Shown here in pieces: positions 1 through 64,000 of a DNA stretch of 64,000 nt. The stretch is from assembly GCF_030463535.1 (NCBI RefSeq), contig NC_132896.1, positions 32,710,977 to 32,774,976 of the forward strand. Reading direction: 5' to 3'. The stretch comes from Salminus brasiliensis (taxonomy: Eukaryota; Chordata; Actinopteri; Characiformes; Bryconidae). Positions within the stretch are counted from its first letter, which is position 1, and the number at the start of each line of letters is the position of its first letter. The notes beneath the pieces are model-generated. The model worked only from the letters and a program-made list of their open reading frames with translations, was not told where the DNA came from and ran no database searches. The position numbers and the translations under genes were made by a program.

Positions 1-2183
1 ATTGGCAATGGAACAACAGTGCGCCAGAGTAAGATTGTACTTCTAAATGAACACCCGCATGAACACATACACTCGTGAAGGCAATAGTTCACCAACCACA
101 TAATATTTCTGGCCAGACATGCTACAGAAATACATTTCTGTTAAAAAAAAGTATCTTGGTTGTAATATAATTCTAATATTACAGCTTAATTCATAACCAA
201 CTCATATAAAACAACTAAACTAAATACATAAATGCAAAAAAAAATAAAAAATAGTAATAATAAATTGAAGATATATATATATTTTTTTTTTCTTCTCTTT
301 TAAAACTTAAATTATAATTTTTGCTACTGGGACACATTTTAAAAACAGACCATTTCTGATATATATTTTGTTTTATACATTTATCAAATGTACATGCATT
401 TATTCATGCATTAATAAATCTAAATATTTGACTAGTTTTATTTTCATCATATTTTATGCATAAGTGTGATTAGTCATTTACCAGTGCTTGGTGATGCAAC
501 AGTGATTGATGTGACACTTCACTTCTAACTTTATTTTAAAATATGAACTTTAAAATAATTTTGACTGTATTTTTGTTCTCTTACAGAACCGCCGGTCAGT
601 CTTGTACTGACAGCTTTAATAGTGTTCTCGGGGGTGTGTGTGGTTGTAATCTGTGCTCAAGCCATTGTTATTGTTAAAATGAAGAGCTCTGGGCAGGGTG
701 CTGGTATGTATAATGTATAATATGATAACCACAGTAGATTTACTGTTCACTGTAGCCAGACAAACTGTAATTGAGGTTGTTCTTCTTTTCTCTCTACAGA
801 GAAACTTCAGCAGGATGGTGTGATGGAGAATTCTTCCAATCAGGTACTATTCATGCATTTACATTTACATTACATTTACGGCATTTAGCAGACTATTTAT
901 ATTGATGCTATTATAAGTAAATATGAGTCAGTATTGGATAGATGTTAAGCAGGACCCATGGTTACCAGGGCCCCTCATTTACAGTAGATACTGATGAAAT
1001 TGTTTACCCACATTGTTTATTCATGGAAATGTCCGGTTTCTTGAAAAAAAACTTTTTGTCCCCATCAGCCATGCAACCCCTCAATGAAAAGACCCTCTAT
1101 GACCTACAAAATGATACATTTATCATTCATAACTTTAAAATCCTCAAATAATAAAAAAAATGAGTAAATGTTATTAAATAGTAAATAGTAGTGAGTACTG
1201 AGTAAGAAAAAATATAGCTCATCATCATCAAGTATGAGTTAAATTGAATGCAGGCAATTACAGGACTTAGAGGTCCAATGTTGTTTTGTTACCTTTTACG
1301 CTGATATATCATCATAGTTACTGAAAAACCTTGTATGTCCATTTTTGTTTTTCACTATTTGACATAAAATTAATCTTGGGCAGTTTTTTTCTTCTACTGT
1401 GAAGTTGCCTTTTTGGAGGTTCAAGGTTTTTGCAAGATGGCAACAATAGCTCAGATTGTTTCTAGTTTCTCTGAATGTTTTTCAGTCCAGGACTTAATGT
1501 GGGCAGTGGTGGCTCAGCGGTTAGAGCGGCGAGATGTCGGGCTCAGCAAGCTGCCACTGTTGGGCCCTTGAGCAAGGCCCTTTACCCTCTCTGCTCCCCG
1601 GGCGCTGGAGTTGGCTGCCCACCGCTCTGGGTCTGTGTGTGTACTCACTGCCCCTAGTCTTAATAGTGTGTGTGTGTGTGTTCACTACCACAGATGGGGT
1701 AAATGCGGAGGACACATTTCGCTGTACAGTAACAAATATGTGCACCTTTATTTATATTTAAGGCATTTAGCAGAAGCTCTTATCCAGAGCGACTTACAAA
1801 AGTGCTTTGCTATTTACTCAATAATAATACTAATAATTCAAAGATACCTCTAAGTTTAGACTCTACTAAACACAGGTCAATAAGGTGACCATGACAACAA
1901 CACAGTTAGATTGGTACTGAGTTACTAGAACACTGGTTCTTTGGGAAATATATCAGGATTTGCATATTAGCATGAGGCTATTGTGAGTAACCTGCATACG
2001 TTGACATCCTGTGTGTCTGTGTTTCAACAGGGCGGCAATGCTGAGAGTCTGAATTACGCTGCAGTTCAGTTCAAAGAGAAGAAACCTAAACGTGAAGACA
2101 GAAGGAGGAGAGAAGAGCCTGAAGAACTGGTGTACTCTCAAGTGAGAACCTCCACTGCTACTGGTCCTCGTCCAAAGCGCTAG
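1..2183 (+). CDS. nitr: NITR gene A, 3' end only (ITIM-type inhibitory receptor)
   Basis: This is the 3' part of a novel immune-type receptor; the signal, V and most of the I exon lie before the window. Exons: 1-28 (end of the I domain, joining-like IGNGT), 587-703 (transmembrane), 800-843 (short cytoplasmic) and 2031-2183 (tail, stop TAG). All joins use GT/AG and keep frame, giving 113 residues in the window. The membrane exon reads KPPVSLVLTALIVFSGVCVV and runs into Lys-rich cytoplasm. The tail carries two ITIM-type motifs, LNYAAV and LVYSQV, 24 residues apart and separated by a basic/acidic linker. ITIMs recruit SH2 phosphatases when phosphorylated, so an inhibitory role in a lymphoid or myeloid cell membrane is expected. 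Of the ITIM-class genes here this one has the best consensus first motif, with Leu at -2. SINE fragments sit in its last intron. Confidence 0.85.
853..895 (-). repeat. Fragment of a tRNA-type SINE
   Basis: This intronic stretch carries the motif catttacggcatttagcag, which recurs at one end of the full elements at 19951-20178, 30642-30855 and 56995-57220. Only that end is present. Confidence 0.5.
1310..1440. repeat. Dispersed repeat, family unknown
   Basis: Intronic sequence containing gtgaagttgcctttttggag followed by aaggtttttgcaag. Related copies occur near 8295-8430, 27680-27960 and 58000-58110, the last two with the shared words accaatagaaat and ctccaaaatgact. Probably an old non-autonomous DNA transposon; the ends are not defined. 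Confidence 0.45.
1501..1757 (+). repeat. tRNA-derived SINE, internally deleted
   Basis: Starts gggcagtggtggctcagcgg (box A-like) and continues through the shared body gcaagctgccactgttgggc and ccttgagcaaggccctttac to a tail with acatttcgctgtacagt. Compared with the copy at 45113-45400, about 25 bp holding box B (ttgtgggttcgattcccggg) are missing, so this copy lacks a normal polymerase III promoter. A short TG run lies inside, and a fragment of the second SINE family follows at 1758-1802. Confidence 0.8.
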
Positions 2184-3817
2184 CTTCTTTTAGTGGTGTG
2201 TTCAGCACCACAAGTTCTAGTTTTAGTCTCTAGTTTTAGACTCTTTATTTTATGTTTTGGAATCTGGCAATTGTTTTGTTTTGTGCTACTATTTACTGTG
2301 AACTCCCACTGCTCTCAAAAGCTGAAGATGTCTGGACTCCCTGTCATATGAGTCTTTTTTTATCATTTTGTATTCAAATTCAGATTTAAGAGTAAATAAC
2401 ACAGCAAAGTATAACTACAATTGTATAACTACAAGTGTATATAATTGTACAATTGTATGTCTACAATTTCCTGATGAAAACAGTGTTAAAATATTTTACT
2501 GGTTTATTTGGTTTGTTTTCATTAATTATATGGTTTGCCATATAAATATATTTTAACCCGCATAAAAACATAGATTTATCCATTATAATATTTTATATGC
2601 TCAAGTTCTGTTAAAGGAAAGGTTTACAACATAATACATATTTCAAAAATACGTTCAGGAGTTTGCAGCAACACTGGCTAGTACATTATCCTCCAGTGCA
2701 AAACTAAGGAAACACACTTACTAGGATACTAACTATTTCATATCAATTACATTGGGGGTCAATTATACTTTATTGTATATATGTATTATATATGTGTTAC
2801 ACAATTATTGTGCACTGTGTATTTGAAATAACCTAATATCGTTTACATACACAACATGAGTTTGCACACATTTAACACTCAAACATAAGACAATATTAAT
2901 TATTTATTTAATTAATGTGGGACTCCAAAGAGAAGAAAGTATGTGCAATTAACTAAGAACAACTGTCTTTGTGTTTCTGGAGTAAACCACGGAAGTTGTG
3001 ATTTTAGACATTGCTAATTAACAGACTTTCTATGGATGTTGGATTTAGATTTCACTCTGCAACCATCACTGTCGGTTACACTGCAGGTAATTAAGTGCTT
3101 ATTGCATCAGAAAGCTCTGCTAATGAAGCAAATATAATGAAACATACTTAGAATGAAATGAGAAACAGGTGTCAGGTGTTAAACACATCATATGATGAGA
3201 TTTTCTTCTCGATCAGCTCTGCAATCTTTCTTCTCATTCCAGCTCCAACACATCAGAATGGTTTCCAGATTACACACAAACCTTAAACCTATCAAATAGA
3301 TATATTCACATAACACTCTCCATGAGTTTTGAAAAAAGTCCCTTTTCATATCCTTTAGTGTCTCCTAGTCTCTCTTACAGACTGGCTCTACAATGTACTG
3401 GGAGTCTGAGATATTTTAGTAGAATTCCTCCAGACTAATTGCGGATATACACTGTGCAGATAAAGACCAATGTGTTCAAGCAGCCATAAGACTTCTACCA
3501 AACCTCTGAAGTGACCACATCCCTTCAGGCCCACCCATGAAGAGCAGGAACAGAGATTTAAGAAAGTGAAATGTCATAGATCAGACAGAAGAATAATGAC
3601 TGTAATTCTGTCTGCTATTACAAGGGGGCGTCTGATCTCCAAAAACAAAAACATTATTTTGGTTTAAATCAAATAAATAAGTTTAACAGACTGTAGATTG
3701 GCATTAGCAAGAAATACGTACCAGGAGGATGAGTCTGCTGAGGGAAAAGGCATTTACAGAGAGAGCAGAAAAGGGTAGAAGAGGGGAATTATCATTAGAA
3801 CAGTGTGAAAAAAAATA
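2184..3817. other. Intergenic, no gene seen
   Basis: AT-rich 3' flank of NITR A. I see no Ig exon, no tail exon and no clear mobile element. Confidence 0.5.
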
Positions 3818-3852
3818 AATAATATATATATATATATGTGCAGAACAGTGTG

Positions 3853-3909
<57 letters not shown>
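3818..3909. repeat. AT microsatellite
   Basis: Two (AT)n runs separated by a short gtgcagaacagtgtgaat spacer. Confidence 0.9.
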
Positions 3910-3914
<5 letters not shown>

Positions 3915-5429
3915 TTTATACATATTTTACTAAGTAAATTACTTTTGGTTTATTAAACCAAAAGGGGTTCTTCATTGGCATTGCTCAAAGAACCTTTGCT
4001 TTTGTCAATTCAATTCAATTAGTTATTCTGAATTTGAACACACACTCACACGCACACACACACTAGTATTTAGCCCTATTGGTAGTTTCAGTATCAGTGT
4101 TGTGTCCGCCTCTGGTGCTGCCCCTCATTTGCATGTTGGCAGTTTCTATCTTGAGTAACCTCACTAGAGTTTACCCAGACAGAAAGGTGAGGGCCCCTGG
4201 GAGGTGCGGACACATCTGCTGGTGCTGCATTACAGCTGTGGTTGACTCTGAGCGTGCACTAGAGGGACTTCCTCAAGAGCAGCCACTGTCTTTTCTTCCA
4301 GAACAAAATCATATGTTTCAGGCTTGATACTCAGCACAGGCTGGAAGGGGCTGCAGGGCTGAAGAAGAGGCTGCATGGAAACGAGGACAGTAGTATGGAC
4401 TTCGCTTTTCGGCAGGTGTTTGGGTGTGACCAGGATTCATTGGGACTGTGTTTGACCTGTACGAGAGATCATTCAACTTCTGTGTTCTGTTCACAGAGAA
4501 GACTGAAGAGTCAAGTACGAGAGAAAGGGGCTGCCTCTCCACCGACATCTAAAAAAGCATGGGTGGTCAGCCAGTGCCAGTCTAGCTGCTCTCAGCTTTC
4601 AGGTGCTATTCTGTATAGTGATGCCTCACTGTGTCGGAGGAGCCTGGCTGGGAAACAGTAGATGGAACACCAATTATGCTGGTTTCTCAAGAAGAGAGTG
4701 TGCTGGATTGCCCTGGACTGGACTTTCTGGGTTGCTTTGTTGGTTGGAGGACCCTTGAAGTGTTTGAGATGTTTGTGTAGTAATGGTCCTGGAAGGTGTT
4801 GCTTCTGTATTAGACCGTTGTGTCATCTTTTGGATCTTTTCCACATTTACATGCATGGGTGCTATTCTTGAGAACTATGAAGTTGATCTAGGGTAATTTA
4901 GCTAATTTGTGAAGTTGAAAGGTTGAAAAGTCACACATTATTATTTTAGTGCAAGGATGTCCATTCCTGGTCCTGATGATCTACTGTCCTGTAGAGTTGC
5001 AAGCTATTTCAGCTTTTAGAGGGTTGCTGGAGTCATTTCTGATGAATCTGAACTCACCAGGGTGGAACATCTGGGGCGCCAAGACTGGGGACTTCTGGTT
5101 TAATCCAAGCTATTATTATTATTACTATCACAGGTAAGTGGTGCTGATTGTGGACGCAGATACAATCCGCAAGAACAAGAACATGTTCCTCTGAGAGTGT
5201 TTTGTGTCCACTGGTCCCTCAAAAATGTTATTTCTGACCACAGCTTTTAATGATAAAGAACAAGATGAATCTACAATTATACAATACACAGCTCAATATA
5301 CTGAGCTTATACACTTTACTAATATCACCTGTACACTATCTTATTCAGTGTGGGAAATTAGTTCTTGACAAACGCCAAGCCCAATAATACCAACCAATCA
5401 TCGCTTAAAAGCCACAGCTTTTTTTGAGT
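3910..5429. other. Intergenic, no gene recognised
   Basis: Mixed-composition sequence. Short open frames exist (for example 4079-4327 and 4395-4661), but none shows a domain, signal peptide or splice structure that I can name. Confidence 0.4.
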
Positions 5430-5668
5430 ATTGTTTCTGACTGTTTGCATCAATGTATGGATCCTACTCACTGGATCTGAATCCAATAGAATGCCTTTAG
5501 GATTCTTTAGGAAAAATCTGAAGGAACTACATCACAGAATCATGTCAACATGGAGCAGAATCTCAAAGGACTGTTTTTTCATCCATGCTGTGAAGAACTT
5601 AAGCTTGAGGGTGGTCCTACTCAAAAGAACTACAAAGGGTTCCTAATAAAGTGCTCAGTGAGTGTATA
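5430..5668 (+). pseudogene. Tc1/mariner transposase 3' end, decayed
   Basis: The frame reads LTGSESNRMPLGFFRKNL and then MSTWSRISKDCF. This matches the C-terminal third of Tc1-like transposases, where the usual motif is SPDLNPIEHLW followed by an M-S-I-W-x-K-I-S-x-x-C-F segment. The element ends with ttcctaataaagtgctcagt, a typical 3' end of this family. The Pro and Asp of the SPDLNP motif are replaced, and the catalytic core is absent. Other pieces of the family lie at 16720-16925, 27975-28205, 47490-48470, 54590-54740, 59370-59520 and 60775-61600. Confidence 0.7.
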
Positions 5669-5789
5669 TCTCAGTCAATTTCTTTTAAATATGAGTAGTC
5701 AGGTACTCCAAGCTAAACTAAAAGTTCTACCCCTCAACACTTTCTCAAAGCAGAGGAAAAGTGTTTTATTGTCTGTTTTATTATTCCAA

Positions 5790-6135
5790 ATTTCAACAGT
5801 GTCTTATATCAAAATCCGATCTGCACCGAGAGCCCTTCCAGCTTCAAGTACGGCTCGTCTCGACCTGCCATTCTTTAAGATCCACAGAAGACGAGCGTCC
5901 AGACTTTTTACTGTCCTGCACGAAGTGGTGGAACGAACTTTCCCTTGGAGTCCAACACTCGCTGTCTTCAAACCCAGACTGAAGACCCTCCTCTTCTGAG
6001 AGGACTTGGGTGAAGAGTAGAGTGTTATGGTTTGCTTATTGACTCTAAGATTAGAGGATCTTTGAGCTTCTAGTCTATTTAAACTAGCTGAGGTTCTTCT
6101 GGAGAAGAGCAACTACTATGTAATTAAATTAAAAT
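5790..6135 (+). pseudogene. LINE reverse-transcriptase 3' end with tail
   Basis: The + frames read RLDLPFFKIHRRRASRLF, then a disrupted V-V-E-R-T-F segment, then TLAVFKPRLKTLLF. This is the pattern seen at the very C-terminus of L2/Rex-like ORF2 proteins, where a W-N-x-L-P segment is followed by F-K-x-x-L-K-T-x-L-F. After the stop comes a roughly 120-bp 3' region ending in AT-rich sequence. Frames switch within it, so it is dead. The exact LINE clade is uncertain. Confidence 0.6.
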
Positions 6136-6585
6136 GTAAATGTCAATATGACTGCAGAGAATGCTGTCAGCTAATCCACAGCTATAAGCCTGCAACATCC
6201 TGTAAACACAGACTCTGTGTCACATCTTAATTCTACTCAGAAGTTCAACAATAATCAATCCTAATCAATCCTTGCTCATATATTTTCAATATGTACCCAT
6301 TTTTTTAGAGGACCATTTTAACCCAGGTTCTTCTCTGTACTTCTTCTTTTACTGGGGAAGCTGAAATCTATGGATAGCCATGCAGTTTAAATTTGAGGAC
6401 AGGGTGAACAGCTGTTTCTGCTTTTGAAACTGGGTCTGAAGAAGCGGCCCTGTGGCTCACCACAGACAGAAGTAACTGAGCATCCTGTGGAAACTTTGAG
6501 GTGTACGCGTGGGTTGTTTTTCTGAGTGGTCAAAAACACACACAAGCAGAGGCATCACCTGACACACCAAAGCCTCCAGATAAAC

Positions 6586-6970
6586 ATACACAAAAGTATT
6601 GGGACACTTGCTCATAATAAAAAGAGTTTATGCTAATTTTGTTGGAGTAACTGTCTCTACTGTCCAGGAAAGAAGGCATTGTGCTGTGAGAATCTGATTG
6701 CATCCAGCAGCCATTCCTAACTCCACAACTCACCCCAACAGAACACAGTTGTAACTGCTCCACAGCTCAATGCTTCTGGGACTGGACAAGCTGTGTGTGC
6801 ATTTGCACATCTGTGTTAGCAATGGGTACGAGTAGCTGAATGCAGTCAACAAAAACAAAGAGAAAGAGAAAGAGCATGATTGGTAGCTACCCAGTGGTGA
6901 AGGAGGAGATCCAGCAAAGACAGAAGCTAACCCCACCCATATCCAACCCTGCCCAAGAAGCTGAACACGA
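6586..6970 (-). repeat. Non-autonomous DNA transposon copy
   Basis: Begins with an end reading cacaaaagtattgggacact and then gttggagtaactgtctctac and tgtccaggaaagaaggcatt. The same words occur in opposite orientation in the copies at 31490-31995, 59900-60200 and 62680-62925. No coding capacity; a MITE-like element in teleost DNA. Confidence 0.65.
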
Positions 6971-8294
6971 CTTTTAAGCTTCGATTTAATTACATGATTT
7001 AAAACATCATGGAAAATCAAGTTAAATTAAAGCAATAAAATAAAAACAGTAAGAAGTCTGATGGAGTCTTATTGCATCAATTCAAGCATTTCAATCTACA
7101 TGATCGATTATAGGTGTGACCGGAACTGAAACTTCTCAGAGCACTGCAGTTCAACACTGATGGTTTAGATGTGAGCATGGCTTGTGTCTTAACTCACTGC
7201 TGCATCTGGATTCAGTAGCCAATCCCATCATCTCCACTGCTTCAGGTCTTTGGACTCTGATTAGTGTCTGATTGGTGAATCTAGCTTTAGAATACATACT
7301 GCCCTAAGGATGTCCTCCCTCCTTCCTCCCTCTTTTAATTTTCTTTTAATAAAGTTCTTTAAAGTTCTAAAGTTCTTGGAAGGACTTCTTCTTGAAAGGA
7401 GACTCGTGACCACTGTCTTTCAATTGCAATGATGAAACATTTTATTCCAATCAGAAGTACAGTGTGGAGAGAGTCCGTCAATTCTCGGTGCCCCTCTGCT
7501 CTCTCTCTAGACAGAGGAACACCTCACATTTTATACTCTTCTACAGGTCATGTGTTGTTACACTATTCCATATATAGGATGTCACTGTCTACCTCCACGA
7601 GGGGTGTAAATCAACTGTTTGTTCAGTTCATTTATGGCTTTACTAAGTTAGGCCTGGGAATGGATCTCGCTCTCCTTTCTCAAGTCTAGCCCATGGGCCT
7701 CATCATATTATCTCTCAACTCCATACCATTCCTTCAGATCTATGAACACCCGCAGAGCTAATGTATATACACTACAAGTGGACCAGACTTCTGGCCAGCC
7801 TGGATTCTGGACACTTATGAGTGCACAACAGTAAGGAAAAGAAGTCCTTCCAGGTCTCCAGAGAAGGTTTGATGATTTCTGGAAATTAGAAAATCCAATT
7901 TTCTAAATTTCTGGTGATAGTGAGAGTACAGAAACATGATCACACATGAAAATCCTCCAAAAAAAATGATGTGAAGAGTATCAGAAGTTTGAACTACAGA
8001 AGAATTGTATGGTTCTTTATTACATAAATATGATATAAAGATGGGTTGATGAACAGTGAGAAAGTGTTTGTATCAGGCGCCAAATTAAGTGAAATGGAAA
8101 CAGTCTGAAAGAGAAATACTAAGGAAAATGTATCAGTTTCAATCTCTGAGCTGAGATTGCAATTAACTAACCCTCACACTCCCCAGTGAAGCCAAAACAC
8201 ATCAAATTTCATCCCCTACAGACCCATCTGCCTGATGGATTGTATGTGTTATGTATTATGTATTGAATGCTGGCTTAGACACAACTTAACATAA
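6971..8294. other. Intergenic, possible unknown element at 7370-7860
   Basis: No gene recognised. A 14-bp inverted match (ggaaggacttctt near 7378 and aagaagtccttcc near 7840) may mark the ends of an unclassified element; nothing between them codes for a known protein. Confidence 0.35.
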
Positions 8295-8430
8295 TGTGAA
8301 TCTGACAGTTATTCTTTACATCAATGAATTAGAAATTAATTAGAAACTTAGAAATTAGAAACGTCCATTAAAACCTTCTCTTGTAAAGTTGCTGTTTTGG
8401 AGATACAAGGTTTTTGTGTGAAAGAAACTT
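8295..8430. repeat. Dispersed repeat, family unknown
   Basis: Carries cttctcttgtaaagttgctg followed by ttttggagatacaaggtttt, matching the repeat at 27680-27960 and more weakly 1310-1440. Confidence 0.45.
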
Positions 8431-8465
8431 TCTTTGCTTTGCCTCCAGTGTATTCAAATATTCAA

Positions 8466-8690
8466 TATATAGTTTCTGCTGAGGCTGTGGATCTTGATGA
8501 GCAATTGTTTAATTGTTTAAGCATTATACATTAAACAATTATGTTCTCAGCTTGGAATAATGGTGATATTACTCCGCACTGCAAATTTGTAGAAAAGCCC
8601 AGTCAAAACATTAAGATTTGGTAGAAACAATATTACTCCAGAAACCTCAGGAGAAATGGTGAAATCCATTTATCCAGTTTCTTCACATAT
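8466..8690 (+). pseudogene. Relic of a NITR V-domain exon
   Basis: Starts like a V exon: tctgctgaggctgtggatct followed by tgatgagc, comparable with the opening S-A-E-A-x-D-x-x-E of gene F. Further on, gaaaagcccagtcaaaacat and taagatttggt align with gene D sequence coding for the segment before W-V-W-Y-K-Q, but a short deletion removes the second Trp region and introduces TAG. No signal exon, second Ig exon or membrane exon was found nearby, so this is a dead fragment. Confidence 0.65.
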
Positions 8691-9690
8691 TAATTAAACT
8701 ACTGAATATAAAATATGAAAGAGATGGGGAATAATGTGAGAGGTAATAAAACTTTTTAAAACTTAAAACCTCATTTAAAATCTGTGATGAAATCAAACCA
8801 TGTCTTGGTAACGTATTTATCTTTTGTAGTTAAAGAGATTTAAATAACTTTGTTTTTATTGTGTTTAGATTGTGTTTAAAGTAATAAAATATTGTATGTA
8901 ATACAGCCAGGTACCCTGAAGGTACAACTAAAGGTATTATGACATGCTGCATGTGGTCTACAATGTCTTTCCCAGGTCAAAACTCAACATCACCTTGTTG
9001 TAGCAGGATTGCCACCATGTGGCCAGTGTCTGACAATATCATAATAACAGTGAAGCCACGAACATAACTATAAAGGGTAATATCTTACATTATTGTGTGC
9101 ATTCACAGAAACTGTATGGGCTCCTTTGCTCAATATGAAACACCAAGCTGGGAGAATGAAGGCTAGCATGTAATTCTTCCTTGCCATGTGAAGCAACACT
9201 ACATCTTTTCTACTGCAAATGCAACGATTCTGACAGCTCAACATGCTAACTAAATTCAATTAACACAGAGTGACCAGGGGAACGGGGTCAACCGGTCTTT
9301 CAGACTGGTGGTGGATAACTGTGGCACCTCTGACAAAAATAACAAGTAGTCCAAGATCATTGATTTGGTGTCTTAAGGCTGGTCTTGAGTCTCAATGCAT
9401 GTATTGGTGAAAATATTGTACCTCTGATTTACCTCTGTGGTCACTCTGGTATGGTAGAAGGTCCAGGATCTGAGGACTGTTACTGTATGTTTTATGGTTT
9501 CTAGTCAGCTGATTTGAACAGAGTGTTATTTAAGACACTCGTCAATCAAAAACATTGTAAAAATGGAAAAAATAATATACTAATGTTGCTTAAATTCTTT
9601 AAAAGAAGAGATGCACTTAGGAAACACGGAATCTAGCAGACGTTCTTAATCAAAACTGTAACTGATAATGCTCAAAATAGATGAAGTCTT
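8691..9690. other. Upstream flank of NITR B
   Basis: No coding exon seen. The last part (about 9580-9690) resembles sequence at 20690-20770 before gene D (aatgttgctta, tctagcaga, gtaactgataatgctca), so the upstream regions of B and D are duplicates. Confidence 0.5.
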
Positions 9691-9840
9691 CTGGTGGCCA
9701 AACATGTGTTAGTCAAGCAGTGTTAAAAAAAAAAGAAAAAGAAAAAATTAAACCCTTGTGACTTTTTACAGCCAATCAGGCTAAGCTCATGGGTCCTGCC
9801 AGCTATTTTGGCTCTTTGGTCAGTTGCTTTCTCTCCAAGT
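9691..9840 (+). promoter_or_regulatory. Proximal promoter of NITR B with CCAAT box
   Basis: CAGCCAAT (CCAAT at 9772-9776) lies 107 bp before the ATG. It is preceded by an A-rich tract (9724-9748) and by cttctggtggccaaacat. The whole block is shared with gene D, and the CAGCCAAT core with all seven complete NITR genes of the window. An NF-Y-type factor is the obvious candidate reader (inference). Confidence 0.65.
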
Positions 9841-9878
9841 CTGCTTCAGTGAAGATCTCTTGAGTTTCTTGTACAGTC

Positions 9879-12553
9879 ATGTCTCTGATATGGATTCTTA
9901 TTTTGTCTCTTCAGATAATCTGTAAGTTTTTGAGCTTTTTACTACATTATTTAGTGTTTAAAAGTTGAGTACTCTGGGTTTACTGTGAACTGTGCTTTCT
10001 GAAATATCAGCCACTGTTTTCTTCATCAGTTGAGCTTTGAACTCCTTTTATCTTGCAGATCCTGCTCGAACCACAGACCTTAATGAGCGGACGTTTATCT
10101 CAGTTGAGTCTGGTAAAAATGTAACTCTTCACTGTAAAGAAAAGCCTGAAAAAGCCTCTAAGATTTGGGTTTGGTATAAGCAGAGAGTTGGACAGGAGCC
10201 TCAAGAAGTGGCAACACAGTTAACCAGCAACAACCAAGAGCCTTTTTTGAATTCGATTTTTCAGAAAGGATTCAAAATAGATAAGAAAGACTTTTCTCTG
10301 ACTATTAAAGGAGCTACTAAAGATCATGAAGGGATGTACTTCTGTGGAAAAGGCGACGGGAACACGCTTAAGTTTTTTAACGGCACATTTGTAGCTGTGA
10401 CAGGTAACAGAACTGATGTTTTGACTTGTGTTGATATATAAACTCATGTACAAATGATACATTTATACACTTATAATATAAAACTGCAATAATAATCAAA
10501 CCTGTGTGAGCTCTTCACTCCTGTGACATAGAAAGTAAAAATATATTTGGAGCATCTCAGTGTTTCTTGTTTATACTTATACACTATTAAACTGTGCTTC
10601 AGTACCACATTTAATTAATAATCTTATATTTTCTGGCAAACCAAGAAATCTTTATTTTATTAACCAGATCATCCTCAGTCAAGCATCTCAATTATACAAA
10701 CTCCAAAATTAGCGTTGGTTCGTCCAGGAGATAATGTGACTCTGCAGTGCACGGTCCACCATAAGGTCCAAGCAGCTGAACGTGGAGTGCTTTGGTTCAG
10801 ATCTGCTGCAGGACGATCCTTTCCTGAGATCATCTACACTCATCACAACAGCAGCCGTCAGTGTGAGATCAGCTCTTCTAAAGACGGCTGTGTGTTCAAC
10901 TTCACCAAGAACATCAGCAACAGTGAAGATACTGGAACTTACTACTGCGCTGTGTCCAGCTGTGCGAAGATCATCATTGGGAATGGAGCTACAGTCAGAT
11001 TGAGTAAGCTACTATTAGTCATTGATTGTTTATGCAATGAAGGCAAATCAAGGAATGGAGGACATTCTTGAGCTCTATTAAAGGAATTAAATACATGTCA
11101 TTGTTAAATAGTATTTAGCTGTTCATCGTCAGTCCTAAGAAAACTTTGATGTGCATTGTTTGATCTTTGCTTATAGAACTAAAACTGAAACTGCTTTGAA
11201 GCATTACCTTAATTAACCTTTCACTGGGGACATGGTGGTGGTTGGAAGTTTTCCCAGCTGAGGTTTTTACAGTATTTATGTATTTATGTTTCACAGAGGA
11301 GCCTGTAGATCCCATTGTTATCCTTCTGGGAGTTGCTTTGGGAGTGTGTGTGGCTGTAATCATCACTCAGACCTATTTATTTTGTAAAAGAAGAAACGGC
11401 GAACAAAGCAGTGGTGAGTTTCTGCAGTTCAGTTCATCTGTTTTGACTTCTTTTTGAATAAATCAATAAAATGACTCATTTATTCTAGTGTAATTTGTAT
11501 TAAATAGATAAATACATTTTACAATAGGTTCATAACAGTTTCATACTATTACATTATTACAATAATATTATCAGACATCATCAGACCTGATATCTCACAT
11601 AATTAGTGTGACATATAAAGGTTCTTTAATGTTTAACCCTGTCAGACTTAACATCCCACATGCAATCTTAAAATAAAGGTTCCTCGATTGTTCTTCAATA
11701 GAACATACAAATAATTTAATAGTATAGAACCTTTATCAAGGTTCTTTAACCATACCTAACATTTCACACTCACAAAATATAGGTTCCTAAATTTTTATTA
11801 TTATTATTACTGTTGTATATTTCTAGGGGAACAAAACGATCAGTATAGAATCTATCTCTCATGATAAGGTTCTTTAATCTTTAACCCTATCAGACCTAAA
11901 ATTTCTTACTAAAAGGGTCTCACAAAAGGGTTTCTAAATTGTTCTTGGTTACATACAGTTCTAGGAAAATATGTATTGAGTACATACCCTTTACATTATG
12001 TTGATATTAATTAATGTTTAAAGATTAAAAAAAGAAATATGTAAGTAAATATAAACTTTACATATGGCTAATGTTCTATCCCAGTTCAGTTTAGATCCTA
12101 GAACTGAACACATCCAAGCCAAGAACCATTTAAGATCCTTTATTTTATAGACTGATAGTAAATGGAAATAATGTTATATCTGGAGTGCTTAAATAACATT
12201 CCAGTTCCCAGTGATGGTTCTGTATTTTTTCCACTCTAGGGAGCTCTTCAAACGGTCAACAAAGGTCGGTGGCTGAGAAGTCACCCAGTCAGGTACTACA
12301 TGTGTCCTCTTGTGCTTTTAGATGATGTGCTCTGATACACCAATTCTCTTTAAACTCACATTGACTTTTCTGACCAATAACAACCTCTGGATCTCTGTTC
12401 CAGCAGGATCATGAAGCTGCTGGGATGAATTATGCTTCCATACAATTCAAAGAGCGGAAACCTAAACATGGGAGAGGAAAGAGAGAGCAGACTGAAGACG
12501 TGGTGTACTCTCATGTGAGCCACGCTGCTGCTCCTCATCGCTCAAATCGCTAA
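9879..12553 (+). CDS. nitr: NITR gene B, ITIM-type inhibitory receptor
   Basis: Six exons: 9879-9921, 10059-10403, 10668-11003, 11297-11413, 12240-12292 and 12404-12553; 347 residues, every join in phase. The signal is MSLIWILILSLQII. The V domain has its first Cys in VTLHC, then WVWYKQ, then GMYFCGKGDG, and ends in a joining-like FFNGTFVAV. The I domain has VTLQC, VLWFRSAAGR, extra cysteines in RQCEISSSKDGC, then GTYYCAVSSC and IIIGNGAT (here CAK instead of CGK). The membrane segment VILLGVALGVCVAVIITQ has no charge and is followed by CKRRNGE. The tail has MNYASI and VVYSHV; the second is a consensus ITIM, the first has Met at -2. A CAGCAG acceptor at the tail exon allows use of 12404 or 12407. 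Expected role: inhibitory surface receptor of immune cells. Confidence 0.9.
11600..11960. repeat. ggttcttt-type dispersed repeat
   Basis: Intronic stretch with recurring words such as aaggttctttaatgtttaac and agaacctttatcaaggttct. Similar material lies at 22600-22960, 33380-33510, 39060-39170, 50610-51020, 53095-53590 and 54890-55100. It looks like a teleost non-autonomous element with internal inverted repeats. Confidence 0.5.
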
Positions 12554-14850
12554 GCGCCTTACACTTTACACTTTAGCTTATCTGTCTGTCTGTCTGTCTG
12601 TCTGTTTGAACAAGTGTAATTGCATTTAATGCGAATAGATATTAAATTTTTGAATTTCTAGCCTGCTGAAGTAACTATAGGGAAGGTTCATCCTGTGCAA
12701 ATCAGGTCAAATTCAGTCTGAAGAAGGCTTAAAAGACTATAAAGCTCAAAAAAGACAGTGGGACTATGGCAACTCTAAAGTACCTTTTAAATTGGTTATT
12801 TGCATTTTTTGTAGATGCTTATGTATATAATGTTTCTATCACTATCACTAAAGAGCATTATAATAAATCAATATTATAGGTCATGAAGTCCGTTTCAGTA
12901 ATATACAGGACTCTTTTTCTGAAACTTTTCTGTTTTTTAAATTAAAGAACAAAAACAATTTGACAACATTTGTAAGTCCAAAGCTACAGATGAACTCGGT
13001 GCAGTTAAATATTTTGTAAAAAAAAAAAAAAATGCTCGAATGTAAAGTTTTGTTGTTCTACAAGTCATTTCAGACTGTATTGCAAGCGTCTTTAAATTAA
13101 AGCTCCACACTTGAAGAACTGGAAAATCTCAAACATCTGAGTTCAGGCTTTCAGTTTTCTTTATTGAATTTTTGTACAATCAGTAAAATAAGTGTTTTAG
13201 AACTGGTTGAGTGCTGTTTTAGCAAATGCTTGCTTTTGTTACTCTTGTTAAACAAATGCATCCAATAACAACAGTAATATGTTTATTATCTGAATTCAGA
13301 ATTCTGAATTATGGATTCAGTTTATGTCTAGACTTGTTCAGTATCTGCTGCATGGCATCCACTAAAAGGCTGAATTATGCTAATTTCAGAGCATGAAACC
13401 TTTATTTTCTCAACACTGTAAAAGAAAAAAAACAATTGGTGTCCAAACTTAAGATGTTAGTAAACAAGCTGCAATGACATTTTAAGCAAGTGAAACATCT
13501 GATAATAGTGTTACAGAACAATAATCCATATCTTACGTTTTGTTAACTTTTAATAAGTTTTAATAAGCTCTGTTTATTTAAAAGTTTATTGTAGCAAGTT
13601 TACTAACATCTTCATTTACAGTGAAGCAGGTACTTCTGAAAATACTTCCTAATGTCTGTATTGTACAAATTTGTTTATTTAAATGTTCCCAGTGTTTCAT
13701 TCTCATGTCTGTCTGTGTAAATGTTTGAGAATGTAATAATAAAAAGTGCTGTATTGATAAATAAGTATTGTTTTTACTCTTATTTTTAGTGGTAGCAGTA
13801 GCAGCAGAAGTAGTAGTAGTACTTAGCAGAAAAATCTAAATGCTTTTATAATGTAAGCAAGATTTCTGTAAGGGTCAGTTAAGCTTTATTTCTTCTGGGT
13901 TCATTTTACCTGGGGTGATAGATGATAGAATTTGCTTTGAATGATTACAAGAAATATACTTGCTTGTTTATGAATTTGCAATATCTGAAAGATGTAATTG
14001 GCAGTGATTTACTTTCTATAATTCACTGAAGTTATAATTTACTGAAGCTGTAATAATTAAAATGCTCTTTACACTGCGGTGCAATGTTTGACATGTTGGA
14101 CGACATTTGGTAAATTGAATGAGCTCACTTTATAATCCTAACACTAGTTTTTATTGTCTGTTTGTTTGAACAACTTTAAGTACATTTAAAGTGAAAAGAT
14201 ATTCAGTGATTGAATATCTAGCCTCTACTAACTATGGGGAAATCAGGTCAAATTCAGTCTGAAGAAAGCTTAAAAGACTTTAGACTACATTTATTCTTTC
14301 GATACTGTGCAAACACATCGTACATGTACATTTAAAACAATACATCCTAATCAGTTTAATGAGATAACCCAGTTATACATTAGTCTATACATTTTGTTGA
14401 AACAGATAAAATATTTTATCATGTATGAGTCTTTATAAAAAGTCTGTATAAAAAATCCTTAATGCATTTAAACACTGTTAATTTATAAAGACGGTCAATG
14501 CAATATGACTATTACGCTATTAGTCTACAAGACATTCTGTGGAGTGTGAATGTGACTTGTGAGTAAATCATCAAAAAGAACTGCATGATATACAAACAGA
14601 ATATATATAAAATAAAGGTCCACACAGTATATTACTGTAAATTCCATTGCTAATAATAATACATGCTAAATTAAATTTACAAAAATGTATCTCTTACTTG
14701 ATACATTCCTGGAAAATATTCTTTGGGCTTTTAAACATGTAAGATGTCTATTTTTGTAGCCAATTGTCTTTGTTGTTAGCCCATAACACAGCTTTCAGAA
14801 GTGTGTTGATCAGAAGTTTGGGGGTGTGACTTATTTTATATATATGAGGG
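12554..14850. other. Region between NITR B and C
   Basis: No gene. A (TCTG)n run is at 12580-12604. A segment around 12660-12760 (aaatcaggtcaaattcagtc, tgaagaaggcttaaaagact) is repeated at 14215-14285. The 13040-13700 stretch is clearly related to 24055-24560 between D and E, which shows that B-C and D-E are duplicated as units. Confidence 0.6.
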
Positions 14851-15000
14851 CCTGAGGACGTCTGGTGACCTAATAAGGTGACGGAAAGCAGCCAAAAAAA
14901 AAAAAAAAAAAAAAATCATGTAGCTTCTTACAGCCAATGAGGATGAACCACACCAGCAAGTGTAGCTCAGTGGTTCCATCTCTTCTTTACTTTTACTGTT
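14851..15000 (+). promoter_or_regulatory. Proximal promoter of NITR C with CCAAT box
   Basis: CAGCCAAT (CCAAT at 14934-14938), 95-100 bp before the ATG, with a poly-A tract of about 21 A just upstream and the block gacgtctggtgacctaataa. Gene E has the matching block gacttctggtcaccaaataa. Confidence 0.6.
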
Positions 15001-15032
15001 TTCCTTCATGTTGTACTGGCTTCTGTTTTGAC

Positions 15033-15694
15033 ATGATGGCTCTACAGAGGACTGGAATTATCATTTTATTTCTCCAGAATCTACGTAAGTTTTACAAAAG
15101 ATTTGCTTTTGTAATGGTTGTGTCTGGATGAAAAATGTTTGTAATGAGGAATTTAAAGATTTAGGAATGTCTGAATAAGTCCTAAATACAATCATATGTT
15201 TGTCTTGCAACTTGTGCATTCATGTGGAGGTTCTTTAAATCTTTAAATGGTTAGATCTCAAGTTCTCGAAGGAAACATCGCCTTCTAGGGTCAAGAGAAC
15301 ATGCTTTTATGATTGATTTTGGTTTAATTTTACAGGTTCTGCTCAAGCAGCAGGAAATTCCGAAATTCTCTCAGTTAAACTTGGTGAACTGGCTACTATC
15401 CGCTGCTCATCTGGAGAAAGCTCCAATACAGAAGTCAGAATGTGGTACAAGCAAAGACTGGAGCATTCACCACTGGAAGTGGCATCAAAGTTAGGAACAA
15501 AAGAGGCAGTAATGTCATCCCAGTTTAGCCATTCAAGATTTAAAATAAACAAAGCTGGGAACACCCTCACTCTCACTATTGAAAATGTTAGTAAAAAGGA
15601 TGAGGGGATGTACTTCTGTGGAGCGGGGGAAGCGAAAACACTGACATTTTCTAACAGTACATTCCTAGCTGTTACAGGTAATCACTTCACTTCC

Positions 15695-15779
<85 letters not shown>

Positions 15780-17594
15780 AATATACTAAATATATAATGT
15801 AATTATTCATTTATTACAATCAAGAAGCTTCAACACTGGAGTTTTAATTGAGTATCACATTAGGCTCAACTATATTACTGTGATCCAGATTTCACACTGT
15901 CTGTATTACCAGGTGATATAAAGATCTCAGTGGATCAAACTCCAGTACTGGAATCAGTTTCTTCAGGAGAGTCGGTGACTCTGCAGTGCACAGTCCTCTC
16001 TGAGATCAGTCCAAAAGATCTCAGGGTGCTCTGGTTCAGATCTGCTGCAGGACGATCCTTTCCTGAAATCATCTACACTGATCACAACAGCAGCAGCAGC
16101 CGTCAGTGTGAGACCAGCTCCTCTCCACACAGCTGTGTGTACAACTTCTCCAAGAACATCCTCAATGACAGTGATGCTGGAACTTACTTCTGCGCTGTGA
16201 GCACCTGTGGGAAGATCTTCATTGGCAATGGAACAACAGTGTGCTCAAGTAAGACGTCTTCTGTGCTTTATGCATTCTCTTGAATGTCGTATCAAATTGT
16301 GAACAAACCCGTTAATTCCTGACCCCTCTGTTCTAGATCCTCCTTATCATCACCAACTTGTGCTGGTTCTCAGCCTGGGTCTGGCTCTGGGTTTGAGCTT
16401 ATTCTGGAATATCACTTTGACCTGCTGGAGCTGGAGGAAAGGGGTCTGCAGTGGTGAGTTCATTCAGATGAACCAAATGTTCTTCAGTTTATGACCAGGT
16501 TCCTGAAGTTCTAACACGGTTCCTCTCAATGCATTTCAAGGTGAAACATCTCGGTCTGGCCTCCATGATTTCCAAAAGGTGTTACAAGACCAGGTATGTT
16601 ATTATTCTGCTTGTTTGACTGATTTTAATGAAGTGTCTGAAACAGTTTTAATGAACTTTACAGGAGCAGAGTAAAACCTAATCAGTAATGGCATTAAAAC
16701 CTCTGACAAGCGAATATTAATGATCTGTTTCCAATGGTTCTTGTGGTCAAGTGGAAAAGTGGTCAAGGGTAAGAATCTGACCACTTTGACAAGAACTAAA
16801 CCGTGACGACTGGGTCAGAACATCCCAAACATACCAAGTAATTTATGTGGGGTGTTCCCGGTATGTAGTGGTCAGTACCTACCAAAAATGCTCAAAGGAA
16901 GGATTAGATGAACATGGTAATTATGTTCACGTTTATCATACAAATTAAAATATACGTTTTAAAACATAAAAATGTAAAAAATCTGTTATTTTAACTTTTG
17001 TTTAGTTTGTTTAGTTGTAGTTTTGTTGACTGTTGACATATAGTCCTAATTTACAGTAACTTGTAAAATCTTTGTGTAAAGTTCTGCGTGAGACCACTAA
17101 TCTGCCCTGGTCATAAACCACTTTTGAACGTTTCCTATAATCTTCTTAAAGCATCTTTTAATCTTTTATTAGTAATAAAAACTGATTAAGAGTGTGTTTA
17201 TTTCATAGTCCAGGTGAACTAGATGGTCTAGACTAATTTATAGCACTTATTGAGTAATCCAGGGTCTTTACAGTCCTATTCATGCTACTTTGCAGTTTCT
17301 GAGTAATTGATAATAATTTTAATAATAATGTAATGTAGTATTGTAGACTAAGTCTTTACATTAAGGGTTTTAGCAAACTAAGCATTACTGCACATAGAAG
17401 AGGCCTCTTTAACAACAGAACCGACCTCTAGATTGCAGATTACATCTAACCACACACTAAACACATGCTGGTAAACCCTGAAACTTTCACACCTCCTAAA
17501 GACGTTGGAGAGTAAGCAACCAATTCACGACTGTCCTTTATTTCGGAAATGTCAAATATATTCACACTCCACTAAACAATGTTGATATAAATGT

Positions 17595-17647
<53 letters not shown>

Positions 17648-18426
17648 TAATAGACCATTATAATTACTCATTCATCCTCATATGATTACATATTTACACT
17701 TTCTAAAGACAGGTTTCATAATGCATTATGATCTGTTCATTAGAACATTGTGTTTGTGTGAGTTTTATATGTCTTTTAAACATAAAGGAAATTTTATTGT
17801 AAGATAAGATATTATATTAGATATTATATAAGATATTATAAGAGCGCTTTACTGGCTGTAAGTGAAGTGTGTTTTAGTCATTTTTAAAAAATGTTCATTT
17901 TAATATAAAAAAAAACCTTTACAAATCATTGTGTGTGCTCTTAAACTGGCTTAAACAAAAATAATATCATTTGAAATATCATAAGATCATAAGTCCCACA
18001 CAAAAGCTCATACATAGAACAATAACGTTTCTGTTATTAGTGTATATTTGAATTGTGGGTAAATTATTGATTGCTTTTTTTTTTTTTTTGTATGTCTAAG
18101 GATCCCTGTGTGCCAACCAAGCCAGTGCTACTATTCAATATCCTTGAGATGTTCTTTGAGATTTTGCATTGTTACTAAAAGTGTAACAACCCTGTGTTAT
18201 AGTTCATCACAGTGTTAGATTATTCCATTCTGTTATTGAGGTCATACTGCCACCTACTGAGCTCCTTACTTCAGCTCTGCTCTTTTTTTTATAGGATGAT
18301 GATGAGGAGGAGTTCTACTTCGCTGCTTTACATTTCTCTGATAAGATGAAGAGACGAGGGTTCAAGGAGAACGTTTTCACCAAAGTCAGATTCACCCCTT
18401 TTTCTGACCACAAACCCGCCCAGTAA
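15033..18426 (+). CDS. nitr: NITR gene C, acidic-tail class
   Basis: Six exons: 15033-15084, 15336-15677, 15913-16248, 16337-16453, 16541-16593 and 18295-18426; 343 residues in frame. The signal MMALQRTGIIILFLQNL could also start one codon later (ATGATG). The V domain has TIRC, MWYKQRLEHS, GMYFCGAGEA and the joining-like FSNSTFLAV. The I domain has VTLQC, VLWFRSAAGR, GTYFCAVSTC and IFIGNGTT. The membrane segment is LVLVLSLGLALGLSLFW, uncharged, followed by SWRKG. The tail is DDDEEEFYFAALHF, then a basic patch, then VFTKVRFTPF. It holds one Tyr in a YFAAL context, which is not an ITIM (hydrophobic residue at +4, not +3). With neither an ITIM nor a basic membrane residue for an adaptor, its signalling mode is unknown. 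A second near-copy of the terminal exon lies at 19177-19308. Confidence 0.9.
15697..15770. repeat. AT microsatellite in the V-I intron of NITR C
   Basis: Uninterrupted (AT)n run of about 70 bp, starting 19 bp after the V-exon donor. Confidence 0.9.
16720..16925 (+). pseudogene. Tc1-like element fragment (transposase N-terminal region)
   Basis: Contains gacgactgggtcagaacatc, then ggggtgttcccggtatgtag and tggtcagtacctaccaaaaa, the DNA behind the helix-turn-helix segment of Tc1-like transposases (G-x-S-x-Y-A-V-V-S-T-Y-Q-K). Stops and deletions make it non-functional. It lies in the last intron of NITR C. Confidence 0.65.
17600..17644. repeat. AT microsatellite
   Basis: (AT)n run in the last intron of NITR C. 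Confidence 0.9.
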
Positions 18427-18804
18427 AACTGTATCAGTGCAGTGATGTAGAGGCTCTGTGATCTTTGGAGATCTTGGTCTTCATTTTTTTGTTGGATATT
18501 TTTCATCATGAGCTGATTCTGTAAAATGATCTGCTGTTTAGTTTCCTGATTTGTGTTTGGAAGTTGTAAGATTGTAGATCTTCTGTGAATTCTGCTCCAT
18601 ATTTTAACATCTCCTAAAGACATTAGGGTGTGAACAGCAGTGCAGTCACTGTGCAGCTATTCTGGGTCAGATGTCAGCTTCCTTCCTTGGGAAGTAATCA
18701 GTGGAACACAGATGAGATACAGTGTGTCAGCCTTAATAGAGACATTCATAAGAGTCCTTCCTTTTAGAGAGATCAAATATTTCCACACTCTACTAAACAA
18801 TGCT

Positions 18805-18805
<1 letters not shown>

Positions 18806-18858
<53 letters not shown>
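18806..18858. repeat. TC microsatellite
   Basis: (TC)n run of about 50 bp between the two terminal exons of NITR C. Confidence 0.9.
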
Positions 18859-18861
<3 letters not shown>

Positions 18862-19176
18862 GTTCTCTTTGTTTTTTGTAAGACATTTTAAAATAATATT
18901 CAGATCAGTGTTTGTAAATTACATACAAATGAAAAAAATATGTGTGTGTGTGTGTGTGATTTATTTTTGTCAGTTTTCATTTACATTGTGTGAAACTTGC
19001 AGGATGAATGGACAGATTTCAATGATCCAAAACTGCTTGGAATAAAATCTTATACATCTTATTAACCTTTTATTAATCATGCATAAATATGATATACCCT
19101 GTTAGATTTTGAATACTGAGGTCATACTGCCACCTACTGAGCTCCATACCTTAGCTCTGGTCTTTTTCTGAAATAG

Positions 19177-19308
19177 GATGAAGATGATGAAGAGGAGTTC
19201 TACTTCGCTGCTTTACATTTCTGTGATAAGATGAAGAGACGAGGGTTCAAGGAGAACGTTTTCACCAAAGTCAGATTCACCCCTTTTTCTGACCACAAAC
19301 CCGCCTAG
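19177..19308 (+). CDS. nitr: Second (duplicated) terminal exon of NITR C
   Basis: Codes for DEDDEEEFYFAALHFCDK, then the basic patch and VFTKVRFTPF, ending in TAG two codons before the position of the first copy's TAA. It has its own acceptor (aaatag) and lies 750 bp beyond the first stop. Flanking DNA is copied too: gtcatactgccacctactga before both exons and tctgtaaaatgatctgctgt after both. It differs by Ser to Cys in ALHFCDK. It could be an alternative last exon; skipping 18295-18426 keeps the frame. The 18610-18790 segment before it matches the intron that precedes the single terminal exon in genes E and F, so this copy may be the original one. Confidence 0.7.
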   Translation, partial: DEDDEEEFYFAALHFCDKMKRRGFKENVFTKVRFTPFSDHKPA

Positions 19309-19950
19309 TAAAACTGTATCAGTGCAGTGATGTAGAGGCTCTGTGATCTTTGGAGATCTTGGTCTTCATTTTCTCGTTGGATATTTTTCATCATGAGCCG
19401 ATTCTGTAAAATGATCTGCTGTTTAGTTTCTTGTGTGTTTTTTGTAAAAATTTAAGTGTTGTAAAAATCACGACTGTTTCTGAATCACTTCTGTCCTCTG
19501 TGAGTTCTTCTGGGATGGTCATGAACCTTCACCCTGATGTTTTGTGAAAATTGACTCTTGGTTCTTTTTCAGACTCAGAGGTCATATATTTCTACAGGTT
19601 TAGCTTCACCATCTTTATCTAATCATACATTAGTGAAGGAGAGGAGTCATTTTATGAACACAGACAACAAAAAACCTAACATCTTCTGGTTGAACAGTGC
19701 AGTTCTCACTGTCTGGCTCAAGTAAGTGAGGCTCCAGCGCCTCTAAACATTAACAACCATTGTCAAAAGCTTCCCAGTCTGGGAACACCAAGTGATAGGG
19801 GAAGTTCTGTCCTGCTGATGGGAAGGTAAACAGTGAACAAATTGAGACTATTGATTGACTAAGCATCTTATTTGATATTTAAACAGATTCAGCTGCAGCT
19901 CATTTACTAATGTTTTTCAGGCTCAACTCTGTATGTGCTGTTGACCAAAC

Positions 19951-20178
19951 TTACATTTACATTTATGGCATTTAGCAGACGCTCTTATCCAGTGCGACTT
20001 ACAAGGTTACTCGTATTACAGAGGAGGGTCAGTGTAGTGTTAGGAGTCTTGTCCAAGGACTCTTATTGGTGTAGTGCAGCATAGTCACCCAGGCCGGGAA
20101 TCGAACCCCAGTCTCCCACACGGTGTGGTAGTTCAGTGCCAGGTAGTGGTGTTATCTGTTGCGCCACACCAACCAAAC
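19951..20178 (-). repeat. tRNA-type SINE, second family
   Basis: Read on the minus strand it starts ggtgtggcgcaacagataac and carries a box B-like ggggttcgattcccgg; it ends in ctggataagagcgtctgcta, then aatgccataaatgt. Other copies: 30642-30855 (-) and 56995-57220 (+). Confidence 0.75.
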
Positions 20179-20344
20179 TCAGATTCAGAAATAAAAAAAA
20201 CTTTTGATGTAACTAAGATGAGTTAATGCAACTCTGCAATCAGTTAGTACAGTAAGTATATTAAGTAATATTGAATTATTGGAACAAATAACTCAACAGA
20301 GAACACTTTTTCTCAACCTGGCGAATCTACTTCATGTAATGTTC

Positions 20345-20710
20345 CAACAGGAGAATAAAGGGGAGGTCTGGTGGCCAAAATAACAAAAAAAAAGCCTAGT
20401 GTAAAAAGCCTTTTGGCAGCCAATGGTATCCTGAGCCCAGCCAGATAGCATAATTTGGTGCTTTTGCTAATTGTTCCTTCCAGTTTGCATCAAAGAAGAA
20501 CTACTTCTGTTTATGATGATGACTCTGATGTTGGCTCTCAAATTATTTCTCCACATAATAAAGCACATTATCTTTTTTGTGTGTACTGAAATATCTCTGA
20601 AATACTTTTATCAGCAGATCTTGCTGAAGCTGCAGATCTTTATGAGCCATTTGTCTCACATGTGCATATTAAATAACATGAGTGATATCCTAATGTTGCT
20701 TACATTCATG
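20345..20710 (+). pseudogene. Relic NITR: promoter, signal exon and start of the V exon
   Basis: A gtctggtggccaaaataaca block, an A-tract and a cagccaat box (CCAAT at 20420-20424) are followed by a leader-like frame MMTLMLALKLFLHII at about 20512. Then comes cagatcttgctgaagctgca followed by gatctttatgag, equivalent to the first codons of the V exon of gene D (D-P-A-Q-A-A-D-L). The V domain stops there, with no Cys or Trp segments. A dead 5' end of a NITR immediately upstream of gene D. Confidence 0.65.
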
Positions 20711-20749
20711 CAATCTAGCAGATGTTCTTTAGAAAACATGTAACTGATA

Positions 20750-20910
20750 ATGCTCAGAAAGTCTTCTGGTGGCCAAACATATGTTAATCAAGCAGTGTTT
20801 ATAAAAAAAAAAGAAAAAATGAAAACCCTTGTGACTTTTCACAGCCAATCAGGTTAAGCTCATGGGCCCTGCCAGCTATTTTGGCTCTTCAGTCAGTTGC
20901 TTCCTCTCTC
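20750..20910 (+). promoter_or_regulatory. Proximal promoter of NITR D with CCAAT box
   Basis: CAGCCAAT (CCAAT at 20845-20849), 89 bp before the ATG, with an A-rich tract upstream and cttctggtggccaaacatat. Nearly identical to the gene B promoter block. Confidence 0.65.
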
Positions 20911-20933
20911 TCCCTGATCTCTGGAGTGGAGTC

Positions 20934-23430
20934 ATGTCTCCGGTGTGGATTATTATTTTGTCTCTTCAGATAATAATCTTCATTTGTAAGTTTTTGACCT
21001 TTTTAAAAAAATTGTTTGGTGATTAAAATGTGGGTTTTCTGGGTTTATTGTTTTGTGTGATTGTTGAAATATCTCTCTCTATATATATAGTTTTCTTTAG
21101 CAGAACTCTGAACTTCCTTTGTCTTGCAGATCCGGCTCAAGCTGCAGATCTTAACGGGCCATCGTTTGTCTCAGTTCAGTCTGGTCAAAATGTAAATCTT
21201 CAGTGTAAAGGAAAGCCTGGTCAGAACGTTAAGATTTGGGTTTGGTACAAGCAAAGACCGGGACAAGAACCTCAAGAGGTGGCAGCAATGTTCACCGGCA
21301 AGGAACCCGCTACTTTATTAAGATACCAAATGAACAAAGAACATTTGTATCTGACTGTTGAACAAACCACTAAAGATGATGAGGGAATGTACTTCTGTGG
21401 AAAAGTAGAATCTGGAACGATTCAGTTTTTTAATGGTACATTCTTAGCCGTGACCGGTAAGACAATAACCATCCATATATATTCATATATTCATACATTA
21501 TGTAATTTCATTGGTTTGATTACTGGATTATGTGGATTTGATTATGGTCATGTTATTTTTTTCTGCACACTTCACGTCTCTTTCATAGGAATAAAGATAT
21601 CAGATTCACATTCTGTTGTATTTGTAGCATCTCAGTGTTTTTTTTCTCCATAATTTTACACTATTAAACCCACTCTGTGCTTCAGTATCAGCACATTTAA
21701 CTCACAACCACTTCATTAACCAGGTCATCCTCAGCTAAAGATCTCAGTGATCCAAGCTCCAGTCTCAACATTCGTTCCTCTGGGAGAAAATGTGACTCTG
21801 CAGTGCACGGTCCGCCCTGAGAACCAAGCAGCAGAGCTGCAAGTGCTCTGGTTCAGATCTGCTGCAGGACAATCCTTTCCTGAGATCATCTACACTCATC
21901 ACAACAGCAGCCGTCAGTGTAAGATCAGCTCTTCTAAAGACGGCTGTGTTTTCAGCTTCTCCAAGAACATCAACAACAGTGAAGATACTGGAACTTACTA
22001 CTGCGCTGTGTCCAGCTGTGGGAAGATCATTATTGGGAATGGAACACATGTGAACTTCAGTAAGTTATTAGTCAATGATCATTTGTGCAATTAAGTTTAG
22101 AATTGAGGACATTCTTGAGCTCTATTGAATGCATTAATTATGCCATTATTTAATAGCATTTATTAGCTGTTTATCATCAGCCCTAAAAAATTATATGCTC
22201 TGTTTGATCTTTACTGTAAGAGCAAAAACTGAAACTGCTTTAAAGTTTGTTAAGGTATTATCTTAAGGTTTCATTAAGAACATGGTGGTGACCTGACATT
22301 TTCAGAGCATAATTGTTTACAGTATTTATGTCTTTGCAGAGGAGCCTGTGAATCCCATTGTGATCCCTCTGGGAGTTGCTTTGGGAGTGTGTGTGGTTGT
22401 GATCATCGTTCAGTCCGTTGTGTTTTATAAAAGGAGAAACGGTGAACAAAGCAGTGGTGAGTTTCCGAAGTTAGTAGGTTTTTGATGTTCAGTTTTTGTT
22501 TTGTTTTGACTTCTTTTTCTTTGAACTTTAGGATAAAACAATAAAATGATTCATTTATTATGATGTGATTTATATAAAATAGATGATGCAATAATTTTAA
22601 CCCCATTAGACGTGATGTCTCACGGTCTTAAACAGAAAGGTTCTTATCTAGTGCTTGGCTTGCATGCACAGTTCTAGAAAAAATAATGATTGGCCTAGGG
22701 AAAACCTTAAAGTTCTTGGATTTTCTTTTTAGTATAGAACCTTTTCCCTTTATAGCAGTTAATTAATCTTGAAGCCTATCACACTTAACTTATGTCACGT
22801 GTTAATACATATTTATATACAAAAAAAATATAGGTTTCTTGTTTAGAATGTAGGGGTAACTATTTAATGCAATTGAAAATTCCCCTTATGTACAGATTCT
22901 CAGCATAAGGGAAAGGTTCTATACCCAATAAATAGATTTTCTAGAACTGCACATCCAGGCCAATAATCATTTATAATCATTCACTGACTGTGAGCCATTA
23001 GGTCTGATAAGGGAACCCACCCAGTAAATGGAAATATAGTAAATACAATATTAATTGGCACTAGAGTAACATTTCAAACGTTCCTAAGTGTTGTACATTG
23101 TTTTCCCACTGTAGGGAAATCTACAAACAGCCATCAAAGGTCGGTCACTGAGAACCCACCCAGTCAGGTACTACCTATGTGTCCTCTTGTGCTTTTAGAA
23201 GATAAGCCATGATGCACTGATTCTCTTTAAACTCACCTTGACTTTTCTAACCACTGAACATCCCTGTGTCTTTGTTCCAGCAGGATCATGAAGCTGCTGG
23301 GATGAATTATGCTTCCATACAATTCAAAGAGCGGAAACCTAAACACGGGAAACGGAGGAGAGAACCGCCTGAAGACGTGGTGTACTCTCATGTGAGCCAC
23401 GCTGCTGCTGCTCATCGCTCAAACCGCTAG
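20934..23430 (+). CDS. nitr: NITR gene D, ITIM-type inhibitory receptor
   Basis: Six exons: 20934-20985, 21130-21456, 21724-22059, 22340-22456, 23115-23167 and 23281-23430; 344 residues in frame. The signal is MSPVWIIILSLQIIIFI. The V domain has VNLQC, WVWYKQRPGQ, GMYFCGKVES and FFNGTFLAV. The I domain has VTLQC, VLWFRSAAGQ, RQCKISSSKDGC, GTYYCAVSSC and IIIGNGTH. The membrane segment VIPLGVALGVCVVVIIVQ is uncharged and followed by YKRRNGE. The tail motifs are MNYASI and VVYSHV. It is closest to gene B over its whole length, including promoter and tail. The tail exon again has a tandem CAGCAG acceptor (23281 or 23284). Expected role: inhibitory receptor. Confidence 0.9.
22600..22960. repeat. 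ggttcttt-type dispersed repeat
   Basis: Intron of gene D with agaaaggttcttatctagtg and related words, equivalent in position and type to 11600-11960 in gene B, so it was there before B and D duplicated. Confidence 0.45.
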
Positions 23431-23660
23431 CTGTCTACTTTTGAGCAAACTGAACTGAATATTTGATATTGTGAAAATGTATCTCCATTCCTGGACATTA
23501 ACTGACCAACAGAAATACACCAAAATGAGCCGCAAAGAAACCGCTTTACATGGAGTTACCCCATAAAAAAAAGATTAAAGAACCATAACTCAAAGAACCA
23601 TTGTTTTGTATATGGGTATGTATAAAATGCTTTACAAACTACTACTACTACTACTACTAC

Positions 23661-23707
<47 letters not shown>

Positions 23708-23745
23708 GTAATTAGCTGCAGCAGCTGTAGTAGTAGTAGTAGTAA

Positions 23746-23785
<40 letters not shown>

Positions 23786-25003
23786 GGACATTGATATAGG
23801 TGGATGGACCTTGTCCATATTGTACTTTTGCTAATCTAGATTTTGTCTGTATGCTTTGCTTCGTTATTTTTTGCCAACAAAAGTACAAAAAGTACAAAGT
23901 CTAAAATAACTTGTAGACGTTGTAGAATGATAAGTATTTGTTTAATTTCACATGCTTACACTGATGGTGCCTGACATAAAGCTCCCTTCATGGAATTGTG
24001 GTGTTTTTTGTTTGTTTGTTTTTTTTTCTGAGATAAACAGCACCTCACCAATAAAGGTTTGTTGTGCTGTAAATAATTTCAGACTGTATTGTAAACATCT
24101 TTAGACTAAAGCTTCAAACTTGGAGTACTGAAACTTCTAAAATTGAAATGTCAGAGTGCAGTCTTTCAGTTTATTCTTTATTACATTTTTGTGCAATAAC
24201 TAAAAAGTATATATATATAAATATATAAATTATTTTATGAGTTCACTTTATATCTAGACTTGTCAGAACCTGCTACACAGCATCCAACAACAGGCAGAAT
24301 TGTGATACTTGCAGAAAAACACAAAACCTTTGTTTTCTCAACACTGATTAAAACAATGGTCCTAACTTAAACATGTTAGTAAACCAGCTGTGATACAATT
24401 GGAAGTAAATCAAACATCTGATAGAAGGTTAACAGAGTAAGAATCCATGTCTGTTTATGTTAAATATGTTCAGTTTACTCAGGTTTACTTCTTACATTTT
24501 TAAATGTTTGAACTTTATTTTTTAATTGAACTCTTCATTTTTTTCTCTTATAAAGTACTATATCAAAAAAAGATGATTAATATTATCATTTCTTTTTCAT
24601 CATCATCATTATTATGTTTGTCTTTGTAGTAGTAGTAGTATTCCTTTATAGACAAATTGGACAAGCTTTTAGAGGGTAAGAGTTAGTTAAACTCAGTTAA
24701 ACTCTCTAAAGTTATGAATTTACACTGTCTGTAAAGAATAATCCAGACTGAATTACTTTCTGTTGCTCACTGAAGTTAACGCTTTCTTGGTAATGGCTAT
24801 CCTATTTGGAATGGCCTCAGTAAAATGTAATAAAAACCTGGAAATTGAAATAGTGCCTCCCTATGGGTGCGAGTATATGCAAGTGTACAGGACACCACAC
24901 CACTTTGAAGGATGGCTGGTTTAAAATCTTTTTTTGGATTAAATTGCTTTTTTTAAGTTTTTATAAGTTTATAAACAAAGCCTTTATATTTAAACAGGGC
25001 CCT

Positions 25004-25093
<90 letters not shown>

Positions 25094-25227
25094 GTAGAAG
25101 ATAAATATAAAATAGTATGTAAGTGTATATAAGTATATAAGCATTGCATGATGTACAAATAATATTTACCTAATATAGGCCCATATATACATACAGGCAA
25201 AAAACAAATTCACACAGCATACATGCA

Positions 25228-25270
<43 letters not shown>
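23431..25270. other. Region between NITR D and E, microsatellite-rich
   Basis: No gene. (ATT)n and related trinucleotide runs occupy about 23640-23785, an (AT)n run 25009-25090 and a (TG)n run 25230-25276. The 24055-24560 stretch is a diverged copy of 13040-13700. Confidence 0.7.
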
Positions 25271-25274
<4 letters not shown>

Positions 25275-25277
<3 letters not shown>

Positions 25278-25420
25278 AGGGCCAGAGGACTTCTGGTCAC
25301 CAAATAAGGTCACAGGAAGCAGACAGAAAGAAACATGTAGCTTTTTCCAGCCAATGAGGATAAACCAAGGCAGAAAATATGGTTTAGTGCTTTGATCTCT
25401 TTACTTTTACTGTCCTTATT
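25275..25420 (+). promoter_or_regulatory. Proximal promoter of NITR E with CCAAT box
   Basis: CAGCCAAT (CCAAT at 25351-25355), 96 bp before the ATG, preceded by gacttctggtcaccaaataa and caggaagcag, a possible ETS-type site. The equivalent stretch in gene C is acggaaagcag. Confidence 0.6.
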
Positions 25421-25446
25421 GAAGTTGTACTGACTTCTGTTTTCAC

Positions 25447-28400
25447 ATGATGGCTCAACAGATGACTGGAATCATCTTGTTGTTTTTCAACATCATACGT
25501 AAGTTTCATTACATTAATATTTCAATTAAATTAAGTTTTGCCATCACACTAAGCGATTCACTTGTTTGAATGTGTGAAATGGAAATTTGGGAGTGTGAAG
25601 AACCTTTTTAATGTTTAAGAATCTTTGAATACGATCGTAATGTTCTTCACCTGTTTACGGGTTCCTCCTAGAACTTTTACATTCATTTAAACTTTTAACC
25701 TGTCTATTGTGTTCTGGTCAAACTGGCCAGAAGTGATATGTATAGTTCATTTATTTTGATTATCATGGGCTTTAGTCACCCTGTGATAACACAAAATACA
25801 TATAGAGATATCTAAATAAATTTTTTGCACCCATGACCCATTTTGACTCAGTCAAAATTGCTGGTTGTTTGAAATGAATGAGTGACACTATTATACATGT
25901 ATGAAAGAATTAGTTCATAATTGATTATAATGGACACTATATTTGTAATGTGCTGGTCATTCACAAACATGGCTTTCTAAATAATCAATATCAACAAAAG
26001 TTGAAAACTGGTTCTTATATATCATATTTTATAATTGAAAATGCAGGTTTTAATGTTGATTTAGACTGAACCTTTTATATTATTTTATAGATTCTGCTCA
26101 AGCTATGGGAAACCCTGAACCACTGGTTCTCTCAGCTAAGGTTGGTGAAGCCGTTACTCTCCACTGTCCACCTGAAGTCCACTCCAGTGCAGAAATTATG
26201 ATGTGGCACAAGCAACGACTGAAGAATTCACCACTGGAAGTGGCGTCAAAGTTTAAAGATAAGGAGCCAGTAATTTCATCCCAGTTTGACCAGTCAAGAT
26301 ATAAGGCAAACAAAGATGCGAGTGGCTTTTCTCTCACTATTGAAAATGTTAGTAAGAAAGACGAGGGGCTGTACTTCTGTGGAGGCGGTGATGCCAAAAC
26401 ACTGAGCTTCTATACCAGTACATTCCTAGCAGTGAAAGGTAATCACTTTACTGAATTACACTGAAAATCTATTATTTAATGTCAGTCTCAGGTTTATTGT
26501 TGATGCTGATACTAATGCAGGTAATTTATCATGTGAAATCAATTTATCAGCAGTAGATGCATGATGGACACCTTGGTATCCCTTGGATAGTCCCACTGTA
26601 TTGCTGAAATCCAAATCTCCCACTGTTTATATCATATTACAGATTCAAACATCTCAGTGCTCCAAACTCCAGTACTGGAATCAGTTTCTTCAGGAGAGTC
26701 GGTGACTCTGCAGTGCACAGTCCTCTCTGAGATCAGTCCAGAAGATCTCAGGGTGCTCTGGTTCAGATCTGCTGCAGGACGATCCCTTCCTGAAATCATC
26801 TACACTGATCACAACAGCAGCAGCAGCCGTCAGTGTGAGACCAGCTCCTCTCCACACAGCTGTGTGTACAGCTTCTCCAAGAACATCCTCAACGACAGTG
26901 ATGCTGGAACTTACTACTGCGCTGTGAGCACCTGTGGGAAGATCATCATTGGCAATGGAACAACAGTGTGCTTGAGTAAGATGTCTTTGTGTGCTTCATG
27001 TTCTTATAGATTGTATAAATTTTGAACTATTATTATGATAAAGATATTTATATGTAAACATTTTAGTGCAGATGATGCAATCAATTGTTTATTGTTCTTA
27101 TTCTTCCTCTCATCATAGCTAATGTCAATGTTCACAGAAGAAAATGACATTTTAACGTTTCTACATACGCTTTCTTTCCTTCCTGACCTCACTTAGCTTC
27201 TCACCAACCTGTGCTAGTTCTCAGCCTGGGTCTGGCTCTGGGGTTGTGCTTATTTGGCAATATCATTCAGGCCTGCTGGAGCTGGAGGAGAGGGATCTGC
27301 AGTGGTGAGTTCATTCAGATGAACAACATGTTCTTCAGTTTATGACCAGGTTCCTGACCTTCTAACACGGTTCCTCTCAATGCATTTCAAGGTAAAACAT
27401 CTCAGTCTGGTCTCCACGATTTCCAAGAGGTGCTACAAGACCAGGTATGTTAGGTTTTCTACTTGTTTCACTGATTCCACTGAAGTACGTGAAGCAGTTT
27501 AAGTGGGTATATAAATCATATGTCATCGACGTCATGCAAAACCCTACATCTCTACTTTTGGCGTTTTTTGCTTTTAAATTTAAATCGGGTAGTTGTTTTT
27601 CACATTATATCAAAATCTCATGATGAATAATGGAATAATAGTACATGCTTCAAAATAACGTAAATATAAAATCATATTACATTGACTTTTATTGAAAGTT
27701 AAATAGGGTTTTTTTTTCTTCTCTTGTAAAGTTGCTCTTTTGGAGTTACAGGGTTTTTTTATGATGTCTTGTTGCTGTCTCGCAATAAACCTAGCCGTTT
27801 TTCACTTTTTTACATAATGATTCTTGCAGTTGTTCTTTGTTCTTTACATCAATATAAATGAACCAATAGAAATTCTCCAAAATGACTTGGAATAAAATAT
27901 TTTTATTTTTGTCCTGTGAAGTTGACCTTTTGAAGATAAGAGATTTTTGCCTGACACAAAATATGTAGAGAATAACATTGATGATATGGTTCCAATGGCA
28001 TCTTTCAAGGGGTGGGTATATTGGACAGAATGTAAACAGTCAGTTCTTGAAGATGATGTGTTGGGAAGTAGGAAAAATGGTCAGGCATAAAAATCTGGAC
28101 AAGAACTAAGCTGTGATTGCTAGAAGTCAGAATTTCCAGAATTCAGTGGTCAGTACATACCAAAAGTGCTGTAAGCAAGGGCTTGCAGGATCATGGCTAT
28201 GGTTGGAGGACCTACATGATATTAGACAGGTTAATGATATGGCTGATCTGATGGTGATGAGATATATATATATATATATACATTATTGTATTGTTTTGTA
28301 CCTATCTTTTAAATATTCTAAGGATCTGTATTTGTCTTTATACTTACTTAGTACCTACATCTCCTGAATAATCCATAGTACTTACTGTGTTACTAATAAA

Positions 28401-29175
28401 ATAACTGAATAATTTATGGTAATTAATTAATTTGAAGTATTTTGTGAACAATGCATTGCAGTGTCTAAATATTTGATAGTAGCTACTGAACATTTCATAA
28501 ATAACTGAATAACAAGTTGTAAAGAACATAGAAGAGGCCTCTTTATCTACAGAGCTGATCCCTAGTCTATAGATTTAATCTGCAACCACATGCTAACCAC
28601 ACGCTAAACAGATGCTAAACACAGGCATGAGAGAAAAAAAAAATCATATTTTCACACCTCCTAAAGACGTTAGGGTGTGAACACGAGTGCAGTCACTGTG
28701 CAGCTATTCTGGGTCAGATATCAGCTTCCTTACTTAGGAAGTAATCAGTGGAACACAGATGAGATACAGCGTGAGAGCCTTCTCAGAGATGTGAAATATT
28801 TTTACACTCAACAAAAAAACAGTGTTGGCCTTTCTCTCCCACTCTGTATTTACTTAGTTTTTCTGTAACACTGGACTAATATCTTTCATATATTATAGGT
28901 AATAGTATCTATCTATCTATCTGTTACACATCCTATTGTTTATCATGCATAAATATTACAGGCCTTGTTAGATTTTGAATACTGAGGTCATACTGCCACC
29001 TACTGAGCTCCTTACTTCAGCTCTGCTCTTTTTTTTTTTATAGGATGATGATGAAGAGGAGTTTTACTTCGCTGCTTTACATTTCTCTGATAAGATGAAG
29101 AGACGAGGGTTCAAGGAGAACGTTTTCACCAAAGTCAGATTCACCCCTTTTTCTGACCACAAACCCGCCCAGTAA
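25447..29175 (+). CDS. nitr: NITR gene E, acidic-tail class
   Basis: Six exons: 25447-25498, 26091-26438, 26643-26975, 27197-27304, 27392-27444 and 29044-29175; 341 residues in frame. The signal MMAQQMTGIILLFFNII again has an ATGATG start. The V domain has VTLHC, MMWHKQRLKN (His where others have Tyr), GLYFCGGGDA and a joining-like SFYTSTFLAV. The I domain has VTLQC, VLWFRSAAGR, GTYYCAVSTC and IIIGNGTT. The membrane segment VLVLSLGLALGLCLFGNII is uncharged and followed by SWRRG. The cytoplasmic part is SQSGLHDFQEVLQDQ, then DDDEEEFYFAALHF, a basic patch and VFTKVRFTPF. No ITIM. Partner of gene D in a duplicated two-gene unit. Confidence 0.9.
27680..28205 (+). repeat. Unknown repeat plus Tc1-like fragment in the last intron of NITR E
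   Basis: Positions 27680-27960 belong to the gttgctcttttggag / accaatagaaattctccaaa repeat. From 27975, gtgggtatattggacagaat, cagtcagttcttgaagatga and then acatacc are the 5' part of the same Tc1-like family as at 16720. All coding capacity is lost. Confidence 0.55.
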
Positions 29176-29489
29176 AACTCTATCAGTGCAGTGATGTAGA
29201 GGCTCTGTGATCTTTAGAGATCTTGGTCTTGATTTTCTCGTTGGATATTTTTCTGTAAAATTATCTTGATGTGTTTTTTGTAAAATTTGAGTTGTAAAAT
29301 TGTAGATTTACTGTAAAATTACTCTTTCTGAGTCATTTCTGTCCTTCTGTCAGTTCTTCTGTGATGGTCATGAACCTTCACCCTGATGTTTTGTAAAGAT
29401 TTCACATTAAGAAATTTGACTGTTTTTCTTCTTTAGACTCTGTTTTGTCTTTTATAATAATTTCACAGATCAAACAATGAATATTTTAG

Positions 29490-29700
29490 AATAAAGGTAA
29501 AGGTGCAATGCAACAGCAAATGTACAGCAAGATGTGAACTGGGGCAGTGAGCACACACCCACTCCAGCGCCCCGGGAGCAGAGAAGGTCAAGGGCCTTGC
29601 TCAGAGGCCCAACAGTGGCAGCTTGCCAAAGCCTGGGTATTGAATACACAACCCTGTCATCAATAGCCTGGAGCTCTAACCGCTGAGCCACCACCGGCCA
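29490..29700 (-). repeat. tRNA-derived SINE, first family
   Basis: Read on the minus strand: gtggtggctcagcggttaga (box A), ttgtgtattcaatacccagg (decayed box B), gcaagctgccactgttgggc and ctgagcaaggcccttgacc. It lies beside a tRNA-Lys-like sequence. Confidence 0.75.
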
Positions 29701-29720
29701 CAAAAGGCATAAACAACCTA

Positions 29721-29793
29721 CACCCAACGTGGGGCTCAAACCCACAACCTTGAGATTAAGATTCACATGCTCTACTGACTGAGCTAGCCAGCG
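29721..29793 (-). pseudogene. tRNA-Lys(CTT)-like sequence
   Basis: The minus strand reads ctggctagctcagtcagtag, then a TGTGA-ATCTTAA-TCTCA anticodon arm with CTT at the anticodon, then ggttgtgggtttgagccc and cacgttgggtg. D arm, T arm and anticodon loop fit tRNA-Lys, but the two outermost acceptor pairs mismatch, the anticodon stem has a T-T mismatch and base 32 is A. Most likely a tRNA pseudogene or the head of a SINE; a working gene is not excluded. Confidence 0.55.
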
Positions 29794-29800
29794 CAAAAAT

Positions 29801-31489
29801 AAAGGAGATGAGTCACCAGTTACATACAAAACACACACCCACATTACAGATCTCAGTATATTATCATAGTAATTTTACTAATTTTGGGTCATTTTATGAA
29901 CACAGACAACAGACAGTCTAACACCTGCTGGTTGAATGGTGCAGTTCTAACAGTCTGGCCTTAAATCTAAAACCAAAGCTGTGGTTGACTTCTGTTATGG
30001 AGGTGAGTCTCTAGTGCCTCTAACGAATAACAATAATGAAGAAGAAACTGAGATCAGCTTCAATCAGCGGCACAGTCATCTCATTCCCAGCAAGGGCTCA
30101 GCCTCCCAGTCTGGTAGTGTCATGTAATTACACAATATTTAAGAGTTTTAGCTGCAGATCGTTTACTGATGTTTTATTGTTTGTATGTATTGTTGATCAA
30201 ACTGAGATGAAGGAATAAAATTTGTGAGAATTTTGGAATAAAATTAAATAAAGTTTATTCTAGTAAGCCCTCCAGCACCAGCATATTGACCTCTCTCTCA
30301 GAGACTTGAGTCATTATCATCTAAACTTGTGTCAGGGGTGACTCAGCAGAGCTGTTTGCTTGCAAGCTAAGCTAATGCTAACTATTTGGCATTTATAAAT
30401 GATAGGAGTTTATTGATGGATTCCGTCAATCTACTGCAATGTGAATTACACATCCTGCCAATCAGTGACCCTAGAATGGAAAATTATAGTTACTTTTAAA
30501 ATTTGGATGTACAGTTTTTTTATTTATTTATCTTTCAGTCCGAAATAAAGCTAAATTATTGATTCGTTCATTTTAAAATTACTGAAATTGATCAATTTGA
30601 ATGTTATTAGTAGCATAAAAGTTTCCACACACCACTGATATTTATTTACATTTGTGGCATTTAGCTGTTGTCTTATCCAGAGCGACTTACAAGGTTACCT
30701 GTATTACAGAGGTGGGTCAGTGTAGTGTTAGGAGTCTTGCCCAAGGACTCTTATTGGTGTAGCGCAGCATAGTCACCCAGACCCCAGTCTCCCATGTGGT
30801 GTGGTAGCTCAGTGGCAGGTAGTGGTGTTATCTGTTGTGCCACACCAACCACTACTTCTATTCACTGTAGTGTAGCTTCTTGTCAAAGAACTAATTAATT
30901 ACACAATTATAAACGGATATGTTATAGGAAATAGTATACATTAACAATAAGTATAAATATATAATAATATAGGGCCTAAACATGTTTGAGAAAGTATGAA
31001 TAGATACTACGTATTAGTGGCTTTTAGGAATCTCAAATTTTATTATGTTAGCTAATCTGTTCCTGTCTGCTACAGTAGACCCAGGTTCAAGCTTAAAAAC
31101 ACAAGCATGAAGATCAGAGTAGGCCCAGGTCCACTAGGACAATGTTGGTGCACACATTGATGCAGTATGCTTTATAAAAACAGACAAAACAGTATTTCGT
31201 TCTCACCCTAGGCCTGTAAAGATCAGCCCATATTCCAGATCTTGCCTTCACACATTTTCCTCCACAGGAAGAAGCAGAGATCAGATTAGGTTTTTCTATT
31301 TTAGTTGTATAAACTTTATGTGATTCTAATTTCATACTGAATTCCAAATGCAGGTAATATCCTTACATTTTTATTCGTCTCATTTTTGTTGATTATTTGC
31401 TAAATATCTGTTGCTTCTTATACCAAGGTCAAAAGGTCAATGGTGCACAGGTTAATAGCAGATTGAGGTGAACCCTCTTATTTTAGATT
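29801..31489. other. Intergenic, no gene
   Basis: Contains the second-family SINE at 30642-30855 and otherwise AT-rich sequence in which I recognise nothing. Confidence 0.45.
30642..30855 (-). repeat. tRNA-type SINE, second family, with small deletion
   Basis: Matches 19951-20178 (gcgacttacaaggttacc, ttaggagtcttgcccaagga, gttatctgttgtgccacacc). The box B region (gggaatcgaac) is deleted. Confidence 0.75.
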
Positions 31490-31995
31490 GGTGTGTTTTT
31501 CTCTTCATGGTGTGCTACCAAAAACATTACATCCCTTCTCATGAATGCCTTTAGCTACTTTAAATTGCACCCACCCGAATGCACTCACCCAGCTTGGCTG
31601 GTCCCTGTAGAGAAGTATTGTTAATAGAATAGGACTCTCTGGAGCACTTATTGGCACCATGCCTAAGGCCAGGTGTGGGCTTGAGGGGTATAAAGCCCCC
31701 CAGCATTGACCTGTGGAGCAGTGCAACTGTGATAGATGGGGCTCTGTCCAATACTGTCGGGATTAGTTGAGGAATTGGGGATATGGTGGAGTGGTGATCA
31801 TCCAACATCCTGTTGGTTCCTGAAAGCAATCAAATCCTCACAGCAATGCTCTTCCAAAATCTAGTAGGAAGCCTCTTTCCCTGGACAGTTAGTAGAGACA
31901 GTTACTCCAACAAAAGCAAGATCCACTTTTTTAATACCCTTGATTTCAGAAGTAACAATAAATGAGCAGGTGTCCCAATACTTTTGGCTCTGCTT
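31490..31995 (+). repeat. Non-autonomous DNA transposon copy
   Basis: Carries agaagtattgttaatagaat, aggactctctggagcactta, ggtataaagccccccagcat and ends gtgtcccaatacttttggct. The longest copy of the family also seen at 6586, 59900 and 62680. Confidence 0.7.
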
Positions 31996-32129
31996 TTTAT
32001 GTTGTTTCAATGCAAACTTAATAAATAAACATGTTAATATTAAAGCATTAATACCTGCAACAACATTCTGGAAGAGGTGATGCATATTCTGAGAGAAGTG
32101 AAGGCGTGCCAATACTTTTTGGCCATGAC

Positions 32130-32300
32130 TGTATTACTGCTAAACATTTTAAAAGGAGATCATGTGACGTCTGATTGTCAAACATGGGTTATAAGCAAAA
32201 AAAAAAGAAAAAAAAAACTACTGCCTTTTCCAGCCAATCAGATTCATCTCAAGACCACAGGCAGCTTATATTCTTTGATGCCTCTGTAAACTGCTTCCGT
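32130..32300 (+). promoter_or_regulatory. Proximal promoter of NITR F with CCAAT box
   Basis: CAGCCAATCAGATTCATCTC (CCAAT at 32234-32238), 88 bp before the ATG, after an A-rich tract and a catgtgacgtctgattgtca block shared with gene G. Confidence 0.65.
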
Positions 32301-32321
32301 TCCAGTTTGCCTGAAACAAGA

Positions 32322-35300
32322 ATGGCTTCATTTATGACGAGGATTCTCGCTTTCCTCTTCTACATAATGTGTAAGTTTATAAACTTCTTAAATCGTTCAG
32401 ATCTTCAGCTGCTTCTAGGGTTGGAGCTTTACTGTCAGGTGTAGAAACCTTGTCTACCTTTTCTTTCTTGGTTTTAATCAGATCTTACTTTATTTTAGGT
32501 TCTGCTGAAGCTGAGGATGTTGCTGAGCGAGTGTTTATCTCAGCTGAGTCTGATAAACCTGTTACTCTTGACTGTAGAGATGTAAAACAGAATGTTTACA
32601 ACGCTCAGTTTTGGTACAAGCAAATATCAGGGCAGGAACCTCAGGAAGTGGCAACACGGCTAAAAGGAAAATTAGATGTCAGTCTTTCACCTGGGGTTAC
32701 GGAATCACATTTCACAATACACAAGAATTTTTCTTTAACTATTAAACAACCGACTAAAGCTCAGGAAGGAATGTACTACTGTGGAGCAGGAGAGGAAAAC
32801 ACCATCAAGTTTTCAAGTGGGACATTTGTAGCTGTGGCAGGTAATGAAAGTGCTGTTCTTCAATTCAAAATTGGTCCAGTTCATGTATGAGGGCGAGATG
32901 ACCCAATATGTCAGTTTTACATATAGTGTAACTGTATTTTCTGAGCTTTATTGGTTATTAATCCCTTATACAGTTGACCTGCATATCCTAATCTTACACT
33001 GTCTTTATTATATTGATCAGATCATTCCCAGTCAAACATCTCAGTCACCCAGAGTCCAGAATTCCAGTCAGTTTCTCCAGGAGAACCAGTGAATCTGCAG
33101 TGCACGGTCCACCCTAAGGTCCAAGCAGCTGAACGTAGAGTGCTCTGGTTCAGATCTGCTGCAGGACGATCCTTTCCTGAGATCATCTACACTCATCACA
33201 ACAGCAGCCGTCAGTGTGAGATCAGCTCTTCTAAAGACGGCTGTGTGTTCAGCTTCACCAAGAACATCAACAACAGTGAAGATACTGGAACTTACTACTG
33301 CGCTGTGTCCAGCTGTGGGAAGATCATTATTGGCAATGGAACAGCAGTAGACTTTAGTAAGCCTCACATCTTTCATACAGGGGGTTCTGCAATCGTTATA
33401 TCTAGAACCTTGATGACCTTGATTCCTGGATAGCCTGCTTTATCGAACTTTTTTAAAATGCTTCTCTATGGCACCAAAAAGGGTTCCACTTTTCTTAGAA
33501 GTCATAGAACCTTCTTTAGTAAAGTGTATAAATAGTATAAACACCTAAGAAGAGCTGGATACTCTGAGCTTCAGAGAACCAAAGCTTTATTTATTCATAT
33601 GTGACTTCATAATTATATCATATCTTACCATCATACTGGTTTATCTTGAATGCTTATGATTATAAATATGTAGTATTGTTAATAATTTATATTTTCTAGA
33701 GAAGCCTGTGGATCTTGTTGTGATCATTCTGGGAGCAGCGTTGGGAGTGTGTTTGCTTGTGATCGCCGCTCAGATCATCTACAAAAGAAGAAACTGTGAA
33801 CACTGCAGAAGTGAGTGTCTTTTTTATGCATGCATGAATTTTGTGTTGTACATGACTGAAATTAGTTATTACTATGAAGAAGCAATTTAAGTTTATTCAA
33901 TAAATTCTTAAATAAATGCAAAACAAATACAAAATAAAATACAAAATTATTCATTTAAAGTATTTGAGTTTTACCACATGTATTTTTTTTTCTTTTTTTT
34001 TTTTAAAGACGAACCACTTTTTACAGCATATTTAAAATTCATATAAAGCATTACAATGATAGTTTCTTTTACTGGTACTTGGTCAAGAGTTTATTTTAAC
34101 ACTGATTGTATTAATCTGTTGAGTATGACAAATAATTGGCTAATTATTTGGTAACATTTTGGTCAGTTCCAAGACAGTCTTACTGAAATAGGTTGCAGGC
34201 CGAGGCTATTAATCTTATAAAGAATATAAAACTAGTACAATTTCACTGTTATGTAAAATATTTAAACAGAAATAAGAATCCATTAATCTATAAGAATGCT
34301 TTTTACTTTTTTTTACAGCCTAGATTGTTTTCTTTCTAGATAATAGATGGATAAATGGTACAGCAAATGTCTTCAAGTGTCTTCGTATTGCATTTCAATC
34401 TCATATAGATACTCATATAGGTACCTACATTTTATTTACATTTACCTACATTTTATTTTTTTTTACATTTAAGTTACTTTCTTGTTTGAACATTTGACAC
34501 TGATATTTAGTATAAGTTTGAACCACTTACAATTTTCAAACAATGAGATAATTTACTCATGTATCGCCTTCATGTATTTCAGTGTAACTGTAAAACAGTA
34601 AAACTAGGCCATGATGATTAGTGAGTGTGTTTGAGCTTGTAACTATTTAAATTATACAGTGAAAATAAAGCAGTAATACATTCTATAGACAAAAATTTGG
34701 GCACAACTACACATCGCACGTACAGGAGCTTTTATGACCCCCATTCTAAACCCATAGGCATTATTAATCTGGAGCTGGTCCCCCTTTGCTCTGAGCTCTA
34801 CCAGCAGCAGCAGCAGGTCTGGAGCTCTGCTGCAGTTACTGAGTCAGTTGGAGGCTTTTCTGCACTCTGCTCTGAGCTCAGCACTCGGCCCTGACCCCGC
34901 TCTGTATCTTTACGTGGTCTGACAGACACTCGGTGGATGAGCTGCTCTCTGTGAGCTGTTCCTCCTAAACTCTTCCACTGTTCAATAATAACATCACTCA
35001 CAGCTGATGGAGGAAGACCTAGGAGGGAAGGTCTAAATTTCACCAGCTGACTTGTTGTTGTTGGTGCAGCAGTGTCTCCTATTACATACAGAACCACGCT
35101 GGAGATCAGTGAGCTCTTTAGAACCTCCCGTTCTTTCAGGGATAGGAGCTTGATTTTACACACCCTAAAACATCTGAATTTATGATTAAGAGGCATCCCA
35201 AAATGTATCTGACTTTATCTTTAACATTATGTAAAAATACAAATGAAAAAAATAATAATAATTATGCACAATATAGTAAAATGACCATTTCTGTACAAAT

Positions 35301-36092
35301 AAATTTGGTAAAACTAAGAACGGACTGTGTCTGAAATGCACTGAGAGACAAATCCAGAAATGATTTGATGTAGAAATGATTGATTGTTGATTGGCACCTG
35401 ATTTCTTTTTTCCCTTATATATTTTTTCCAGTAAGACTTCAGCTGCGTACACTGGTGGAAAACACAACCAATCAGGTACTACATGTGTCCTTTTCTGCAT
35501 TTAGAAGATGTGTTATGAAGCACACTGATAATCCTGTACTAAAAGTTAAGTTCTCAGACCTGTTTAACACTGTATCTCCATTCTGACAGAACCCTGATTC
35601 TGTTAGGCTGAACTATTACTGAATATACCCCAGTTTGTTTCAGACTAATAGTGACTATGTCATAACAGTCCATTAAAATTAATAGCAGTCTTGATATTTT
35701 CTGTAGAACAGGACTTTAAATTAAGAACTCAGTACCGATTAAAGCATTACTGCATGTAGACGAAACCTCTTTAATAACAGAACTGACATCTAGGTTGTAG
35801 ATCTACAGTCAGATTCCAATCACAAGCTAAACACACGCTAACCAAACACTGGTGAGAAAAACCATTAAACTTTCACACCTCCTAAAGACGTTGGGGTGTG
35901 AACAGCAGTGCACATACAGTCCAGCTATTCTGGGTCAGATGTTAGCTTCCTCACTTTGGATACACATCATCAGAGGACAACGATGTATGCTCAGATAAAT
36001 GTGTCTTATAAGTTTGTATATCACACTAATATATTCCACTATATCACACTCTACTAAACATTTTTGATGACACACACACACACACACACACG

Positions 36093-36126
<34 letters not shown>

Positions 36127-36393
36127 TAGATAGATAGATATAGATATGCTTATGTGTGAATGTGTATGATATTGTAATCTGTCATTTGTCATGCATAAAT
36201 ACTACAGGCCCTGTTAGAATTTGATTATTAAAGTTATGCTGCCACCTGCTGGAGTTCCACATTTAAGTTCTGGTCTTTTATTCTGTGACAGGACCCTGAT
36301 GAGGAGGAGGAGTTCTGCTTTACTGAGAAGATGAAGAACGTCTTTACCAAAGTCAGATTCACACCTTTTCCTTACCACAAAATCACTCAGTAA
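32322..36393 (+). CDS. nitr: NITR gene F, hybrid receptor with acidic-class last exon
   Basis: Exons 32322-32370, 32499-32840, 33021-33356, 33700-33810, 35432-35475 and 36292-36393; 327 residues in frame. The signal is MASFMTRILAFLFYIM. The V domain has VTLDC, QFWYKQISGQ, GMYYCGAGEE and FSSGTFVAV. The I domain has VNLQC, VLWFRSAAGR, GTYYCAVSSC and IIIGNGTA. The membrane exon (KKPVDLVVIILGAALGVC) and fifth exon are of the ITIM class. The last exon (DPDEEEEFCFTEKMK, VFTKVRFTPF) is of the acidic class, shortened, with Cys in place of the single Tyr. A truncated ITIM exon lies at 35590-35622 between them. If that exon is used instead, the protein is 304 residues and ends RLNYY with no complete ITIM. 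Either way the tail lacks ITIMs. V and I exons are almost the same as in gene G. Confidence 0.85.
34686..35206. repeat. Non-autonomous DNA element in the NITR F intron
   Basis: A higher-GC block (gagctctaccagcagcagca, ctgagtcagttggaggcttt, agaaccacgctggagatcag, ctgatggaggaagaccta) within AT-rich intron, starting gacaaaaatttgggcaca. The layout resembles MITE-like elements of teleosts. The long minus frame 34798-35196 has no recognised domain. Confidence 0.5.
35590..35622 (+). pseudogene. Truncated ITIM exon inside NITR F
   Basis: After a ctgacag acceptor, AACCCTGATTCTGTTAGG leads to L-N-Y-Y and a TGA stop. It aligns with the start of the gene G tail exon (N-H-D-A-V-G-P-N-Y-A-S-I), including its acceptor and flanking intron. 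The ITIM is cut right after its tyrosine. It is in phase with the preceding exon and could still be spliced in as a short terminal exon. Confidence 0.75.
36084..36142. repeat. CA/AT/ATAG microsatellite
   Basis: A compound run of CA, then AT, then ATAG repeats, starting with cacaca at about 36070, in the last intron of NITR F. Confidence 0.85.
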
Positions 36394-36435
36394 AACTGAA
36401 TCAGACAGAACACAGAGTTTCTGTATTTTCTTCTT

Positions 36436-36519
<84 letters not shown>

Positions 36520-37850
36520 CTTTTTTTTTTCAGTAAACTCATTTCTGCATGATTATCCTGCGATTCATTTTTCTGTGTTGTAGCTTTACTGTTAACGGCT
36601 CTTTCTGAACCAGTTCTGTCCTCGGTGAGTTTTGCTGAGATGCTCATGAACCTTCACCTTGATGTTCTGTGAAAACGTCACATTAAAGAAATTTCACACT
36701 TTGATCACTTTGTCTTCTTTAGACACTGTTTTGTCTTTAATACATGTGAAGTCTCAGACAACATCATCTAAACATAGATTAGAGGAAAGGACAGCAGAAT
36801 ATAACTCTGAAAACCACTAAAGAACTTGTGGTTGACTTCTGTGAAGGAAGTGAAGCTACAGTGGTTCTAAACATGGGGAACTGAGAACAGCTTCAGTCAG
36901 CAGTACAGTCATCTCATTCTCTCTGAAATGGGAGGATAATCCAGATTTAAAAGTCTGTATTATTGTGCCAGTTTATAGTCATGTAGTGTACCTAGTTTAA
37001 TGGCTATTGTCCTGGCTGAGGACCCAAATAACCTGCAGAAAGAAGCTCCTCCTTATTCTCTCGGCATTGGGAGCGAAAATGCTTCCCTGATTGTAACAGA
37101 GAGAACACTCCATTGCCAGAATGGCTGAGGTCCATCACTATCTTCCTGGCCTTGGTCCAGCACTGCTTGATATAGATGATCCTCTGGTCAGGGAGCTAGG
37201 TCTTGATGATGTCCGCACACCTGATCACACCAACCACTAGATAGAAACATCTGTGTTAGGTGTTGGTGTGGCAGCACCATGACTGGACTGCAGAAAGCAA
37301 AACTGTTCACTGCAGTCCTGTTGATCCTGATGGGGTGGTAGCTCTTCTCTTATCGTTATGTCAGTATGTTGGCCTATAAAATATCGCTGGATTAGCTGTT
37401 GCTGTATGAGCTGTTTTACATGTCATGACAAACAACTGTAGTCTACTTGATGAAGCTAAAGGTGCAGAAATTTTATCTGTGGGCGTAATTCAAGCTTTTA
37501 CAGCTCCATACACCCAGGCCTGGTCCAGAGGCCTTTGGGGGAAAAACCTGTATACTACAACTCAACCAACAGTTGATTTACAATGTCTGAACAATTTAAA
37601 TTAATAAAATTAATTAGTCAAGCTACATCATTCAAAAGCCTATAAATGATTTTTTAAAATTGCATTTAAATTCTTATCCTTCTGAGTACACATTTATTAA
37701 TGCTATTCTTTTCATTGAATGCTTTAAAACATACATAGTTACATAGTTTTTTAACATTTGGGAGTGTCTCTGGACTTATTTTCTCAATGGAAAACTGCTT
37801 ATAACAATGTCATATATTTTAAAAGGAGGTCAGGTGACTTCTAATTGTCA
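36394..37850. other. Region between NITR F and G
   Basis: (AT)n at 36438-36487 runs into a long poly-T at 36488-36530. A moderately GC-rich stretch at 37000-37350 (ctggctgaggacccaaataa, cattgccagaatggctgagg, catgactggactgcagaaag) may be an old repeat or retrocopy, but I do not recognise it. No gene. Confidence 0.5.
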
Positions 37851-37960
37851 AAGACAGCCTATAAGTCAAGCAAAAACTCTCAGCCAATCAGATTCATCTC
37901 AAGACCCCAGCAAGCTTATGCACTTTGAAGCTTCTGCTTCTGTTCCAGTTTGCCTGAAAC
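37810..37960 (+). promoter_or_regulatory. Proximal promoter of NITR G with CCAAT box
   Basis: CAGCCAATCAGATTCATCTC (CCAAT at 37884-37888), 96 bp before the ATG used here. The same 20-bp block is in gene F, but the long A-tract present in F is reduced to caaaaactct. Confidence 0.65.
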
Positions 37961-37979
37961 AAGAACGGCGTCTTTTGTG

Positions 37980-39683
37980 ATGAGGGCTCCATTGAGGATT
38001 CTCATTTTCCTCTTCTACATAATGTGTAAGTTTATAAACTTCTTAAATTGTTCAGATCTCCAGCTGCTTCTAGGGTTGGAGCTTTACTGTCAGGTGTAGA
38101 AACCTTGTCTACCTTTTCTTTCTTGGTTTTAATCGGATCTTCATTTATTTTATAGGTTCTGCTGAAGCTGAGGATGTTGCTGAGCGAGTGTTTATCTCAG
38201 CTGAGTCTGATAAGTCTGTTACTCTTGACTGTAGAGATGTAAAACAGAATGTTAACAACGCTCTGTTTTGGTACAAGCAAATATCAGGGCAGGAACCTCA
38301 GGAAGTGGCAACACGGCTAAAAGGAAAATTAGATGTCAGTCTTTCACCTGGGGTTACGGAATCACATTTCACAATACACAAGAATTTTTCTTTAACTATT
38401 AAACAACCGACTAAAGCTCAGGAAGGAATGTACTACTGTGGAGCAGGAGAGGAAAACACCATCAAGTTTTCAAGTGGGACATTTGTAGCTGTGGCAGGTA
38501 ATGAAAGTGCTGTTCTTCAATTCAAAATTGGTCCAGTTCATGTATGAGGGCGAGATGACCCAATATGTCAGTTTTACATATAGTGTAACTGTATTTTCTG
38601 AGCTTTATTGGTTATTAATCCCTTATACAGTTGACCTGCATATCCTAATCTTACACTGTCTTTATTATATTGATCAGATCATTCCCAGTCAAACATCTCA
38701 GTCACCCAGAGTCCAGAATTCCAGTCAGTTTCTCCAGGAGAACCAGTGAATCTGCAGTGCACGGTCCACCCTAAGGTCCAAGCAGCTGAACGTAGAGTGC
38801 TCTGGTTCAGATCTGCTGCAGGACGATCCTTTCCTGAGATCATCTACACTCATCACAACAGCAGCCGTCAGTGTGAGATCAGCTCTTCTAAAGACGGCTG
38901 TGTGTTCAGCTTCTCCAAGAACATCAACAACAGTGAAGATACTGGAACTTACTACTGCGCTGTGGCCAGCTGTGGGAAGATCATTATTGGCAATGGAACA
39001 GCAGTAGACTTTAGTAAGCCTCACATCTTTCATACAGGGGGTTCTGCAGTGGTTATATCTAGAACCATGATGACTTAGGAAACCATTGATAGCCTGATCT
39101 TAAAATGGTTCACTATGGCCCCAAAAAGGGTCCCACTTTCATTAAGTCATAGAACCTTATTTAGTAAAGTGTACAAATAGTATAAACACATATGAGCATC
39201 AATGAGCGTTATGTATTCATATGTTATTATACACATATGTTATTATAATTATATTATATCTTACTATCATACTGGTTTATCTTTAATGCTTATGATTATA
39301 AATATGTAGTAATTTAATGATTTATATCTTCTAGAGAAGCCTGTGGATCTTGCTGTGATCTTCCTGGGAGCAGCATTGGGAGTGTGTGTGGTTGTGATCG
39401 CAGCTCAATCCATTTTAATCTGTAAAGGAAACTGTAAACACTGCAGCGGTGAGTGTCTTCTGCTATGCATTTATGAATTTGTTATGTATATGTTTAACTA
39501 AAGACGAGCTCTTATTATTTCAAATTTAAATCAAGCATTATGATCATTATTAATAAACTGTAATTTGGGTAATGGTTTGTTATCATTTATATCATATATA
39601 TATTCTTGGTTTTGACCGGGTATATACGAATATACGAACCCAATTGTGGTCAATTTCATGACAGTCTTATTATATTACACTGA

Positions 39684-39732
<49 letters not shown>

Positions 39733-40454
39733 GGTTCCAGCTATTCAGATTGTGTTAATGCTAATGAATAAAACTGATATAATTGTGTATAACTCATATA
39801 ATGGGCAAGTAACAGGGTGGTAAAAACAAAAATAAAAAAAATAAAAATAAATGAGAAAACATACCTATGTATATGATAACGGCACAGTAAACTCATCATT
39901 TCCATTGCTTTCTTTTGCAGTCTAGAGTATTTCTGGTCTTGATAATAGACATGGTACAGTGTTTGTCTTCAAGTGTCTTTGTCCTGGATTTGAATTCTAC
40001 CTGATACTTTTTTACAACATACTTTACAACAAAATTAGTATATATTTTATGAACACCTTTTAATTTCTTAATTTTTAAGCTTATGGAGTAAAGAATGTTC
40101 TTACGTCCTTTATCTGCTCAATAGCTTGAACCTGTTCAGCTGTGGTCTGATATTTTCTGTTCTTTACTTGATTTGAATATGATCAAAACAATTATACTCC
40201 ACATAACCAGGGAATATCTAGAAAACATTGGACATTTCTGTGTTAGATAAAATGTTTTGAAGCTTATCATCATCAAGTATTTGACCAGTTATCTATTAAA
40301 ATTTTGCTTATTCTGAACAAGGTTAAGGTTAGAGTTAATGTCCAGTTTAGTTTTAGTGTTAAGATTTTAGATGCATTTAATTGAAATTTAAGTAAATGAC
40401 AGCTGATCATCTCCAGGTGACCATAAATAAAAAAAAAAAAAAAATAAAAAAAAA

Positions 40455-40535
<81 letters not shown>

Positions 40536-41551
40536 CATAGTGGTAACAAAGCACACATGTATGCCTAAAATCATGTAGAAACATATATAAAAAGACAAAA
40601 TATAATATATTTAAAAATAGATAATGAAATGTAATACGGTAAAGAAATATGTTCAACGCTGAAATACAGTAAAACAGGTGTTCAGAGTATAAATAGGTAA
40701 ATCTAGCTAAATGAGTAACTGTATCTGAACATATAATAAACTATATATAATAATGTAATATTATATTATTGTAATATTATAACTCATTTTATAACTCTCT
40801 AATAACTCTTCTTGAAAGACCTTGTCCTCATCGCTCACATTGCACACTAGCTGCTCACTTCAGTTAATAAGTTACTTTCCAGTTTTCTATATATTTTATG
40901 TATATATTTTTTTGTATATAATTTTCTGTAAACGTATTTATATATATAATTACATCTGTACATATTAGATGGGTTTTTTTTTAGATATTTTTGTATTACT
41001 TAGTACTTTAACTTATTTTTTTATTCTAGTGTAATACATTATTTATTGTAATACTTGTTAACATTTAACATTTACTTGGTGTGTTGCTCACACCAAGTAA
41101 AGTTTCCTTGTATGTGTAACAAACTTGGCAAATAAAGAGATTCTGATAAAGATTCTGTTTTTTTTTTTTTTTTGTTTTGTTTTTTTGTATTACAACATAT
41201 TTGTATTACATATTTAACATGTTTAAATATTTAATTTAAATATTAACTTCATATTATTATTTTGTTTCTAGGGAAACTTCAGCCAAGTACAGTGGCGGAG
41301 AACTCAGACACTAAGGTACTACAGCTTCAAAGATGTTCTGATGCACAATGGACATAAAATAAAGCTCTCTTACTTATTTAACTCCTGTATCTCTGTTCTG
41401 ACAGAACCACGATGCTGTTGGGCCGAATTACGCTTCAATACAATTCAAAGAGAAGAATCCCAGAAGTGGGAGAGGGAAGAGAGAGCAGCCTGAAGACATT
41501 GTCTACTCTCAAGTGAGAAGCTCCACTGCTGCTCAGCGCTCACATCGCTAG
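37980..41551 (+). CDS. nitr: NITR gene G, ITIM-type inhibitory receptor
   Basis: Six exons: 37980-38025, 38156-38497, 38678-39013, 39335-39448, 41272-41315 and 41405-41551; 342 residues in frame. The signal is MRAPLRILIFLFYIM; the ATG matching the gene F start is ACG here, so translation must begin five codons further in. The V domain has VTLDC, LFWYKQISGQ, GMYYCGAGEE and FSSGTFVAV. The I domain has VNLQC, VLWFRSAAGR, GTYYCAVASC and IIIGNGTA. The membrane segment VIFLGAALGVCVVVIAAQ is uncharged and followed by CKGNCKHC. The tail carries PNYASI (Pro at -2, so a weak ITIM) and IVYSQV (consensus). V, I and the intron between them are nearly identical to gene F; the tail is closest to genes B and D. 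Expected role: inhibitory receptor. Confidence 0.9.
40458..40530. repeat. AT microsatellite
   Basis: (AT)n run after an A-rich stretch in an intron of NITR G. A shorter (ATA)n run is at 39685-39730. Confidence 0.9.
40805..40851 (+). pseudogene. Possible relic of an ITIM tail exon
   Basis: cttgaaagaccttgtcctca followed by tcgctcacattgcacactag resembles the end of the NITR tail exon (cctgaagacattgtc, then cagcgctcacatcgctag in gene G) with the second ITIM codons deleted. It lies 420 bp before the real fifth exon. The match is short. Confidence 0.35.
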
Positions 41552-42451
41552 CTCTCTCTCCCTTCATTCACAGAACTGAAGTCTGAGGAAGTCATGTTTT
41601 TACTGCCATGTTCAGCATTTCAGATGAGCTCCAGCTTCAGCTTTACCATCTTTAACCTGTTTAGTTCTCATTTATCTGCTGTCTGACCTGCTGCCCTAGA
41701 TCTGCAATAACGGTCACTTTTCTCAGACCCCCTCTGTGCTCCAAACCGGGTAACTGTAAAAGAAGCTTCAGCTGTGTGTGAAGAGCTGAGGATACCTGAA
41801 GAGGAGATGTGAGAGGTGATGTGGTCACTAGGATCTCTCAGATGTGGTTAGAGCATGCCTGAGTTTACACTGATGGTGTCTGATATCGTGCACCTTTTCA
41901 TTGACGTGTGGCGTAGGGATGTGATTGGGCAACAACCTGAGCTTGAAGACAGTTCAGCATGTATCTAGAATTACCCCAGACTGTTTAGACCACCACTGTG
42001 TTCATTCTTCAGACTCTATAGAGAACTGTAACTTAGATAGGCTTATATAGAATAGCTTGATCTCTAGAACTGCATTCTTTATTATAATAATGAATCTTGA
42101 TGTTAATTATATTCTGCATCTTGTAGGACAAGAAAGTCTTAGGGTTTGTTTCATAGCAGTGCTTAACTAATATATATATAGTAAGATTTTAAGTGTTTTT
42201 TAATTATCACTTTGCTACTTGTTAAAATGCATATGATCACAAAGTGTCAATAAATTTTAAATTGTACTTTTGTCCTTGTACCTTTTTCTTCCTACACTGA
42301 TATTCATGCCATGACATGCAAAAAAGGCCTGATATATTTTTTTGGTATATATTATTTTCTAATTAAATTTAATTTTGAGGTAATTAGGTTTTGTAATGAA
42401 GGAATTCACTGAACACTTGCTACAACAAAACACAAAAGTACACTAAAATAT

Positions 42452-42483
<32 letters not shown>

Positions 42484-43010
42484 GTCATTACTATTGTTAC
42501 CATATATTATAACATAATACATAACATAACATAAAACACCGAAAACAGATTTTCTAATACACATCAATCCTGTTCTTATATCTAGTTTAGCAGTCCCAAT
42601 TGTGATGCATTTATTTATTATACATACTATCATTTATTAATTAATTTACTCCAAAACAGTTTTTACATTTTTAAATAAGGCCTGATTTAAATAAATGCAT
42701 TATATGTAACATCTGACACACATCACAGTGTAAAAATCTAATATTACATACTCAGATTATGATATTGTAGCCTCGTATGGTTATATATTACTAATGCAAA
42801 AGCAGTTTTACACCTATTGAGACCCTGCATCCTTATATGGGGACGTTACATTTCTGCTTCTCTGCACTAAGATACTTAATATTTAAAAAAAGTGACCCTT
42901 TGACCTTGTGTGTCAACATTATTTTTGCAAAATGACTTCCTGTACAAAGACTAAGTTTAGTTTATATACTTGTTAGGTCCTGCTAATCCCTAATAAGAGA
43001 CATTAAGCAA
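41552..43010. other. Region between NITR G and H
   Basis: No gene. (ATT)n at 42452-42483. A segment near 41865-41885 (tttacactgatggtgtctga) matches 23954-23974 between D and E, again linking the intergenic regions of the pairs. Confidence 0.5.
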
Positions 43011-43180
43011 ATGTTCGGGTCTGATGAGGTTAAAGAAGGCCAAGTGATTTCTAATGGCCAATTACGGGTAAAAGTAAAACCTGTAAAAAAGCCTGTAGGA
43101 ACCATGTGATTTCCAGCAGCCAATAAGGTTCAACTTCTGAACCAAGCAAGCAAATACAACTGAGTGCCTCAGTTCATCAC
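43011..43180 (+). promoter_or_regulatory. Proximal promoter of NITR H with CCAAT box
   Basis: CAGCCAATAAGG (CCAAT at 43120-43124), 114-118 bp before the ATG, preceded by gtgatttctaatggccaatt and catgtgatttccagc. It is the most diverged of the seven promoters but keeps the CAGCCAAT core. Confidence 0.55.
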
Positions 43181-43237
43181 TTCCTTTTGAATGTTTTCCT
43201 TCAAGTCTTGTACTGGTATCTAACCTATGTTTAGATC

Positions 43238-45267
43238 ATGGCTTCATTTAGGATTGTCATTTTAGTTCTATATAAAATATGTAAGTTTTCTTCATATAAA
43301 ATTGCTCTACATTTTTGTAACTATCAATGATACTTGTCTGAAGTCGTATGAATATTTCTTATTTATTAACTCTGAACTTAAACTGATGTTACAGGTTCTG
43401 CTCAAGCTGTAGGAAATCCAGAGCCATTGGTCGTCTCAGTTAAAGTCGGGGAATCGGTTACTATCAACTGCACAATTACAGACCAGAAGTCCAAAGCTAT
43501 GTTTTGGTTCAAGCAAAGACTGGAGCACATGCCGCTGGAAGTGGGATTCAAGCACAGTACAAAAGATCCTGAGCTTCAGAATCCATTCAGGGACTCAAAA
43601 TCAGTATTTCAGCTGAATCAGACTGCGAGCGGCGTTTCTCTCATTATTAAAAGTGTTAGTAAAGAAGATGAGGGAATGTACTTCTGTGGAGAGGCTGAGC
43701 AGAGCACTGTGAACTTTTCTAATGGGACTTTCTTAGCTGTGTCAGGTAATTATACCATCTTTGGTTTGGCTTCAATATTCTGACCACAGAACATCGTTCA
43801 AATGTCCAATTAACTGATTGTATTTCCATTTTAATGTTTCTATCGATAATGTAGTATATATATATATATATATTCGAAGACAAAGATCTGATTTCTCAGA
43901 GGATTACCAGTTATGCTTTTATTGGTGTGATGAACATCTTAGACTGTCTTTGTTTTACTGACCAGGTCATTCAAACATCTCAGTGGATCAAACTCCAGAA
44001 CTGGAATCAGTTTCTTCAGGAGAGTCGGTGACTCTGCAGTGCACAGTCCTCTCTGAGGTCAGTCCAGAAGATCTCAGGGTGCTCTGGTTCAGATCTGCTG
44101 CAGGACGATCCTTTCCTGAAATCATTTACACTGATCACAGTAGCAGCAGCCGTCAGTGTGAGACCAGCTCCTCTCCACACAGCTGTGTGTACAACTTCTC
44201 CAAGAACATCCTCAACGACAGTGATGCTGGAACTTACTACTGCGCTGTGACCACCTGTGGGAAGATCATCATTGGCAGTGGAACAAAAGTATACTGGAGT
44301 AAGACGTCTTCTGTGCTTTATGCATTCTCTTGAATGTCGTATCAATTTGTGAACAAACCCGTTCATTCCTGACCCTTCTGTTCTAGATCCTCCTTATCAT
44401 CACCAACTTGTGCTGGTTCTCAGCCTGGGTCTGGCTCTGGGTTTGAGCTTATTCTGGAATATCACTCTGACCTGCTGGAGCTGGAGGAGAGGGGTCTGCA
44501 GTGGTGAGTTCATTCAGATGAACCAAATGTTCTTCAGTTCATGACCAGGTTCCTGAACTTCTAACACGGTTCCTCTCAATGCATTTCAAGGTGAAACATC
44601 TCGGTCTGGCCTCCACGATTTCCAAGAACTTCTACAAGACCAGGTATGTTACTATTCTGCTTGTAGCTGTTCTGTAGCTTAGCAGGTGATCTCTCAATAA
44701 TGTTGACAGTCTTTTGTGCTGAGACATGTTCATTAACATTAATAACAGTTAATAATGACTGTTTGACAGCAAGGGTTTCCAACTCTTACATATCTCATGA
44801 AATCTTGTGCAGCCTATTTTTCGTAATCTACTGTGCTTAGAGCTACCTTTCGGTCCCATGATGATATTTTAGGATTGATAGAGACTTCTTTATGCATCTT
44901 GTGGTCCACTCCTTAGGCTTCTAGGACGGCCACTGTTTTTTTCCAGTGGTAAATGATTTCATGGACAGTAGAACGGCTGATTTCTAACTGTTCTGAGATC
45001 TTTTTAAAACCCTTCCCACCCTTCCCAGACTCCTCTGAAGGCCCCAGAGAGCTCTTTGGGTCTGGTCATGGTAATCTTCACCACTCACTTCAAACAGGCT
45101 CCTCCAGAAATGGGGCAGTGGTGGCTCAGTGGTTAGAGCGCTGGGATATCGATAACAGGGTTGTGGGTTCGATTCCCGGGCTCGGCAAGCTGCCACTGTT
45201 GGACCCTTGAGCAAGGCCCTTTACCCTCTCTGCTCCCAGGGTGCTGGAGTTGGCTGCCGACTGCTCT

Positions 45268-45327
<60 letters not shown>

Positions 45328-47151
45328 TTTCACTACCAGATGGGTTAAATGCGGAGGACACATTTCGCTGTACAGTGACAAATACGTGCACCTTTTAGAA
45401 TCCTCTCTAACCATGGTCTAATCATCTTTAGCTGATGTTCTGCACTGGATTCTGATTTGACACATTTGAAGTGGTAATAAATGTGGGGTGTTCTAACTTT
45501 TTCCTTCACAAGATAATTGCAAGATATTTCTTCACTGTATTTAGTTCAGTTATAGTACCACCAATCCAAAATGTAGTTAAAAAGAATGTATGTACCTAAT
45601 AATGTTCTTTTTTTACTTAACTGTGTTGTCAAACACACCAACATGAGCTTTTAAGTTTTAGTTTTACAGTTTTAGCACCACACTGGGGACTTTTCTAAAA
45701 CAAAAGAACACAAGTAAAGTGTAGATTGCATCTGCAAACCCAAAACCCGAAGCTGTTGGACCTCCAAGACATGTTGTGGTTTTGACACCAGTTTAGAGAC
45801 CAAGCAGCCTTTTTTTCATGTCTCAGTTTCCACATTCAGACGGCACATCAGTTAATGAGTTTGAGACTCGTCATGACCACAGTCATCTAGACCACATCTG
45901 GAAAATTGCATGATAGTTATTATTATTTATAATAATTATAATAATAATAATAATAAGGATAGTAGCAGAAACTAGAAGATTGACAGTTGGCCCATTTAAA
46001 CTTCAATGTAGTTGGTAAAGAATGGTGGGGGCAACTCATACCAGACCAGAGGCCTCATTTATAAAAGACACACACTCAGATAACTCTATTATATTAAAAT
46101 AAAAAGTCATGTGTGAAAAGTCATGTTTAAGTAAGGATTGAAAATATATGAAAAGCAGTGTAGATCACCATCAGCACAACTTTCCAATCGAATGTACAAA
46201 TGATCCATGTGGTAGACCCAGTGCACTACAGAAAAGTTGAGGCAATCTGACAATATTTTATTGTATTGTGATGAATTTTGTTATTGTGGTACACGATATG
46301 CTTTTATGAGTGTATCATTATTATCGTCAGTGTTTATTCAATTCAATTTAATTTTATTTATATCGATTTTTTACAACAAATGTTGTCACAAAGCAGATTT
46401 ACAGAGATGCGGGCCTGAGCCTCTTTTGAGCAAGCTAGTGGCAACATAGGAAAAACTCTCTCGGGTCGAGAGGAAGAAACCTTGAGAGGATCCAAGACTC
46501 AAAAGAGGAATCCGTCCTCCTCAGGTCGACATCAGATAATAATAAAAATCAAAACAGGAATTAAGACAATAAAACTAAACTGAATTAAGAAAAAAAAGTT
46601 TGCACTGATTAACTGCATGTTTCATTACAAGGAGTGTAATCAGTCTTATTTAATTCAATAGAGTGAAGAATATTGTAAGTAAAAATCACAGTACTCAGTA
46701 TGGGAGGATAATTTAATTGAAGTTGAAGAAGTCGAAGAAGTATTTTTATGCTGATGGTTGGTTTTTATGCTCTACATGACAACATATTGCAATAAACACA
46801 CATATCACAGAAAAAATGTCCTTAAATATCGTGTTTAATAATGTGATTCTGTAAATCATGGCAAATCATTAGGAAATTCTTCAAAATCAAAGAGGGTTCT
46901 ACATGGATGAGGAGAAACCTCCAAACCTTCTCAGAGGAGCTACAGGCCCCTGCTAGAACTTGATTACTGAGGTTATACCGCCACCTACTGGAAGTTCTCA
47001 TTTTAGCTCTGGTCTTTTTCTGTGATAGGACCATGATGACGATGATGATGATGAGTTCTACTTCGCTGCTTCACATTTCTCTGAGAAGATGAAGGAGAAC
47101 GTTTTCACCAAAGTCAGATTCACCCCTTTTTCTGACCACAGACCAACTTAG
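43238..47151 (+). CDS. nitr: NITR gene H, acidic-tail class
   Basis: Six exons: 43238-43280, 43395-43745, 43966-44298, 44387-44503, 44591-44643 and 47029-47151; 339 residues in frame. The signal is MASFRIVILVLYKI. The V domain has VTINC, MFWFKQRLEH, GMYFCGEAEQ and FSNGTFLAV. The I domain has VTLQC, VLWFRSAAGR, GTYYCAVTTC and IIIGSGTK (Ser for the usual Asn). The membrane segment LVLVLSLGLALGLSLFW is identical to gene C and followed by SWRRG. The cytoplasmic part is SRSGLHDFQELLQDQ, then DHDDDDDEFYFAASHF, a shortened basic patch and VFTKVRFTPF. In YFAAS the hydrophobic residue at +4 is lost. I domain to fifth exon, introns included, are close to gene C, while the V exon differs. A possible AATAAA is at 47397-47402. 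Confidence 0.9.
44850..45515. repeat. DNA-element repeat interrupted by a SINE
   Basis: The left part (44920-45110: tttctaactgttctgagatc, ccagagagctctttgggtct, ggtcatggtaatcttcacca) and the right part (45415-45515, ending ggtgttctaactttttcctt) look like two halves of one teleost repeat, split by the SINE at 45113-45400. Confidence 0.5.
45113..45400 (+). repeat. tRNA-derived SINE, first family, full length
   Basis: Box A ggctcagtggttagagcgct, box B gggttgtgggttcgattccc, body gcaagctgccactgttggac, a (TG)n run at 45275-45327 and tail acatttcgctgtacagtgac. The most intact copy in the window. Confidence 0.85.
46330..46550. repeat. Teleost dispersed repeat
   Basis: Contains ttcaatttaattttatttat, tgtcacaaagcagatttaca and gaagaaaccttgagaggatc, a common fish interspersed sequence probably representing a retroelement 3' end. 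It lies in the last intron of NITR H. Confidence 0.55.
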
Positions 47152-47489
47152 TGAAGCCAAAGCCAATTACACAACAGGAAATATATATGTATTTTTATAT
47201 AATGTTAAAATATGTATATATGTGTAATATGTTTTCCATGTTCTGTATACAAATTATTACTCACACTTGTATTGTTTGCAGCTGGATTACACTGGCAAAT
47301 CAAGTCAACTGTAAAACTGCACTATTTCTTTTCTTGTTTTCACTTCTGATTATGAGCTAATTTCATTAATCCATAATTTGTTTTGTAATATTTGTAAATA
47401 AAATATAGTCAGGCCTTAAAAATGAAAACTCACAGCACCACTTTACCCTTGGTTCTCAAGAAACTCCAGAGGTTGAACGTACGCTATGT
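47152..47489. other. 3' flank of NITR H
   Basis: AT-rich, with the candidate polyadenylation signal noted for gene H. Nothing else seen. Confidence 0.5.
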
Positions 47490-48180
47490 GTCAGTTCCCC
47501 TTGAGCCACCAAAACAGCCCTGACCCATCAAACCACCAAAACAGCCCTGACCCATCAAGCCACCAAAACAGCCCTGACCCATCAAACCACCAAAACAGCC
47601 CTGACCCATCGAGCCACCAAAACAGCCCTGACCCATCGAGCCACCAAAACAGCCCTGACCCATCAAACCACCAAAACAGCCCTGACCCATCGAGCCCCCA
47701 AAACAGCCCTGACCCATCGAGCCACCAAAACAGCCCTGACCCGTCAAGTCCCCAAAACAGCCCTGACCCATCGAGCCACCAAAACAGCCCTGACCCGTCG
47801 AGCCACCAAAACAGCCCTGACCCATTGAGCCACCAAAACAACCCTGACCCATCGAGCCACCAAAACAGCCCTGATCCGTTAAGCCACCAAAACAGCCCTG
47901 ACCGGTCGAGCCACCAAAACAGCCCTGACCCATCAAGCCCCCAAAACAGCCCTGACCCATCGAGCCACCAAAACAGCCCTGACCCATCGAGCCCCCAAAA
48001 CAGCCCTGACCCATCGAGCCACCAAAACAGCCCTGACCCATCGAGCCACCAAAACAGCCCTGACCTGTCGAGCCACCAAAACAGTCCTGATCCATTAAGC
48101 CACCAAAACAACCCTGATCCATTAAGCCACCAAAACAGCCCTGACCCGTCGAGCCACCAAAACAGCCCTGACCCGTCCAG
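47490..48180. repeat. 27-bp minisatellite, about 25 copies
   Basis: The unit is ccaccaaaacagccctgacc followed by catcgag, with small variants (cccatcaaa, ccgtcga, cccccaaaac). Because the unit length is a multiple of three and lacks stops, long frames stay open on both strands (for example S-H-Q-N-S-P-D-P-S repeats); I regard these as artefacts of the repeat, not as proteins. It sits at the place of the 3' end of a Tc1-like element whose 5' half follows at 48180-48470 on the minus strand. Confidence 0.85.
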
Positions 48181-48470
48181 GCAAGAACTCTGCAAGAGTG
48201 AAGGTGTCCTGTAGTATCTGGCTCCAAGACATTAGCAGCAGATCCTTTAAGTCCTGTAAGTTGTGTGGTGGGGCCTCCAAGGATTGGATTGCATGGACCT
48301 TTTTTGGTAGGTACTGACCACTGCATACCAGGAACACACCACAAGACCTGCCTGGTGTGACCACAAGACCTTTTGGAGATGTTCTGACCCAGTCACAATT
48401 CGGTTCTTGTCGCTGATTCTCACGCTTGCCCAATTTTTGGTCACCTTCTTGAACTGACTGTTTGCTTGCT
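48180..48470 (-). pseudogene. Tc1-like transposase fragment
   Basis: The minus frame around 48247-48444 contains VVCSWYAVVSTYQKRS, matching the helix-turn-helix part of Tc1-like transposases, and then joins directly to sequence from the transposase 3' end. This is an internally deleted, dead copy. Confidence 0.65.
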
Positions 48471-48920
48471 GCCTTCACGTGCTTTTAGAACCAGATAACC
48501 AATGTAATTCCCTGTAGACGTCTGTGGTTTCAGTGCTATGGCTGATCTATTGGTGTTCAACCAACTCAATGCTTTATTTAGAATTTTATGTTAAAACAGG
48601 CTCAGAACTCAAATTCTGCTGTAGAGAAGCAACACACTTTACACTGGGTCTGCACAAGCACTTCTAACTACTCATGGCTATAAATAAACCCTCTGCACTT
48701 TGCACTCGGCTGTGGTCAGAACGAATGAATGATGAGATGGGAAGTGTTTATCAGCTTCTGCTGATCTGGTAGCGTCTATTGAAACCTCAGCCTGACCTCA
48801 TACAAACAGGATGAGGTCTACTGCGATGCTCTATGCTTCCTGTTCGACATGAAAGAGCAGTGGACACCGTTACACAGTTACACCGTTACATGTTTGTAGT
48901 TTGTGTGTGCGTGTGTGTGT

Positions 48921-48970
<50 letters not shown>

Positions 48971-49925
48971 TAAGTCAATTTGTTTTCCAGTATTGTTTCT
49001 ATTTCTGTTTTTATTTCATTGTTGTACTTTTGGGGGTCATTTTCCATTGTACATTATTATTATCATTATAATTATTATTAAAGTACAATACAAAGAGCAG
49101 TCAAACACTGACCCACATAACACTGTAGCTTAAACCAAAATCTATTGTTAGATAAAACCCCATGAAAGAACAAGAGGAAAACATGTAGCCAGGTGATAGA
49201 TATTTTAGAAATATCTAAAAAGCCCCAAAAGAACGACCCTGATTGGGGTTCAATTGGAGGGACCTATTGGCAGAGCAGTGGTAAGAGTCAGCTCACTGTA
49301 TTTGTTCAATAACTGCTTATTGATGATCTGTAAGGTGTTTATAAACGTATTGGTGTAGTGGGCAATAACACCGCCTTCCCTCTGGAACAGTTGGTGTGAG
49401 GTTTTGCTCTGACATCAACAATATATGCAAGCAGAAAATGTAAGTATTTGAAAATAGCTTTTTTTTATTTATTTTTTATTCATTTAGAGAATTCCAGCAT
49501 AAACAATATTTTAATGGATAACTTAAGCTTTTGCTCAGTACTGTATGTGTTAACATTCATTGTCCCACAGCTAAAAAAATAAATAAAATCTTTTCATTTT
49601 TAATTAATTATTCATAAAAACTCTTTATTATTTTAAAGTCACTGTAATTTATAATGTATTTAGCATTTTGGCAAAAAAAAGGTTTTAAAATAATATAAAT
49701 TTAAAAAAATAAAAAGATATTCATAACTGCTACTGTTGGACTGTTAATACTGCATCCCCAACAATAAAGCTTTGCAAGTTAGCTTGAGCGAGTCTAATCT
49801 CCAATACCCCATAACTGCAAATAAATCAAATCAGCCCAAGGGCTCCCTCTAATAACACTAAATTATTTGTAATTACAGTACATTATACAATAAATATCAA
49901 TTTGATCATAAATCAATACATTCAA
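48471..49925. other. Intergenic between the NITR cluster and the minus-strand gene
   Basis: No gene. (TG)n at 48904-48966 and short ATT runs at 49054-49080. AT-rich sequence otherwise. Confidence 0.5.
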
Positions 49926-49929
49926 AAAT

Positions 49930-50036
49930 AGTGATTTTATTTTTTTAAGATTTGATTTTTACTGACCGACTAGATAAAAACTGCTCCTTATCTAGTCGGG
50001 TCAGTAAAAATCAAATCTTAAAAAAATAAAATCACT
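49930..50036. repeat. Near-perfect long hairpin
   Basis: The left arm 49930-49976 (agtgattttatttttttaag and on) is the reverse complement of the right arm 49988-50036 except for one extra G in gtcgggtcag. The loop is 11 bases. It lies 91-197 bases beyond the stop codon of the minus-strand gene, so it may be in that gene's 3' UTR. Confidence 0.9.
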
Positions 50037-50126
50037 ACTTTTTTAAAGTTCAATTTTATTTTCATTGCATTTAACCAACAATATACACATAAAACTATAA
50101 CTAATAAATAATAAAATACACGAGCT

Positions 50127-51291
50127 TTACTCCAACCCGAGACTCGCCAGACCAGTGTAAATAGTCTCCTCTGCTTTTCCTTCTGTCTGACTCGCCTGTG
50201 CATCTTCTCTCTTTCTCCTGAAATCCACCGCAGCGTACTGGACATCATCTTCGGTCTCATCCTGCAGCAAAATTAAACAAACGTATCTTTTTATGGGAAA
50301 TCACAGAAACCTCCCCATGTTTTAACTTTATGTTTTAAGTTTAAGATCTTCACCTGTTCTGACTCCTGCTGCTCACTTTGCTGTTCATGTGTTGAATTGC
50401 AACAAATCACTGAGCTGACCAAATCTGGACGACAGGCAAAAACATTAGAATTCACAAAGCTGAACAAACACCATTGATGGACGGATCATACTGGAGATCT
50501 ATGAGGCTGAACTGCCCTCATAGATCAGATACATCCACATCCAGGAACCTTACTTGTCACTTTGGTGATTCTGTCTGCAGCACCAAGCTTTAGGGAGCAG
50601 AATGGTACCATCCAGTCCTAATAATAAAGGTTCTTCAAAGGGTTCTTTGACAATGCCTTAGAAGAACCACTGTTGCCCTCATAAAATAGCATAACCTTTT
50701 AAAGATCTAAAGAAACGACCTGATGTAAAGGTTCTTCACATTCATACTTCTGTCTATTACCAACACGTCCTTTAATGGAACCAAATAAAAGTGGTTCTTT
50801 CAAGGCATCACCCAAAATCCACTGCAGTTGTGCTTTTTAAGCTGCAGACACTCTCTTTTCTCATAGGAAAATAAAGGTGTGACAAAACGTTCTTTGAAGA
50901 AAACCACATTTCTTTCACTAAACTATGTATGTGAGTGAGAAGAACCTTCCCTCACTTCTTTAAACCCCTAACAGGTTCTTCACTCTCGCATGTCTTTCAC
51001 AAAATGCTTCTGATGGACGATTTACTTTCACTGTACCTTTTTTTCTGGCAGTGTAATGGTGTCCGATTCAGAAGAAATGGATTTATGAGTTTCTCACACT
51101 AAACTCAACCCCTCCCACATTTCTAACTGAAGCAAGTTTCACTTACTGTAAATGCGCTGTCCGAGCTCTCTTTGCTTCTTGGTACATATGAGATATATAT
51201 TTACAATGATAGACATCAGCAAAGCTTCACAGAGGCAGGCGATGATGGGGATGAGGATGGTGGTGTTGGTGCAGTTACTTGAGTCATCCAT
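50127..51291 (-). CDS. Small membrane protein with two ITIM-type motifs, no Ig domain (unrecognised)
   Basis: Three minus-strand exons join in frame into 116 residues: 51147-51291 (ATG to phase 1 donor gtaagt), 50354-50424 and 50127-50261 (stop TAA). All have GT/AG borders. The short ectodomain has two N-glycosylation sequons (NCT, NTT) within 11 residues. One membrane segment follows (about residues 11-36, ILIPIIACLCEALLMSIIVN), with a Glu at residue 22, then TKKQRELGQR. The tail has VQYAAV and TIYTGL, 25 residues apart. In order and character this resembles the NITR tail (LNYAAV, basic linker, LVYSQV), and the exon split (membrane exon, short exon, ITIM exon) is the same. In-frame stops lie just before the ATG, so no leader or Ig exon can be read directly into this exon. 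I do not recognise a named family; it looks like a transmembrane adaptor or a NITR-like gene that lost its Ig exons. Confidence 0.65.
50610..51020. repeat. ggttcttt-type dispersed repeat in intron
   Basis: Contains aaggttcttcaaagggttct, tagaagaaccactgttgccc and gttcttcactctcgcatgtc. Same family as 11600-11960, here in the first coding intron of the minus-strand gene. Confidence 0.5.
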
Positions 51292-51548
51292 TGTTCATCA
51301 TGAATGGCTCAGGTTGAGGGTGTCTGCTCTGGAGGAATACGTAAAACAAACGTGTGAATTAACAGTCGTTTTTTTTTTTTATAGATATTTAAAAAATAAT
51401 AGCAGGATAAAATATTTAGTACTAAATCTAATGTGACTCTGATGGCCAGAAAGGACATTTGTTTATTCATTTATTTATTTATTTACTTATGTTTTTATAT
51501 TTCTTACTTTTGCTTTTTATATTATTGTACACCTATACATATATTGTA

Positions 51549-51595
51549 AATTCTCTTATTGTACATTGTACATTTAGGGGTTTGCTGTATTTTTT

Positions 51596-51670
<75 letters not shown>

Positions 51671-51824
51671 TTGTGAATTTCCCCACTGCGGGACTAATAA
51701 AGGATTATCTTATCTTATCTTATCTTATTTATTTATTTAAATGTTTTTACATTTGTTCCTTTTTTGACATTTTTGTACACCCATACATATATTGCAAATT
51801 TTCTTATTGTGCATTGTACATTTA

Positions 51825-51900
<76 letters not shown>

Positions 51901-51947
51901 AAAAAATACAGCAAACCCCTAAATGTACAATGTACAATAAGAGAATT
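51549..51947. repeat. Large inverted repeat with AT microsatellites
   Basis: The left arm 51549-51600 (ctcttattgtacattgtaca, tttaggggtttgctgtattt) recurs as its reverse complement at 51898-51947. Both arms end in (AT)n runs (51598-51667 and 51828-51898). Between them is a retroelement-like tail: ccccactgcgggactaataa followed by (TTATC)n. Confidence 0.85.
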
Positions 51948-54589
51948 ATATATATATATATATATATATAAATATAAATATAAATAAATATAATACATAT
52001 TTATTTATTTTTATGCTTTTACATTTTTGTACACCTATACATGTATTGTACATTGTGTATTTTGTTTTGTATTTATCTATGGTGTTTTTATTGAAGTATA
52101 TGGTGTTATGGGAATTTTGTTCTGGCAGTGTTTCTGAATGCAATCATACATTTTTAGTTAAAAAGGCATGATATGTTGTTTTTATTATTTTATTAATTTT
52201 GTTTTTAAAATTTAATTTAATTTAGTTTTTTATTATTTTACTGTCCGTGAGAAATAATCATGGTAAGACTCTTGGTAATAAATACATGGTAATAAAGAAA
52301 TTACTCATGTGTTTTAAACAGCATATATAAATAACTTTACTAACAACATGGTCTAACTACTCATTCTATAAAATGTATTTATATTTATTTTTTTTAAGCA
52401 AAAACATCCTTGCTGTTGATATTTTCATTCTAAACCAATTTTAAGGATACAGAAACTTCTGCAAAGTTTTTATATGCTACTATTTATTATCACAAATAAT
52501 AATACAATGCTATATTCAGTATTCGTACATTGCTGCATTATTGCCATTTGTCTGTAATATACGATTTCTCCAATAATGTTTTAATCAACCCTTTTTTAAA
52601 CACAGAGTATGTGGAAGGTGACTCTCACCTAATGTAGCCAAGCATAAACGTAAAAAACAGATTAGAGAAATAGGTAATGAACAAATGATATTGTAAAAAA
52701 ACGTTGAAAACGTTTGTCAATGTTAGTAAAACATTAGTGAACAATACAAGAAATCATCCAATAAAAAAAACATCAAGTGGTCTATGGAAACTGTACTCAC
52801 AAGTATTGCTGACCAGTGGAGCAAAAATGCATAGATGTGTCACGTCTCGAAGGCGGTGGTGTCTGTCTGCCTCATAAAGCTTTAGCCAGTGGTCTACCCC
52901 TCCCATGTTTCCATTTTGTATTAATGCACTCTGGTAAGTGGTCGTCCTTGGTTGTAAGATGGCCTACAGACAGTTTTTAAAGGTATTCTTTAAACTGATT
53001 CCATATTTATGTTTATGTTTTTCAGTGTTTTATAAAACTAAACGTTGCTCAGTTTGACCTGAAATATAGGTGAATCAGTACCGATGTTTTTTTGAGTGAC
53101 GCCACAGAAGAACCTTTTCTGGTTCCATAGAGAAACACTTTTGTAAAATGTGTGGATGAAGAGGATGAAGGAAGTTTAATATTCTTCACTCTGTTTTTCC
53201 CATGGCATCACTCAAAAAGCCATTAGTAGCGACTTCATTTTTAAATGTGTAGCTCTTGGCCCAAATTGAACAGTGGGCTTGGATATGCGGTTCACCTCGA
53301 GTCAGTAGAGTGAGAAGGCCACAATCTTTTAAACCAACTAAACCGAGATTCAGGACTGGAAGCTGGATTTGAAGACATCTGCAATTGTAGAACCCAAGAA
53401 AATGAAAAAGATGATTATTTAAAGGACTATAATTCGTGAGCTCCATGAGTGTGAAGAACCTTTAGTAAAAGGATCTAGAAAAGTTCTGAAGGAAGATCCC
53501 TTAAACTGGTAAACTGGTTCCAAACTGGTTCTCTCTCCAGTTAATTTATGGAACCAACAGCGGCTCTTCTATGGCATCACTTAACCTCTGCTTCTCTGGA
53601 CCATTTAAATCTGGCGTTTGGCCTCATATAAAGAACATTGTTTTTTTTTTTTTTGTTTGTTTCTGCAAAAACGACTTCCTGTACAAAGAGAGTTTACAAA
53701 CTACGAAGTTTAGTTTTGATACTACTAATCCCAAATAGCTAGGAGAAATTAAAAATGCACACCAAGCAAAAGTCCGGGTCTCTGGAGGTTATCGAACCCC
53801 TCATTATACCTTAATGTGTAAGAATGCAGACATGCAAAAATAAATAAATAAATAAATAACCTGTTTAGGTTATTGCTGAGTGTTATTATGGAGTGCTGCT
53901 GCCACCTTGCTGCAGACTGTAGACATGATGGCAAGCTCCAGGAATCCTTTGACTCAAAAATGCTGATGTGACAAAAAATAGCATGGACCAGCAGCACTGT
54001 GCCACTGATAGCATTCTTATTCCACACTGCACTCTATAAGTTCTGAGGTAGGGCCTCCATGGATCACATCAATAAGCTTTAGGTGCAAATTTATTTGTGT
54101 AGCTTTTAACAACTGTTGTTGTCAGATTTGCACAATCAATAATTAGTAAAAATACAAGATATCAACTACATAAGAAAACTTGGGAGGAGCTAAGACTTAC
54201 AAGGGGGACCCGACCCGTCCTCCTCTGATCAGAACTGTTTATAAATTATTGATAAAAGTCACCAAGCATCAAAACTGTTGTACTGCTCATATTCCTAATC
54301 ATAATATAATAATCATGGTGTAGAATAACTGAATATAGTCATAGCAGTGATGGTCAGAGTAATGATGGTTAATAGTGGTGATATTAATAGTGGACAATAG
54401 TTAAGAGTCCATTTAGGTTTTAACATGGTCATTAGGCAGGTAGCAGTGGCAGGAGGGTGTGCAGCTGGTCTGGGTGCATTGGGTGGTGGGGGAGCCTGGT
54501 GGTCGGACTGATGAGTGGCAGCTGGTCTGATGCAGGTGGAGAGGACCCCAGCAGAGGGTCCCAGTCTTCCAGCACTGTCCTTTCTTGAA
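51948..54589. other. Intergenic, repeats only
   Basis: AT-rich to about 52780. The minus strand near 52795-52870 ends in an acttGTGAGT donor and could be an untranslated first exon of the gene at 50127-51291 (speculative). Positions 53095-53590 belong to the ggttcttt-type repeat. No protein-coding exon recognised. Confidence 0.4.
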
Positions 54590-54740
54590 CCACTTTTGGT
54601 AGGTACTGACCACTGAACATCGGGAACTCCCCACAAGACCTGCCTGATGTTCTGGAGATGTTCTGACCCAGTCGTCTAGAACATCACAGTTGGTTCTTGT
54701 CAAAGTGGCTCAGATTCTTACACTTGTCCACTTAATTGCT
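54590..54740 (-). pseudogene. Tc1-like element fragment
   Basis: The minus strand contains gactgggtcagaacatctcc, then ggtcttgtggggagttcccg and gtggtcagtacctaccaaaa, the N-terminal transposase region. A short middle piece of such an element may also lie at 54030-54075. Confidence 0.6.
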
Positions 54741-54889
54741 GCACACCGGTGCATTGCTGTTATCCTTGCTATCCTTGCCCTGAAAGCATCAAGTCTCACT
54801 CTAGAGTTCAATGTCTTAAAAACATGAACACTAGATGGAGCCCTAGATTCCCTGTCACACACTGTGCTGTGTCCTTGCTCTAATAGGAG

Positions 54890-55100
54890 GCATCAATATT
54901 GCTGGTAAAAGTATAAATGCCTTAATAAACTTTTGGAGGTTCTTCAAATGGAGGAACCTCATAAGGTGCATCAAGGAACCTTCAATAAAAGCTTTTAGAA
55001 GAAAAATGTTCCTTTCAGGTTCCTCAAAGCATCTTAAGTGGTTCCTCCACAGTTTCAAATTGAAGAACCCCAGAAAGGTCCTCAAGGAACTTAGAGTTTT
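54890..55100. repeat. ggttcttt-type dispersed repeat
   Basis: Contains ggaggttcttcaaatggagg, gaaccttcaataaaagctt and ttgaagaaccccagaaaggt. Confidence 0.5.
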
Positions 55101-55139
55101 AACAGTGTAGGGTGAGATTGGGCGAGACTGGGGGAATTA

Positions 55140-55560
55140 TGTGTTTTTCTATAAACTGGTTTCATTGCATATTTTTTGGGAGGATATAAAAACAACCGTC
55201 TCTGGGTGTTTTTCTCACTTTTCCAGCTTTAGTGAAGGTGGTGGATTTGTCCTCCTCCACTGCCTCCTGTGGAAAGTGCAGAAACAGCTATGTGGACCAA
55301 GGCCCCATCGGTGTAACTCTACCCCAGGATCAATAACCACCAGATCCCGCTGCGACTATTGCTCCCATTCCCCACCGCTGAAAAGAGCGGCTTGATTTTC
55401 TCACTGCATTCCACGGCCAGTTAAACCAATACAGCGCTGAGCACAAAGTCAACATGGACCTCGGGGGCGGCCAAATTGTAATTCTCAGTACAAATACACA
55501 AAGCTCATCAACAGTTTGGGAGTCAAACAGTGAAGCCAGAGCAGAGGAGAAATAGAAAAT
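55140..55560. other. Low-repeat, GC-richer block of unknown role
   Basis: Includes gaaggtggtggatttgtcct, ccaaggccccatcggtgtaa, cagatcccgctgcgactatt and acctcgggggcggccaaatt. No exon structure that I can name. It stands out from the AT-rich surroundings and is a candidate conserved non-coding element or unrecognised exon. Confidence 0.3.
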
Positions 55561-56279
55561 CACTTGTTTATTACAAAAATATTATTATGATAACACTTAC
55601 ATGAGCACCAATGCAGCAGTACTTGCATTTTTACGGCCTTTGAAGGGATCTTGTGCGATATATGGAGAGGGCAGGGTGGGAAAACAGGTCCTGCCCTGCT
55701 GCTTGACTGTCCTTTGTTTATACTGTGTTTTATAGAAACGTGGTAATCATTCTGCTAGATTGTAAAAAAGATTCATTTTATAGAAATGTCTCTGATACAA
55801 AACACACTTTGCAAATATTGCAAGTAAACCAACTGCACTGCTGTAAATTATGCTCTGCATCTGCAGACTTCAGACAGGAAGCTCTGTAGCAGTACATGAG
55901 ACGAATCAAATACATACTGGAAAATAGATTTGAATAGTAATACAACATCCAATACAAACATAGCCCTTTGTTTCCCCTTCAGTTTCTTCGTCCAGACAGC
56001 TTCTCACTGACATGAGTGATCCATCCTGGGTAAAGTCTTCACAAAATAATCACATTAAAAAGGAATTCCACTGATTTTTCAACATTTTTAACTGGTTAAG
56101 GTGTGAACAGCGTCACTCAAAGTCAGAACTGTTTACAATAGTGATGATATGAACCAGGTGTCCAAAGTGAGAGTTCAAATGCTAACTCACTCAGAAAACT
56201 CACTATTACACAAAATGGTTACAAATATATGACCTGATACCTACAGAGCCCCTGGAAGGCATATTGTGTATTGTTTTTT
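55561..56279. other. Intergenic, nothing recognised
   Basis: Ordinary AT-rich sequence, no gene or repeat recognised. Confidence 0.4.
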
Positions 56280-56725
56280 AGGTAAACCAGACACTATCAG
56301 ATGAGCACCCGATACTATTAGGTCAGCACTAGATACTATGTGTTGAGCACCCGGTACTATGAGATATGCATCCGGGTACTATGTGGTATGCACCAGATAC
56401 TATGCGTTGAGCACCCGGTACTATGAGATGAGCACCAGATGCTATGTGGTATGCACCAGATACTATGTGGTGAGCACTTGATACTACCAGGTGAGCACGA
56501 GATACTACCAGGTGAGCACCCGGTACTATGGGATGAGCACCAGATACTATGTGGTGAGCACCAGATACTACCAGATACTATGTAGTGAGCACTAGCTATT
56601 ATGTGGTGAGCACCAGAGAGTATCAAGTGAGTACGAGTAACTATGCCATGTGGTGAGCACTAGATATTATGTGGTGAGCACTAGATACTACCAGGTGAGT
56701 ACCAGATACTATGTGGTAAACACCC
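56280..56725. repeat. 21-bp degenerate minisatellite
   Basis: The unit is approximately tatgtggtgagcaccagatac, with many variants (ggtgagcacccggtactatg, gagatgagcaccagatact). About 20 imperfect copies. The minus-strand frame 56357-56626 is a product of the repeat. Confidence 0.8.
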
Positions 56726-56994
56726 AATAGACCAGGGGAAAACAATTGCTCACCATATAGTATCAGGTGCTCACCACATAGTACCAAGTGCTCTTCACAT
56801 AGTATTGGGTGCATAGTATAGAAACCTGCTCGATTCTTTACTGATTATTTTTTCAGTTAGATTAGGTACATAGCAGATGTACCTACAAATAAAATGGCTG
56901 TATTTGTGTTGAAGTCTAGGGTCAGTAAGTGTCTTTCTCTTTAAACAGATCTGAATGAATGAGTTTACATCACAACTCTGCATCCATTAATTGT

Positions 56995-57220
56995 GGTTGG
57001 TGTGGCGCAACAGATAACACCACTACCTGACAGTGAGCTACTACACCATGTGGGAGACTGGGGTTCGATTCCCTGTCTGGGTGGCTGTGCTGCGCTACAC
57101 CAATAAGAGTCCTTGGGCAAGACTCCTAACACTACATTGGCCCGCCTCTGTAATACCAGTAACCGTGTAAGTCGCTCTGGATAAGAGCGTCAGCTAAATG
57201 CCGTAAATGTAAATGTAAAT
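56995..57220 (+). repeat. tRNA-type SINE, second family, full length
   Basis: ggtgtggcgcaacagataac, a box B-like ggggttcgattccctgtctg, ataagagtccttgggcaaga and an end reading ctggataagagcgtcagcta then aatgccgtaaatgt. The most complete copy. Confidence 0.8.
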
Positions 57221-57524
57221 TAATTCTGCATAGATTTTAAACAATCAATGGAATTCCCCTTTAAGAAAGAAAGTAAAACACCACAGTATGTGTTGATAAT
57301 AGACTGCTATCGAAGTTAAGAACATGTAAACATTCACATCATCATAGTCACATATTCTAATAATGAAAAAATATCAAATATATGTGTACATCACCTCTAT
57401 TATAGCTGTTTTATATATATATAGTCATCTGGGAATATCATGGCCTCCTCTGGTTTGGATTGAACTGGGCCTATTATATGAGCTCCATTTCCCATTTAGC
57501 TTTTCTTCACCCTATTCTTCAACG

Positions 57525-57955
57525 CGCAGGACCCCCCAGGACTGACCACTATAGAGCAGGTAGGTAGTATTTGGGTGGTGGTGGTGAGTGTGTTAGTGTG
57601 TGTTGCTCATAGACTGTCCACTCTATTAGAGTCCACCTTGTAGTTGTAAATTCAGAGAAAGAAGCTTATCTGCTGCTGCACAGTCTGTGGTGGTCATCCT
57701 CTATTCCTTCATCAGTGCCAACAGGATGCTGTAGGCTGGATATTTCTGGTTGGTGGACTATTCTCAGTCCAGCAGCACTGCTGTGTCTGATCCACTCATA
57801 CTAGCGCAACACACACTACTAACACACACACACTCACCACCACCTTGTCAGTCAGTGTCTCTGCTGTGCTGAGAATGCTGACCCACCACCCAAATACTAC
57901 AGTCTGCTCTGTGGTGGTCAGTCCTGTGGGGTCCTGACCGTTGAAGAACAGGGTG
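57525..57955. repeat. MITE-like element with long inverted ends
   Basis: The left end (ggaccccccaggactgacca, then gtagtatttgggtggtggtg) is the inverse of the right end (ccaccacccaaatactacag, then ggtcagtcctgtggggtcc). The middle contains ttggtggactattctcagtc and tgctgtgtctgatccactca. No coding capacity. Confidence 0.7.
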
Positions 57956-57999
57956 AAAGGAGGCTAACTATGTCTTGACCACACGTCTTCTGTGGGCCA

Positions 58000-58110
58000 T
58001 TTCACACTTTTCTGACATCATACTGTTGTTTCATGGTGAATGGACCAATAGAAATGCTCCAAAATGACTAGGATTATAAACTTTGTCCATTTTTATGCAA
58101 AACATATTCT
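58000..58110. repeat. Dispersed repeat, family unknown
   Basis: Contains ggaccaatagaaatgctcca, then aaatgactagg, matching 27850-27890. Confidence 0.4.
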
Positions 58111-58339
58111 CAGTCTATTGCAAATACACACAACACTCTTTCCACCCTGAGAGTTTCCAACATGAACGCTTCACTGGGTCACTCGTGCCATTTAGCGGTC
58201 ACTTCACCGCTCATGGGCAGCATTGTTCAAACTCAGCTTCCTGACCTACAGCATGTTGGTGGTCCTAACCAGAGGCCCCATCGCCCACGTGAGGCAGGGC
58301 AGCAGCATTGGCTTAGTGAGGGAGGTGCAGGTAAGCCGG

Positions 58340-60553
58340 TCAGCACTGGTAGTGGAAATGTTGGTGCACTTTTCCATCCACGTGTGCGTGCGAGTGCGTG
58401 TGGGTGTGTGTGTGCATGTCCGTATACACTTTGGAATAAACCTTAGGGGCCGGAGTTCCGATCCCTATGAATCTCTGGACGGGGGAGTCAGGGCTGCTGC
58501 TGCTCGGCGAGCTGGTGTCCTTGTCCAGGGCGTGGTGGTCTCGGTGGGGTGTGGATCGGGGTGGGAGGGCGCTCTGCCTTAGCCGACTGTGGCACAGCCA
58601 CAGCACAATGGTGCCCATCATGAGGAGAGCAGCCGCCGGAATGCCGATGATCAGTGGCCAGGGAAGACCCGAGCTCAGGTGGGCAGGGGACACCGGCTTC
58701 TCCACCTGAGGATCTACACAAATACAGAGACGGAGTCGTTAGAGAATCCTTACAGCTTCGCTGTGAATGGGTGGGGCTAAGCTGCTATAGGCAGATAGAG
58801 TGGGTGGGGTGGGGGTGGAGTGGGGGGTGTAGAGGTTGTTAGCCACCCACCTGGAAGTACAGAAAGATAGGCACTGCGGAAACTGTAGCCCATGGTGTTT
58901 GCTCCCAGGCAGATGTACATCCCTGCGTCCTCATCGCGGGCCTTCACGATGGCCAGCTTGTTGAGGTAGGAACCATCAGGCCTGGACCACACCTCACCTG
59001 TGGGGAACACCATGAAGTGCTGACCCCCAACCTCCAGTGTGGAGTTATAGCGGCTCTCAGTGCCTGGTTCAACACGCTTCAGCCACTGGATCACCGGCTT
59101 CACGTCACTGTGGACCTTACACTGGAAAGATGCAGTGCCTCCAAACTCAACCGTGGTGTTGACCGGGTGTGTGCCCGTCAGGATAGGCTTAGAGTTTGTG
59201 CGCTCTGGGGAAGAGAGAAGGGAAAATCAGAGACGTTCCAGAGACAGGAACTTTGATACCCTTAGTTTTGCTAAGAACCTCAACCACTCCAAGAACCATT
59301 TGGATGCTTAAAAGGTTTTTGCCTGGCTTTAGAGGTAGTATAAAGGAAAACCTTTAGTAGGTAGAACTACACTGATCAGCCATAACATTAATACCACCTG
59401 ACTAAAACTAAATAGGTCCCCCTTTTGCCGCCACAACAGTTCTAAGCATTTCAGACATGGACTCCACAAGACCTCTAAAGGCATCCTGTGGTATCTGGCA
59501 CCAGGTTACTAGCAATCCAATCTTACTCACTGTAAACAGTCTCTAACAGACACCTAAACTCACCAATGACATCCACCCTGTAGGTGTAGTTGATAAATCC
59601 AGCTGTGTTGGACACGCGGCAGGTGTAGCGGCCGCTGTCCTGCGGCTGCAGGTTTTTCAGAGTGAGCGTCCACTGCTGCCGTTTGCCCCGGGTGGGGGCG
59701 GGCAGCTGCATCTGGTCCTTCCACCATGTGATGGCCGGGTCAGGGGACCCATTGGCTAAGCATTTCAGCCGCACAGAGCTGCCCACAGGCTGCTCCCGAA
59801 ACCGCCTGCGCATCTTCTCCGGCTTGCTGAAGCGGGGCTTCGCTGTAAACACAGTTGAGTTCAGTTTATTTTTCACTCAGTGATATCAGAAAGAACAGGA
59901 CTATGTCCAAATGTTTGTGGACACCTGTAATTCTAATGAATGCATTCAGCTACTTTAAGTTGCACTTACTGCTAACACAGATGTGCAAATGCACACAAAC
60001 ACATACACACACACACAGCTTGTCTAGTTTCTTGTAGAGAAGTACTGCCAATAGAATAGGACTCTCTGGAGTAGATACATGAACCCACTGGCACCATGCT
60101 GCCTAATGCCAGACATGGGATGGAGGGGTGAGAGAACTGTGTTTTCTGGAATGATTGATGGTGCTCCATCCAATACTTTTGGGATGAGTGAGCCTCAAGC
60201 AACTAAACCTGATGTTCTTCGATGTATTCTTTTCACTGCAACCCCCCAAAAAATAAAGGGGTATGGGAACTAGCCGAATTCCGGCTCCTGACGTTTGTGT
60301 CTGTCGTTTGTGCTGCTATTATACATTTGACTGTGGAATCGAGGAACTTAGCCACAACTACAAGCTGAGAGACATTGGAAAGGGTGTGTATCTTGTGGTA
60401 GAAAAGAAAGTGGTCTAAAGAAAGAGACAGTTGGGGAATGTGTATGTATGTGTGGTGTCTTACCCCATGGCTCCCCTGTCGGATCCTGCAGTGTAGGTTC
60501 AACAGTAGGTTCCTCGAGTGAAGGAGGCTTGTTTTCAGGCACTGTAGCATCAC
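58340..60553 (-). CDS. fgfrl1: FGF receptor-like 1, last four exons (5' part outside the window)
   Basis: Minus-strand exons: 60464-60553 (acidic linker), 59564-59842 (second Ig domain), 58851-59204 (third Ig domain) and 58340-58713 (membrane and tail, stop TGA). All joins keep frame. Linker: [17 protein letters not shown]. Ig2: [24 protein letters not shown] and [12 protein letters not shown]. Ig3: [23 protein letters not shown] and [20 protein letters not shown]. The membrane segment is [20 protein letters not shown]. The cytoplasmic tail has [19 protein letters not shown] and ends [11 protein letters not shown]. These match FGFRL1, a receptor that binds FGFs and heparin but has no kinase and ends in a His-rich tail. 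The first Ig exon and signal peptide are not seen up to 64000 and should lie beyond. Dispersed repeats fill its introns. Confidence 0.95.
59370..59520. repeat. Tc1-like element end in an fgfrl1 intron
   Basis: cactgatcagccataacatt, then ggtcccccttttgccgccac and ccacaagacctctaaaggca. Same end as at 61015-61130. Confidence 0.6.
59900..60200 (+). repeat. Non-autonomous DNA transposon copy in an fgfrl1 intron
   Basis: gtccaaatgtttgtggacac, gagaagtactgccaatagaa, taggactctctggagtagat and ccatccaatacttttgggat. Same family as 31490-31995. Confidence 0.7.
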
Positions 60554-60774
60554 CTGAAACACACAGAGCAGAAAGATTTGAGACATCTCCAGCTGGGCTG
60601 CTCTGGTGTCTGGTGGACTGTTCTGACTGTTCCTTTTATTTTAGGAAAGCCCAGTTATACTCAAGAATAGTAAGTTAAGCAGAGAATTGAATGAGGATGA
60701 TGAAGACAGACAACAAATTATGGCTAATAGGGTATATATAGGGAAATCTCTGCTCCTCAGAGATAGATGTAGGC

Positions 60775-61600
60775 CATATACACCAATCAGCCATGACATT
60801 AACAGGGCCAATTTGTGATCCAAAACTTTGACAAGAACCACACCACACTCTGATGCCATTTTTCTAGCATGCTGTGGTCAGTATCCACCAAACATGGTCC
60901 AAGAAAGGACAACCTGGCCATGGGCACCTAAGGCTCATTGACTCAATCCATACAGAAACTCCACACACAGGTGAAGTGATTCTCTTTAGTAGCGTCCATC
61001 AAAGAATGGGATTTATACTGATCAGCCATAAGATTAGCACTACCTGCCTAATACTGAGTGGATGCCCCTTGTGCCGCCACAACAGATCTGCAGACCATTT
61101 GCAGAATGGACGTCATAAGACCTCTGAATGTGTACGGTGCTATCTGGCACCAGGACAATAGTAGCAGATCTATTCAGTCCTGTAAGTTGTGAGGTGGGAC
61201 CTCCATGAGTGTCAAAGAGCCTTAGATGGCCATGATCTTGTCGGCCAAGGTCCAACTTGCGATGTCTAAGTGGCTGGGCCAAACGTCTCCAAAATATTAG
61301 GCAGGTCCTGTGGAGTATTTTTGGTATGCAGTGGTCAATACCTACCAAAAGTGGTCCAAGAAAGGACAACCAGGTCATGGGCACCTAAGGCTCATTGATG
61401 CGATCCATGGAGGCCCCACCTCCCAACTTACAGGAGCTAAAGAATCTGCTGCTGATGTCTTGGTGCCAGATACCGCAAGACACCTTCAAAGGTCTTGTGG
61501 AGTCCATGCCTCGAATGGTCTGATCTGTTGGGATCTGACGGGACCTTCTGGTGGTGTTACTGTTATGGCTGATGGGTGTACAATAACACCACACTAGCAG
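60775..61600. repeat. Two or more internally deleted Tc1-like elements
   Basis: Repeated words include atcagccatgacattaacag, ccaagaaaggacaacctggc and gggcacctaaggctcattga. The + frame at 61310-61597 has YAVVNTYQKWSKKGQPGHG joined directly to sequence from the element's 3' end (cttcaaaggtcttgtggagt), so most of the transposase is missing. Located in an fgfrl1 intron. Confidence 0.65.
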
Positions 61601-62680
61601 CACCGGTCACTCCATCTGCGTCTGCACAGTGTACTGCAGTGTGGATTAATGCTAGATGACTGTATTTCATTTTCATGGTGTAATCCGCAAAAAATCATAA
61701 CATTTAATGCCCTCATAAGCATCACATCAACTGGAAAGGCCAAAAAAAAAAGTGTTATCTGCCATGCCACAAAGTATTGTTTAGATATTGCTCCATAAAT
61801 CAGCGGTCAGGTATTGTTATAGCAACACGACTTCTTTCATCCTTGAAGCTACTTTTTTTAACGGCCGCGAACAGCGTCCCGTAAATCATGCAGGAGGAGC
61901 GGGTCAGCGCAAAGGCCAAACGCTCACTGAGATTTATTTGTAGAGCTCTGAGAGCCAGCAGAAGCCCTCCGTGTGTGAAAATGAGCAATGCTGCTTGGAG
62001 ATGGCTCGCCTGGGAGGCGTGTGTCGGGGCACTGTTTTGCTTCTGAGCCTGTCGAGCCCCTCCAGCTCTATGGGAATGCTAACCGGGCTAAGCTGCTGTA
62101 TTATTCTAACGGGACTGGTGAGCCAGGGGTGAGCAAACACTGCCATATTGTTTCTGCTCTCCAGTTTCCACAGTGTCGAAGGCACAAGGGCCGTGTTGAT
62201 TTAACTCTGAGCAGGAAGCCAATTAACTGAGTTTAACCCAAACTGCGCAGGCCGGGCTGAGAGCGCTGCTTTGTTTGGGACGGCTCGTTCTGGCCTGGAC
62301 CGCTGGAATGCATACACACTCACGCATACCACCCCTACTGATTCTCCTGTAGAGCCTGGTGTGGCAGGAACACCATGTAACACACACATACACACTATTA
62401 AGACACACACATACACTATGAGGCCACAAAAAGACTGCCCATGTTGGCTAGGACTGGTCTTACAGCTGCTGTGGATCCAAAGTCGTGAATTTAGCCTGCC
62501 CTGGAGCAAGTGTAGCATAACTTTCCATGGAGTTTTTTAAAAGGTGATTCACCACCTCAGAGTGGGTTCCCTTGTGCTACAGCTATCATTGGGAGGTTGT
62601 GAGTTCAAACCCCTGCAAACTCACTCGTCCCATGGGTGAAACCAAGGGTCACCAATATCAGCAGATAAACTATATGTCTA
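61601..62680. other. fgfrl1 intron with a low-repeat block (candidate conserved non-coding element)
   Basis: Between about 61840 and 62300 the sequence is free of recognised repeats and compositionally distinct (aacggccgcgaacagcgtcc, atcatgcaggaggagcgggt, ggcttaa-free homeobox-like aagccaattaactgag). No exon with Ig features was found. It may be a regulatory element; function unknown. Confidence 0.3.
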
Positions 62681-62925
62681 AATGTGTGTCAACACCTCTT
62701 CAAATGAATGCATTTGAATGTGCCCATCGCTGATACAGATGTGCAAATGCACAAACACACACACATAAAGCTTGCCTGGTCTATCTAGAGAAGTATTGCC
62801 AATAGAATAGGACTCTCTGGAGCAGATAAACATTAACCTATTGGTGCCAGGCGTGGGCTAGAGGGGGATAAAGCCCCCCAGCATTGAGCTGTGGAGCAGT
62901 GGAAGAACTGTGTGGACTCTGGATT
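62680..62925 (+). repeat. Non-autonomous DNA transposon copy
   Basis: agagaagtattgccaataga, ataggactctctggagcaga and ggataaagccccccagcatt. Same family as 31490-31995. Confidence 0.7.
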
Positions 62926-63520
62926 GTAGGTGCTATATACACTGTACATACCATACACACACACTCACTTAGCCACAAATATAAGCTAGATACCCTACCC
63001 ATACACACATACCTTGCGTATACAAATATGCCTTATTCTAGGACACCCAGGGTCAACAAGCCCAGAGTCAACACTGTGGTAACACAACACACAAGTGCCT
63101 CTCACATGGACAGGTTAAGGAGCCACCATATTAAACCTTCCCTAGATTCTTTCCACGTCTCTATTTATCTGTTCCAGCGTGTGTTTGGTCTAGTCATGCC
63201 GGCCCACATTGGGGAATAAAATGGCCAAGCAAAGACTGCATTCATCACTTAACCGCCATGACAAAATGTGGCTGGCAGTAGGGGATATCCAGAGCCAGTC
63301 GATGAGGAGCTTGGCCTTGGCCTCTGCCCATTTCTTCAGTTACACTAATAAATGACTAAACGCACTAGGGGGCGCTCTTGAACGAGTGCTTATTGAAAAG
63401 GATTGTACATTATTATTCATGCACATCAACCAGGCTAGCATTCTGGGTACGGACTGCTGATTGGCTAATCATTTTCCATACACTTCAAATGTGATAATTA
63501 TAGAAATAGACGTATATCAG
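62926..63520. other. Far upstream intron of fgfrl1, nothing recognised
   Basis: No exon or clear repeat recognised. Confidence 0.35.
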
Positions 63521-63529
63521 CCAATCATC

Positions 63530-64000
63530 AACAGACATGTGGATATCATAGCAACCACCTGGGATACCACAGGAACGCCAAAGCAACCACCTAGCACCTT
63601 CATTGTAACCACCTGGGATACCATAGCAACCACTTATCAAGACCATTTTAACCACGTAGTAATCACTTAGAAACGCCATGGCAACCACCTGGAATACTAT
63701 AGCATGCACTTAGCAACAACCTAGCAACCCTTTATCAACACCATAGCACCACCCTAGCAACCACTTAGCAACACCATAGCAACCACCTGGGACACCATAG
63801 CATCACACTAGCAACCACATGGGATACCATGCCAACCACTTAGCAACCACCATAGCAACACCACAGCATCCACTTAGCAACAACATAGCAACCACCTGGG
63901 GTATCATGCCAACCCCTTAGCAAACACCTAGCAACACTGCAGCAGCAACTTAACCAAACATTAACAACCACATAGAAAAACATAGCAGCCACCTAGCATC
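63530..64000. repeat. Degenerate minisatellite running off the window
   Basis: Built from short words such as agcaaccacctgggatacca and cttagcaacaccatagcaac, with a roughly 10-bp sub-period. Many copies; it continues to the last base. Confidence 0.8.

Follow-up and report, generated by a model that had tools for sequence, protein, structure and literature searches.

A compact candidate gene lies at the edge of a cluster of novel immune-type receptor (NITR) genes in Salminus brasiliensis and has a reading frame for a 116-residue, leaderless, single-pass membrane protein with a putative N-out topology. We hold with moderate confidence that this is a real gene and that its product is a transmembrane adaptor with inhibitory function, comparable to LST1 or SIT; it probably acts as an adaptor rather than as a receptor. 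The candidate was found in a window of 64,000 nucleotides (C19:32710977-32774976, from a genome of 1.07 Gb), where the last NITR lies on one side of it and fgfrl1, which has the same orientation, on the other. The reading of the locus and a search for Ig domains support the original prediction of an ITIM-bearing membrane protein without an Ig domain beside a NITR cluster and fgfrl1. The features of a protein working like an ITIM transmembrane adaptor are present, namely a very short outer part, one helix and an ITIM tail without a ligand-binding domain, with a second motif that is ITIM-like only.

Three exons on the minus strand join into a frame of 116 amino acids with intron phases 1 and then 0 (Table 1), and both the exon joins and the frame originally proposed were reproduced. 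The intact joined frame, the splice signals, the strong start context (ACAATGG) and a polyadenylation signal support a real gene, which we presume to be expressed. The donor of exon 2, gtgaag, is imperfect and counts against this. Any exon reading in frame into exon 1 from upstream meets a stop because of the in-frame TGA ahead of the start codon. No Ig domain was found on the minus strand from 51292 to fgfrl1 (Pfam, E values up to 1, three frames, searched over 51292-60000). The sole Ig matches on that strand between 51292 and 60000 fall on fgfrl1 exons, and apart from these Pfam matched only a low-complexity repeat near 56.4-56.6 kb (PF21300). The Pfam search up to fgfrl1, together with the stop ahead of the start codon, showed no extracellular Ig domain of V or I type, as NITRs have, belonging to the candidate; neither a leader nor a relic V or I exon was seen upstream.

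Table 1. Positions of candidate gene features within the window
Feature	Position	Strand	Description
Exon 1	51147..51291	-	145 nt; ATG, 11-residue N-terminus, membrane helix, KKQR; ends ACA/gtaagt, phase 1
Exon 2, C1-like	50354..50424	-	71 nt, juxtamembrane tail; ctgtcgtccag/A...CAG/gtgaag; phase 1 to phase 0
Exon 3, C2-like	50127..50261	-	135 nt with stop codon; ttgctgcag/G; both tyrosine motifs
In-frame TGA	51295..51297	-	two codons upstream of the candidate ATG
AATAAA polyadenylation signal	50055..50060	-	begins 66 nt past the stop codon
Membrane helix ILIPIIACLCEALLMSIIVNIYLIC	51184..51258	-	about residues 12-36, by hydropathy; best 21-residue KD mean 2.48
Glu22 codon	51226..51228	-	11th helix residue; position by arithmetic
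VQYAAV, strict ITIM, Tyr81	50226..50243	-	
TIYTGL, ITIM-like, Tyr107	50148..50165	-	

The protein begins with MDDSSNCTNTT, continues with a helix of about 25 residues and TKKQR, and ends in a tail with VQYAAV and TIYTGL. It has no signal peptide. The helix contains Asn31, Cys19, Cys21, Cys36 and Glu22, the last of which lies inside the hydropathy-defined segment, as expected from the earlier description of a buried Glu. The N-terminus is acidic and the helix is followed by the basic KKQR, which under the positive-inside rule favours an N-out topology. The tiny outer part had been called glycosylatable; its 11 residues are confirmed, but glycosylation is doubtful because N6 and N9 sit only 6 and 3 residues ahead of the helix, and oligosaccharyltransferase normally needs a greater distance. 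A counter-example is murine LST1, glycosylated despite its short outer segment according to PMC8111073. Dimers linked by a disulphide could form through the outer Cys7, and palmitoylation could take place at Cys36, on the inner face of the membrane. Both tail motifs were located as predicted (Table 1). VQYAAV is strict by the usual ITIM rule, S/I/V/L-x-Y-x-x-I/V/L. TIYTGL begins with T, which makes it ITIM-like in the terms of PMC2442602, and the lack of a second strict ITIM counts against an adaptor. The two tyrosines are 26 residues apart. In the proposed mechanism, Src-family kinases would phosphorylate both tyrosines (Tyr81 and Tyr107), the tail, once modified at both, would recruit SHP-1/SHP-2 in the manner of LST1 and SIT, and these phosphatases would damp nearby activating receptors.

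A genome-wide tail search placed NITR tails from C19:32586988 to 32752524. Of the 14 NITR tail matches, 11 are on the plus strand of the C19 cluster and two on C9; the remaining one, weak and on the minus strand of the C19 cluster at C19:32678097 (L068), reads as a NITR tail. A second NITR cluster on C9, near 24.54-24.61 Mb, has six tail matches; in two of its genes, V- and I-like frames were recognised by eye. Within the window, the tail search found tails at only four places and none after the NITRs at ~16363, 27200, 44413 or ~33.7 kb; the helix exons at the first three of these positions are of another type (SLGLALGL.LF.NI), ending in GVCSG or in GICSG before gtgag. The fgfrl1 gene is on the minus strand with its last exons at ~58.3-59.9 kb of the window, and another Ig-like exon lies ~18 kb beyond them. 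Its name rests on the Ig matches, a His-rich end and known synteny rather than on a database match. Synteny of NITR and FGFRL1 is described for stickleback and for chromosomes 14 of zebrafish and 10 of medaka in PMC2442602.

Several repeats flank the candidate. An inverted repeat at 51520-51976 (147-nt arms, 93% complementary, AT-rich) starts ~230 bases upstream of the ATG and looks like a mobile-element insertion in the candidate's presumed promoter region. A near-perfect palindrome, seen by eye, occupies ~49932-50037 shortly past the polyadenylation signal. About 1.9 kb beyond the 3' end, an open frame of 245 aa on the plus strand (47477-48214) consists of tandem HQNSPDPSS units and is probably a minisatellite. 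A UnaL2 LINE 3' element is found on the plus strand at 57154-57207 (Rfam RF00436, 56.2 bits). Elsewhere in the genome, 14 matches to a YAAVNF-type pattern are clustered on C29 at 3.73-4.95 Mb (L070-L072), and the three loci read there look by eye like CD22-like multi-Ig ITIM receptors.

Descent from a NITR, one of two readings offered originally, is a tentative and weakly supported possibility. It would combine NITR helix, C1 and C2 exons, minus the leader, V and I exons, with a start codon gained in the helix exon, leaving a ligand-free inhibitory stub; such an origin is compatible with the adaptor function proposed here. The candidate's place at the fgfrl1 edge of the NITR cluster and the minus-strand NITR tail within that cluster are consistent with it, and the zebrafish Nitr9 splice form that lacks a V exon offers a partial parallel for a NITR whose ectodomain is reduced (PMC3463160). 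That the Pfam search upstream showed no relic V or I exon counts against it. Intron phases are also shared. In the NITR neighbours read directly, the helix-C1 junction is in phase 1 and the C1-C2 junction in phase 0, as in the candidate, and a C1 exon search fixed to those phases found the exon in 8 of 12 C19 NITRs, the other four giving no match to its criteria. The claim that the exon split mirrors that of the NITRs holds for the succession of phase 1, short exon and phase 0, but not for length, the candidate exon being 71 nt and those of the eight NITRs 53 nt (four genes), 47 nt (one) or 44 nt (three). NITRs are not alone in having phase 0 ahead of the tail exon: the one CD22-like gene read on C29 (labelled by eye) has phase 2, a 46-nt exon and phase 0.

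The tail does not strengthen the case for this origin. Against a profile built from 18 NITR tails, the candidate tail scored 12.0 bits, a value equalled or exceeded by 207 of 500 shuffles that kept both ITIM octamers and by none of 441 scored full shuffles (of 500 made). Three CD22-like tails scored 11.6-14.2 bits on this profile, versus 19.9-72.9 bits for held-out NITR tails. Homology to the NITR C2 exon was therefore not found at 12.0 bits, a score within those of the motif-keeping shuffles. The earlier argument from a tail that mirrors NITR tails fails as evidence of descent, since motif-keeping shuffles and CD22-like tails do equally well and the layout is not NITR-specific. Tail homology was rejected as proof of NITR descent, there being no resemblance beyond the two ITIM cores.

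The helix exon carries more signal. It scored 10.7 bits against a profile of 13 NITR helix exons and 13.0 bits against one of 18, with 4 and 2 of 1,000 shuffles, respectively, scoring as well and decoys reaching -1.0 to 2.5 bits. Omitting the WNIT-type exons lowers the score to 2.9 bits, and omitting the C9 exons lowers it to 2.3 bits; a CD22-like helix reaches 10.0 and 2.5 bits, respectively, against these two reduced sets. In pairwise comparisons, the best NITR match was reached by 43 of 1,000 shuffles (family-wise), and the non-NITR helix of L014 outscores every NITR in raw comparison with the candidate. The helix exon is thus a weak and fragile hint of NITR descent, not proof, and the NITR-derived reading gains from the shuffle counts and loses from the fall to 2-3 bits on removal of a group.

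A dead remnant or a chance assembly, in which the exons yield no stable transcript or protein, is unlikely but deserves weight. We scanned for an exon with ATG, helix and basic residues, a 40-100 nt exon and a tail exon with two ITIMs, all consistent in splice sites and phase; the criteria were post hoc, set with the candidate already seen. By these post hoc criteria, the real window holds one match to the layout and 150 dinucleotide-shuffled windows hold none. The window's NITR genes escape the scan, presumably because a start codon was demanded in the helix exon. A scan for the tail only gave 2 frames in the window; the 60 shuffles yielded 24 in total, a mean of 0.4, with at least one in 18 of them. 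Such frames are common in shuffles, so the tail alone is weak evidence, and their rate of 0.4 per shuffled window is what an assembly by chance would draw on. A remnant would also fit with a gene that is a singleton in searches of its own genome. Against this stands the joint integrity of three frames, splice sites, start, helix and polyadenylation signal, together with the absence of the full layout from the shuffled windows.

Glu22 is left unexplained by a plain adaptor. Conceivably, though we think it quite improbable, the protein is an inhibitory subunit whose Glu22 pairs with a basic residue (Lys/Arg) in an activating-type receptor's helix; ligand binding would then bring in phosphatases rather than Syk/ZAP-70, a mirror image of DAP12. 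The position of Glu22 as 11th helix residue agrees with this; we know of no ITIM-chain inhibitory signalling subunit of that kind. The absence of a basic residue from the NITR helices of the window, noted originally, holds for all 8 helix exons looked at, and extends to 11 further helices from both clusters, a set that covers a part of the NITRs. Activating NITRs with a basic helix exist in other fish: medaka has NITRs with Arg in the helix (PMC2442602), and zebrafish Nitr9 pairs with Dap12 and signals through it (PMC2442602, PMC3463160). By analogy with those fish, a basic-helix partner for Glu22 may be present in S. brasiliensis. The full sequence of events, in which a NITR at the fgfrl1 edge shed its Ig ectodomain to become a ligand-free inhibitory subunit whose helix Glu docks basic-helix activating receptors as an "anti-DAP12", is a speculation that we rate as very improbable.

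Membership of a mammalian adaptor family, with a fish SIT or LST1 moved to this locus, is also very improbable. The other original reading, an adaptor of the SIT/TRIM kind, agrees in layout but has no significant profile match. The Pfam SIT family (PF15330) gave a weak match of 12.3 bits with an E value of 0.26, under the cut-off of 27.6 bits, and LST1 (PF05083) is absent among the nine Pfam families listed at E values up to 10, a search in which most matches with E above 0.1 are filtered out. Genome scans with PF15330 (4 matches) and PF05083 (25 matches) listed nothing at the candidate locus and nothing over the cut-off. Separately, 20 of the 25 weak LST1-profile matches lie on C3 at 13.78-19.34 Mb, at the same profile positions and with similar scores, and belong to a large family with a membrane-helix-like segment. 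Searches of the candidate's own genome, in which the best-placed sequences are scored, showed no paralogue: nine whole-protein matches comprise its own three exons and six with E values of at least 0.1, and a search with the tail returned only itself, again among the best scored. The weak matches on C12 (two), C10, C18, C17 and C26 (E values 0.1 to 9, 20-40% identity) were taken as chance. Four PDB matches (E values 0.26-1.5) and one NCBIfam match (E value 0.18) were not significant, and nine pattern matches in viral contigs gave no confirmed relatives. None of the papers found in a collection of open-licence literature describes a fish ITIM adaptor or an Ig-less NITR-like ITIM gene, judged by title and start of abstract. 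The candidate is not filed as LST1, SIT or NITR because the sequence features tested for each were not found in it.

We rejected the view that this is a receptor of the ordinary Ig kind whose upstream exon had been overlooked: the in-frame stop and the stretch to fgfrl1, free of Ig matches in Pfam at E values up to 1, argue strongly against it, and from the nearest acceptor-like site, at 51328, each of the three frames reaches a stop codon ahead of the ATG or overlapping it. An AG at 51279 within exon 1 makes an upstream exon faintly conceivable; its tract is poor (6 of 16 pyrimidines before the site).

If transcribed and conserved, the candidate would be an ITIM adaptor bordering a NITR cluster. 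It would show either the decay of an immune receptor into an adaptor or the repeated origin of small ITIM adaptors. With an acidic residue in the helix of an ITIM chain, it would also offer a direct way to test whether inhibitory signalling subunits exist.

Compared with known systems, the candidate resembles NITRs in its locus and in an exon series of helix, C1 and C2 joined in phases 1 and 0, the last exon carrying two tyrosine motifs. It differs from them in that no leader, V or I exon was found, the tail is alike in the ITIM cores only, the C1 exon measures 71 nt versus 44-53 nt and the helix has an acidic residue. DAP12-type subunits have a tiny outer part and an acidic helix residue, as the candidate does; the candidate differs in having ITIM-type motifs whose tyrosines are 26 residues apart instead of an ITAM, and in having no signal peptide. 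SIT, the SHP2-interacting transmembrane adaptor, is likewise small, with a short outer part and tyrosine motifs, and its profile weakly matches the candidate, but the match is far from significant (12.3 of 27.6 bits) and SIT carries more than two tail tyrosine motifs, whereas the candidate has just two. From LST1 (leukocyte-specific transcript 1), whose helix is not known to have a Glu, the candidate differs by Glu22. It also differs by locus, as LST1 is in MHC class III (PMC8111073) and the candidate lies between the NITR cluster and fgfrl1, with no LST1 profile match listed. LST1 is described as a protein of 97 residues with a very short outer segment bearing a dimerisation Cys, a helix, a palmitoylation site and two ITIMs that bind SHP1/SHP2 (PMC8111073), and a very short outer part with Cys, a single helix and two ITIM-type motifs are what it has in common with the candidate.
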